NCBI GenBank assembly: GCA_017545585.1
Contig: JAFWMK010000013.1
Location: 1-44,702 of the forward strand
From: Candidatus Saccharimonadota bacterium
GTDB taxonomy: Bacteria > Patescibacteriota > Saccharimonadia > Saccharimonadales > Saccharimonadaceae
Reading direction: 5' to 3'
DNA length: 44,702 bases
Under the pieces are notes generated by a model. That model was not told the origin of the DNA, searched no databases, and worked only from the letters and a program-made list of their open reading frames with translations. Positions 1 to 44,702 of this stretch are shown here, one piece after another. Every line of letters starts with the position of its first letter. The first letter of the stretch is position 1. The position numbers were made by a program, and so were the translations under genes.

Positions 1-3
1 TGA

Positions 4-45
4 CTCCTTTGTATAGTTAATTGTTGTTATTCAAAAACTATTATA
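4..45 (-). promoter_or_regulatory. Promoter and ribosome binding site of a leftward gene off the window edge
   Basis: Read on the minus strand, a TATAAT box lies at 40-45 and an AAAGGAG Shine-Dalgarno site at 4-10, a few bases from the window edge. A minus-strand gene therefore probably starts just left of base 1. No -35 is convincing. Bases 46-146 hold nothing else recognisable. Confidence 0.45.
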
Positions 46-146
46 CTAGGCATAGATGTCTTTTTGTATATTAGACTTTTCTACAAATATATTTATCTGT
101 TAATGCTTATTTTGTTGCACTTGGAATTGGAACTTAGCCTGAATTC

Positions 147-176
147 TTGCACAGAAAAACAAAACTGTGTTATAAT
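147..176 (+). promoter_or_regulatory. Promoter of the phase-variable surface gene
   Basis: A -35 TTGCAC (147-152), an 18-nt spacer and a perfect TATAAT (171-176) preceded by TGT (extended -10). Transcription should start near 183, giving a short leader with GAGGT (198-202) just before the ATG at 206. The TTGC-type -35 recurs at the 38.5 kb, 40.5 kb and 44.5 kb promoters. Confidence 0.75.
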
Positions 177-205
177 GGTAATAGTTAAATAAGTTGAGAG
201 GTACA

Positions 206-265
206 ATGGCCATACATCATAATTTTCTAGATAAAATTCGCTCCAATATATATATATATATATAG
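206..265 (+). CDS. 19-codon leader ORF running into the TA repeat
   Basis: ATG at 206 follows GAGGT with a 3-nt gap and encodes MAIHHNFLDKIRSNIYIYI before a TAG at 263-265. The stop falls right after the TA tract, and the GTG of the surface gene begins one base later (267). With the present repeat number this is a separate short ORF that could allow termination-reinitiation. One more TA unit fuses it in frame to the surface protein. Whether the peptide itself matters is unknown; the ORF is more likely the real start of the downstream gene in its ON phase. Confidence 0.5.
   Translation: MAIHHNFLDKIRSNIYIYI
248..264 (+). repeat. (TA)n microsatellite at the translation start
   Basis: Seventeen bases of uninterrupted alternating A and T lie between the leader ATG (206) and the body of the gene. 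The distance 206 to 267 is 61 nt, so the frame is off by one. Gain of one TA unit, or loss of two, puts the ATG in frame. This is the classic geometry of slipped-strand phase variation. Confidence 0.7.
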
Positions 266-266
266 G

Positions 267-1562
267 GTGCGCAGCCTAAAACATTTCATTTCTGCACTAG
301 GAATTACGCTCCTTGTTGCAGTTTTTTGTGGCATCGCATCATCCATCGGGATTGGGAATAATAGGGCCTTTGCCGAATCTTCCGGTGGGCTACTTTTTAA
401 CGCCACAATGAATGGTGTTACTCTTGACCTAACTATTCCAAGTAGCACCGTATCTCTACAATTAGATCCTACTGCATCTCTAGAAGAGGCTAGCGCTAAG
501 GCTTTTGTAACTACTGATGCTCCATATGGTTACACTCTCATGATGACGGCGGACTCCACCAATCTTACTCGCACCACGCCTCTTCAGAGCGGAGATTATC
601 CAATCATTCCTACTCTTGCTTCTGATGCTACTTCGTTTACTGTCAACCACTGGGGTTGGCGATTATCGGCAGATAACAAATACTATGGATTTGATAATAA
701 CGGGGTTCAAGTAGGCTATTCAAGTGAGCCGGTCACAAATAAAGAAGAAACCATTGTCTTTGGTGCCAAAGCAGATTCGAGTATTCCGCTCGGTGATTAT
801 CAGTTAGCCCTTACTCTTACCGCTCTAGCTAATGCTAGGCCCGCTCTCACAATCTATGATATGGAAACCATGCAAGCTTTTAACGGCATAACTGTAGACG
901 ACCGATATTCTATCCTTGATTCCATGGTAGAAGGAGAGAGCTACACTTTAAAAGACTCTCGTGATAATCAAGACTATACTATCGCTAAACTTTTTGATGG
1001 CAATATCTGGATGACCAAAAACTTAAACCTAGCTGGTGGTACCGCTCTTTATTCAGACACCTCCAATGTCCCAGATGGCTATCCATCTTCTGGCAATAAT
1101 CCATACTATACTTTGCCAGCTTCTTCCACTTCTGGTTTTTCAAATGATTCTACTGCCTATGTTTATAATAGCGGCAGAACTAACTGTTCATCTCCAGGCT
1201 GTTACTCTTACTATTCTTACCCAGCTGCTACTGCCGGCACTAATCCAAATACTGATGGCGTGAACGCTACTTCAGACATCTGCCCAGCTGGCTGGAGACT
1301 TCCTACTAAATCAGAGTACGAAACCCTCATAGGCACATACAACACTGGCCCTAAACTTACCGCCAGTCCGTTCCTAGGCGTCTATGCCGGTAACTACTAC
1401 GGTTCTGCGTTCCGCTTCGGCGGCTCGTACGGCTACTACTGGTCCTCTACCGCTAGCGGTAGTACTACTGCCCACCTCATGTACTTCGGTGGTAGTGATG
1501 TCGCTGTGTCCAGCGGCGACGGTAAGAGGCGCGGTTACTCCGCCCGTTGCATATTACAGTAG
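267..1562 (+). CDS. Secreted FISUMP/C-type-lectin-like surface protein, candidate DGR target
   Basis: This is a 431-residue protein read from a GTG that has no Shine-Dalgarno site of its own. Residues 1-37 form a clear signal peptide ending near AFAES. Residues 40-195 match a beta-rich domain shared with the proteins at 4702 and 17115 (NHWGWRLS, FGAKAD, GDYQLALTLTA). Residues 230-431 are a FISUMP-type domain (WMTKNLNLAGG, CPAGWRLPTKSEYETL, GYYWSST, YSARC). The last 60 residues look like a diversity-generating retroelement variable region. There is no membrane anchor or sorting motif. The natural start may be the ATG at 206 in another repeat phase, which would give a longer, more basic signal-peptide n-region. 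Role in adhesion or host binding is inferred. It is convergent with topA. Confidence 0.85.
   Translation: MRSLKHFISALGITLLVAVFCGIASSIGIGNNRAFAESSGGLLFNATMNGVTLDLTIPSSTVSLQLDPTASLEEASAKAFVTTDAPYGYTLMMTADSTNLTRTTPLQSGDYPIIPTLASDATSFTVNHWGWRLSADNKYYGFDNNGVQVGYSSEPVTNKEETIVFGAKADSSIPLGDYQLALTLTALANARPALTIYDMETMQAFNGITVDDRYSILDSMVEGESYTLKDSRDNQDYTIAKLFDGNIWMTKNLNLAGGTALYSDTSNVPDGYPSSGNNPYYTLPASSTSGFSNDSTAYVYNSGRTNCSSPGCYSYYSYPAATAGTNPNTDGVNATSDICPAGWRLPTKSEYETLIGTYNTGPKLTASPFLGVYAGNYYGSAFRFGGSYGYYWSSTASGSTTAHLMYFGGSDVAVSSGDGKRRGYSARCILQ
1380..1556 (+). other. Putative DGR variable region (VR)
   Basis: Residues 372-428 contain 57 consecutive codons of which none ends in A: 32 end in C, 18 in T and 7 in G. 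Neighbouring codons use A freely. The protein pattern GYYWSSTA, then a run of exchangeable small or aromatic residues, then GYSARC, resembles C-type-lectin variable regions in which AAC/AAT codons of a template repeat have been rewritten as NNC/NNT. No template repeat or reverse transcriptase is visible in this window. Confidence 0.55.
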
Positions 1563-1586
1563 TAGCTCCAGTTCTGAACTATGCCC

Positions 1587-3881
1587 TTATTTCTTGGACT
1601 TAGCAGCAGTCTTTTTTCTTCCGCCTCTCACTCCGCGGCGAGTCTTGGTGGCTTTCTTGGCAGTTTTTGGCTTATTTTCGAGCATTTCTTTGGCCTGCTC
1701 CAAAGTAATCTTTTTTGGATCAATGTCTTTTGGAATTTTTACGTTGTTGCGACGACCCGGCCCTTTGATATATGGTCCATAAGCGCCATTGATAATCATA
1801 ACTTCGTCCCAATCGGCAATGATCGAGTCGATCTTTTTTTGATAAAGCGGCAATGCCTCTTCAAAAGTTACTATATAAGGGTCGTAATCTTTTATCGGAA
1901 TATTATATTTGCCGCCCTTGAGATACGGTCCAAATGGCCCACTGGCAGCAATTAGTTCTACGCCGTCCTTGGCTTTTCCGAGTACTCGCGGCAAAGCTGG
2001 AAGTTCCAACTGTGACAGAGCTTGTTCTAGAGTTACAGTCTTGGTGGATTTTCGCTTAGGTAGTGGCGCAAAACGCGGCTTTTCTCCAGACTCCTTTTCG
2101 TTATCGCCAAGTTGAATAAACCCGCCATTCTTCCCTACTTTGGCGTAAATCGGCTTACCAGTCTTTGGGTCGTGACCAAGAAGTCGCGCGTTATTGTATC
2201 GTTCTACCCCTTGCGCCACCAACACACTATCACGAAATGGTCCATAAAAATCTTTAAGCATCTTGACTCGTTCGAGCTTGGCATCCGCTACTAGATCCAA
2301 ATCCTTCTCGATATTAGCGGTAAATTTGTAATCCACGATATTTTTAAAATTATCCGTGAGAAACCCTGCCACCAGCTCACCGATTGGAGTCGGGACTAGT
2401 TTGCCTTTATTGGCTCCGTATTTTTCTTTCACTACATTGCGCGAAATTTTACCCCTCTCAGAAGTCAATTCTACGACTTCACGTTCTTCTCCTTCAGACT
2501 CGCCTTTCACTACGTAGCCACGCGCCTGAATTGCGGTCATGATTGAAGCGTAGGTAGACGGCCTTCCAATTCCGAGCTCCTCTAATTTTTTAACCAAAGA
2601 GCCTTCGGTATATCTTGCGGCCGGCTTGGCAAAAGTCTGCCGTGCAGTAAGCGACAAGCAGTCTACCTTATCTCCTTTAGTTACTTTTGGCAGTTCCAAA
2701 TCCTTACTCTTGCCATAAACCTTGAGAAACCCATCAAATATCACCACTTCACCTTTTGCGATAAAGTCATGCGATAATCTAATCGTGGTCTTGGCGACCT
2801 TGGCGTTGGCCATTTGGGTAGCTACTGTACGTGACCAGATTAAGTTGTAAAGACGTTTTTCGTAGTCATTCTTCCCCGCCGCAGTTCGAGTAATATCGGT
2901 CGGGCGAATCGCCTCGTGCGCTTCTTGTGCCGACGCGTCTTTAGTCTTAAAAACGCGCGTATGAAGATAATTTTTACCAAAGCTCGCTTCGATATATCCA
3001 GCGATCGTAGCTACAGCTTGCTTGGATAGATTCAAAGAGTCAGTTCTGTGGTAAGTAATCAAGCCAGCTTGATAAAGCCCCTGTGCCGCGCTCATTGTAG
3101 TTCTCGAAGAAAAACCTAGCTTAGCGTTAGCTTCAATCTGGAGAGAAGCTGTAGTGAAAGGCACTGGACCCGCTTTCGTTCCCTCGGTTTCCTCTACTGA
3201 TTCCACCATAAAATCAGATTTTGTCAAGTCTTCCAGTAGTTTGGTAGCGTTTTCTTCGTCCTTCGGCGTTTCCCCGTCGTAAGAGGCGTCAAAATCAGCA
3301 TCCTTATGGAATTTACCAGTCACCTTAAAAGTAGATTTGCTCTCAAATTTTTCAATTTCTTTTTCTCTTTCTACGATCAGTCTAAGGGCCGGTGACTGTA
3401 CTCGTCCAGCCGAAATAGCGCCTGGTACTTTCTTACGTACCATATCTGAAAGATCGTACCCTACAAGCATATCGAGAGTCTGTCTAGCTTGCTGTGAGGC
3501 CACCATATCCATGTCTACCGTGCGCGGATTCTTAATCGCTTCTTCAAGCGCCGGCTTGGTAATTTCATGAAAAGTAATTCTCGCAGTATTCTTTGGCAAT
3601 TTTAAAACTTCACATAAATGCCATGAAATCGACTCTCCTTCGCGGTCTTCATCGGTCGCGAGCCAGATTTTGTCGGCCTTTTTAGCTTCTTTTTCGAGTT
3701 CTTTGATAATAGATTTGTGTTCCGGATCAATCTCGTAAGTCACGTCAAAAGTAGACTTATCCACCTTGGTGTCCTTCCGAATGTGCCCTACCGAAGCCAA
3801 TACTTTAAAGTCTGAACCGAGATATTTCTCAATCGTGTGTGCTTTGGCTGGGCTCTCTACTATCACTAAGTTTTTAGACAT
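1587..3881 (-). CDS. topA: DNA topoisomerase I
   Basis: This is a type IA topoisomerase that relaxes negative supercoils. The start is ATG at 3881 (MSKNLVIVESPAKA), because the TOPRIM domain begins there; the 13 upstream codons are promoter DNA. Visible motifs are VIVESPAKAHTIEKYL and DEDREGE (metal-binding TOPRIM), and GLITYHRTDS with the catalytic tyrosine. About 764 residues. The C-terminal part has repeat modules (GPFGPYLKGG, GAYGPYIKGP) instead of cysteine zinc ribbons, then a very basic tail (TAKKATKTRRG to KSKK). TATAAT (3886-3891) ends 4 nt before the ATG and no Shine-Dalgarno is present, so the mRNA may be leaderless. The 3' end faces the surface gene with a 24-bp gap. Confidence 0.97.
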   Translation of the reverse strand: MSKNLVIVESPAKAHTIEKYLGSDFKVLASVGHIRKDTKVDKSTFDVTYEIDPEHKSIIKELEKEAKKADKIWLATDEDREGESISWHLCEVLKLPKNTARITFHEITKPALEEAIKNPRTVDMDMVASQQARQTLDMLVGYDLSDMVRKKVPGAISAGRVQSPALRLIVEREKEIEKFESKSTFKVTGKFHKDADFDASYDGETPKDEENATKLLEDLTKSDFMVESVEETEGTKAGPVPFTTASLQIEANAKLGFSSRTTMSAAQGLYQAGLITYHRTDSLNLSKQAVATIAGYIEASFGKNYLHTRVFKTKDASAQEAHEAIRPTDITRTAAGKNDYEKRLYNLIWSRTVATQMANAKVAKTTIRLSHDFIAKGEVVIFDGFLKVYGKSKDLELPKVTKGDKVDCLSLTARQTFAKPAARYTEGSLVKKLEELGIGRPSTYASIMTAIQARGYVVKGESEGEEREVVELTSERGKISRNVVKEKYGANKGKLVPTPIGELVAGFLTDNFKNIVDYKFTANIEKDLDLVADAKLERVKMLKDFYGPFRDSVLVAQGVERYNNARLLGHDPKTGKPIYAKVGKNGGFIQLGDNEKESGEKPRFAPLPKRKSTKTVTLEQALSQLELPALPRVLGKAKDGVELIAASGPFGPYLKGGKYNIPIKDYDPYIVTFEEALPLYQKKIDSIIADWDEVMIINGAYGPYIKGPGRRNNVKIPKDIDPKKITLEQAKEMLENKPKTAKKATKTRRGVRGGRKKTAAKSKK

Positions 3882-3885
3882 ATAT

Positions 3886-3891
3886 ATTATA
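3886..3891 (-). promoter_or_regulatory. -10 box of topA, possibly leaderless
   Basis: TATAAT on the minus strand with a 4-nt gap to the ATG. An alternative GATAAT lies at 3891-3896 with a 9-nt gap. The area is so AT-rich that the exact box is uncertain. Confidence 0.45.
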
Positions 3892-3951
3892 TTATCATAA
3901 AAATTTAAAAATAAAAACAATATTCTAACTACACTATATTTTTCAAGAAAA

Positions 3952-4554
3952 TCAAGATTTATGTTTTATTAGTATACCGAGCACTATTATAGCAGTAGCT
4001 GCGAATGCGGCTACACCAATAATAATACCTTCCTCTGCGGATAAATTAGAACCGTGAAAAAAATTACCAGTGTCTGGTACCACGATTGTTTCAGACGAAT
4101 CTCTGTTGTAAACTATGCGCAGACTACGCGTAGTCGTCACGCCATAGCCATTTACTCCGTCTACTTTGATGATAAAATTATTATACCCGCTATAATCATC
4201 TAAGTTTAGAACGGTATTTTTTTCTCCAATTACACCGTTAAAATTTTCTTGCCAAATTATCGTGTTTGCAACTTCACTACTATTCTCATCCAGGGTAATC
4301 AAGGTTGCGGTTGCGTTAAAAATATTTTCGTAGGTAGCCTTAAAATTATAATCTGGGGAGGTGGTTTCTTCTTCAGATACATTTGAAGTCAATTCCAATC
4401 TCGGTGCAAAATTAGAGGTCACCGTTACCGATGATGACGTTGCAAAAGTAGATGGAGCCAAAAAAGCCCCTGCGACAGCAATACAAAACGCTGCCAAACT
4501 TAACCTGTCAAGTATCCTTTGTTGTGTGTTTTTTATTTTTGTGAACCTTTTCAT
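3952..4554 (-). CDS. Secreted protein with VPDTG sorting signal
   Basis: A 200-residue surface protein. A long basic N-terminus and hydrophobic core (residues 1-39, ending PSTFATSSS) form a signal peptide. The middle is a short beta-rich, Ig-like segment (residues 45-150). Near residue 160 is VVPDTGNFF, followed by a hydrophobic helix (EEGIIIGVAAFAATAIIVLGIL) and the basic tail KHKS. This is the architecture of a sortase substrate with VPDTG in place of LPxTG. The likely enzyme is the sortase at 22459. It is divergent from the 1107-residue protein at 4702, with back-to-back promoters, and uses TTGACA-16-TATAAT. The leader contains AAGGT about 10 nt before the ATG. Function beyond wall anchoring is unknown. 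Confidence 0.8.
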   Translation of the reverse strand: MKRFTKIKNTQQRILDRLSLAAFCIAVAGAFLAPSTFATSSSVTVTSNFAPRLELTSNVSEEETTSPDYNFKATYENIFNATATLITLDENSSEVANTIIWQENFNGVIGEKNTVLNLDDYSGYNNFIIKVDGVNGYGVTTTRSLRIVYNRDSSETIVVPDTGNFFHGSNLSAEEGIIIGVAAFAATAIIVLGILIKHKS

Positions 4555-4579
4555 AAAATAATGACCTTATTTAAGCATA

Positions 4580-4641
4580 ATTATAATTTATAAAAAATAT
4601 TTGTCAATGGTATTGACATACTTTTTTTAGCATTGTAAAAT
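4580..4641. promoter_or_regulatory. Divergent promoters with abutting -35 boxes
   Basis: Minus strand: TTGACA (4602-4607), 16-nt spacer, TATAAT (4580-4585). Plus strand: TTGACA (4613-4618), 17-nt spacer, TAAAAT (4636-4641). The two -35 boxes form a dyad TGTCAAT-GGT-ATTGACA and are 5 bp apart, so the two surface genes could compete for polymerase or share a regulator. Confidence 0.7.
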
Positions 4642-4701
4642 TAATCACAAGAGTGTTGGCTAAATAAAAATATACTATCTAACATAAAGGTCATACATAA
4701 A

Positions 4702-7700
4702 ATGAAAAAGTCACAAAATTTAAGGTTTGCTAGTTTGGCAGCAAGTTTTTTGCTGTCTGCGATTATGGTACTATTTGTATCTCCAGCTATTATTAGGATC
4801 GATTCGGCAAGCGCTGCTACCGAAGGCGTTTCTAGCAATACTTGGTTGAATATGATTTCTGAATACGAAGAGGCCAGTGTAGACTTGAAAGTCGAAGACC
4901 CAAACGGCAGCTTTGCTACTTCTTCCGAAGAACAACTAGCTAAATTTAATGTGGCTACCAATAATTATACCGGATACACGCTTGCTATTAGCGGTCATTA
5001 CGGTAGTAGTTTGAATAATGAAGAGTCTGGCGCTAGTATAACTTCTATTGATGCTCCGATTTCTGAAGCGGATTTTAGTGCAAGCGCCGCCACGTCTTAT
5101 AATAATAAATGGGGTGTTAAATCAAGTAGGTGTATTAACAATTGCAACACGACTAGTCCAACCTACGCACCTTTATCGGACGGCAAATATCTCCCAGTTT
5201 TAGCTACCGGCACTACTTTAGACATCACTAGCACTGCCAACAGTACACCAAATGAATATGCTGTTGGTATAGGGGTTAGAGCTGGTGCTGATAGACCGGA
5301 GGGTGTCTACACTAACACCTTTATCCTTTCGGCTACCACCAACCCAGTAACTTACGATATTATTTACGCAGATAATACTGGCGATATAGAAGTATCTAAT
5401 CTTCCAGTTCCTGAAAGCGGCGTAATAGGAGAATTAAAAGTTCCCCTGTCGACAACTATCCCTACTAGGAAAAACTATACCTTTTTGAATTGGTGTCTCG
5501 GCGTTGCAGAAAATAATGCCACTACTTGCAACGGTTATTCATATGAAGCCGGCGAAGATTTTCCACTAGACAAAACTATTAATCCTGTGTATACTCTTTA
5601 TGCTATTTGGGAATCAGATGCTCATACAATCGAAGAGTCGTATACGATCAATCTAGATGGCAATGGTGCCACCAATAATTACAGTGAGTCCACTACGGTA
5701 AAAAGCCAGGCTACCCATATCGACCCAATCACAACTCAGCCGACTAGATCTTATACGATTTCTGGCTTTGCTAAAAATACGACTAGCGAGGGTGCAACTA
5801 TTTCTAGTACAGACAGCCTCACTTCTACATATGTCCTCACCGGTTGGTATAGTGATTCTGATACAGATAATGCTAACAAAATTGCAGATAATGCTAATTC
5901 CCCGCTACTTTTGCCAAACACTCCATTCACCGACGAAGATAGCAAGTGGAACGATACTTCTAACAATGTTACCCTCTACGCTGGTTGGGCGGAAGGGGCA
6001 GTAACGCTTCCTACTATCGCCAGAAACGGCTCTACCTGCGGTTGGGGTATCAGCGATACTGCCACATCCTACACCTATGCATCTGGTCAAACCATACACC
6101 CTATCTCTGATATGATTCTCTATGGTGTTTGCGTGCCTAACTCTTATCACCAAACCGTTCAAGTAAAGTATCAAAATGCAGATGGTACTTGGGGAGATTA
6201 CATTACTCACGATGCTTGTACTATAGACAAGATGTATGGTTCTACTCACTCCTGTACCATTTCAGCTACTGCCGAATATCAAGCTGCAAGTCTAGAATCC
6301 TATACGGTCTACGATGAAGAAACCAAACAAATTGATGTATACAGAAATACTAATACCGTAAGCCTAACTAAAGGCACTGGCGTTGCTAGCGTATCTATCA
6401 CCGGTGATGGTGTGAAAGACGGTTCTGGCACTGCGAACGCTACTGTATACTATAATGGAACGGTCACTATCGCGGCTACGTTATCTTCTAATTACGATTG
6501 GGTGAATTGGACCGGTAGCGCTACTTATACCAATCAAAGCCAATCTATTTCTGACGTAACCTCAGATTTGTCCTTTACGGCAAACGGAAAAGCAAGTATG
6601 TTGTCATTCCAGAATGCTACTATGGCCGATTGTGGACAGAATATGTATGATGATCGTGGCACTGCTGAGTACAAAAACATAATCTATACCACCGCTGAAA
6701 TCGATGGTCTTTGCTGGATGACTAGAAACCTAGACCTTCCAGGCGGCACCACATTGACACCTGCAGACTCCAATGTTTACGCCAGCTACACACTCCCGGC
6801 TTCTTCTACTGAAGGATTTTCGGATAGCTCTACCGCTTACGTCTATAATAGTAATAGCACAACTTGTGGCGACGATAGTCCTTGCTACTCGTATTATTCT
6901 TATAGGGCTGCTATGGCGGGTACAGATCCAGCTACAAGCCATATCATGGCATCGGATATTTGCCCAAAAGGTTGGCGATTGCCGCAAGAATATGAAGGTA
7001 TGAATTCGCCACTTGATGGTTCTGGTCCGTTTTATTCTGTTTACGCTGGCGATTTTGAAGATTCGACCTACACCAATAGTACTTGGGGCGAAAAATGGGG
7101 CCACTACTGGTTTTCTAATTCTGCTGGGGAAGATTATGCTCAGTACCTGTCTTTCAATGAAAGCTATGGTGATAGTGCGATGGCTCCTAGTAATATCGGC
7201 GTCTCGGTGCGTTGCGTGCTTGAAAATCGTACCCCATTTGAAAAACTCGAGCATCAATCGATTAGTATGCAAGAAATCGGCAAACTTAGCTCATCAGAAA
7301 AAGCCAACCTCCTGTCAGAAATTTATGAGCTATATAATGGGTGGGCTTCTATGGAATATTATATCGCAGATGAACGCGACGGCCAAACTTATATTGTCAA
7401 AATGCTTGATGATGGCAGGTTTTGGATGATGACCAATCTTAACCTCGGTGCAACCACGCTGACTAACGACCTCACTAGTAGTAACACTAATCTTTCTACG
7501 ACTATTCCTGCCAGTACCTTTAATGGCTACAGAAAAACTTCTGCAACAGCTACTACTACTGCAGCAGAGTATATCCCGGTGCTTGGCGCGGATCAATGTA
7601 GTGGTTTGTCGTCATATTGTGATCCAGACTACGAATTACCATATGGGACTCTGTATAATTATTGTGCAGCCTCTGCTAATAGTATTTGCACAGAAAATAA

Positions 7701-8025
7701 CTCAGATAATGCCGCATATGATATTTGTCCTAACGGTTGGGGGCTACCAACTATCGGAGATTTTCAGACTCTATATAATCAAGAAAAGTATAATTCTAAT
7801 GAATATATGAGAACATCCTACCATTATGAACGCGCGGCCTTTACTCTTGCGGGTAATTTCACTAATGGTATGCCAGAAAATCAAGAAAGCTTCGGTAACT
7901 ATTGGTCTAACACACGAAGCTCTGATTCGGGTATGTATGGCCTCAATCTTGATACCTCAAACGTTAATCTATCCACTAGCATCGACCGAGGGTCTGGTAG
8001 CTCGATTAGGTGTATTCTTAAATAA
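4702..8025 (+). CDS. Large secreted InlB-repeat/FISUMP surface protein
   Basis: A 1107-residue protein. Residues 1-37 are a signal peptide. Residues 40-215 are the beta-rich domain shared with the proteins at 267 and 17115 (NNKWGVK, VGIGVRAGADRPEGVYTN). Residues 215-430 hold two InlB/Listeria-Bacteroides-type repeats (YTFLNWCLG, YTLYAIW; YVLTGWYSD, VTLYAGW). Residues 540-635 resemble a divergent InlB repeat (DWVNWTGSA). Two FISUMP domains follow: about 645-835 (GLCWMTRNLDLPGG, CPKGWRLP, VSVRCVLE) and 875-1107 (FWMMTNLNLGA, CPNGWGLPTIGDF, SSIRCILK). The first FISUMP closely matches the gene at 267 (YTLPASST, STAYVYNS, CYSYYSY). Its codons are ordinary, unlike the variable-region candidate. There is no anchor motif. 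An adhesin or host-surface binding role is inferred. Confidence 0.85.
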   Translation: MKKSQNLRFASLAASFLLSAIMVLFVSPAIIRIDSASAATEGVSSNTWLNMISEYEEASVDLKVEDPNGSFATSSEEQLAKFNVATNNYTGYTLAISGHYGSSLNNEESGASITSIDAPISEADFSASAATSYNNKWGVKSSRCINNCNTTSPTYAPLSDGKYLPVLATGTTLDITSTANSTPNEYAVGIGVRAGADRPEGVYTNTFILSATTNPVTYDIIYADNTGDIEVSNLPVPESGVIGELKVPLSTTIPTRKNYTFLNWCLGVAENNATTCNGYSYEAGEDFPLDKTINPVYTLYAIWESDAHTIEESYTINLDGNGATNNYSESTTVKSQATHIDPITTQPTRSYTISGFAKNTTSEGATISSTDSLTSTYVLTGWYSDSDTDNANKIADNANSPLLLPNTPFTDEDSKWNDTSNNVTLYAGWAEGAVTLPTIARNGSTCGWGISDTATSYTYASGQTIHPISDMILYGVCVPNSYHQTVQVKYQNADGTWGDYITHDACTIDKMYGSTHSCTISATAEYQAASLESYTVYDEETKQIDVYRNTNTVSLTKGTGVASVSITGDGVKDGSGTANATVYYNGTVTIAATLSSNYDWVNWTGSATYTNQSQSISDVTSDLSFTANGKASMLSFQNATMADCGQNMYDDRGTAEYKNIIYTTAEIDGLCWMTRNLDLPGGTTLTPADSNVYASYTLPASSTEGFSDSSTAYVYNSNSTTCGDDSPCYSYYSYRAAMAGTDPATSHIMASDICPKGWRLPQEYEGMNSPLDGSGPFYSVYAGDFEDSTYTNSTWGEKWGHYWFSNSAGEDYAQYLSFNESYGDSAMAPSNIGVSVRCVLENRTPFEKLEHQSISMQEIGKLSSSEKANLLSEIYELYNGWASMEYYIADERDGQTYIVKMLDDGRFWMMTNLNLGATTLTNDLTSSNTNLSTTIPASTFNGYRKTSATATTTAAEYIPVLGADQCSGLSSYCDPDYELPYGTLYNYCAASANSICTENNSDNAAYDICPNGWGLPTIGDFQTLYNQEKYNSNEYMRTSYHYERAAFTLAGNFTNGMPENQESFGNYWSNTRSSDSGMYGLNLDTSNVNLSTSIDRGSGSSIRCILK

Positions 8026-8079
8026 TCAGTTAACAAGTTGATGTGGTCTTTAAGGGTTACTTTTTTCACCTCAATGTAG

Positions 8080-8085
8080 TATAAT
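8080..8085 (+). promoter_or_regulatory. -10 box giving a leaderless ABC transporter mRNA
   Basis: TATAAT ends exactly 6 nt before the ATG at 8092, so position +1 should be the A of the start codon. No Shine-Dalgarno and no good -35 is visible. Confidence 0.65.
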
Positions 8086-8091
8086 CTTTTT

Positions 8092-8862
8092 ATGGAAAAA
8101 GTTATTGAAGCAAAAAACCTCAAAAAGGTTTATGGCAAGAAGTCGGCTGTCTTTACTGCCCTCAAAGGCGTTGATCTCGATATTTACGAGGGTGAATCTG
8201 TTGCAATTGTCGGTAAATCCGGCTCGGGTAAGTCTACCCTTATGCATCTTTTGGCGCTCCTCGATACGCCTACATCTGGTACTATCAAAATCGACGGTGA
8301 AGAATCAACAAAGCTTTCTAAAAAAGAACTCAACAAACTTCGTAACTCACGGTTTGGTTTTGTGTTTCAGCAATTCTTTATGAACCCCAAAGACACTGTT
8401 TTAAACAACGTGGTACTTCCCCTAAAAATCGCAGGGATCTCTAGAAAAAAACGTAAACAACTAGCTATGGACGCCCTAAAGATCGTTGATCTTGAATCTA
8501 AAGCCAAAAACAAGGCTACTGATCTATCCGGCGGACAAAAACAGCGAGTCTGTATTGCCCGGGCGATCGTAAATAACCCTAAAATTATCTTTGCTGATGA
8601 GCCGACCGGCAACCTCGATTCAGCTACTGGCGACAAAATTACCGACCTCCTCTTTGATTTAAACAAAAAGCAAGGCGTTACTTTAATTGTTGTGACCCAC
8701 GACGAGGACTTGGCTAAACTTTGCCAGAGGATCGTCAGGATTTCAGATGGTAAAATCATCGCCGATAATAGCGTCAGGAAAGATACCGCAAAAAAGGCAT
8801 CTGAGCGTCGCGAAAAAGAAGCCGCCAGAGTTAAAAAAGCCAATGAAAAGGAGGCAAAATAA
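8092..8862 (+). CDS. ABC transporter ATP-binding protein (MacB/LolD type)
   Basis: A 256-residue ATPase subunit that powers the permease encoded immediately downstream. Walker A is GKSGSGKST (about residue 41), the signature is LSGGQKQR, Walker B is IIFADEPTGNLDS, and the H-loop is VVTHDED. The residues after about 230 are a lysine/glutamate-rich extension (KKASERREKEAARVKKANEKEAK). The stop overlaps the next start (TAATG), so the two are translationally coupled. The family exports lipoproteins, peptides or antibiotics; the substrate here is not deducible. With TATAAT 6 nt upstream and no Shine-Dalgarno, the mRNA is predicted leaderless. Confidence 0.93.
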   Translation: MEKVIEAKNLKKVYGKKSAVFTALKGVDLDIYEGESVAIVGKSGSGKSTLMHLLALLDTPTSGTIKIDGEESTKLSKKELNKLRNSRFGFVFQQFFMNPKDTVLNNVVLPLKIAGISRKKRKQLAMDALKIVDLESKAKNKATDLSGGQKQRVCIARAIVNNPKIIFADEPTGNLDSATGDKITDLLFDLNKKQGVTLIVVTHDEDLAKLCQRIVRISDGKIIADNSVRKDTAKKASERREKEAARVKKANEKEAK

Positions 8863-10175
8863 TGAAAATTTCAGATATTATCGCTTCGGCAAATTCAAAT
8901 TTATTCAGAAACAAAACTAGAACTTTTCTTACTATCCTAGCTGTATTTATTGGTTCGTTTACGATTATTTTAAACTCAGCTATCAATACTGGTGTAAATA
9001 GTTATATCGATAAGCAACTCGAAGCCGCTGGTGGCGAGGGTTATCTAGAGATTATGACAAACGAAGCTGTCGATATTATGTCATCAATGATGAGTAGTAG
9101 TTCAGAGGTCAAGGAGTATCGCGAAGCTTCAGGCAACGATCAAAAATCTACTTATATTACTGATGAGCAGATCGAGAAAGCTCGTCAAATTCCAGGACTC
9201 GAATCGATCGATTTGATTTATTCAGCCAACCCAGAGTATATCAAGGCCAAAGATTCCGATAAAAAGTTCGCCGTAACTAACTTAAACTTAATGCCAAGAG
9301 GAAATGTAAATCTTGATACTACTGCCGGCCGAAAGCCAGATGCAAATACAGATAAGCTGGAGGTGGCTTTGACCGAGGCTTACGTCAATGCGTTAGGCTT
9401 TTCGAGCGACGAGGATGCTATCGGTAAGATCGTGACTTTTGCGGTACCGAATACAGTCGAATGTTATATGGTTTCAAAACATTCAGATTGCTTAAAGATG
9501 GTCGATGCCGAAGTGGTCGGTGTCCAGGCCCCAAGCATCATGGCTATGGGTGGAATGCGCGCAAACCTTGCTCTCAATCAAAAAATCTACGATCTAGCTA
9601 CTGACGGCATGCCGGAAGAAGCCAAAAGGCATGCTTTTCAGGCTACAGCTCAGGTTGACCCAGAAAAGATAGATGAAATCAAGGAAAAACTTAAAGAAGT
9701 GGGGCTAGCTGCGATGACGATTGATGATGAAGTCGGTATGATCAAAGTATTCTTTGATGCGATTCTAGTGGTCTTTAGTATCTTCGGTGGGATTGCACTT
9801 CTAGCCGCTTCGATTGGAATTATCAATACTCTGTTTATGTCGGTGCAAGAACGTACCCGTGAAATTGGCTTAATGAAGGCGATGGGTATGAGCAACGGAA
9901 AAATTTTCTTTAGTTTTTCTTGCGAGGCAATCTTGCTCGGCTTTTGGGGTTCGGTAGTCGGGGTAGTATTTTCTATGATAATCGGTACAATTGGTGACAA
10001 AATCGCTCACGAATCATTCTTAAAAGATTTTCCAACCTTCGAACTAGTAAAATTTGATCCGATTAATATGCTGGTTATTGTGTTAATTATTATGTTTATT
10101 GCATTTCTCGCTGGGACTTTGCCAGCAAGACGAGCCGCCAAAAAAGATCCGATTGATGCACTAAGATACGAGTAG
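8862..10175 (+). CDS. ABC transporter permease (MacB/FtsX family)
   Basis: A 437-residue membrane partner of the preceding ATPase. There is one transmembrane helix near the N-terminus (TRTFLTILAVFIGSFTIIL), a large extracytoplasmic MacB-type periplasmic core domain (about residues 45-275), and three C-terminal helices of the FtsX domain (FDAILVVFSIFGGIALLAAS, ILLGFWGSVVGVVFSMIIG, MLVIVLIIMFIAFLAGTLP). The motif TREIGLMKAMG and the ending ARRAAKKDPIDALRYE are typical of the family. It overlaps the ATPase by one base and is followed by a strong terminator at 10188. It probably moves a substrate or remodels the envelope at the outer face of the membrane. Confidence 0.92.
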   Translation: MKISDIIASANSNLFRNKTRTFLTILAVFIGSFTIILNSAINTGVNSYIDKQLEAAGGEGYLEIMTNEAVDIMSSMMSSSSEVKEYREASGNDQKSTYITDEQIEKARQIPGLESIDLIYSANPEYIKAKDSDKKFAVTNLNLMPRGNVNLDTTAGRKPDANTDKLEVALTEAYVNALGFSSDEDAIGKIVTFAVPNTVECYMVSKHSDCLKMVDAEVVGVQAPSIMAMGGMRANLALNQKIYDLATDGMPEEAKRHAFQATAQVDPEKIDEIKEKLKEVGLAAMTIDDEVGMIKVFFDAILVVFSIFGGIALLAASIGIINTLFMSVQERTREIGLMKAMGMSNGKIFFSFSCEAILLGFWGSVVGVVFSMIIGTIGDKIAHESFLKDFPTFELVKFDPINMLVIVLIIMFIAFLAGTLPARRAAKKDPIDALRYE

Positions 10176-10187
10176 TTTGTGACCTAT

Positions 10188-10215
10188 AAAAAATCCCAGC
10201 CTAGGCTGGGATTTT
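10188..10215. terminator. Bidirectional intrinsic terminator
   Basis: A hairpin with arms AATCCCAGCC and GGCTGGGATT, loop TA, flanked by A-runs and T-runs. It closes the ABC operon from the left and the small membrane-protein gene from the right. Confidence 0.85.
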
Positions 10216-10248
10216 CTGATGTCTAAATACAGATTAGAGAGTCGCATT

Positions 10249-10452
10249 TCAGCTGTCAATAGCTTCTAAGATCCCCGGGATTAACAAATAGACGACACAC
10301 ACGCCAATTGTAATTAGAATTACAATCAATGTGATGCGGTAGCCCGGAGAGTTGGCTAACTGCTCCTTTTCGCGCTTTGTGCCTGATTCAAGAAAGATAA
10401 TCGACGCGATACATGCAATAATACTAGCTAATCCAGCAGATAATTTAAACAT
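10249..10452 (-). CDS. Small two-helix membrane protein
   Basis: A 67-residue protein starting MFKLSAGLAS. This ATG has AAGGAGG 8 nt upstream; the longer frame to 10497 lacks such a site. There are two hydrophobic helices: residues 4-20 (LSAGLASIIACIASIIFLE) and about 37-62 (RITLIVILITIGVCVVYLLI), separated by a charged loop (SGTKREKEQLANS). It ends in GILEAIDS. I do not recognise a family. It is monocistronic, with its own promoter (10508-10536) and a shared terminator at 10188. Confidence 0.7.
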   Translation of the reverse strand: MFKLSAGLASIIACIASIIFLESGTKREKEQLANSPGYRITLIVILITIGVCVVYLLIPGILEAIDS

Positions 10453-10507
10453 ATCTTTTCCCTCCTTTGCAGACATCAAACTCCAAGGTACACCCACTAC
10501 CTAAGAT

Positions 10508-10536
10508 ATTATACAATATTTATGGCAAAAAATCAA
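10508..10536 (-). promoter_or_regulatory. Promoter of the small membrane-protein gene
   Basis: Minus strand: TTGATT (10531-10536), 17-nt spacer, TATAAT (10508-10513). It lies directly after the terminator of the candidate RNA, so the two are separate transcripts. Confidence 0.65.
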
Positions 10537-10543
10537 TACAATC

Positions 10544-10586
10544 AAAAAGAGCTCAGGTAAGGGTGGGCATCACCTGAGCTCTTTTT
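10544..10586. terminator. Strong intrinsic terminator of the candidate RNA
   Basis: Arms AGAGCTCAGGT and ACCTGAGCTCT with a 13-nt loop, flanked by five As and five Ts, so it works in both directions. On the minus strand it follows the last helix of the structured RNA after only a few bases. Confidence 0.85.
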
Positions 10587-10740
10587 GGCCCTCTAACGCT
10601 TCACTTTCTATACCGGGTGAACCCCGGAAGCATGGCCCACCTCACACAATTCTAGGGCCCGCCGGTTAGAGGGATTGCTATGCTTTCGAAATGCTCCCCT
10701 TCAAAGTGGAGGTAATACTTATAACTTAAAACCTTTAAAG
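10587..10740 (-). ncRNA. Candidate structured RNA with a three-way junction
   Basis: No ORF is credible here, but the sequence folds well. The closing helix pairs CCCTCTAAC with GTTAGAGGG (10590-10674). Inside are a hairpin with stem CCGGG/CCCGG enclosed by GCTTC/GAAGC, and an arm GGGCC/GGCCC. On the minus strand the 3' side of the closing helix runs straight into the terminator at 10544, which sets the strand. An extra hairpin (CTCCAC/GGGGAG) lies 5' at about 10693-10712. I looked for SRP, tmRNA, RNase P and 6S signatures and did not find them. No convincing promoter was found, so the 5' end is approximate. Confidence 0.45.
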
Positions 10741-10760
10741 AAATTTTAAGCTCGAAAGGG

Positions 10761-10789
10761 TTTCAAAAGCACGCAATTTCTGATATACT
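10761..10789 (+). promoter_or_regulatory. Probable dprA promoter
   Basis: TTTCAA (10761-10766), 17-nt spacer, TATACT (10784-10789). The predicted leader is about 90 nt. Confidence 0.4.
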
Positions 10790-10831
10790 TAAATAAGTAT
10801 AGTCGAAATTATAACTTATTTAGGTGCGGTA

Positions 10832-10852
10832 TAGGGCGCATTTTGTGCCCTA
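10832..10852 (+). promoter_or_regulatory. Hairpin in the dprA leader
   Basis: TAGGGCGCA and TGTGCCCTA pair over 9 bp (one G-U) around a TTT loop. No T-run follows, so it is not a terminator. It lies 32 nt before the dprA start and may affect RNA stability or access to the ribosome site. Confidence 0.4.
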
Positions 10853-10883
10853 ACTGTATTCATTATATCACGTGAGGAGAAAA

Positions 10884-11867
10884 ATGTCAATACTTTTTAC
10901 ACACTTTTTTGATAAAATCAATGCTTTTTCACCCCTAGAGCATGATTTTACAGAGGTGTTAGCGTCTATTGCGCTTACGCCTAAAACATTGTATTTTCGT
11001 GGAAAAATACCAGAAAATGTGGCAAAAAATAGCCACCAGAGGCCGCCAGCAGTAGCTATTGTAGGTTCTCGCCACAATACTCGTTATGGCGAAGAAGTAG
11101 CCTACAAATTAGCCTATGAGTTAGGTAAACGAGGTGTGGTGGTAGTCTCTGGTCTTGCCTACGGCATAGATTCTATTGGCCATAAGGGGTGTCTTGACGC
11201 TGGCGGCACGACTATTGCTGTGCTTGGTACTCGGATAGACGATATCTATCCAAAAGCCCATATAGCTCTCGCTAGAGAAATTATCGCAAAAAATGGAGCA
11301 ATTATCTCAGAATATGCGCCTAGTGAGCTTCTAGATACTGCGCCACTTGCTTCAGCGGAATATATCGACAAGACTACCGGTAGACGTAGTATCCACCGAC
11401 AAGCCTCTTTTCTTTATCGCAATCGCATTATTTCGGGTCTTTCAGATATAGTTGTGGTAGTAGAAGCTGCCGAAAAATCTGGCTCTCTCAATACCGCCAC
11501 TCATGCTTTAGAACAGGGTAAAGAGGTCTTCGCAGTGCCGGGTAATATCACTAGTCCTTATTCTCAAGGATGTAATAAGCTCATCTATCAAGGTGCCACC
11601 CCTTATACCGAACCGGATGACATTTTGAGGCTTCTCTTCCCTGATGACTATGTCAAAAACCACAAAAAACTCAAAAAACACGGTCTCATTGGCGATACTG
11701 ACACTGAAACCGCTATCTTAAGGGTTCTATCAGAGGGGATTCGTTCTGGCGAACAGATTATGGAGAAAACCAAGCTCCCACCAGAAGTTTTTAATCAAAC
11801 TATCACGCTTCTTGAGATTAAGTCAAAAGTTCGCTCTCTTGGTATGAATAATTGGGGGCTTAATTAG
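10884..11867 (+). CDS. dprA: DNA-processing protein DprA
   Basis: DprA protects incoming single-stranded DNA and loads RecA during natural transformation. The start is ATG at 10884, because GAGGAG sits 4 nt upstream; a GTG at 10872 overlaps that site. The Rossmann-type core shows VAIVGSRHNTRYGEEVAYKLA, VVSGLAYGIDSIGHKG, TTIAVLGTRIDDIYP, and later YRNRIISGLSD and EVFAVPGNI. The C-terminal 70 residues form a winged-helix-like domain (ETAILRVLSEG, KLPPEVFNQTITLLEIKSKV). About 327 residues. Its 3' end overlaps pth tail-to-tail by 8 bp. Presence in a small genome fits DNA uptake by an episymbiont, which is inference. Confidence 0.95.
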   Translation: MSILFTHFFDKINAFSPLEHDFTEVLASIALTPKTLYFRGKIPENVAKNSHQRPPAVAIVGSRHNTRYGEEVAYKLAYELGKRGVVVVSGLAYGIDSIGHKGCLDAGGTTIAVLGTRIDDIYPKAHIALAREIIAKNGAIISEYAPSELLDTAPLASAEYIDKTTGRRSIHRQASFLYRNRIISGLSDIVVVVEAAEKSGSLNTATHALEQGKEVFAVPGNITSPYSQGCNKLIYQGATPYTEPDDILRLLFPDDYVKNHKKLKKHGLIGDTDTETAILRVLSEGIRSGEQIMEKTKLPPEVFNQTITLLEIKSKVRSLGMNNWGLN

Positions 11868-12384
11868 CGATAAATTCATCAATTCTATCGCAGGCTTCCT
11901 CTAAGATTTCTGGTAATCGCGCCTTTTCTTCAGGGGTGAATTTACCAAGCACAAAATCCGTTGCGCCTACTTTTTCCCTGATGGCGGTATTTTCAGTTCC
12001 TAATCGAAGTCTTGGGTAATCAGAGGTGGAGAGTTCTTTATCTATTGATTTTAACCCGTTATTGCCACCAGTTGATCCCGAAGAACGAAATCTGATTTTG
12101 CCAAATTCTAGGTCGAAATTGTCGCAGATCACTAGGATATCTGAGGCTGGTATTTTATAATACCGCACGTAAGAAGCCACCGATTGCCCAGATAAATTAT
12201 AAAAATCCTGAGGCTTGATAAAAGTAGTATCGCCTATTTTGCATCTGATAGCACCTAGAAACGGTTTAGTATCCCAATGGCTATCATTCCGCTTAAGATA
12301 AAAATCGAGGGTCAAAAACCCAAAATTATGTCGCGTAAAATTAAATCTATCTCCTGGGTTTCCTAATCCAACTACCAATTTCAT
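11860..12384 (-). CDS. pth: Peptidyl-tRNA hydrolase
   Basis: It releases peptides from prematurely dropped peptidyl-tRNA. The 174-residue length is close to the family norm. MKLVVGLGNPGDRFNFTRHNFGF contains the catalytic histidine (TRHN). Further family motifs are FIKPQDFYNLSGQSV, ILVICDNFDLEFG with the conserved aspartate, and GSTGGNNGLKSI. The ATG lacks a Shine-Dalgarno and has TATAAT exactly 6 nt upstream with an extended TGC, so it is predicted leaderless. It overlaps the end of dprA by 8 bp. Confidence 0.96.
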   Translation of the reverse strand: MKLVVGLGNPGDRFNFTRHNFGFLTLDFYLKRNDSHWDTKPFLGAIRCKIGDTTFIKPQDFYNLSGQSVASYVRYYKIPASDILVICDNFDLEFGKIRFRSSGSTGGNNGLKSIDKELSTSDYPRLRLGTENTAIREKVGATDFVLGKFTPEEKARLPEILEEACDRIDEFIAN

Positions 12385-12390
12385 AGGTAA

Positions 12391-12399
12391 ATTATAGCA
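12391..12399 (-). promoter_or_regulatory. Extended -10 of pth, leaderless
   Basis: Minus strand TGC-TATAAT; the -10 (12391-12396) is 6 nt from the ATG. It abuts the phoH terminator. Confidence 0.65.
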
Positions 12400-12400
12400 T

Positions 12401-12430
12401 AAAAATGCCCCTACCCAAATAGGTAGGGGC
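12401..12430 (-). terminator. Terminator of the PIN-PhoH gene
   Basis: Arms GCCCCTACC and GGTAGGGGC, 6-nt loop, followed on the minus strand by TTTTT. Confidence 0.8.
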
Positions 12431-12453
12431 TAAAGGAGCTGGCTCTAAATGGC

Positions 12454-14085
12454 TTATGGGTAAGATCTCCTGCTGGCTTTTTGTCTTTCGGCTACTAATT
12501 TTACCAGAGGATGTCTAATAACCTCTTCTTCAGTGAAATGCACCTGAGCCACCATTGGATTGTCATACAAAAGCTGTGAAGCATAGACCAAGCCGTTGTT
12601 GGACGAATCCAAATACGGAGCATGCACCTGTTTGATGTCTCCAGTGATGACGATTTTGCCGTTCGTGCCAAGGCGTTTGATCAGAGTGTCAGCCTGTTTG
12701 GCATTCTGATCCTGGAATTCGTCGTAGAGTGCCACCTCATAGGAAAAATCTCTACCCCTAGCACTCTCAATTGGCAAATTCGAGAACCAGGCGTCCCAGA
12801 TAGTATCCACTCGATCGCGCAACTTCTGACTAATCGAACGATTGTCTTCGTTTGGATCCATGGTCGATTGTGGCAAGATTGCTTCATGATCCCGGATGTC
12901 CTTAAGTTCCGCCCGCAAAGATTTATCAGTTTTTAAGAGATAATTCCTGAGGGCATTTTTGAGCGGCTGTACATCTAGATCCATTTTTTCGTTCAAGTCT
13001 CCCGGGAGTGCGCCGATCCTACTTTGACTAGCACAAGGTACCACTGCTACTCCTATGTATTTACCAGTCTTGCAAGCTTGGTAGCCGTAGACAGTGGCCA
13101 TATAGGTTTTGCCTGAACCCGCCGGTCCTGTGCAGATTACTGCTGAAAATTTAGGGTTAAGCAACGCCTCCGCGTAAATTGCCTGTCCATCGTTCATGAT
13201 GGGCTCAGGGAAATCTGCAATGTGCGAAAGATTTACGATGGCGTTAAAATCAGCATCATATCTGCCAATATGACGAAAATACGGATTGCCACTCTCAAAC
13301 AGACTGGGAGGGCAGTCCCCAGGATTTTCGAGGTTCATAATGATGAACTCATTTGCCACAAACGGCGTCCGGTCATATTCCAAACCAGACTCCTCCATCA
13401 TCATGTTCCAGATGTCAAGCTCGACGCTACCGCCTTCATAAAAGTACCAAAACAGATCTTTCGGTACGGTTACTTCTCTCCTACCGGTATAGGGGGCAGG
13501 CGGTTTGTAGCCGAATCTCGAAGTGATTACGCCGCGGCGACTCGCTCTGATTGCCAGACCATTGTCATTTGTGAGTAATATGATCGAACCTGTAGTTACC
13601 AACCTGTTTACGTCCTTAAGTTTTGCCGTACCATCTACCGGTATCATCTGGTAGATAAACTCCGCCGCAATTGCTGCCAAGATAATTTGACCATCCATGT
13701 CGTCTTCAGCGGGGGCAAACGGTAAAGATTTTTTGAAATCCTTGTGCACTGGCAAAATTGAGAACCGCATTGTATTGACGATTACGTCAGCCTTCATCTC
13801 GTATGCACTGGACAGCATAGCTCCGTTAGAGACATCGTCAAAACCTTCCAGTTCAAACAGCGCTCTCAGTCGTTTCAAAACCATCCGTGCTACTTTTCCT
13901 CGTTCACTGCTTTCCTTCTTAAAACTTGAAAGCTCGCGAATCACTGCCGTCGGAATAATAATATGCGCTTCTGATAAATCTATCGTCGGATCTTTTAGGT
14001 CTGCAACCCCTTCGCTTGAAGGGATGATATCTGGGTAATCGACCAAAATATTAGTGTCGATCACGTACTTTTTGTCTGCACTCAT
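12454..14085 (-). CDS. PIN-PhoH family RNA-processing ATPase (PhoH2/YlaK-like)
   Basis: A 543-residue fusion. Residues 1-160 are a PIN nuclease domain (YVIDTNILVDYPD; later acidic residues in EDDMDGQIILAA and TNDNGLAI). Residues 270-543 are the PhoH ATPase domain: Walker A is CTGPAGSGKTYMA, Walker B is VALYDEFQDQNAKQ, and the sensor is GTNGKIVITGDIKQ. PhoH2-type proteins are described as RNA-unwinding and cleaving enzymes or toxin-like nucleases. A strong AAAGGAGG precedes the ATG by 8 nt. The promoter (14169-14177) is extended -10, and the 80-nt leader starts with a hairpin. A terminator follows. It is transcribed alone, downstream of der and a tiny ORF. Confidence 0.93.
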   Translation of the reverse strand: MSADKKYVIDTNILVDYPDIIPSSEGVADLKDPTIDLSEAHIIIPTAVIRELSSFKKESSERGKVARMVLKRLRALFELEGFDDVSNGAMLSSAYEMKADVIVNTMRFSILPVHKDFKKSLPFAPAEDDMDGQIILAAIAAEFIYQMIPVDGTAKLKDVNRLVTTGSIILLTNDNGLAIRASRRGVITSRFGYKPPAPYTGRREVTVPKDLFWYFYEGGSVELDIWNMMMEESGLEYDRTPFVANEFIIMNLENPGDCPPSLFESGNPYFRHIGRYDADFNAIVNLSHIADFPEPIMNDGQAIYAEALLNPKFSAVICTGPAGSGKTYMATVYGYQACKTGKYIGVAVVPCASQSRIGALPGDLNEKMDLDVQPLKNALRNYLLKTDKSLRAELKDIRDHEAILPQSTMDPNEDNRSISQKLRDRVDTIWDAWFSNLPIESARGRDFSYEVALYDEFQDQNAKQADTLIKRLGTNGKIVITGDIKQVHAPYLDSSNNGLVYASQLLYDNPMVAQVHFTEEEVIRHPLVKLVAERQKASRRSYP

Positions 14086-14130
14086 ACTTCCACCTCCTTT
14101 TTAAAGTGCTAAGCATTCCCAGAATCTATC

Positions 14131-14158
14131 AAAAATGGGAACAACTTAATCTGCTCCC
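14131..14158 (-). promoter_or_regulatory. Hairpin with T-run at the start of the phoH leader
   Basis: On the minus strand GGGAGCA pairs with TGTTCCC (8-nt loop) and is followed by ATTTTT. It begins a few bases after the predicted start site, so it could be an attenuator or simply the terminator for read-through from der. Confidence 0.45.
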
Positions 14159-14168
14159 ACTTAAGACC

Positions 14169-14177
14169 ATTATAACA
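14169..14177 (-). promoter_or_regulatory. Extended -10 promoter of phoH
   Basis: Minus strand TGT-TATAAT, with TATAAT at 14169-14174. It lies just downstream of the 21-residue ORF. Confidence 0.65.
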
Positions 14178-14183
14178 CAAAAA

Positions 14184-14249
14184 CTACTTACTTCGATGCA
14201 CTTTAATACCAGTAGTCTTGGACTTCTTTGCTACGATCTCGATTTTCAT
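14184..14249 (-). CDS. 21-residue basic peptide coupled to der
   Basis: A short ORF starting MKIEIVAKKSK and ending HRSK, with seven lysines or arginines. Its ATG overlaps the der stop as ATGA, and AAAGGT lies 6 nt upstream, so the initiation signals are better than chance. No family is recognised; it resembles a very small basic ribosome-associated or nucleic-acid-binding peptide. The phoH promoter follows immediately. Confidence 0.4.
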   Translation of the reverse strand: MKIEIVAKKSKTTGIKVHRSK

Positions 14250-15604
14250 CTGTTACCTTTCTGCCCACGTTCATTATCATCGCTTCGATATGAGAACATG
14301 ATTGGTGTTCCCATCATCGGATATTTTTCACGAATCTTTCTCTCTAAAAACCGTTTCCATGACCAGTGTAAAAGTCCCAAGGCGTGCCCATGCAACACGA
14401 ACCATGGCGGGCAGGTATCAGTCTGGACTAAGTATTTTGGCTTTGGCCGGGTGTTTTTTAGACCCGCCGGAATATGCTCCAAAACCGCTTCGTTCAAAAT
14501 TTTATTTAATTCGGAAGTAGGAATTTCTGTATGACGAGCCTCATCCACCTCTAGAGCCAATTCAAAAATTTGCGTAGCGTTTTTGCCTGTCTTAGAAGAT
14601 GTCAAAATTACCGGTGCATAAGGCAGAAAATCGTAATCTCTCTCGAGGTCATCCAGCAAAAAATCTGCTGCTGTACGATTTTTGATATTTTCTTCACCAA
14701 AATAATTGGTTGGCTCGGCGTTCTCGAGTAAATCAGATTTGGTTACTACCATGATGATTCCTTTGCCAGAATCTACGATTTGCCCAGCCAAACTTTGGTC
14801 TAACTTTGCATGCGGCTCAGTAGAATCAATCAAAAGACAGCAAATATCAGATTCTTCGATTGCCGCAAGTGTACGGATGGCTGAGAACTTTTCAATCCCA
14901 ACCTCTCTTTTTCCTGGTTTTCGAAGTCCGGCAGTATCTAAAATCTCAATCTCACGACCTTTGTATTTAATAGAAACACGATTGATATCTCGAGTCGTTC
15001 CCTGTTTGGAGCTTACAATCGCCTGTTGTTTTTTGCCCAGTGTGTTAAACAGAGAGGACTTGCCTACATTAGGCCGCCCAATTAGGGCGATTTTTAATTT
15101 TTCAGATTCCTGAGCAATTTTTTCTTTCGGTAAAAATTCTTTTAACTTTTTAAATCCTTCCCCAGTTGTCGCTGAAACATAAAAAGTCTTTTCCGGGGCT
15201 ATTCCTAGTGCCCTAAACTCTGTAATCGGTAAGGATTCTGAGAGGTCGCATTTGTTTAGGATTAAATACACATCTTTACCTGACTTAAGGGCATTTTTAG
15301 CGATTTTAGCATCTTTTTGATCGAAATATTTAGATGAATCAAGCGTCACCAAAATTATATCTGCTGAATCTATCGCGTCTTCGATTTGCTCCTGGATCGA
15401 AGCTTCAAAATCATCGGTAGGATTTTTTAAGCCAGCCGTATCTATCAAAATAAAGGCGTCGTCAATCGTCGCCATTACATTATCGCGCGTGGTTCCCTCT
15501 TCGCGGGCTACGATAGCGATATTCTTATGTGCTATTCGGTTCAAAATACTGGATTTTCCAGCATTTGTCTGACCAATTAAAGCTACAATAGGTAAACGTT
15601 TCAT
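14246..15604 (-). CDS. der: GTPase Der (EngA)
   Basis: An essential double GTPase for 50S ribosome assembly. The start is ATG at 15604 (MKRLPIVALIGQTN), supported by AAGGGG 7 nt upstream. G domain 1 shows GQTNAGKSS, DTAGL and NKCD. G domain 2 shows GRPNVGKSS, DTAGLRKPG and TKSD. The KH-like C-terminal domain follows (RPKPKYLVQTDTCPPWFVLHG). About 452 residues, the usual size. tRNA-Glu lies upstream in the same direction with no clear terminator between, so they may be co-transcribed. Its stop overlaps the 21-residue ORF. Confidence 0.96.
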   Translation of the reverse strand: MKRLPIVALIGQTNAGKSSILNRIAHKNIAIVAREEGTTRDNVMATIDDAFILIDTAGLKNPTDDFEASIQEQIEDAIDSADIILVTLDSSKYFDQKDAKIAKNALKSGKDVYLILNKCDLSESLPITEFRALGIAPEKTFYVSATTGEGFKKLKEFLPKEKIAQESEKLKIALIGRPNVGKSSLFNTLGKKQQAIVSSKQGTTRDINRVSIKYKGREIEILDTAGLRKPGKREVGIEKFSAIRTLAAIEESDICCLLIDSTEPHAKLDQSLAGQIVDSGKGIIMVVTKSDLLENAEPTNYFGEENIKNRTAADFLLDDLERDYDFLPYAPVILTSSKTGKNATQIFELALEVDEARHTEIPTSELNKILNEAVLEHIPAGLKNTRPKPKYLVQTDTCPPWFVLHGHALGLLHWSWKRFLERKIREKYPMMGTPIMFSYRSDDNERGQKGNR

Positions 15605-15616
15605 AAAAAAGCCCCT

Positions 15617-15637
15617 TGGTGATCTCGGCGGGAGTCG
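15617..15637 (-). repeat. 21-nt copy of the tRNA-Glu 3' end
   Basis: Identical over 21 nt to 15693-15713. On the tRNA strand it runs from C56 of the T-loop through the acceptor 3' strand and CCA. Identity stops abruptly at the next base on the T-loop side. The rest of a tRNA is absent. The copy sits 13 nt before the der start codon. Confidence 0.85.
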
Positions 15638-15692
15638 CATTGAGCGAAGCGATATCCGAATCCGCTTTTTTTGCGTGTTCCTTTAGAGAACA

Positions 15693-15769
15693 TGGTGATC
15701 TCGGCGGGAGTCGAACCCGCGATTTTCTGGATGAGAACCAGACGTCCTAGACCACTAGACGACGAGACC
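15693..15769 (-). tRNA. tRNA-Glu (CTC)
   Basis: Cloverleaf with acceptor GGTCTCG/CGAGATC, anticodon loop TTCTCAT (anticodon CTC), T-loop TTCGACT, discriminator A and an encoded CCA. TATAAT (15778-15783) lies 8 nt before G1, so transcription should begin at or within 2 nt of the mature 5' end. Confidence 0.95.
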
Positions 15770-15777
15770 GTAACTTT

Positions 15778-15786
15778 ATTATAACA
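15778..15786 (-). promoter_or_regulatory. Extended -10 of tRNA-Glu
   Basis: Minus strand TGT-TATAAT with the box at 15778-15783, 8 nt from the tRNA 5' end. It predicts a leader of 0-2 nt. Confidence 0.65.
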
Positions 15787-15795
15787 CAAAAATAT

Positions 15796-17040
15796 CTAAT
15801 ATTCAACAGACCCATACTCTGGTATTGTCTCGACAAAGGTCTGTCCTGGGGCAAGTGCAATTTTACTACCAGATTCGTCAAAGAATTCGATCTGTTCTTC
15901 TACTGAAGCCTTTTTCCAAGATCCTTTGATCGCAATACCATTTTGGAATACATGGGCTTCGCCAGTCCCTATTGTAGTAATGTCTTCGTGATAATTGTCT
16001 GATGCCCGTTTTTCAGGTACCACCATTACTACTACTACTGCAGGTTCGAGTTGTTTTAGAGTACAATTGTCTTCTGGATTCTTCTCACCAAGATCTTCGG
16101 CTGGACAGGCGTAAATGTCATGAGAATACCCGCTTGCATAACTTCTAGCGTAAGTATTGTTGTCTGCATTGTAATTGTATCTTACATTAAAATTCGGTAT
16201 TCCACCAAAATTGACTCCAATCGAAAGCGTCTTACCTGTCATAGTAGAAGTTTTGCCAGACGAAGCTTCATAGATTACTAGTTTTTCCTCTACCAATGAA
16301 TCTACACGAGATTTTAAAGATTCTTCTGGTGTCATTCTGGCAAAACCTTTGATATTTGAACCACCATAACCCCTGTCGGTGTTCATTTTGGCAAGATAAG
16401 CGGAAGTCGTAAATAAGTTATTCCATCGCCTACTTCCGTAGGTTCCGCGGTACATATAGGCATAGTTTTCGGTTAAATCTTTGTATCCGTGAGATACCGC
16501 CTGCAATGCGTCTGGGGCGCCACCAGCATGTACAATCGTACAATCAAATGGCGTATCCCACTGAAGATAATATAAACGAAGAGAACGAATCGGTCCAATA
16601 ATTGCTGAAGTAGGATCTTGATAGATTGCTGCAAATCGCGTAATTCCAGCCTCTGCAATTGCTTCAAACACTACACCGGCCTCATTTAGTCCAGCCTGCG
16701 GGCGAGCCCCATCCATGCCATTAGGAGTCTGGATACAATATGCTGGCGCCGTCACTTGTGAGGCGTCGGCTAAAGGCAGACCAGTCAAATTGCTATATAT
16801 ACTATTATTGGTAGTTTTTGAAGGAATTTCTGGAAACTTTACTGCCATTCCGGTTTTTTCGGCCGGCAAAAGCCCAAATACCAGCATGGCAATCCCGCCA
16901 GCCATACTTAAAAAGCCCAAACTAGCCAGCAAAATTGTAGATTTTGAAGTTTTTTTGCTTGAGTTTTCCACAGGCTTTTTGCTGCTATTTTTGTATTTTT
17001 TAAGGGATAAATCTGCTTTTTTTGTATTTTTGGCTTTCAT
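15796..17040 (-). CDS. DUF3048 (YerB-like) membrane-anchored protein
   Basis: About 414 residues from ATG at 17040 (MKAKNTKKADLSL), which has GGAG 9 nt upstream; a GTG at 17055 is an alternative. The N-terminal 45 residues are very basic, then one transmembrane helix (STILLASLGFLSMAGGIAML). The outer part matches the DUF3048 pattern: GLPLAD, RPQAGLNEAGVVFEAIAEAGITRF, GPIRSLRLYYLQW, then a C-terminal section with GTGEAHVFQNGIAIKGSWKK. Family members are extracytoplasmic and of unclear biochemical function, often near cell-wall genes. The promoter is extended -10 (TGC-TAAAAT, 17075-17083) and faces away from the next surface gene. Confidence 0.85.
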   Translation of the reverse strand: MKAKNTKKADLSLKKYKNSSKKPVENSSKKTSKSTILLASLGFLSMAGGIAMLVFGLLPAEKTGMAVKFPEIPSKTTNNSIYSNLTGLPLADASQVTAPAYCIQTPNGMDGARPQAGLNEAGVVFEAIAEAGITRFAAIYQDPTSAIIGPIRSLRLYYLQWDTPFDCTIVHAGGAPDALQAVSHGYKDLTENYAYMYRGTYGSRRWNNLFTTSAYLAKMNTDRGYGGSNIKGFARMTPEESLKSRVDSLVEEKLVIYEASSGKTSTMTGKTLSIGVNFGGIPNFNVRYNYNADNNTYARSYASGYSHDIYACPAEDLGEKNPEDNCTLKQLEPAVVVVMVVPEKRASDNYHEDITTIGTGEAHVFQNGIAIKGSWKKASVEEQIEFFDESGSKIALAPGQTFVETIPEYGSVEY

Positions 17041-17102
17041 TGTTTTTGGCTCCACGTTTAAAATTCCTATAATAATTTTAGCACATTTTTAAAAGCTTGT
17101 GT

Positions 17103-17108
17103 TATAAT
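17103..17108 (+). promoter_or_regulatory. Extended -10, leaderless surface-protein mRNA
   Basis: TGT-TATAAT; the box ends 6 nt before the ATG at 17115. No Shine-Dalgarno is present. Confidence 0.7.
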
Positions 17109-17114
17109 TAACTC

Positions 17115-18065
17115 ATGGTCAGGTCAATACATAAAATAAAAATTGCTTCTGCGGTTGCATTGACAACGGCTGTACCTACGTTAGCTCTCGTAGCAACATC
17201 GGTACCTGTAAAAGCTAGCGACGATCAAGAAAACGTCAACTTCAATGTCAACGTCGCAGAAGTACTTACCGTATCTATTACGGACCCAGCTTCGTGGGCA
17301 AGCGGAGATTTACATCAAAGCGGCAGCGCTATGGTTAGCGACTTGCTGCAAAATAAAGTTACTGTTTCGGCAATGACGAATAATGCTACTGGTGTGACCG
17401 TGTCTATGTACACGCCAAACACCAATCTCGTTAATCAATCAACGAGTAGTCAAACTATTCCGACTCTAACAAGTGCCACTACAGCGGCTAACTTCCCAGT
17501 TAATCGTTGGGGGTATTCGTTGGATGGTGGGGCTAATTATAATGCTATTACCAAATCCGCGAGCCAGGTATTTACTACTGTTGGCACTTCTTCTACTAGC
17601 TCTGGTTCCGAAGATATCTATTTCGGTGCTAAAGCCGACAATACCAAAAAATCTGGTACTTATGCTCAGACAGTTTACTTTGCTGCCGTGACTGGCACCA
17701 TTGATTCTGGAAACCCAAAGATTCCTACTGATCCATCTACCCCAGATCCGATCAACAATAACCCGTCGTACGACTCCAACACTGGCAATCCAGCTACTGG
17801 TCAGACTACCTACACCCGACGCACCACTTCGGGCAGCGGTTCTAGCCCAGTATCCGGTGCTAAGAAAACCACTACTACTGAAGTCAGCAAAGGCGATACT
17901 AGAAGTTCGTATCAACCAGCTCAAGGTGTCACCACGACAACCAGTTCAAGTAGTATCGATGGTAGCTCATCGCTTGCCACAGCCCTAGGTGTAGCAGCAG
18001 GTGTAGCAGCTGTATCTGGCGCCGCCTTCTTTGTAGCAGCCAAACGCCGCAAAGATGACGAATAA
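17115..18065 (+). CDS. Secreted surface protein with C-terminal membrane anchor
   Basis: A 316-residue protein. The signal peptide spans residues 1-35 (ending VPVKASDD). Residues 38-200 are the beta-rich domain shared with the proteins at 267 and 4702 (NRWGYSLDGG, IYFGAKADNTKKSGTYAQTVYF). Residues 205-280 are a low-complexity linker rich in Pro, Thr, Ser and Gly. Residues 283-308 form a hydrophobic anchor (ATALGVAAGVAAVSGAAFFVAA), ending in KRRKDDE. There is no LPxTG-like motif just before the helix, so it is probably held by the helix rather than by sortase. It is transcribed alone, leaderless, and closed by the terminator at 18093. The N-terminal domain is likely an attachment or assembly module, by inference. 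Confidence 0.85.
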   Translation: MVRSIHKIKIASAVALTTAVPTLALVATSVPVKASDDQENVNFNVNVAEVLTVSITDPASWASGDLHQSGSAMVSDLLQNKVTVSAMTNNATGVTVSMYTPNTNLVNQSTSSQTIPTLTSATTAANFPVNRWGYSLDGGANYNAITKSASQVFTTVGTSSTSSGSEDIYFGAKADNTKKSGTYAQTVYFAAVTGTIDSGNPKIPTDPSTPDPINNNPSYDSNTGNPATGQTTYTRRTTSGSGSSPVSGAKKTTTTEVSKGDTRSSYQPAQGVTTTTSSSSIDGSSSLATALGVAAGVAAVSGAAFFVAAKRRKDDE

Positions 18066-18092
18066 TATATAGGTATTGACCGATATCTTTAG

Positions 18093-18121
18093 AATCACCC
18101 CCTTTAGGGGGTGATTTTTTT
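18093..18121 (+). terminator. Intrinsic terminator
   Basis: Arms AATCACCCCC and GGGGGTGATT, TTTA loop, followed by a run of Ts. Confidence 0.85.
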
Positions 18122-18132
18122 GAAATATATGT

Positions 18133-19578
18133 TTAGAGGCTTCTTGCTGCTGCGTTTAGGCGCGCCAAACTTACTTCTTTGCCTAGTGCGCCTAATGTTA
18201 GATTAAGTGCTGGGCTAAAAGGCGCAAAACTTATTGCTATTCTAATCAGTGAAAACAATTCCGCTGGTTTTCTACCTGTCTCCGCAAGAAGCCAATTTAA
18301 GGTCTCCTGCAATGTGTCGGGATTCCAGTCTTCTATATCAGATAGTTTACTGATAGAAATTTTTAATAAACTCTCCAAATCTGTTTCAGATAGCTTTTTC
18401 AAAAATTTATTATTTTTAATCATATCAGTGTCTATTTCCGGATCTTTAAAGAAATACTCAGTCATCTCTGTAAGATCAGAGAGGACTTTTAGTCGATCAT
18501 AAACGATAGAAAGCACGCTTAAACGATATTCTTCGCTGTAGTCAGAAGCTACTTTTGGCCAGAAATTAGTTGTTCTGTCATATAGAGCCCTAGCTCCCTG
18601 TTCATCAAAAATCTTCCTGATCCATTGACCATTCATCCAAAGTAATTTAGTTTCATCATATCTAGCTCCAGAGCTTTGAATCCTGTCTAGAGAAAACCGT
18701 TCGATCAGTTCCTCTTTGGTATAAATCTCTTGCTCGGTGCCATCATTCCATCCGAGGCACGCAAGATAATTCAACATTGCCTCAGGAAGGACGCCGTCAT
18801 CACGGTATTCGGTTGCTGATTTCGCTCCGTCTCTTTTGCCAAGCTTCTTATTGCCTGTTGGCGCGAGAATATGCGGCAATGATACTAATGTCGGTGTGTC
18901 GAGCCCGAAAGCCTCATACAGTGCCAAATAGTTAGGGGTAGAAGAGAGATATTCTACTCCTCGCATTACATGAGTTACCCCCATTAACGCATCATCTATA
19001 ATGTGAGCAAAATTGTAAGTAGGATAACCGTCTTTTTTGATTAAAATAATATCATCTTGTACCTCTGGTCCAGCCTTCATTTTCCCCATTACTGCATCAG
19101 TCCATTCGCGCTCTTTTGGGTCGGATAAAAACCTAATCGGCGTACCTTCTCGAAAAGTAAAATCTAGATTTTCTGGCCTAAAATCACGATACAAAAAAGG
19201 TATTTTTTCTGTATTACATTTTTTACGATATTCATCAATTTTCTCTGGTGGAGTAGGATCAGCATAAGCTCGGCCACTGCTAATTAATTTTTTGACCCAC
19301 TCGTGGTAAATCGGAAGTCTTTCGCTCTGAAAATATGGTCCATGTTCCCCGCCCACAATTGGGCCCTCGTCCCAATCCAAGCCTAGCCACTTCAATGTAT
19401 CCTCGATCAAATCGGTTGCACCCTCTACATAACGTTCTCGATCGGTGTCTTCTATTCTTAAAATAAACTTGCCATTGTCCTGTTTGGCGATTAGATATGG
19501 ATAAATTGCGCTCCGCACATTTCCGATATGAATATATCCGGTCGGACTCGGCGCAAACCTAGTAATTACTTCTTTCAT
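18133..19578 (-). CDS. gltX: Glutamyl-tRNA synthetase
   Basis: It charges tRNA-Glu with glutamate. The 481-residue length is typical. The class I signatures are RFAPSPTGYIHIGNVRSA (HIGH as HIGN) and GNKKLGKRDGAKS (KMSKS position read as KLGKR). LRIEDTDRERYVEGA is also diagnostic. The C-terminal third is the anticodon-binding domain. A minus-strand TGA-TATAAT (19586-19594) is 7 nt from the ATG and no Shine-Dalgarno is seen, so it is probably leaderless. The promoter lies in the 18-bp gap after the DUF4367 gene. Whether it also charges tRNA-Gln cannot be judged here. Confidence 0.96.
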   Translation of the reverse strand: MKEVITRFAPSPTGYIHIGNVRSAIYPYLIAKQDNGKFILRIEDTDRERYVEGATDLIEDTLKWLGLDWDEGPIVGGEHGPYFQSERLPIYHEWVKKLISSGRAYADPTPPEKIDEYRKKCNTEKIPFLYRDFRPENLDFTFREGTPIRFLSDPKEREWTDAVMGKMKAGPEVQDDIILIKKDGYPTYNFAHIIDDALMGVTHVMRGVEYLSSTPNYLALYEAFGLDTPTLVSLPHILAPTGNKKLGKRDGAKSATEYRDDGVLPEAMLNYLACLGWNDGTEQEIYTKEELIERFSLDRIQSSGARYDETKLLWMNGQWIRKIFDEQGARALYDRTTNFWPKVASDYSEEYRLSVLSIVYDRLKVLSDLTEMTEYFFKDPEIDTDMIKNNKFLKKLSETDLESLLKISISKLSDIEDWNPDTLQETLNWLLAETGRKPAELFSLIRIAISFAPFSPALNLTLGALGKEVSLARLNAAARSL

Positions 19579-19585
19579 CTCTATA

Positions 19586-19594
19586 ATTATATCA
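19586..19594 (-). promoter_or_regulatory. Extended -10 of gltX, probably leaderless
   Basis: Minus strand TGA-TATAAT, 7 nt before the ATG. Confidence 0.6.
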
Positions 19595-19596
19595 CA

Positions 19597-20649
19597 CTAT
19601 AATGATGCAGCGATAGTTTTTATCTGTTTCTTCGTAAGACTGCCAGAAGTCGCTGATAACCTATATAGCATCCCCCCATTTACCCAAGCTCCCCAGTCGT
19701 CGCCCATATAAATGGTTAAACCCTGTTCGCGGACCACCGTATATTCATTGCCGTAGGTTTCTTTTATATAATTATTCAAAAGTGCATTAGAATCCCAATT
19801 GGAATTTTCTTCTGTAAGTGTAAAGTTGTTATCTCCGTTCTTAAAGCGTACCGTCACTTTGCCGCTTGCAGAAGTCACATCAGATAAGGTGTAGCCACGT
19901 GGAACGTAAGATGGATATGATGCTTCTATGCCCGACTGCATTGCCGCCACCTTTAGAGACATATCCGTAGAAGTAAGATTAATAAAATAAACTACCGCAA
20001 AAATTGCTGTGATAGCACATGTTGTCGCTAATAATACTCTGGTCCATGTAAGATTGGTGTACTTAAAATCCCTCTTACGATCGTGTTTGCTGTTAGCCCT
20101 TGGTAATTTAGCGGCAGTAGCAAGCGCCTTTTTTATTTCATATTCTTTGATTTCCTTAGCTGTCGGTTTCTGGTAAGTGGTTGGTTTCTGATGGACTGAC
20201 GATTTTTGATGCATTATTGGCCGATTGAAAGTTTCTTTTATAACTTCTTTTTCTGTGATTATCGGCTCTGGATTTAGGATCGATTCTTTTTCTACATCTC
20301 TAGTGACGATCTTTGATTCGTGCGGTGTTTCTAACCGAGTGATTCTCATGGTTTCGAATTCATCAAAACCAGCTTTGCCGACTTTTTTGGTTTCGACTTC
20401 AGTTCTAGCCTCGGGCTTAACTTCAGCCTCAGCTTTTGTCTTTGTCTCAGGCTTAGTTGGCAGTAAAACTACCGGCTCTTGCTCGACAGTCTCTTTAGAG
20501 CTGGTTTTTTTGGTAGTGCTTTCATTCTTTCTTTGATAATCGTTCGTACGTGCATCTCTGCGAGAAGAGGCTTTGTTCTTTTGTACTGCATGAACATTAA
20601 CTCCACGTTTTTTTCTATGATCATCTTGTCTTTTGCCCTTCTCGGCCAT
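19597..20649 (-). CDS. Membrane protein with charged tail and DUF4367-like outer domain
   Basis: 350 residues. Residues 1-210 are hydrophilic and low complexity, rich in Lys, Glu and Thr (TKPETKTKAEAEVKPEA), and presumably cytoplasmic. One transmembrane helix follows (TRVLLATTCAITAIFAVVYF, about 212-233). The outer domain (about 240-350) resembles DUF4367: YPSYVPRGYTLSDV, VTVRFKNGDNNFTLTEE, YMGDDWGAWVNGGMLYRLSA. The ATG has GAGGT 5 nt upstream. DUF4367 domains occur in extracytoplasmic parts of anti-sigma-like proteins, but no sigma factor is adjacent. The function is unknown. Confidence 0.75.
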   Translation of the reverse strand: MAEKGKRQDDHRKKRGVNVHAVQKNKASSRRDARTNDYQRKNESTTKKTSSKETVEQEPVVLLPTKPETKTKAEAEVKPEARTEVETKKVGKAGFDEFETMRITRLETPHESKIVTRDVEKESILNPEPIITEKEVIKETFNRPIMHQKSSVHQKPTTYQKPTAKEIKEYEIKKALATAAKLPRANSKHDRKRDFKYTNLTWTRVLLATTCAITAIFAVVYFINLTSTDMSLKVAAMQSGIEASYPSYVPRGYTLSDVTSASGKVTVRFKNGDNNFTLTEENSNWDSNALLNNYIKETYGNEYTVVREQGLTIYMGDDWGAWVNGGMLYRLSATSGSLTKKQIKTIAASL

Positions 20650-20717
20650 GTTTACCTCACTTAGTATTTATATTAATCATACTAGGTTATGCTAAAAAAA
20701 ACAAGAGCAAAATGTGC

Positions 20718-20723
20718 TATAAT
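20718..20723 (+). promoter_or_regulatory. Extended -10, leaderless PEGA-protein mRNA
   Basis: TGC-TATAAT; the box ends 6 nt before ATG 20730. An in-frame ATG at 20712 would translate through this box and is not the start. Confidence 0.7.
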
Positions 20724-20729
20724 TGCTGT

Positions 20730-22145
20730 ATGGATATTGAAAAACGTGCGCGTCGTCAAAGCCGTCGAATTATTATCTCAGAGATTCTTATGGTGGTTAC
20801 AGTGATAGTGACGGTCTTGATTCTAGCCTTTGTAGTTTCAGGTTATTGGGTTGGTTCTGATTTTAAAATTGAACGCCAAGGGTTGCTCCAAGTTTATTCC
20901 GCTCCCACCGGAGCTGACGTCAATATTGATGGTTCCCCTTCGTCCTGGCTCCAGCGTACCAATACTAGCAAAACCTTGTCTGCCGGTGAACACAGCATCG
21001 TTTTATCCAAAGACGGGTATGATACGTGGTCTCGTAATATCAAAATCACCGAGGGACTGCTTTATCGGTTGCATTACCCTCGATTATTCCTTAAAAATCG
21101 AACAAATGAAGTTGCCCTTGAATCTTCCGCCAATTTTGCTACGATTAGTCCAGATCGCAACACGTTGCTTTTAGCAAATAACACTACTAGTTGGCAGTTG
21201 GTTAAGCTAGATACCGATAAAGTTAATGTTACCTCAGTGGATCTATCTAAAATCCTACCTTTTTCAAGCCTTGCTACCGACGCTAGTACCGGGCTCTTTT
21301 CTGGCGTTATTAAAAGCGTGAAGTGGGCTTCCGATAATGAGCACTTGCTATTAGAAGCTGAACAAAATGCGATTACGAATTGGCTAGTGATTAATATTAA
21401 AAATCCCGCGAACTCTGTCAATTTGACCAAAGAATTTAACGCAGATTTTGTCGAGATCAAAATACTAGATCAATCAGCCAATAATTTACTAGCAGTGATA
21501 AACGGTAACCTTCATCGCATTAATGTTTCCGATAAACAAATCTCTGCGATTCTGGTGCCAGATGTGACATTTTTTGACTATCACGACCAAGATGTAGTAT
21601 TTTCTGCTAAGAAAAATACTACCGAGGAATCACCAGACCCGTATTATATTGGGCTCTTCCGCCTTGGCAGTGATGAAATCAAAACCCTAAAGACTACCAC
21701 CAACTCGACTCGACCAGTCGCTATGAAATTTTATGATGATGAATATATTGGCGTAGTTGACGGCGCTTCAATTACTTTGTATATAGAAAAAGATTTTGTT
21801 GAAAAATCAACTTACCAGCTTTCGTTTAGTCCAGAAGATATTAAAGTGGGGGTGGCTGGCGAGGCTATTACGATGTATACTGGTGGCCATATTGCTACTT
21901 TAGATATGGAAGCTATGGAGATCTTTGATTGGTCCACCGATACTGATAAATTTGACTGGCTCGATGGTAGTATGATCTATGCGGTCAAAGACGGGATTCT
22001 TAACGTCTATGATTTTAACGGTCTCAACCACCGCACTCTTTCTTCCAATGTCTCTTCTCATTTTCCAGTTACTATTACCTCAGATAGATATCTTTACTAT
22101 TTCCGCGATGGCTCCCTTATCCGTGAATGGATAATAGAAAAGTAA
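20730..22145 (+). CDS. PEGA-domain membrane-anchored protein
   Basis: 471 residues from ATG 20730 (MDIEKRARRQSRR). A basic N-terminus precedes one transmembrane helix (residues 15-38, ILMVVTVIVTVLILAFVVSGYW). Residues 45-115 form a PEGA domain (YSAPTGADVNIDGSP, LSAGEHSIVLSKDGYDTW). The remaining 350 residues are beta-rich with repeated segments (SPDRNTLLLAN, SDNEHLLLEAEQ) and look like an irregular beta-propeller. PEGA domains are found in surface proteins and may contact cell-wall polymers. It is leaderless and monocistronic, with a terminator at 22152. The exact role is unknown. Confidence 0.85.
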   Translation: MDIEKRARRQSRRIIISEILMVVTVIVTVLILAFVVSGYWVGSDFKIERQGLLQVYSAPTGADVNIDGSPSSWLQRTNTSKTLSAGEHSIVLSKDGYDTWSRNIKITEGLLYRLHYPRLFLKNRTNEVALESSANFATISPDRNTLLLANNTTSWQLVKLDTDKVNVTSVDLSKILPFSSLATDASTGLFSGVIKSVKWASDNEHLLLEAEQNAITNWLVINIKNPANSVNLTKEFNADFVEIKILDQSANNLLAVINGNLHRINVSDKQISAILVPDVTFFDYHDQDVVFSAKKNTTEESPDPYYIGLFRLGSDEIKTLKTTTNSTRPVAMKFYDDEYIGVVDGASITLYIEKDFVEKSTYQLSFSPEDIKVGVAGEAITMYTGGHIATLDMEAMEIFDWSTDTDKFDWLDGSMIYAVKDGILNVYDFNGLNHRTLSSNVSSHFPVTITSDRYLYYFRDGSLIREWIIEK

Positions 22146-22151
22146 TAAACA

Positions 22152-22187
22152 AAAAATTGTCGGAAACCGCGCTTTTCGACAATTTTT
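22152..22187. terminator. Bidirectional intrinsic terminator
   Basis: Arms AAAAATTGTCG and CGACAATTTTT, with partial further pairing (AAA/TTT) in the loop. It closes the PEGA gene and also the transcript leaving tRNA-Leu from the right. Confidence 0.8.
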
Positions 22188-22206
22188 CAAACTGTTTTTC
22201 TTTTCG

Positions 22207-22238
22207 TTGGGACTTTTCTTTTCTAAAGAAAAGCCCAA
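22207..22238. repeat. Palindrome related to the one after tuf
   Basis: TTGGGACTTTTCTTT pairs with AAAGAAAAGCCCAA around TCT, with one mismatch. The core GGACTTTTCTTT/AAAGAAAAG resembles the palindrome at 39094-39145. It lies next to the tRNA-Leu 3'-end copy. Confidence 0.6.
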
Positions 22239-22243
22239 TTTAA

Positions 22244-22264
22244 TGGTGGGCGAAGTGGGACTTG
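22244..22264 (-). repeat. 21-nt copy of the tRNA-Leu 3' end
   Basis: Identical to 22315-22335, from C56 through CCA on the tRNA strand; 2 more bases match beyond CCA. The breakpoint in the T-loop is the same tRNA position as in the tRNA-Glu copy. A 50-nt spacer separates it from the intact tRNA. Confidence 0.85.
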
Positions 22265-22314
22265 TTCGCGAAGCACCACAGTCCCCCTTTTTTGAGTTTT
22301 TTTGGAACAAAAAA

Positions 22315-22401
22315 TGGTGGGCGAAGTGGGACTTGAACCCACACGGTATTGCTACCACCAGATTTTGAGTCTAGCGCGTCTACCAATTCCGCCATTCGCC
22401 C
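22315..22401 (-). tRNA. tRNA-Leu (CAA)
   Basis: Acceptor GGGCGAA/TTCGCCC, long variable arm (TGGTAGCAATACC), anticodon loop CTCAAAA (anticodon CAA), T-loop TTCAAGT, discriminator A and encoded CCA. A weak TATACC box (22409-22414) lies 7 nt before G1. Confidence 0.95.
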
Positions 22402-22446
22402 ATGCTAAGGTATACTGATATTTTAACACATTTTACCAAAATATGC

Positions 22447-22452
22447 TATAAT
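22447..22452 (+). promoter_or_regulatory. Extended -10, leaderless sortase mRNA
   Basis: TGC-TATAAT; the box ends 6 nt before ATG 22459. The in-frame ATG at 22402 reads through this box and the tRNA promoter and is rejected. Confidence 0.7.
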
Positions 22453-22458
22453 TATTCT

Positions 22459-23766
22459 ATGGATTCAGATACCGGTGGGCAGTTTTCTAATGGCTTCAAT
22501 CGAAGTTCGTCTAGTGACGCCCAGAGAAGAGCTGCGGTAGACATCGCTAGGCAGAAGGTTTTGGCGGCTTATGCTTCTAGTGCCGAAAAGGGACCCCTCG
22601 GCCAGAATAGCTACAGTCAGCCTCGTCAGGGCATCTATAGTAGTGATGCTAATAAAAGTGCATATTCCGTTCCCGCTACTCATTACAAGGATAATCCTGC
22701 TCCTTCTCAGATTAATTCTGATTCTTGGAAAACATATCATTCTGCTTGGCAAAATTATTATCAAAAGTACTATAGCGAGTATTATTCCAATGCTGCGCGT
22801 AATTACATCGCAAAAGAACGCCTAAAAGCCGCTCGCGAGCAAGCTGAAGACGAAGAAATCGCTTCCGTCTTGAGCAATATTGGCAAAAGTGAAACCAAAT
22901 CTGGCTTGTCGCTTGATTCTAATGGCAATTTCCAAAACGAAAGTGCCTCTAGAAATTCCGCTACCTCTGACGATTCTGCTAGCATCAGAGACCGTCTCCG
23001 TCAAAAAATTCGTAAAAAAGCTACCGATAGCGCCAAAAAATCTCGTCGTCATCGTCGTTTTATTCCTATTATCGCCGGAGTTGCGGTAGTGCTGCTAATT
23101 TTGTTCTTGCAATACAACCGCTTAATTTTCGCCCCGATTATGGCCTATGTCTCTCCTGGCAATGCGCCAGCTACCGAGATAGAAGCCCTAGACCCTACTA
23201 TTACCCAAACCGTCTCCGCTGACCCGCGCCTAATCATCCCAAAGCTAAACATTGATGTGCCAATCAACTTTAATATAGCTTTATCTGACGTAATGTCGGC
23301 CATGAATCACGGCGTGGCACATTATCGCATCTCTGGCGCTAGCGCATTTCCTGGTGAAATTGGTAATTTTATCATCACAGGGCATTCCGCCGGTGATGTT
23401 TATAGCTCCAATCCTTATAAATATATCTTCTCCGGGCTCGAAAGACTAGAAGAAGGTGATTTAATTTATGTGAACTATAATTCCGTCCGTTATACCTACA
23501 AGGTTACTGGTAAGCAGGTGATTGAACCTACGAACGTTGGTGCTTTGGTAGTTCAGACCGACCGCCCACTAATCACTTTGGTTACTTGTACTCCGCTCGG
23601 TTCTTCTAGATACCGTCTACTTGTTACTGGCGAGCAGATTTCTCCGAGTTATGAAGGTGCTCCTACCGGTGGCAGTGAAACCGTTAACATTGATGAACCA
23701 GAAGAATTGCCAAGCAATGAGCCGTCTTTCTTTGAAGGTATCTGGAACTGGCTCACCGGCCATTAA
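22459..23766 (+). CDS. Sortase
   Basis: 435 residues. The first 190 are hydrophilic (Ser, Ala, Tyr, Gln rich), then a basic stretch and one transmembrane helix (about 196-220, FIPIIAGVAVVLLILFL). The catalytic domain follows: His about 309 in FIITGHSAGD, Cys about 377 in LITLVTCTPLGSS, and Arg about 384-386 in SRYRLLVTG. IIPKLNIDVPINF is the typical sortase entry strand. It joins proteins bearing an LPxTG-like motif to the wall or to each other. The only clear candidate substrate in the window is the VPDTG protein at 3952. The N-terminal region is longer than in most sortases. It is leaderless and followed after 17 bp by the glycosyltransferase gene, which has its own promoter. Confidence 0.93.
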   Translation: MDSDTGGQFSNGFNRSSSSDAQRRAAVDIARQKVLAAYASSAEKGPLGQNSYSQPRQGIYSSDANKSAYSVPATHYKDNPAPSQINSDSWKTYHSAWQNYYQKYYSEYYSNAARNYIAKERLKAAREQAEDEEIASVLSNIGKSETKSGLSLDSNGNFQNESASRNSATSDDSASIRDRLRQKIRKKATDSAKKSRRHRRFIPIIAGVAVVLLILFLQYNRLIFAPIMAYVSPGNAPATEIEALDPTITQTVSADPRLIIPKLNIDVPINFNIALSDVMSAMNHGVAHYRISGASAFPGEIGNFIITGHSAGDVYSSNPYKYIFSGLERLEEGDLIYVNYNSVRYTYKVTGKQVIEPTNVGALVVQTDRPLITLVTCTPLGSSRYRLLVTGEQISPSYEGAPTGGSETVNIDEPEELPSNEPSFFEGIWNWLTGH

Positions 23767-23771
23767 AATGT

Positions 23772-23777
23772 TATAAT
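23772..23777 (+). promoter_or_regulatory. Extended -10, leaderless glycosyltransferase mRNA
   Basis: TGT-TATAAT between the sortase stop and the ATG at 23784, with the usual 6-nt gap. Confidence 0.7.
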
Positions 23778-23783
23778 AAGTCT

Positions 23784-25004
23784 ATGAAAATCGCCTTTTT
23801 TTCAGATTGCTTCCTAGATCTTACTGGCGGTATCGTTACTACCATTACTGCACAAAAACGCGAATTAGAATCTCGTGGTCACACAGTCTATGTTTTTTCT
23901 AGTTCTTACCCAAAAACGAGTACGGAAAAAACAAAATTGGCCAAAGAACATATTTTTCCGGTCAGATCTTGTCGGGTGTTTGGTCGCGGTCTTACTCCTA
24001 TTGCTAGGAGGCCACATCTCGTGGAAAAACAAATCTTAAAAGAACATCCTGAAATCAAAGATTTTGATTGCTTCTATGTCCATTACGAAGCTGGTTGCTC
24101 TATCGCGGGCTTAAAGCTTGGTCAAAAACTCAAAATCAAAACCGTCCAAGTGATGCACGGTCGTGAAGACATCGGCGAACAAAACCTTGTCCCGTTGGGC
24201 TTCAAGACGATCGTAGCGACACTTCTAAATTGGTTCCATTCCTGGTATCTTCCCCATCCCATCAAAATCAAACGGGACGGTTATCTTGCTACTACTGTTG
24301 CTAGCGCCAAAATGTGGACATTAATGGTCAATCACGCAAGTTCTGCCGACCTTGTTCTCACCCCTTCGGAGCATTTTAGGGCGAAGCTTATGAAATATGG
24401 TGTTAAAAAAAACATCAAAGTTCTTCCAAACGGCGTGGCAGACGATCTTTTTTTGCCAAATCTAAAACCAAAGAGCTTGCTTCCCGGCGAAACTCTTAAA
24501 ATTATTTGGCATTCTCGTGTTTCCAAAGAAAAACGCATTATGCCGTTTTTAAAAGCGCTCGAATATGTGGAGGGCAAGTATAGACTGGACGTTTATGGCG
24601 ATGGTAATGACCTCAAAAAGGCTATCAAATACGTCAAGATACATCGTTTAAATGTGAAGTTTCATGGGGCTACTCAATTCAGGAAAATTTATCCAGAAAT
24701 TATAAAAAGTCATCTCGACGTTTTGAATTCGTATAATTTTGATACGTTTGGCATGACCTTAATAGAGGCTGAGTCTGCCGGCACTCCAGCTTTGTACGTA
24801 GACCCAGATTTAAGAGAAATTGTTCCAAGCGGGGGTTCTGTCATGGCAAAAACACCTAGCCCTCAGGACGTTGCCGCAGCAATTAATTATCTAATCAAAA
24901 ATCCCGATAGTATCGAACAGATGTCTACTGTCATGCTAAAGCATCGCAATGAAATTAAAGTTTCAAAAGTTGTTGATAAACTAGAGAAATATATTAAAAT
25001 ATAG
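23784..25004 (+). CDS. Glycosyltransferase family 4 (GT-B)
   Basis: 406 residues. N-terminal Rossmann half: MKIAFFSDCFLDLTGGIVTTI, then LESRGHTVYVFSSSYP. C-terminal donor-binding half: LPNGVADDLFLP, IIWHSRVSKEKRIMPFLKAL, RLDVYGDGNDLKKAI and the ExE region FGMTLIEAESAGTPALY. The nearest named relatives are GT4 enzymes that add sugars to diacylglycerol or phosphatidylinositol. The next gene, 2 bp downstream, is a CDP-alcohol phosphotransferase, so synthesis of a glycolipid or lipoglycan anchor is a reasonable guess. It is predicted leaderless. Confidence 0.92.
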   Translation: MKIAFFSDCFLDLTGGIVTTITAQKRELESRGHTVYVFSSSYPKTSTEKTKLAKEHIFPVRSCRVFGRGLTPIARRPHLVEKQILKEHPEIKDFDCFYVHYEAGCSIAGLKLGQKLKIKTVQVMHGREDIGEQNLVPLGFKTIVATLLNWFHSWYLPHPIKIKRDGYLATTVASAKMWTLMVNHASSADLVLTPSEHFRAKLMKYGVKKNIKVLPNGVADDLFLPNLKPKSLLPGETLKIIWHSRVSKEKRIMPFLKALEYVEGKYRLDVYGDGNDLKKAIKYVKIHRLNVKFHGATQFRKIYPEIIKSHLDVLNSYNFDTFGMTLIEAESAGTPALYVDPDLREIVPSGGSVMAKTPSPQDVAAAINYLIKNPDSIEQMSTVMLKHRNEIKVSKVVDKLEKYIKI

Positions 25005-25006
25005 TT

Positions 25007-25633
25007 ATGAGATACTTAGCGGACATTTTGACCTTCTCTCGAATCATTCTTGCTACCGTACTACTTACGATGAGCTTTTGGGATGCACCGCTTCATGCTG
25101 CTTTTATTGTGTATATGGTTGGTGAAATCACCGATGCTTTAGATGGTACTTGTGCCACTAGATGGCCGTTCCCCAAAAATAAGACCCCTTGGTATCGCAA
25201 ATATGCTTCCAAATACGATATGTTTGCAGATGGTTTTATTGCGCTTTCGATGGTTCTTTTCTTCTCGCTTCGTGTCAATTTGATCGCCGGGCTTTGTTTT
25301 CTCATCCCGTATGTAGTTATAGGTTTGATTATAGAATTTGTTGTCTATGGCAAATTCATGGGGCATCCTGATGACTGCACCAAAAATTGCCTCATGCGCC
25401 GTAATTTCAAACTTGCTAAGAAAATTATCCTCGTTCGTCGCAATGTTTACCTTGCGATTTTATTTGCAATGGCTGTATGGACTCTGTATGCTTCCGAATG
25501 GCCATTGGTTGTCAAAAACATCATTATGGGTATTGGTCTTCTTGGCTCGCTCTTCTTCTGGATTTTCCTTTCCCAACGCCGTCACAATATTTCTAGAGAC
25601 GCAGTAGATATTGAGAAGAAGCTATCGAAATAG
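25007..25633 (+). CDS. CDP-alcohol phosphatidyltransferase family membrane protein
   Basis: 208 residues with about five hydrophobic helices. The family motif is D-x2-D-G-x2-A-R-x8-G-x3-D-x3-D. Here it reads DALDGTCATR, then a longer insert (WPFPKNKTPWYRKY), then ASKYDMFAD. The four aspartates are kept, but one residue is inserted before the Arg and the Gly is an Ala. The enzyme would transfer a phosphoalcohol from a CDP-linked donor. Substrate is unknown; it may be atypical. It is 2 bp after the glycosyltransferase gene in one operon and overlaps the end of the opposite gene by 12 bp. Confidence 0.8.
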   Translation: MRYLADILTFSRIILATVLLTMSFWDAPLHAAFIVYMVGEITDALDGTCATRWPFPKNKTPWYRKYASKYDMFADGFIALSMVLFFSLRVNLIAGLCFLIPYVVIGLIIEFVVYGKFMGHPDDCTKNCLMRRNFKLAKKIILVRRNVYLAILFAMAVWTLYASEWPLVVKNIIMGIGLLGSLFFWIFLSQRRHNISRDAVDIEKKLSK

Positions 25634-26404
25634 CGCCGCTACAGTGGCCTCGATAAATTTATCAGGATTAAAAAGATTAAGTGCCATGATTTTGCCTGCC
25701 ATTTCTCCGCTCCACAAGGTTAGCGGCGAACACCCGGTCTTTTCTAATGGCACTACCTTTACCATCCCGTTTTTACATACCAAAATCTGGCCCTCATGTA
25801 GAACCACCGCTTGCACTGGATAGCTCAAAGAGAATTTATGAAACGCTTCTGCTACTTGCATCAAAGATGACGACATAGGCAGCATCTTTGGGTAATAGAC
25901 GGATTTAAAAATCTTTTGCCACTGAGTAAGAGAACCAAAAAATATTAAATTTTCTTTCATTAAGAGCCTCTCTGTCCCTTCACCTATTACCAAATCTATT
26001 GCATCGCGAGTAAGTATAGCTGGTTTATCGGAATCTTTAAGCGCATCTGAAATAGCTTTTGCAGTGACGGTGTTTTTAGATAAATCCCCGATTAGAAGCG
26101 AAAAATCCACCGCGCTAAGACTTGCCTTGATTTCTTCCGCATTCAAGAATGATCCTACCTCTGTGGTCTTTAGAAAAACTAAATTTTCAAGTGGCGGCAT
26201 TTTTGATTTCAGGCTGTCCGGTAAAACCACCTTTACGTCCTTTAATGGAAAAGTATTGATTAAATATTCTGAGGTTTTTACGACCGTTCGAAAATTCATT
26301 CCATTTCCGCCAATTACCGCTACCGTACCGAGTTTTTGTTCTTCTGGTATATTCCAATACAAATCTTGGTATGGATTTTCAGAAAGTTTTTCTATGTAGT
26401 CCAT
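25622..26404 (-). CDS. Ribokinase-fold protein, NAD(P)HX dehydratase-like
   Basis: 260 residues. GTVAVIGGNGMNFRTVVKTSEYL resembles the N-terminal GG-x-G-N region of ADP-dependent NAD(P)H-hydrate dehydratase (YjeF C-terminal domain/NnrD). The middle has an LLIGDLSK-like strand and KPAILTRDAIDLV, and the C-terminus has VVLHEGQILVCKNG and LWSGEMAGKIMA, the position where active members have a catalytic GSGD-type loop. That loop is degenerate, so activity is doubtful. The ATG follows the xth stop directly (TAGATG) with GGAGGT upstream, so it is coupled to smpB-xth. The assignment is by pattern only. Confidence 0.55.
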   Translation of the reverse strand: MDYIEKLSENPYQDLYWNIPEEQKLGTVAVIGGNGMNFRTVVKTSEYLINTFPLKDVKVVLPDSLKSKMPPLENLVFLKTTEVGSFLNAEEIKASLSAVDFSLLIGDLSKNTVTAKAISDALKDSDKPAILTRDAIDLVIGEGTERLLMKENLIFFGSLTQWQKIFKSVYYPKMLPMSSSLMQVAEAFHKFSLSYPVQAVVLHEGQILVCKNGMVKVVPLEKTGCSPLTLWSGEMAGKIMALNLFNPDKFIEATVAALFR

Positions 26405-27184
26405 CTAAACCTCCAGCTCTATTGAAATTGGACAATGGTCCGAGCCAAAAACGCTTTCATATATCTCCGCTGATTTTAGATCTGGCTTTAAATCAGAGGA
26501 AATAAAGAAATAATCAATTCTCCAGCCCACGTTATTGGCTCTAGCGTTACCCCAGTGACTCCACCAAGTGTAACGCTCGGAATCCGGATGTAGACTTCTA
26601 AAAGTGTCCGCAAATCCCGCCGAGATAATATTAGAGATTCCCTTTCTCTCTTCATCCGTAAAACCAGCATTTCTGTGATTGTATTCTGGCCGAGCAAGGT
26701 CAATTTCCTCATGCGCTGCATTGAAGTCCCCACAAGTTATTACCGGTTTGGTTTTTTCTAGCTCTTTTAACAAAATCAAAAACTGTGGATCCCAATCATC
26801 AAAGCGTAATTTTAATCGCGATAAATCTGGCTTGGAATTTGGTGTATAAACATTGACAAGATAAAACTTTTCAAACTCCACTACTTGCACCCGACCTTCT
26901 TTGCTTAAATCGCCATAGTTATCTTTTGAGTCAATCTCAAAGTCATTTAAAACTCGGACAGGCTTTATTTTGGTAAAAATCGCAGTACCTGAATAGCCGG
27001 CCCTTTCTGCCGAGTTCCAAATTTCTTCGTATTCGGAAAAATCTATCTCGGCCTGGCCCTGTTTGGCTTTGGTTTCCTGAAGACATAAAATATCCGGCTG
27101 ATATTCAGAGATCAAAGATTGTAGAGCGCCTTTTTTGAGGACTGCTCTAATACCATTTACATTCCACGAAAAAATCTTAAGCAT
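26405..27184 (-). CDS. xth: Exodeoxyribonuclease III / AP endonuclease
   Basis: A base-excision repair nuclease. The start is ATG 27184 (MLKIFSWNVNGIRA), inside the smpB stop region, with GGGAG just upstream; the family begins exactly here. Motifs: SWNVNGIRA, ILCLQETKAK (metal-binding Glu), VNVYTPNS, CGDFNAAHEEID (Asp, Asn) and GSDHCPISIEL (catalytic Asp-His). About 259 residues, the normal size. It is co-transcribed with smpB (8-bp overlap) and the ribokinase-like gene. Confidence 0.96.
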   Translation of the reverse strand: MLKIFSWNVNGIRAVLKKGALQSLISEYQPDILCLQETKAKQGQAEIDFSEYEEIWNSAERAGYSGTAIFTKIKPVRVLNDFEIDSKDNYGDLSKEGRVQVVEFEKFYLVNVYTPNSKPDLSRLKLRFDDWDPQFLILLKELEKTKPVITCGDFNAAHEEIDLARPEYNHRNAGFTDEERKGISNIISAGFADTFRSLHPDSERYTWWSHWGNARANNVGWRIDYFFISSDLKPDLKSAEIYESVFGSDHCPISIELEV

Positions 27185-27593
27185 ATCTCCCTCTTTCGAT
27201 GTCACGCTTTTTGATGGTTTCTCGTTTGTCGTATTTTTTCTTACCTTTACCTACTGCAATTACTAGTTTGATATGTCGTCCTCCACCCAGAAGTTTTACT
27301 GGTACAATCGTAGAGCCAGCTACCTTTTCTCGTTCAAGTGCGGCAATTTGTTTTTTGGTGGCAAGGAGTCTAATATCGGAAGTCGTATCAGCGCCCAATG
27401 TTAGCCCATAGAGCCATAATTCAGAGTTTCGAATCGCTATATAAGAGCCTTTGAGCTGCACGTGATGGTCTCGTATCAGTCTTACCTGAGGGCCAGAGAG
27501 ACTCATTCCGCAGACCAGTTCTTCGCCGAGCTGATAATCATAATGCGCCCGTCGGTTTACCGTCACGGAATCTGACACCTTTTTCTTTTTCAT
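27177..27593 (-). CDS. smpB: SsrA-binding protein SmpB
   Basis: It binds tmRNA and carries it to stalled ribosomes. 138 residues, with NRRAHYDYQLGEELVCGMSLSGPQVR, GSYIAIRNSELWLYGL, LLATKKQIAALE and the basic C-terminal tail GKKKYDKRETIKKRDIERGR. TATAAT (27601-27606, with TGG) is 7 nt before the ATG and overlaps the dnaE stop codon. AAGGT touches the ATG too closely to be a normal Shine-Dalgarno. First gene of smpB-xth-ribokinase-like. The tmRNA gene is not in this window. Confidence 0.96.
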   Translation of the reverse strand: MKKKKVSDSVTVNRRAHYDYQLGEELVCGMSLSGPQVRLIRDHHVQLKGSYIAIRNSELWLYGLTLGADTTSDIRLLATKKQIAALEREKVAGSTIVPVKLLGGGRHIKLVIAVGKGKKKYDKRETIKKRDIERGRYA

Positions 27594-27600
27594 ACCTTAA

Positions 27601-27609
27601 ATTATACCA
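27601..27609 (-). promoter_or_regulatory. Extended -10 of smpB overlapping the dnaE stop
   Basis: Minus strand TGG-TATAAT, 7 nt before the smpB ATG. The TAA of dnaE lies inside the box. Confidence 0.6.
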
Positions 27610-30600
27610 CTTTTACAGAGCCCTCGCCAACCAACCGCTTGAGATCATCAAGTAAATCAGGACAGATGTCTACTTTGAATGGCATTTTGAGCGCCTTTTT
27701 CTCGCCATCTTCAATTACGACCAATACTACTTCCTGTAATCCTGCGTATTCATCGGCCAGCTCTTTTAACGTCGTTAGTGCATCTACGTCTTCTAGATCT
27801 TTTACTAGTAAAAATAGTTTTTGTCTTCTAGGGTCTTTTGGTACGGATTTTGCTACTTTCAGAGCTTCTATTCCCTGTTGTGATCGTTTTTTTCTTCGCC
27901 AAAATTCTTCACCCTCTAATTTTGGGGTCGTCCATGGTTGGGCTAATTTAGTACCGGTAGGTTGGTAATTTTCAAGTAAATCATCCGAGACTAATTCTAC
28001 TGCCTCAGCCTTAATCTTAGCTTCGCTTCCCATTGTGCCATCTTTATTTTTGGCATCTATTTGACCTTGTACACGTATGACATTGTCTATCTCTAATTTC
28101 GCTCCGCATGTTGCAAAAACTCTTGGAAAAACTATAATTTCAGCTTCACCGGTTTTGTTTTCAATTTTTACAAAAGCCATTTTGTCGCCTTTTGAGGTTA
28201 GAATGCTCCGAACACTGGTAATGATTCCTCCTACCACTGCCGTCTTATCTTGATTGTCTGGGCAAATTTTTTCCATTGAATGGGTCTGCTCGTTAAAATA
28301 CAGATCGTATTTATCCAGAGGATGTGCCGACAAATACAGTCCCATCAAATCTCGTTCCCACAAAAGTTCTTCTTTACTGGAGTATTGAGTAGGTGCAGGT
28401 TTGATTTCTGGTTCTGGTATTTCTCCAGCTGTACCCATCAAGGCAAACATGTCCATTTGTCCAGTAGCTTCGTTCTTTTGTATTCTCGAGCCGTAAGCTT
28501 GGATCGCTTCCAAGTTAAATAGCAAATCTGAGCGTGAATACCCAAAACTATCAAATGCTCCGGTTTTAATGGCGGCTTCCCAAGTCTTCTTATTAAATTT
28601 AGTCGAATCTACCCGTTTGGCAAAATCGCAAATTGATTTGAATGGGCCGTTTTTATCTCTTTCTGGTATTACGATTTCTTCAATCAGGGCCTGTCCAATA
28701 TTTTTTACCCCAGAAAGCCCAAAACGAATAGTCTTTTCGCCGCCTACGATACCAAAATCGCCGTAACTTTGATTGATATCTGGACCAAGCACCTTCAAGC
28801 CCATTCTTTTGCATTCAGCGATCTCTGGTGCAAGTTTCTCGGTAGATTTCATCATGTCAGAAGTCATCAAGGCCGCCATAAAAGCGTCTGGGTAGTGTGC
28901 TTTGAGATAGGCCGTCCAATAAGCAATGAGAGCGTAACATGCAGCGTGGGACTTATTAAAACAGTAATTAGCAAAATCCAAAAGCTGTGACCAAAATTTC
29001 TCGGCGATTTCTTCTGTAGCGCCACCTACCTCCACTGCGCCCTTGATGAATTCTGGCTTTACTTTTTTCATCAAATCGATCTTTTTCTTGCCTACGGCCT
29101 TGCGTAAAGTATCGGCTTGCCCACCAGTAAATCCGCACCATTCCTTGGAAATCTGCATGAATTGCTCTTGATAAATCATAATTCCGTAGGTGTTCTTGAG
29201 GGAATTCTCTAGCCCCGGGTGGAGATAAGTGATTGGTTCTTCGCCGTGCTTACGACGAATGAAAGAATCGATAAATTGCATTGGGCCAGGGCGGTATAGC
29301 GCCACCATCGCGATAATATCTTCAAAAGACGAGGCCTTGAGGTCTTTAAGGTACTTTTTCATCCCTGCAGATTCTAGCTGAAATACGCCAGTGGTTTCTG
29401 CTCTTTGGAAAAGCTCATAGGTCTCTTTGTCGTCGAGCGGCAATGTAGCCATATCAATATCGTCATGATAAACCTTTCTAATCATCCGAAGTGCGTTGTT
29501 AATTACAGATAGGTTGGCCAGCCCTAGAAAATCCATTTTAAGAAGCCCAAGCTCCTCCACCTGAGTCATTGGAAACTGTGCCGCAATTGGCCCTTTCTGA
29601 GAAACTTCGAGCGGTAAAAACTTTACCAAATCATCTGGCGCAATTACCACGCCGCAGGCATGTACGCCATGATTTCTGATCGTACCTTCAAGACGCATTG
29701 CATAATCGATTACCTCTCTAGAAACATTGTTGTTTTCGTATTCTTCTTTTAGCTCCGGTACATCCTTAATTGCATCAGCCAGATGGACATGATGACCTTG
29801 CACTGGGTCTGGTACCATCTTGGCGAGCCGGTCTGCTTCACCATATGGTACCTCTAGAACCCTAGCCACGTCTCGTACTGCGTTTTTGGCCATCATTTTA
29901 CCAAAAGTAGCGATATTGGATACTCGTCCCGCTCCATATTTGCGCGTACAATACTCAATCACTTCATCTCGTCTGGTATCTTGAATATCCGTGTCGATAT
30001 CAGGCATCGAGACGCGATCTGGGTTTAAGAATCTTTCAAAAAGTAAATCGTATTTCAAAGGATCCAGATCTGTAATACGAAGTGCATAGGCCAGAATCGA
30101 ACCTGCCGCCGAACCACGCCCCGGTCCGTATACGATTCGTTGCGACTTTCCCCAGTTAATAAAATCTTGTACGATCAAGAAATATCCATTGTATCCCATC
30201 TTGTCTACCACCGAAAGCTCATAATCTATGCGTGGTAAAACTTGGTGGCTTTCGTCACGTTCTTTATCGACTTTTTCTAGGATTTTGCGACATTCTGGCA
30301 CGGTTAAATTTATAGTTTCGTCTAATTTCTTTCCTCCGTATCGATAAACTAAACCCTGAAAAACCAATTTATCAAGATACGACTTTTCATCCTCACCTTC
30401 CGGTAGAGGAAATTTTGGAATCAAAATTCTGCCTAGCTGCAAATCCACATTGCATCTTTCGGCGATTTTGCGAGTATTAATGACCGCCTCCGGGCAAGTA
30501 TCTTGCCAGTGCTCAATGATTTCCTCTGCTGGTATGACATGGAGATCGTAATCTTTGAGCGTCATTCGTTTAGGATCAGAAAGATTAGAAGCAGTACCAA

Positions 30601-31300
30601 CACAAAGCAGGACTTCATGTGCGTCCTGGTCTTCTTTATTCAAATAGTGTGCATCGCAAGTTACCACTAAAGGAAGTCCAAGCTCCTTAGCGTGTGCCAT
30701 ATGCCAATCGTTTACCTTCTTTTGTTCTGCCGAATGAGTAGAGGACAAAGGATGGCCGTGATCTTGCATTTCCAGGTAGAAACGATCTTTAAAGACGTTT
30801 CTATACCAATCAATTAATTTAAGCGCCCGCTCATCGTCGTCCGCTCGGATAGCTTCAGAGATTTCTGAACCCATACAACCGGACAAGCAAATGATTCCCT
30901 CATTATATTTTTCTAGTATCTCATGATCGGTGCGTGGTTTGTAATATTTGCCGTTAATCTCGGCATCACTCATAATTCGACAGAGGTTTTCATACCCCTT
31001 TTCGTTCATGGCGATCAGAGTGATATGAAACCTTCGTTTGTCGTGCTCCGGAGTTTTATCGGTTCGTTTTCTTGCCGCTACATAGGCCTCTAGTCCTAAA
31101 ATAGGTTTAATTCCAGCCGCATTACAGCATTCATAAAGCTCTACTAGTCCACTCATTGTCCCGTGGTCGGTGACAGCCACTGCTTCCATCCCGTCATTTT
31201 TGACAAAATCAACCAATTCCGGCACCTTAGTTAAGCCGTCTAATAGCGAATAATGGGTATGATTGTGCAAATGCACAAAATCACGCGGCGTCAGCTTCAT
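27602..31300 (-). CDS. dnaE: DNA polymerase III alpha subunit
   Basis: The replicative polymerase, 1232 residues. The PHP domain opens with VHLHNHTHYSLLDG and contains VTDHGTMSG. The catalytic palm has GPGRGSAAGS and the acidic PDIDTDIQD. The finger region has GIMIYQEQFMQI and FNKSHAACYALIAYWTAYLKAHY. The C-terminal part has a helix-hairpin-helix region and an OB-fold (VVGGIITSVRSILTSKGDKMAFVKIEN). A C-terminal extension of about 100 residues follows. The start has no Shine-Dalgarno and sits 14 nt after the YtxH-like gene, so it is probably read from the galU operon. Confidence 0.97.
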   Translation of the reverse strand: MKLTPRDFVHLHNHTHYSLLDGLTKVPELVDFVKNDGMEAVAVTDHGTMSGLVELYECCNAAGIKPILGLEAYVAARKRTDKTPEHDKRRFHITLIAMNEKGYENLCRIMSDAEINGKYYKPRTDHEILEKYNEGIICLSGCMGSEISEAIRADDDERALKLIDWYRNVFKDRFYLEMQDHGHPLSSTHSAEQKKVNDWHMAHAKELGLPLVVTCDAHYLNKEDQDAHEVLLCVGTASNLSDPKRMTLKDYDLHVIPAEEIIEHWQDTCPEAVINTRKIAERCNVDLQLGRILIPKFPLPEGEDEKSYLDKLVFQGLVYRYGGKKLDETINLTVPECRKILEKVDKERDESHQVLPRIDYELSVVDKMGYNGYFLIVQDFINWGKSQRIVYGPGRGSAAGSILAYALRITDLDPLKYDLLFERFLNPDRVSMPDIDTDIQDTRRDEVIEYCTRKYGAGRVSNIATFGKMMAKNAVRDVARVLEVPYGEADRLAKMVPDPVQGHHVHLADAIKDVPELKEEYENNNVSREVIDYAMRLEGTIRNHGVHACGVVIAPDDLVKFLPLEVSQKGPIAAQFPMTQVEELGLLKMDFLGLANLSVINNALRMIRKVYHDDIDMATLPLDDKETYELFQRAETTGVFQLESAGMKKYLKDLKASSFEDIIAMVALYRPGPMQFIDSFIRRKHGEEPITYLHPGLENSLKNTYGIMIYQEQFMQISKEWCGFTGGQADTLRKAVGKKKIDLMKKVKPEFIKGAVEVGGATEEIAEKFWSQLLDFANYCFNKSHAACYALIAYWTAYLKAHYPDAFMAALMTSDMMKSTEKLAPEIAECKRMGLKVLGPDINQSYGDFGIVGGEKTIRFGLSGVKNIGQALIEEIVIPERDKNGPFKSICDFAKRVDSTKFNKKTWEAAIKTGAFDSFGYSRSDLLFNLEAIQAYGSRIQKNEATGQMDMFALMGTAGEIPEPEIKPAPTQYSSKEELLWERDLMGLYLSAHPLDKYDLYFNEQTHSMEKICPDNQDKTAVVGGIITSVRSILTSKGDKMAFVKIENKTGEAEIIVFPRVFATCGAKLEIDNVIRVQGQIDAKNKDGTMGSEAKIKAEAVELVSDDLLENYQPTGTKLAQPWTTPKLEGEEFWRRKKRSQQGIEALKVAKSVPKDPRRQKLFLLVKDLEDVDALTTLKELADEYAGLQEVVLVVIEDGEKKALKMPFKVDICPDLLDDLKRLVGEGSVKVV

Positions 31301-31314
31301 GTTGGCGTGCCTAA

Positions 31315-31599
31315 TTATTTCTTAGCGGATTTTTTTGTGTCTTTTTCGGCCTTTTCGGCTTTCTCGGCTTCTTTTTCGGCTAGCTTAGCAGCTTTTTCAA
31401 GCTCGGCATTTTCTTTTGCTTCTCTTTCTTCTGCTTCACGAGCTTTTTTGGAAATAAAATGCCCTGCCGCTGCTCCAGCAATTGCGCCAAGTGCTGCGCC
31501 TAACAGAAATTTGCCTTTACCACTACTTTTTTTCTCTTCACTCATATCACACTCCTTTGCTTTTTTAGTTGTTTTCTTTGCACCCTTCTTGTCTACCAT
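31315..31599 (-). CDS. YtxH-like small membrane protein
   Basis: 94 residues from ATG 31599, or 76 from ATG 31545. Both starts have strong Shine-Dalgarno sites (AAGGAGG and AAAGGAG), which is unusual. The short form begins MSEEKKSSGKGKFLLG. It has one glycine/alanine-rich membrane helix (KFLLGAALGAIAGAAAGHFIS) and a long charged coiled-coil tail rich in Lys, Glu and Ala (AREAEEREAKENAELEKAAK). This is the YtxH architecture. The first ATG overlaps the previous stop as TAATG. The role is unknown; it may link membrane and cytoplasm. Confidence 0.75.
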   Translation of the reverse strand: MVDKKGAKKTTKKAKECDMSEEKKSSGKGKFLLGAALGAIAGAAAGHFISKKAREAEEREAKENAELEKAAKLAEKEAEKAEKAEKDTKKSAKK

Positions 31600-31868
31600 T
31601 ATTCCTCCTTCTTTTTCTTATCATCTTTTAATTTTGGTTCGACATATTTGTCTACAAAAGTTTGTACTACCCCACCAATCGAAGTCATGCCACGGACATT
31701 CGATACTACACCATTGGCATTCTCCGCGATATCTTGACTTTTGACTACTACTCGCTTAGCTTCATCTGCTACGCCAAGAAGCTTTACCATTAATACAATG
31801 CCTACTATCAAGAAAATCAACAGAGTTATTGATAGTATTACCACTAAGATCCATTCCGCTACATTCAT
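31599..31868 (-). CDS. Small single-helix membrane protein (DUF948-like)
   Basis: 89 residues. The N-terminal helix spans residues 5-32 (EWILVVILSITLLIFLIVGIVLM), followed by an amphipathic segment (VADEAKRVVVKSQDIAENANGVVSNVRG) and a lysine-rich end. The layout matches DUF948-type proteins, often encoded beside YtxH-like genes as here. AAAGGAG lies 8 nt upstream. The ATG directly follows the galU stop. A possible internal promoter (TGC-TATAAT, 31887-31895) lies in the galU 3' end. Confidence 0.7.
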   Translation of the reverse strand: MNVAEWILVVILSITLLIFLIVGIVLMVKLLGVADEAKRVVVKSQDIAENANGVVSNVRGMTSIGGVVQTFVDKYVEPKLKDDKKKKEE

Positions 31869-32759
31869 TTAATTTTCTCCTTTAGACTCATTATAGCATA
31901 CTTCACGAACCTCATCGGCATAATCGGTGTTTTCAAGTACGTATTTTAAAAGCGTCATAAAATAGTTCTTTGGATCTCCTGTGGTCATCCAGGTGCCATT
32001 ACTTCTGGCTACCAAGACATCACCAATCTCGGTCAGTCTAGTAATCGCATCCACAGTCCAGAGCTCACCGTCTAGACCAGTATTGGAAGGCACTAAATAT
32101 TCAAAAACTTCCGGCGTGAGTAAATAACGTCCGTAGCTCGTAAGGTTGCTAGGAGAAAGATCTGGAGTTTTTGGCTTCTCCACGATATGAGAAAGCGTGC
32201 CGTTTTCTTTTAGTGCCACCATACCGTATTTATTCCAGACCGATTCTGGCATTTCGGTTACTGCAATCACGGCCTTGGCGTCCTCATTTTTTTGATAAGT
32301 CTCGATCAAGGTTTTTACATCTGAATTACCAAAAATCAAATCGTCGCTATAGAGTACTACAAAAGCCTCTTCATCTTTTACGTATTCTTTGGCGGATACA
32401 ATCGGCGAACCGTTACCATAAGGAAGGTTAGCATCCTGCTCGATTACGGTAATCTTAGGAAAATTCAAAACTTCTTTGACTGGCTCGAAGCGTTCGGACT
32501 TGCCCTGTTTTTCTAGCAAATTCTGGACATTTGTCGCTGGATCATGAAAATAATTGTCGTAAATTTCTTTAGCCATTGTGTTCGGTGTGGCTACAATAAT
32601 AATTTCCTCAATTCCCGCCGCTACGCACTCTTCTACACAAAGCTGCATTGCTGGCTTAGCGCCAATTGGCACCATCGCCTTTGGAATAGTTTTTGTGATC
32701 GGTAAATACCGACTAGCAAACCCCGCATCCGTAATAATTGCTTTTTTAACAGTTTTCAT
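31869..32759 (-). CDS. galU: UTP-glucose-1-phosphate uridylyltransferase
   Basis: It makes UDP-glucose for glycolipid, wall or capsule synthesis. 296 residues. Nucleotide-binding start: KKAIITDAGFASRYLPITKTIPKAMVPIGAKPAMQ (the usual GLGTR reads GFASR). Also FVVLYSDDLIFG, KYGMVALKENG, HIVEKPK and GELWTVDAITRL. A TGG-TATAAT promoter (32778-32786) gives a short leader in which AAGGAG sits in the loop of a small GTTCT/AGAAC hairpin. It heads the unit galU, two small membrane proteins and probably dnaE. UDP-glucose could feed the GT4 enzyme at 23784. Confidence 0.95.
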   Translation of the reverse strand: MKTVKKAIITDAGFASRYLPITKTIPKAMVPIGAKPAMQLCVEECVAAGIEEIIIVATPNTMAKEIYDNYFHDPATNVQNLLEKQGKSERFEPVKEVLNFPKITVIEQDANLPYGNGSPIVSAKEYVKDEEAFVVLYSDDLIFGNSDVKTLIETYQKNEDAKAVIAVTEMPESVWNKYGMVALKENGTLSHIVEKPKTPDLSPSNLTSYGRYLLTPEVFEYLVPSNTGLDGELWTVDAITRLTEIGDVLVARSNGTWMTTGDPKNYFMTLLKYVLENTDYADEVREVCYNESKGEN

Positions 32760-32777
32760 AGTTCTCCTTAAGAACCT

Positions 32778-32786
32778 ATTATACCA
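32778..32786 (-). promoter_or_regulatory. Extended -10 promoter of galU
   Basis: Minus strand TGG-TATAAT with a leader of about 12 nt containing AAGGAG. Confidence 0.65.
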
Positions 32787-32802
32787 CAGATGAGCTTAGT
32801 TT

Positions 32803-33420
32803 TTATTTTTTCTTCTTAGCTTTCGACGTATGTTTTTTGCCTTTTAGAGCTTGGCTTCTAGCCGTTTTGTCTTCGATATTTTGAGAGCGGTTATGCACAC
32901 CATAAACTAGGCTAGTTACGCCTACGATCAGCATGTACACGCCAAAGAACCGGACAAAAGTTGTGAGCTCAAATTCGCCAGCATTTAGAATCACTATGCC
33001 TACAACACAGCCAACGACTCCAGCGAGCACTCGGATAAAACGATCGGTTGGGTCCACCGTCGAAAGAAAACCATGAAAGATGTCGATGAGTCCAGAGATA
33101 ATAGTATAGACAGCGATAATCACAAGAGTAACTACTAAATTATCTTTTGCAAAGAATAACAATGATAATGCTGCGACAACATCAACTAAGGCATCTACCA
33201 CAGAATTAAACCAACCATGTTTCTTAACTGAAGCATAGAGCGCGCTCACTGAATCTATAATCCCCATCAAGAGTAGAAAAATCGCAATCGTTGAGCTTAT
33301 TACTTCGAGTCCCGTGGTATTGCTAAAAAGGGCCAAGAAACCAAAGACTGCCGCCATTAGGCCCCGGATAATAAATACAAACCAATGTTTATCAATAAAT
33401 CTTCTATTAATATGTGCCAT
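32803..33420 (-). CDS. HdeD-like (DUF308) membrane protein
   Basis: 205 residues with six predicted helices arranged in pairs: FIIRGLMAAVFGFLALFSN, TIAIFLLLMGIIDSVSALYA, VVDALVDVVAALSLLFFA, LVVTLVIIAVYTIISGLIDI, RVLAGVVGCVVGIVIL, FVRFFGVYMLIVGVTSLVYG. It ends in a lysine-rich tail. The duplicated helix pattern with Gly-Ile-x-Asp is typical of HdeD/DUF308 proteins, described in acid resistance in E. coli; that role should not be assumed here. It has its own promoter TGA-TATAAT (33452-33460) and a 25-nt leader. Confidence 0.82.
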   Translation of the reverse strand: MAHINRRFIDKHWFVFIIRGLMAAVFGFLALFSNTTGLEVISSTIAIFLLLMGIIDSVSALYASVKKHGWFNSVVDALVDVVAALSLLFFAKDNLVVTLVIIAVYTIISGLIDIFHGFLSTVDPTDRFIRVLAGVVGCVVGIVILNAGEFELTTFVRFFGVYMLIVGVTSLVYGVHNRSQNIEDKTARSQALKGKKHTSKAKKKK

Positions 33421-33468
33421 AAAGTCACCCTGTTTAAATGCTTATGTCTACATTATATCACAAAAAAT

Positions 33469-34485
33469 CTAAACATGTCGCTTTTTCTTGCGCGCAGTTT
33501 CAACTATTTTAGTAAGCTTGTATTTTAGGGGTTTCAAAATTAAATCATGTGCTGGAGTATATTTGAGTTCTTCGCAGCCAAACGAACGTTTGAATTCTGA
33601 AACGCCATAAAAACGGTGTGAAGTTTCTTCTTTGCCAACAATTCCCCAGAGATTGTAGCGAATACACCCTCGTTTTCTTGCTTCTTCCATTGCCGCAAGA
33701 TGAAGCAGCGGTGCTGCCGAATATTTAGTCCCAAGTTCTGAAGATACGCCATAATGATAACTCGCTTCCGGACCATAAAAAATTATAAAGTTTTGTGCTA
33801 GAATTTCCCCATCTTTTTTTGCGGTATAAATTAACACTTCTTTACCCTCTTTGAACGCTTCGAACTGTTTCGTCAAAAAGCTACTCGAAAATGCTATATA
33901 TTTTTGCCTTTCAGCATGAAGTTTTTCGAGTTTACAAAAATCTTTAATTTCTTTTGTATCATCTGAGGCGCTGATTTCGATTTCGTTTTTCTCGGCTTTT
34001 CTTAGTTTTCTCCTAAAGCCCTGTGAAGCCCCCGCTAATATTTCTTCCTTGGTCTTGTTGAGATTTAGAATTCCCGCGTATTCTACTGAAAGATACATCG
34101 GCGCCTTCACTAAGCCGTTATCACTCATAATCTTAAGAGATTTTTCAGATAACTCTAATTGCGGCCGCACTCTTACGAATACGCATCCAGTTTTTTTACC
34201 CTCCGAACGAATGTCATCAAAAACGGCTTTTATAATCTTAGAATTACTCCAATCGATTAGTGGTCCGCCAGCAATCGCGAGGTAAGTGCCACGCTTAGCA
34301 GTTTCTACTACCCCAGCATATGCGCCTACGATTTTTTCGCCTTCCAAAATCAATCTTCTGACTACCTTTTTGCCACGCGAGAGGTGAAACTCATAAAAAT
34401 CCCAGCTTTGTAAGAAATTTGCCTCTGGTCTTTTGGAGACAAAATCATCCCAGTCTTTTTTGGAAGTACCATCAATTATGTTCAT
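33469..34485 (-). CDS. FemAB-family aminoacyltransferase (second copy)
   Basis: 338 residues. GNAT-fold FemA/FemX-type protein: an N-terminal half with DDFVSKRPEANFLQSWDFYEFHLSRGKKVV and GGPLIDWS, and a C-terminal half with LHLAAMEEARKRGCIRYNLWGI and HRFYGVSEFKRSFG. FemAB enzymes use aminoacyl-tRNA to add residues to the lipid II side chain. It is the last gene of the operon and overlaps the preceding paralogue by 4 bp (ATGA). It shares its fold and its LKYKL..ETARKKKRHV ending with that paralogue but differs enough for a different residue or position. Confidence 0.88.
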   Translation of the reverse strand: MNIIDGTSKKDWDDFVSKRPEANFLQSWDFYEFHLSRGKKVVRRLILEGEKIVGAYAGVVETAKRGTYLAIAGGPLIDWSNSKIIKAVFDDIRSEGKKTGCVFVRVRPQLELSEKSLKIMSDNGLVKAPMYLSVEYAGILNLNKTKEEILAGASQGFRRKLRKAEKNEIEISASDDTKEIKDFCKLEKLHAERQKYIAFSSSFLTKQFEAFKEGKEVLIYTAKKDGEILAQNFIIFYGPEASYHYGVSSELGTKYSAAPLLHLAAMEEARKRGCIRYNLWGIVGKEETSHRFYGVSEFKRSFGCEELKYTPAHDLILKPLKYKLTKIVETARKKKRHV

Positions 34486-35474
34486 AAATGCCTCCGTTTT
34501 TTGCGCATCGTTTCTACAGTTAAGTTTTTGAGGTACCGAATTTTAGAAATTACCAAATCGTGGGCTGGCACAAATTCTAACACCTCGCCACCAAAACCAG
34601 TTTTGAAGGTAGTCACTCCGGCATAACGGTGATTTGGCTGTCCTGCTGGTGCAATTCCCCAAAGATTGAATCGTTCGTATCCTTCATTTTTTAAATCTTT
34701 CATCGCTTGCCATAAAAGCGCGTATGCACCGGGTAATTTACGATTAAGCTCAGTCGATGCAGCCTCGTAATAATCTGCTTCCGTGCCGCTTTTGATAATC
34801 AAGCCATAAGCTACCGGCTGGTCTTCGGAGGTTAGAGCCTTGTAAATCGCAATATCGTCGCCAAAGGCTTTTTTCTCTGCCAATAGAACCTCAAGGGACG
34901 GTGGCACGAAGTTCTGTCTCTTCGCGGTTTCAGCTTGAATCTTATGAAATTCTTTAAAAATTGCTTCACTGTTATCTTTTTGCACTTTGAGCCCGAGTTT
35001 GTCCGCTCTCCTTACTTCATATCTAGTTTGACGTCGCATGTCGGCTAAGAGTTCTTCTTCAGATTTAGTAAGAGATATCATTACGGTATGTTCTGCGGCG
35101 AGGTGCATTGGCGATTTTTCTAGTCCACGTTTTTTTAGAATTGCCATATTTTTATCACTCATCAAAAGTTGGGGTCGCATCCGAACGAATACACATTTTT
35201 CTGTCCTGGCAGTCTCGATAATTTTTTCAAAAATTTCATCTACTAATTTATCTTTGGACCAATCCATTAACGGTCCACAAGGGATCTCTAGATATCGTCC
35301 TCGTTTAGCATTTCTAACAATCATTAATACGTAAGCTTTTCCATCAAAATCTTTTTGAACTACTTTACATCCCAGCAGTTCATTCATCAATCCATATTTT
35401 GGTGATTGCAAAAAATTTGCTTCGGGATATTTTTTGACTATTTTGTCCCAATCTACATCTAGGTTATTGCTCAT
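34482..35474 (-). CDS. FemAB-family aminoacyltransferase (first copy)
   Basis: 330 residues from ATG 35474 (MSNNLDVDWDK), which has GGAGG 6 nt upstream; the ATG 6 nt earlier is too close to that site. N-terminal half: KYPEANFLQSPKYGLMNELLG and IPCGPLMDWSKD. C-terminal half: ALLWQAMKDLKNEGYERFNLWGIAP and HRYAGVTTFKTGFGGEVLEFVPAHDL. Probable transfer of an amino acid from tRNA to a peptidoglycan precursor. Its start lies inside the end of the aminotransferase gene, so translation is coupled. Confidence 0.88.
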   Translation of the reverse strand: MSNNLDVDWDKIVKKYPEANFLQSPKYGLMNELLGCKVVQKDFDGKAYVLMIVRNAKRGRYLEIPCGPLMDWSKDKLVDEIFEKIIETARTEKCVFVRMRPQLLMSDKNMAILKKRGLEKSPMHLAAEHTVMISLTKSEEELLADMRRQTRYEVRRADKLGLKVQKDNSEAIFKEFHKIQAETAKRQNFVPPSLEVLLAEKKAFGDDIAIYKALTSEDQPVAYGLIIKSGTEADYYEAASTELNRKLPGAYALLWQAMKDLKNEGYERFNLWGIAPAGQPNHRYAGVTTFKTGFGGEVLEFVPAHDLVISKIRYLKNLTVETMRKKRRHL

Positions 35475-36579
35475 CTCCATCCTCCACTAAATATGGTTTG
35501 ATAATACTCATAGCGACGTTTAGGTCTTTACTTTTATAATATTTAGGTAAATTAATAATTTTGCTTGCAACTTCTACGGCTACTGGACATTGTTTTTCTG
35601 GGAACTTTAACTCTTTGTAATACCTTTCTGGCGATACTGGTTTTTCATACCAAAGCGCATCGAAGAAATATCCAGCTTTTCGTAGCTTAGATAGTACCTC
35701 CACGCGATTTTTTACTAGACAAAATTCTCTAATCGCTGGTTGCCCACGATGGTGAAAACTTTTGATCTGTTGGATCGCTATTTTCGCAATGAATTTTGGT
35801 GGTTTTCGTCGAATGTCAAGGCGACTATCAGCTGATTTTTCTACTAGATGAGTAGCTAGGAAAAAACGCATCATAATTCCACCCAGATGAACGTGGTTTA
35901 ATCCTCTACAAATGCCACAAAACAATGGGTATAACCTTGCCCTTAAAGTTTCCGATATTTTCGAGGTTTTAAATGGTGCTTCAATTTCATTTTTTTGAGG
36001 AGCCCTCAAAATTACCACTCCACCAGTGATTGTGTTGATTGCTTTGTCTTTGCCAAAAGATAGTACCGTCGCTGCACCTACTGTTCCTACTTCCCTTCCA
36101 TCGTAATATTTGGCTCCCGCCGAATGTGCTAGATCCTCGATTAATATAAGATTATGATCTCTAGCAAATTTTTCGATTTTTTCCATGTCCACCGCATTTC
36201 CTAGAGTATTTTGTACGATAATTCCTTTGGCTCCTCTCCCAGTTGGGGTTGCAACTAATTTTTCGAGAGTCTTGATATCAAAATTTAAATCCTTTTCATT
36301 GATGTCGGCAAAAATTGGTGTCATTCCAGCTCCTACCACGGCTTCATATACCGCATAGCAAGTAAAACCATTGACAATAATCTTATCACCGCCATTTAGG
36401 TAGGCTTTTAGGGCTAAGGTCAGTGCCGAACGGCCATTTTTGCAAAGTATCGGGGTGCCTCGATATTTTCTGGCCAAAAGCTCGTTTAATTCCCTTAGGT
36501 CTCCTTTCGAGCCCCGCCCAAATAAGCATTCGCTGATGCTCGGTCCATTAACATTTAGTCCTAAGTAATAGCGTTTCAC
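35464..36579 (-). CDS. DegT/DnrJ/EryC1/StrS-family PLP aminotransferase
   Basis: 371 residues. The PLP-binding features are CKNGRSALTLALKAY (cofactor phosphate site), EDLAHSAGAKYYDG (Asp for the pyridine nitrogen) and VLSFGKDKAINTITGG with the Schiff-base Lys. The family normally aminates nucleotide-linked keto-sugars, but some members act on other ketones. The setting between a hydrolase and FemAB genes suggests it makes an amino-group donor or building block for the wall; the substrate is unknown. It overlaps the hydrolase gene by 4 bp. Confidence 0.85.
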   Translation of the reverse strand: MKRYYLGLNVNGPSISECLFGRGSKGDLRELNELLARKYRGTPILCKNGRSALTLALKAYLNGGDKIIVNGFTCYAVYEAVVGAGMTPIFADINEKDLNFDIKTLEKLVATPTGRGAKGIIVQNTLGNAVDMEKIEKFARDHNLILIEDLAHSAGAKYYDGREVGTVGAATVLSFGKDKAINTITGGVVILRAPQKNEIEAPFKTSKISETLRARLYPLFCGICRGLNHVHLGGIMMRFFLATHLVEKSADSRLDIRRKPPKFIAKIAIQQIKSFHHRGQPAIREFCLVKNRVEVLSKLRKAGYFFDALWYEKPVSPERYYKELKFPEKQCPVAVEVASKIINLPKYYKSKDLNVAMSIIKPYLVEDGDEQ

Positions 36580-37265
36580 TTCTCTAACCTCTTTACTAGT
36601 TTAGTAAGCGCTTTAGCTAACCCTTCAGGATCGGAAATGTATGGAGCATGAGTCCAATTTGCGTAGAATTTTAGTTCTGCACTAGGCAGTCTCTCGTAAA
36701 TCGCCGTCGCTTGGCGTGGTGGTGTGGTAGTATCTTTTTTACCCCAAAGAATATAGGTCTTGGTCGTTACATCGCCGATTTTGAGGTTTTTATCCGAATC
36801 TAGCATGTTTACCAAAGTCTGCTTCATGTTCTCAGGAGCCTTTGAATAATCTGTGGTCCCAGTAAATTTATGAAAAGCTTTATTTACGACCGGAATCTTT
36901 TTTAGCGGCTTGCCTACCTTCGCTAGTCCAGCTACGATTTTTTTCTTTGCTGTCACTTCGTAAATTCCTGCCGAATCCAACAGAATTAAATACTTTAGCT
37001 TGCCAGGTTTGTTGGCGCATAAATTTAATAAAATTCGTCCGCCATTGGAGTGTCCTAAGGCGATTGCTCCGTCTGGAATTTCCGAGTCGGCCCATTTTAC
37101 GTAATCATCGATAGTGTATATTTTGTCAGAAGGCTCGGTTAAGCCTGGTACACGAAGCATTTTTACTCGAATACCTTGTTCTTTTAAAAGCAATATAGTC
37201 CTTTTCCACGGCTCCACAGTATAGGTCCACCCATGTATAATATACAAATCATACGGGTCTTTCAT
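36576..37265 (-). CDS. Alpha/beta hydrolase
   Basis: 229 residues. The nucleophile elbow is IALGHSNGGRIL (Ser), the likely acid is in LWGKKDTTTPPRQA, and the His is in YANWTHAPYISDPEG. LYIIHGWTYTVEPW near the start is the oxyanion region. A small esterase, amidase or thioesterase fold with no signal peptide, so cytoplasmic. It overlaps both operon neighbours by 4 bp (ATGA), and may trim or release an intermediate of the Mur-ligase/FemAB pathway. The substrate is unknown. Confidence 0.85.
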   Translation of the reverse strand: MKDPYDLYIIHGWTYTVEPWKRTILLLKEQGIRVKMLRVPGLTEPSDKIYTIDDYVKWADSEIPDGAIALGHSNGGRILLNLCANKPGKLKYLILLDSAGIYEVTAKKKIVAGLAKVGKPLKKIPVVNKAFHKFTGTTDYSKAPENMKQTLVNMLDSDKNLKIGDVTTKTYILWGKKDTTTPPRQATAIYERLPSAELKFYANWTHAPYISDPEGLAKALTKLVKRLEK

Positions 37266-38533
37266 GAATCAAGCCCCCAATTCTTGCGTCTTTGCACTGA
37301 ACCTCTATCTCTGCGGCAAAGTTTTTTGGCATCTTTTGGATCGGCTAAGAGCTTCTCGATAATCCATTCTAGATACTGGCTACCCTTAAAAACCAGAGTT
37401 TCATTTCCTTTAATATGCTTTTCGATGAAAGCAAGCGCTTTTCTAGGGTCCGTAGTGGTTGCTGTAGGTATTCCTAGCTTCTTCAATTCTGGAGCAGTCC
37501 ATTTTTTGGTTCTTCGTCCTACTAAAATCACTAAGTCCGGCTCTGCATCGGCGATCAAATGTGCCAATTTGGTATGTTCTTGTTCCTCCAAGGAACCTTG
37601 ATCTACGATATCGCCAATCACCAGCCACTTTTTCTCTGCGTGCATCCGCTTGGTCATATCTAGGATTGGTTCCATCGAAATCATATGAGCATTGTAGCTA
37701 CTGTCTACGATATTTATCCCTTTGATACCCTTAAAATATGAGCATCGTCCTGGCATTTGTTTAACGTCTGAGAAATCCGGGTTAAACGGTAGTTTTAGAT
37801 ATTTCATCAAATCCTGTAAAACAAATAGATGAAAAGCTAGGTCTCTGATCTCGGGATGATTGAAATGAAAAGTCGTATCACCATAGGTAAAATCTGTCGA
37901 ATCTGGATAAACTACGTATTTTTTGAGTAAAGATTTTTTGATTGGCACCACCTTGGCTTTAATACCTTCAGTGGCCTTTACCATGGCTTTTGACTCGGCG
38001 TCAATATACACCAATTTTTGGGTATTTTCTGGTAGATTAGCGAATTCCGAAGTAATGGCAGTTTTTAAATCCTTAAATTCACCATCCTCTACTACTTTTT
38101 CAAATTGCACTGCATGCGAAAGCCCAATTGATACCCAAATCGTCACTTCTGGTTTTAACCACTCAGCCAAAAATTCTGCCTCATGTGGTCGCTCCCCGTC
38201 AATTTCTACTACATAAAACGTCTCTTTATGCTTGTAGTACAATGATTTTATTGGCGCTGCTACAATTAACCAGATCCATTTGAGCTTAGAGGCCTTGATT
38301 CCTTTTAGTCCTAAAAGATCAAACGGTACCCCAAAAGCCGAGTTTGCATCATGGGAATAATGAGCTTTCTTCCCCATCTCATGCTCCAGGAGGCTAAGCA
38401 TCGTGGTTTTTCCGGCCGATCCAGTTACCGCAATGATTCGCGGATGCCATCTTTTGAGTGCACGATTAGCTAGACGTCGAAAATACCCCGCCAACTTGAA
38501 ATAAAATCGCTTTTTGAATTTTGCGAAACTCAT
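37262..38533 (-). CDS. Mur ligase-family enzyme lacking the UDP-binding domain
   Basis: 423 residues. The ATP-binding P-loop IAVTGSAGKTTMLSLL starts at about residue 35, so the usual N-terminal UDP-MurNAc-binding domain of MurC-F is missing. Other Mur motifs are DANSAFGVPFDLLG, FYVVEIDGERPHEAEFLAEWLKPEV, SIGLSHAVQFE and the C-terminal DSSYNAHMISMEPIL, GDIVDQGS and LVFKGSQYLEWIIEKLL. It resembles MurF in the last two domains. It probably forms an amide bond on a substrate other than UDP-MurNAc-peptide, or with a partner. It heads the five-gene operon. TATAAT lies 6 nt before the ATG, so it is leaderless. Confidence 0.85.
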   Translation of the reverse strand: MSFAKFKKRFYFKLAGYFRRLANRALKRWHPRIIAVTGSAGKTTMLSLLEHEMGKKAHYSHDANSAFGVPFDLLGLKGIKASKLKWIWLIVAAPIKSLYYKHKETFYVVEIDGERPHEAEFLAEWLKPEVTIWVSIGLSHAVQFEKVVEDGEFKDLKTAITSEFANLPENTQKLVYIDAESKAMVKATEGIKAKVVPIKKSLLKKYVVYPDSTDFTYGDTTFHFNHPEIRDLAFHLFVLQDLMKYLKLPFNPDFSDVKQMPGRCSYFKGIKGINIVDSSYNAHMISMEPILDMTKRMHAEKKWLVIGDIVDQGSLEEQEHTKLAHLIADAEPDLVILVGRRTKKWTAPELKKLGIPTATTTDPRKALAFIEKHIKGNETLVFKGSQYLEWIIEKLLADPKDAKKLCRRDRGSVQRRKNWGLDS

Positions 38534-38539
38534 AGGCTT

Positions 38540-38581
38540 ATTATACTCTATCTTGCTTTTTCGTGCAAAGTGTGGTATAAT
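38540..38581. promoter_or_regulatory. Interleaved divergent promoters, Mur operon and rpsJ
   Basis: Minus: TTGCAC (38563-38568), 17 nt, TATAAT (38540-38545), then 6 nt to the ATG. Plus: TTGCTT (38553-38558), 17 nt, TGG-TATAAT (38576-38581). The -35 boxes face each other as TTGC/GCAA and each lies inside the spacer of the other promoter, so only one polymerase should bind at a time. Confidence 0.75.
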
Positions 38582-38670
38582 GGAGATATATCAAATTAAT
38601 TATCTACCTCTAAAAACTTACCGGCCGTCATCTAAGTACGTACCTAAGGTTATAGAGAAGAAAGGAAAAA

Positions 38671-38997
38671 ATGGCAGAAGCCAAAAAACAAGAAGGTCTA
38701 ACTATTAGAATTAGGCTCAAGGCTTATGATCATCGCGTGATTGATCAAAGCGCTCGCCAGATCGTAGACACCGCTATTCGTACCGGCGCTAAGGTATCTG
38801 GTCCAATCCCACTACCTACCAAGAGAAGCAGTTTCACCGTGGTAAAATCCCCACATGTCTACAAGACTGGTGGCGAAGCTTTCGAGATGAAAGTTCATAA
38901 ACGCCTTATTGACATCTTGAACGCTACTCCAAAAACCATCGAGAGCCTTCAAAACCTCTCCCTCCCTGCTGGTGTAGACGCCGAAATCAAGATGTAA
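38671..38997 (+). CDS. rpsJ: 30S ribosomal protein S10
   Basis: 108 residues. [39 protein letters not shown] is the S10 signature; also [21 protein letters not shown]. It acts in the small subunit and in NusB-dependent antitermination. AAAGGA lies 5 nt before the ATG. It is monocistronic here: a leader of about 83 nt, then a terminator at 39015. In most bacteria rpsJ heads the S10 operon; here it stands alone, tail-to-tail with tuf. Confidence 0.97.
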
Positions 38998-39014
38998 AAG
39001 TCTGGAGTTTTTCC

Positions 39015-39041
39015 AAAAATCCCCCGAACGGGGGATTTTTT
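39015..39041 (+). terminator. rpsJ terminator
   Basis: AAAAAT-CCCCC/GGGGG-ATTTTTT with a GAAC loop. Confidence 0.85.
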
Positions 39042-39050
39042 GTTATAAAC

Positions 39051-39088
39051 AAAAAAGAAGGTCAGGACATGTGCCTGCCTTCTTTTTT
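39051..39088. terminator. Bidirectional terminator between rpsJ and tuf
   Basis: Arms AAAAAAGAAGG and CCTTCTTTTTT with an inner CAGG/CCTG. It probably ends tuf transcription and backs up the rpsJ terminator. Confidence 0.8.
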
Positions 39089-39093
39089 ATACT

Positions 39094-39145
39094 AGTTTCT
39101 TTGCTGGACTTTCTTTTTAAAGAAAGTCCAAAGCGAAGCGAAACT
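39094..39145. repeat. Nested palindrome at the tuf 3' end
   Basis: Inner arms GGACTTTCTTT/AAAGAAAGTCC; outer arms AGTTTC/GAAACT, the latter overlapping the tuf stop. Contains GCGAAGCG. Core similar to the palindrome at 22207-22238. Confidence 0.6.
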
Positions 39146-40328
39146 ATTTTATTACCTTGGTAATAACACCAGAACCAACAGTCTTGCCACCTTCACGGAT
39201 AGCGAAACGGTCTTGATCGTTCATAGCTACTGGAGCGAGGAGTTTAACCTTGAAGGTTACCTGATCGCCAGGCATCACGATTTCTTTGTCTGCTGGAAGT
39301 TCTACTTCACCAGTTACGTCAGTAGTACGGAAGTAGAATTGTGGCTTGTAACCCTTAGAAAATGGAGTGTGGCGACCACCTTCCTCTTTCTTAAGGATGT
39401 AAACCTGTGCTTCAAACTCAGTGTGTGGGGTAATGGTGCCTGGTTTAGCAATTACTTGACCACGTTCGATTTGATCACGTTCAATACCACGAAGAAGGAG
39501 ACCAGCGTTATCGCCAGCTTGACCTTGATCGAGGGTCTTATGGAAGGCTTCGATACCAGTCACAACAGACTTCTGGGTGTCACGAAGACCAACGATTTCT
39601 ACTTCATCGTTCAATTTGACAACACCTTGCTCAATACGACCAGTAGCTACAGTGCCACGGCCTTTGATTGAGAAGACATCCTCAATTGGCATGAGGAATG
39701 GTTTGTCGAGATCGTGTTCTGGAATGTCAAAGTATTCATCCATAGCAGTGACAAGTTCCATAATAGCATCCTCGGCCTCTTTGTCGCCCTCAAGAGCTTT
39801 GGTAGCAGAACCCTTGATGATAGGAGCATTGTCACCATCGAAACCATATTTGTTAAGAAGATCACGAACATCCATCTCAACGAGTTCAACGAGTTCAGGA
39901 TCCGCAAGGTCCATCTTATTCAAAAATACAATGATCTTTGGTACGTTCACCTGGTGAGCAAGAAGTACGTGCTCACGAGTTTGTGGCAAAGGGCCATCAT
40001 TGGCAGCAACTACCAAGATAGCACCATCTACCTGTGCAGCACCGGTAATCATGTTTTTGATATAGTCTGCGTGGCCTGGCATATCTACGTGTGCGTAGTG
40101 GCGCTTTTCAGACTCATACTCCTGATGGGAAGTAGCGATGGTGATACCACGAGCTTTCTCTTCTGGAGCGTTATCGATTTGATCATAAGCGACTGCCTTG
40201 TTTACATCGCTAGGCAATCTTTTTGCGAGTACATTAGTAATCGCAGCAGTTAAAGTGGTTTTACCATGGTCGACGTGACCCATGGTGCCGACATTGATAT
40301 GCGGCTTGGAACGGTCAAAATTTGCCAT
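39144..40328 (-). CDS. tuf: Elongation factor Tu
   Basis: It delivers aminoacyl-tRNA to the ribosome. The start is ATG 40328 ([14 protein letters not shown]), preceded by AAAGGAG; the 18 upstream codons are leader. G motifs: [26 protein letters not shown] and GSATKALEG. Domains 2 and 3 are complete, ending [11 protein letters not shown]. 394 residues, the usual length. Promoter TTTACA-17-TAAAAT (40397-40425), with a leader containing a 7-bp hairpin (TTGGAGC/GCTCCAA). Confidence 0.98.
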
Positions 40329-40396
40329 TCTTTCTCCTTTATTTATTATTACGGTTGGAGCGCTAATAAAAACCAGCTCCAAGACTCTACTTTACT

Positions 40397-40425
40397 ATTT
40401 TAGACTATTTTAAATAAATTGTAAA
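40397..40425 (-). promoter_or_regulatory. tuf promoter
   Basis: Minus strand TTTACA (40420-40425), 17 nt, TAAAAT (40397-40402). The leader of about 60 nt includes a TTGGAGC/GCTCCAA hairpin. Confidence 0.65.
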
Positions 40426-40486
40426 GAGCTTTTTAGTAAAACAGCATAGTTCTAACACTTTTTTGAAAAAAAATCTAAAAAAACTC

Positions 40487-40515
40487 TTGCTTTTTAAAAT
40501 ACTTAAGTATATAAT
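40487..40515 (+). promoter_or_regulatory. Promoter of the WxL-like secreted protein
   Basis: TTGCTT (40487-40492), 17 nt, TATAAT (40510-40515). The leader contains ATGTTAGGTCATACCAACAT (40525-40544), an imperfect dyad. The -35 area closely resembles that at 44556. Confidence 0.7.
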
Positions 40516-40595
40516 AAGAAGCAATGTTAGGTCATACCAACATTTAATAAAAATAAAAATCGTATTATAAAACAAATACGAAAGGAGAAAACAAA

Positions 40596-41261
40596 ATGAA
40601 AAAAACTCTAACCATTGGTGCTGCTAGTATTGCTCTAGCTGCCATGCCGATAGTTGGCGTGTTCGCAGCTCAGCAAACTGTAACGGTTACCGATACTCTA
40701 CAGGCTACGATCACTAGCGCTTGTGTGTTCGAACGTTATGGTGAAAGTGGTGCTGCTAGCCAAACTGATGTTACTACTGGCCCAGCTTGGAATGGTCCAA
40801 CTACAGCTGGTACAGCAGACAATGATGACACTGCAAATCCGGCTGTGCCACCATATCATAAATATTCTGCTACTCTCAAACCGGGTGCTGATGTTGAATT
40901 AGGAACTAGCCACTTTAGCGGTTATTGTAATGACGAAAATGGTTTTGAAGTTACTGTAGATACGCCAGCTTTATCGAACGGTGCAACTACCCCAAGTACG
41001 CTTCCATTCCTTTCTACGGCCCCAGCGGCGGCTACCTCCGAAGGCTATACCATTACGAAAGGTAACGGTGGTACCCCAGCTCAGTTTACTAACCAAACCG
41101 GTGACACAGTCTTCATGAGTTCAAACGCTCCTACGGATGAGTCTACTGCGGTGACTGAGACTGCTACTTATAATGTTTATACCATTTCTACTACAAAGGC
41201 TGGTACTTACACTGGTAATGTAACTTATACCTTCACCTACGAAGATCCAACCTCTGCATAA
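40596..41261 (+). CDS. Small secreted beta-rich protein, WxL-like
   Basis: 221 residues. The signal peptide spans residues 1-25 (ending VGVFAAQQ). The mature part is rich in Thr, Ala, Asn and Pro, with two cysteines (TSACVFERYG and GYCNDENGF) able to form a disulphide, and ends GTYTGNVTYTFTYEDPTSA. AAAGGAG lies 7 nt before the ATG. A strong promoter and terminator enclose it, which suggests high expression. The next gene resembles the DUF916 partner of WxL surface proteins, and the size, signal peptide and C-terminal strand pair fit a WxL-type role. The WxL tryptophan motif itself is not seen, so this is an analogy. Confidence 0.65.
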   Translation: MKKTLTIGAASIALAAMPIVGVFAAQQTVTVTDTLQATITSACVFERYGESGAASQTDVTTGPAWNGPTTAGTADNDDTANPAVPPYHKYSATLKPGADVELGTSHFSGYCNDENGFEVTVDTPALSNGATTPSTLPFLSTAPAAATSEGYTITKGNGGTPAQFTNQTGDTVFMSSNAPTDESTAVTETATYNVYTISTTKAGTYTGNVTYTFTYEDPTSA

Positions 41262-41275
41262 AATTAACAAAAAAT

Positions 41276-41305
41276 AACCCCCCGCGTGGGGGTTTATTTT
41301 TTTTT
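41276..41305 (+). terminator. Terminator of the WxL-like gene
   Basis: Arms AACCCCC and GGGGGTT around CGCGT, then TATTTTTTTTT. Confidence 0.85.
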
Positions 41306-41310
41306 CAAGC

Positions 41311-41316
41311 TATAAT
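41311..41316 (+). promoter_or_regulatory. -10 box of the DUF916-like gene
   Basis: TATAAT just after the terminator, giving a leader of about 24 nt with GGAGG 4 nt before the ATG. Confidence 0.55.
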
Positions 41317-41346
41317 ACAATATACTATATACATAGTGGAGGTTTT

Positions 41347-42303
41347 ATGAGAAAACATTTTTTTAGTCAGTTCATAGTGGTTGCGGCAGTACTTACTTTA
41401 TCGCTTGTAAATTTTTCTGGCGTTTATGCTGATGATCCATACATTGGTCCAATGGCGGCCTTTATGATGTCACCAATGACCAATCGTATTTCTCTTAAGC
41501 CTGGCGAGACCTATACTGGTTCTTTTTGGATTATGAACCCAGAGGAAAATACCATTTCTATCAAATATTCACTAGAAGTAAAAAGCTTTTACCGAGATGA
41601 CAATAGTCGGGCGATTTTTGAAGACATAGAAGGACGCGGTCAAATTGCTAACTGGATTACTTTGAACGTGCCTAGCTCTGGTAGTATTCTACCAAAAGAG
41701 TCGGACGAGGTTTTTTATACTATAAATGTCCCAGAAGATGCTCCCGCGGGTGGGCAATACGCTGCTATTACAGCCACCTCAGTTCCTCCAGACAATAATG
41801 ACTCTAGTGCTATTGCAGTCAAAGAATCTATTGTAATGGCGCACACAATTTTTGCCGAAGTCTCTGGCGAGACACGTCTAAGCGCCGAAATTACCGATTT
41901 GAATTCTCCAAGTTTTCTGTTTGATGGTAATATTGTCGCAAGTTCCAAGGTCAAAAACACTGGTAACCTTCATGGGACCGCTACTTACACTATGGAAGTC
42001 TATCCGCTTTTTTCTGGCCAACCAATTTATTCCAACGTAAATGCCCCTGTCAAAAAACTTGTTCTTCCAGACCGCACCATGATTAATGAGATTGTCTACG
42101 AAGAGACACCCGCTGCCGGCATTTTTAATCTTGTCTACAAAGTTGAATTTGAAAATGGCGAAGTTAAAGAACTCAAAAAATTAGTTATCAAATGTCCAAT
42201 TTGGGTCTTTTTGATTATTATATCTGTGATTATTGGGTTTGTTATGTACTTCGTAGTTAAGGCCAAGAAGCGTTCTCGCCGTCAGAAAGAGCTTTCAATC
42301 TAG
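41347..42303 (+). CDS. Membrane-anchored DUF916-like (WxL-interacting-type) protein
   Basis: 318 residues. The signal peptide ends near residue 28 (GVYADDP). Residues 30-160 form an Ig-like domain in the DUF916 pattern: ISLKPGETYTGSFWIMNPEENTISIKYSLEV and PEDAPAGGQYAAITAT. Residues 165-275 form a second beta domain (VKNTGNLHGTATYTMEVYPLF). The C-terminal helix (IWVFLIIISVIIGFVMYFVV) and basic tail KAKKRSRRQKELSI keep it in the membrane. DUF916/DUF3324 proteins bind WxL surface proteins in Gram-positives; here it follows a small secreted protein, so a scaffold role is likely. It has its own promoter and terminator. Confidence 0.78.
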   Translation: MRKHFFSQFIVVAAVLTLSLVNFSGVYADDPYIGPMAAFMMSPMTNRISLKPGETYTGSFWIMNPEENTISIKYSLEVKSFYRDDNSRAIFEDIEGRGQIANWITLNVPSSGSILPKESDEVFYTINVPEDAPAGGQYAAITATSVPPDNNDSSAIAVKESIVMAHTIFAEVSGETRLSAEITDLNSPSFLFDGNIVASSKVKNTGNLHGTATYTMEVYPLFSGQPIYSNVNAPVKKLVLPDRTMINEIVYEETPAAGIFNLVYKVEFENGEVKELKKLVIKCPIWVFLIIISVIIGFVMYFVVKAKKRSRRQKELSI

Positions 42304-42321
42304 CACAGAAACCCTAACACC

Positions 42322-42352
42322 AAAAAACCCGAAACGTTAGTTTCGGGTTTTT
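42322..42352. terminator. Bidirectional terminator
   Basis: Arms AAACCCGAAAC and GTTTCGGGTTT, loop GTTA, flanked by A-runs and T-runs. It serves the DUF916-like gene and fusA. Confidence 0.85.
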
Positions 42353-42373
42353 GTTTCCCCCAAGTCACGAAGA

Positions 42374-44467
42374 TTATTTCGAATTTCTCTTCTCGATAAT
42401 CTCTTGAGCTACGTTTGGTGGTACTTCTTCATACCCATAAAGCTCCATTGAAGAGGCTGCGCGACCTTGAGTCATGCCACGAAGATCGCCAGTATACCCA
42501 AAGAGATTGGCTAGAGGGCAGAAAGCCTTGATGAGCTTAGCGCCGCCGTTAAGATCTTCCATTTCATCAATCCGGCCACGACGAGAGTTGATATCACCAA
42601 TCACGTCACCCATGAAATCTTCCGGAGTAGTGATTTCCATCTTCATTACTGGCTCGAGAAGTACAGGATTTGCCTTAGCAATACCTTCTCTAGTTGCAAG
42701 AGCACCAGCCAAGGTAAAGGCAAGCTCAGAAGAGTCTACGTCGTGATAAGAACCATCATAAAGCGTAGCTTTCACGTCTACTACTGGATAACCTGCGATT
42801 ACACCGCCAGCCAAAGTGTCTTCCACGCCTTTTTGAACTGGTTTACGGTATTCTTGAGGCACCACACCGCCTTTGATCTGATCGATAAATTCAAAGCCCT
42901 TACCGGTCTCGTTCGGTTCAAATTTAATCCATACATCACCATATTGACCACGACCACCAGATTGCTTGATGTGTTTACCTTGAGCTTCTGCAGTGCCGCG
43001 GATGGTTTCGCGATATGCTACTTGCGGCGCGCCAGTGTTGGCCTCTACGCCGTGTTCACGTTTGAGACGATCGATAATGATTTCTAGGTGAAGTTCGCCC
43101 ATACCAGAGATGATGGTTTGACCAGTTTCTTCGTCGGTATGTACACGGAAGGTTGGATCCTCTTCGGCCATCTTTGAAAGGCCAATACCCATTTTTTCTT
43201 GGTCGGCTTTGGTCTTTGGTTCTACTGCAATTGATACTGGTGGATCTGGGAATTCAATGCTCTCAAGTAGGATTGGATGGGTAGGATCACAAATTGTCGT
43301 ACCAGTGGTACAGTTTTTAAGCCCTACTACGGCAGCGATATCGCCAGCCCCAATCTCGGAAATGTCTTTTCGGTCGTTTGCGTGCATTCGAACTAGGCGT
43401 CCGACTCTTTCCTTATCACCTGTAGAAGCATTAAGGACGGTGTCGCCAGATTTGAGTTTACCAGCATAAACGCGGATAAAGATTAATTTGCCTACGAATG
43501 GGTCGGTTGCAATCTTGAATGCGAGTGCGGTAAGTGGCTCATTATCAGCAGCCTTACGTACGATTTGGTCACCAGTCTTGGGATCGGTGCCCACAGTCTG
43601 ACCTTGGTCACGATCGAGTGGAGATGGCAAATAATCGGTCATGAGGTCGAGGACTTTTTCTACAATTACACCACGACCATCACCACCAGTAACTAGGAAG
43701 AAATCGCCGTCAAGTACGCGCTTTCTAAGAGCGGACTTGAGTTCGTCTACGGTAATGGATTCTTCGCCTTCAGAGAAGAATTTTTCCATCAAAGCTTCAT
43801 CGGCTTGAACGGCTTCTTCTACAAGCATCGAACGATAGTTCTTGGCTTTTTCTTTCATATCTTCTGGGATTTCACCGACGGTAAGCTCGTGATCAGCGTA
43901 ATCTTTGTAGGTATAAGCTTTCATGTCGATAAGGTCTACTACACCACAGATATCTTTTTCAAAACCGATTGGCAAGTGAATTGCAAACGCATTCTTGGAA
44001 AGGCGCTTGTGAATAGAATCGAGTGATTTGTAAAAATCGCCACCGATTTGGTTGATTTTGTTGACGAAACAAATGCGTGGCACGCCGTATTTGGTAGCTT
44101 GACGCCAGACGGTCTCAGACTGAGCTTCTACACCCATTTTACCGTCAAATACTACTACTGCGCCATCAAGTACGCGAAGCGAACGCTCCACCTCGGCGGT
44201 AAAGTCGATATGCCCCGGGGTGTCGATAATATTAATCTGATGATTCTTCCAGTAAACAGTTACTGCAGCAGAAGTAATCGTGATGCCGCGTTCCTTCTCT
44301 TGCTCCATCCAGTCGGTGTCAGCACCACCAGTACCACCTTTTACAAGGTCAATTTTGTGTTTGAGACCAGTTCGGTAAAGAATCGCTTCCGAAGTCGTGG
44401 TCTTACCTGCATCAATATGGGCGATAATGCCAATATTTCGCAGTTTACTTAGGTCAGTATTTGCCAT
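42374..44467 (-). CDS. fusA: Elongation factor G
   Basis: It catalyses translocation. The start is ATG 44467 (MANTDLSKLRNIG), with AAAGGAG upstream; 8 extra codons before it are leader. G motifs: AHIDAGKTT, DTPGHIDF, NKIN. The effector region RGITITSAAV and domain IV/V signatures (HLEIIIDRLKREHGVE, GRGQYGDVWIKFEP, GDINSRRGRI) are present. 697 residues, standard. Extended -10 promoter TGT-TATAAT (44510-44518). Transcribed alone, not in an rpsL-rpsG-tuf operon. Confidence 0.98.
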   Translation of the reverse strand: MANTDLSKLRNIGIIAHIDAGKTTTSEAILYRTGLKHKIDLVKGGTGGADTDWMEQEKERGITITSAAVTVYWKNHQINIIDTPGHIDFTAEVERSLRVLDGAVVVFDGKMGVEAQSETVWRQATKYGVPRICFVNKINQIGGDFYKSLDSIHKRLSKNAFAIHLPIGFEKDICGVVDLIDMKAYTYKDYADHELTVGEIPEDMKEKAKNYRSMLVEEAVQADEALMEKFFSEGEESITVDELKSALRKRVLDGDFFLVTGGDGRGVIVEKVLDLMTDYLPSPLDRDQGQTVGTDPKTGDQIVRKAADNEPLTALAFKIATDPFVGKLIFIRVYAGKLKSGDTVLNASTGDKERVGRLVRMHANDRKDISEIGAGDIAAVVGLKNCTTGTTICDPTHPILLESIEFPDPPVSIAVEPKTKADQEKMGIGLSKMAEEDPTFRVHTDEETGQTIISGMGELHLEIIIDRLKREHGVEANTGAPQVAYRETIRGTAEAQGKHIKQSGGRGQYGDVWIKFEPNETGKGFEFIDQIKGGVVPQEYRKPVQKGVEDTLAGGVIAGYPVVDVKATLYDGSYHDVDSSELAFTLAGALATREGIAKANPVLLEPVMKMEITTPEDFMGDVIGDINSRRGRIDEMEDLNGGAKLIKAFCPLANLFGYTGDLRGMTQGRAASSMELYGYEEVPPNVAQEIIEKRNSK

Positions 44468-44509
44468 ATTCTCCTTTATTATTATAATCAAAAAAATTTG
44501 CTACTAACC

Positions 44510-44518
44510 ATTATAACA
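44510..44518 (-). promoter_or_regulatory. Extended -10 promoter of fusA
   Basis: Minus strand TGT-TATAAT, leader of about 36 nt. Confidence 0.65.
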
Positions 44519-44555
44519 TATTTTTGTCTGGGTAGCTATATTTATTTAAAAGCCC

Positions 44556-44584
44556 TTGCATTTTTAAAAAACTTATGCTAATAT
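44556..44584 (+). promoter_or_regulatory. Promoter of the gene at the right edge
   Basis: TTGCAT (44556-44561), 17 nt including TGC, then TAATAT (44579-44584). Strongly similar to the promoter at 40487. Confidence 0.6.
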
Positions 44585-44649
44585 AAAACCATAACAGATC
44601 ATACACAAAAACAATAAATAAAAATTAATAAAAACAAAAAGGTCTCTAC

Positions 44650-44702
44650 ATGTTAAAACAAATTTTTAAGCAACTGAGCGATTCAAGAGCTCATGCAAAT
44701 AA
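44650..44702 (+). CDS. Start of an unidentified gene, cut by the window
   Basis: ATG 44650 with AAAGGT 7 nt upstream, reading MLKQIFKQLSDSRAHAN and open to the last base. The promoter at 44556 and a leader of about 60 nt precede it. Too short to assign. Confidence 0.55.
   Translation, partial: MLKQIFKQLSDSRAHAN

Follow-up and report, generated by a model that had tools for sequence, protein, structure and literature searches.

A probable diversity-generating retroelement variable region at the end of a FISUMP protein with a predicted C-type-lectin fold in a Saccharibacterium

Does the C-terminal end of a surface protein encoded at the edge of a contig of a gut Saccharibacterium owe its sequence to a diversity-generating retroelement (DGR), a system that uses reverse transcription to alter binding proteins rapidly? 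The gene lies on the 44,702-nucleotide contig JAFWMK010000013.1 of the Candidatus Saccharimonadota assembly GCA_017545585.1 (the whole contig, C9 in our numbering, is referred to below as the window), and the initial annotation had proposed that its 3′ end resembles a DGR variable region (VR). The assembly comprises 548,845 bases in 21 contigs, is 76% complete and breaks off at window base 1. The encoded protein exceeds the cut-offs of the FISUMP profiles TIGR02145 (62.5 versus 41.65 bits) and PF09603 (41.3 versus 33.9 bits) and misses that of Lcl_C, PF07603 (32.6 versus 34.9 bits). The features discussed here are collected in Table 1.

Table 1. Positions, strands and supporting evidence of the features in the window
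Feature	Positions	Strand	Basis
Contig-end segment common to other contig ends	1..141	.	99–100% with C5 and C13
Probable full gene, ATG at 206	206..1562	+	GAGAGG Shine-Dalgarno-like sequence; C19 paralogue in frame
(TA)9 tract after the start codon and ahead of the signal peptide; putative phase-variation switch, in the OFF state in the assembly	246..264	+	
FISUMP surface protein open frame, listed with GTG start	267..1562	+	signal-peptide-like N-terminus
FISUMP/Lcl_C-like domain, predicted C-type-lectin fold	945..1559	+	profile matches, structure model
Probable DGR-type VR, FLGVYAG...GYSARC to stop	1371..1562	+	template homology, codon signature, controls
Paralogue, FISUMP modules without adenine signature (control, outside the VR system)	4702..8025	+	codon counts, template test

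The codon signature that had drawn attention to the region was confirmed. None of the 57 codons at 1380–1550 ends in A and 50 end in C or T, whereas the upstream 371 codons of the same gene include 77 ending in A and 257 ending in C or T. At the gene's own rate, the chance of finding no A in 57 codons is 1.7e-6, and that of at least 50 C/T endings is 0.001. Only two of 11,806 sliding windows of 57 codons, taken over all 34 genes of the window, are free of third-base A, and both fall in this region. The contrast that had been claimed to the homologous FISUMP domains of the 4702 paralogue also held, since 5 and 9 of 57 codons end in A there. The span first given, 1380–1556, did not fit the count, because it covers 59 codons, of which the last two (ATA TTA) end in A; the 57 codons correspond to 1380–1550. 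By itself, the third-base A test was treated as a lead only.

Evidence from real DGRs came from the same genus. RVT_1 was detected in 60 of 100 genomes, and 20 stretches anchored on a reverse transcriptase (RT) were searched for repeat pairs with mismatches on the adenines of one copy. All 20 loci contain such a template/VR pair, with 0–2 non-A and 7–28 A mismatches over 84–303 nt. YxDD and IGNxxSQ-like RT motifs, which are typical of DGR RTs, were present in 19 loci; the motif scan detected no such RT in stretch L068. The variable protein of most loci ends in the frame of the window protein, GS.G.YWSSTA....AY.L......G.SVRC, and several of these proteins are its detectable homologues. One DGR variable protein (stretch L050, 9376–9520, minus strand, G052:C30) has a different tail, FWLLSP...GVRPAIS, and the genus therefore directs DGRs at more than one target type.

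Templates of the window VR's own class were found in two genomes, at G012:C24:6359-6569 and G005:C7:27982-28173, with RTs close by (G012:C24:6741-7856 and G005:C7:28230-29339, respectively). Compared with the G012 template, which comes from another species, the window VR has mismatches at 35 of 55 adenines and at 25 of 122 other bases (p=4.4e-8). The encoded amino acid is changed at 19 of 20 AAY codons versus 9 of 39 others, and the third base is retained at 17 of the 20 AAY codons. The comparison was extended to ten modules of the window's own genome aligned with 16 genus templates: AAN columns of the templates are those at which the modules vary at codon positions 1 and 2 (Spearman 0.78, p=9e-13, a value that treats columns as independent and is indicative), and nearly all third bases of the modules at these columns are C or T. 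The adenine excess was absent in FISUMP modules without the codon signature (p=0.11 and 0.62 for the modules of the 4702 paralogue). The adenine-concentrated mismatches and the column correlation support the original reading of this region as a VR. Homology to real templates places its start at 1371 (TTC of FLGVY) and its end no earlier than 1550 (TGC of SARC), and it reaches the stop codon at the 3′ end of the gene, within the predicted C-type-lectin-fold domain.

An AF2 model of residues 200–431 of the protein (pLDDT 87.5) had as its closest structural match the C-terminal domain of Legionella Lcl (Z 8.0, 3.1 Å over 110 residues). The model was also matched by TvpA of Treponema denticola (PDB 2Y3C; Z 6.6, 3.5 Å over 126 residues), itself a DGR variable protein with a C-type-lectin fold, although TvpA is a spirochaete protein with 12% identity and the Legionella domain matches better. 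The Bacteroides structure 4EPS followed with Z 5.8; these Z values are moderate, but the matches bring together many different lectin-like domains. Foldseek on its own found nothing at E≤0.001, so the fold assignment comes from a second structural aligner; searching PDB sequences with the profile of the domain yielded nothing at E≤1. We predict that the domain adopts a C-type-lectin fold. This predicted fold, together with the signal peptide, points to the binding of ligands on host cells or in the environment as the probable role of the protein.

If several genes were rewritten from one template, their VRs should agree at silent sites, and sibling pairs in which this is seen are known from two genomes. 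Of 36 pairs compared in the window's own genome, the two strongest were those on C14 and C13. The C14 pair, within one 1,687-codon ORF, shows 1/41 synonymous differences in the VR versus 39/114 upstream (p=1.6e-5), with 17/59 and 26/144 non-synonymous differences, respectively. Synonymous differences of the C13 module pair were 6/43 in the VR versus 50/105 upstream (p=8.6e-5). The other own-genome pairs showed no silent-site reduction, or silent change in the VR above the upstream level, which would fit several template lineages. A VR pair in G142 has no synonymous difference at 38 sites versus 45/106 upstream (p=6.5e-8), and 20/59 non-synonymous differences versus 36/147. Homogenisation of this kind between siblings is as would be expected of homing from a shared template. 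Homing to more than one gene is also seen in G005: all 20 mismatches between its template and a nearby VR (215 nt) fall on A, and so do all 22 (of 58 A) between this template and a module inside a different gene on a different contig (180 nt).

In G142 a coding module on C13, at the end of an 860-codon open frame, is close to an unmutated template, and other VRs differ from it by 15–20 A versus 1–6 other mismatches (pairs without length difference). This module is the last of a coding FISUMP array (stretch L180, 7284–9866, minus strand); its sequence (NGNYWSSTANNSSNAYNLNFNSSNANVNNNNKRNGFSVRC) lies in an ORF and looks like that of a DGR template that has not been mutated.

We conclude that 1371–1562 very probably encodes the variable face of a secreted protein with a FISUMP domain of predicted C-type-lectin fold, and was shaped by DGR mutagenic retrohoming. 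This reading is based on template homology, adenine-biased mismatches, the predicted lectin fold, the template/VR/RT sets of the genus and one-template, multi-gene homing in relatives. In the proposed mechanism, a template RNA rich in AAC and AAT codons would be copied by an error-prone RT that misreads adenines, and the cDNA would take the place of the 3′ part of the target gene. The outcome would be C or T in third positions and amino acid changes dispersed over what had been AAY codons, with other bases unchanged. Counting against this reading are the 25 non-A mismatches, in a comparison made with the template of another species, and the fact that the assembled gene is not in frame with its ATG.

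The main rival is that the VR is a relic, made by an ancestral DGR whose RT has since been lost, leaving ordinary mutation and duplication to drive the copies apart. The initial annotation had placed the RT and the template beyond the window. This fits the result that neither is present in the window or in the 76%-complete assembly of its own genome: Pfam RVT_1 and a profile of five genus RTs found no RT, and DNA searches with the window VR and the G012 template matched coding copies only. An RT was likewise not found in the G142 assembly, which is 95% complete and carries VR-like modules, and RVT_1 is missing from 40 of the 100 genus genomes, including 24 of the 63 that are at least 90% complete. 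Moreover, silent differences between the window VR and its nearest siblings amount to 7/39 and 8/35 columns, only mildly below the upstream level (p ~0.1). It is therefore not a fresh copy of the siblings' template, and, since its silent-site similarity to them is only mildly raised, present DGR activity on this copy is uncertain. Against the relic stand the G142 and C14 pairs, in which near-absent silent change accompanies amino acid change and points to recent homing; the RT locus is thus probably lacking from RT-negative assemblies rather than from the genomes. In addition, many members of the family are found near the ends of contigs, which is where repeats drop out of assemblies. We consider a relic unlikely, and infer that the RT and template are present in the unassembled part of the genome and act in trans on the window gene.

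The window's own small genome has about 19 FISUMP modules. Family members on C5, C6, C7, C9, C12, C13, C14, C17 and C21 are mostly within a few kb of contig ends, which suggests that the repetition or variability of these genes interrupts assembly. A segment of 138–141 bases is shared at 99–100% by window positions 1–141, the end of C5 and the start of C13, and at about 90% by the ends of C18 and C4. It is probably a point beside these genes at which the assembly graph branches. Three tandem-domain ORFs, on C6 (L135, 944 codons), C14 (L134, 1,687 codons) and C13 (L138, 992 codons), contain several VR-like modules each, mostly internal and fewer C-terminal. Named relatives of the window protein in a GTDB r220 scan were mostly from ruminant-gut Candidatus Saccharibacteria, and no closer copy was found there. 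A search of IMG/VR with the protein gave no relatives and hence no sign of phage origin. Rfam had no match on window positions 1–9000.

Gene conversion among the FISUMP paralogues could swap VR cassettes and homogenise silent sites, and the number of modules in one small genome, the tandem arrays in single ORFs and the shared contig-end sequence would favour it. However, conversion lowers all differences, whereas here silent differences are near zero and amino acid differences are at or above the upstream level. As the sole cause it is rejected on the silent-site test and we regard it as very improbable, although it may act in addition to a DGR. Least credible of all is plain diversifying selection acting on residues of exposed loops, combined with a preference for C/T-ending codons and no retroelement: surface lectin-like proteins commonly diversify, and FISUMP copies without the codon signature vary in loops too, but selection would neither hold the third codon position constant against change at the first two nor direct the change to columns that are AAY in templates from other species. 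Paralogous modules with comparable constraints have no A excess, and the AAN-column, silent-site, G012-template and control tests largely refute selection alone.

The DGR reading agrees with what is known of such systems. CPR bacteria have their own cellular DGR clade, clade 2 of Patescibacteria/CPR (Roux et al. 2021, PMC8144416). The present case shares with it a cellular CPR setting and VRs in C-type-lectin-fold domains, and differs in that RT and template were not recovered for the window's own genome. Fib_succ_major and DUF1566 (Lcl_C) domains are known DGR targets in human microbiomes (PMC4159848); the target families, the position of the VR at the domain end and the adenine-specific change are the same, whereas here there are many paralogous modules, some tandem and ORF-internal, in a Saccharibacterium. 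In Thiohalocapsa PB-PSB1, DGRs act in trans from a template located elsewhere, and targets contain tandem VR-bearing lectin domains (PMC10907252). Action in trans, proposed for the window gene, and tandem VR-bearing lectin domains are features of both, but that organism belongs to another phylum and its targets are conflict-system sensors, whereas those described here are secreted FISUMP proteins. From the known target domains, the CPR DGR clade and the known trans and tandem cases, the window VR therefore belongs to a known kind.

A second source of variation may act at the other end of the gene. The frame opened by the ATG at 206 stops just past the TA tract and would join the 267–1562 frame after a change of +1 or −2 units. 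Two paralogous 5′ ends, those on C13 and C2, also have 9 TA units and are likewise out of frame; in the C19 paralogue, which has (TA)4, the corresponding ATG is in frame. The whole assembly contains only four tracts of at least seven TA units, each at the 5′ end of a gene of the surface-protein group, which makes phase variation by slippage likely. One of them, on C21, has 9 units in a non-homologous context and is in frame through the tract, and its frame ends after 93 codons. Tracts of (TA)n at surface-protein 5′ ends were recorded at window positions 206–266 and in stretches L137, L132, L133 and L026. The extended TA motif was absent from the 169 other genus genomes searched, and the 5′ ends of the variable proteins of the 20 relatives showed no such tract. 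Judged from these tracts, on/off switching by TA slippage probably adds to the hypervariation. The arrangement as a whole, (TA)n tracts switching single genes and one or few trans-acting DGRs rewriting lectin-fold VRs, internal tandem modules included, is proposed tentatively, at slightly less than even chances. The combination of a VR with a phase switch is the part for which we found no description: the titles and abstract openings covered by our literature search mention no gene subject to both a DGR and phase variation.

Saccharibacteria have a lifestyle of attachment to other cells. To the largely open question of how partners are recognised or defences evaded, a family of lectin-fold surface proteins hypermutated by retroelements contributes concrete candidate recognition proteins. 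Short-read genomes of the group may lose these very loci, because family members are often at contig ends. Most genomes of the genus carry RTs, and variation at template adenines provides a population-level test of these proteins. If the stacked arrangement is true, a genome of well under 1 Mb would hold an antigen- or receptor-like repertoire.
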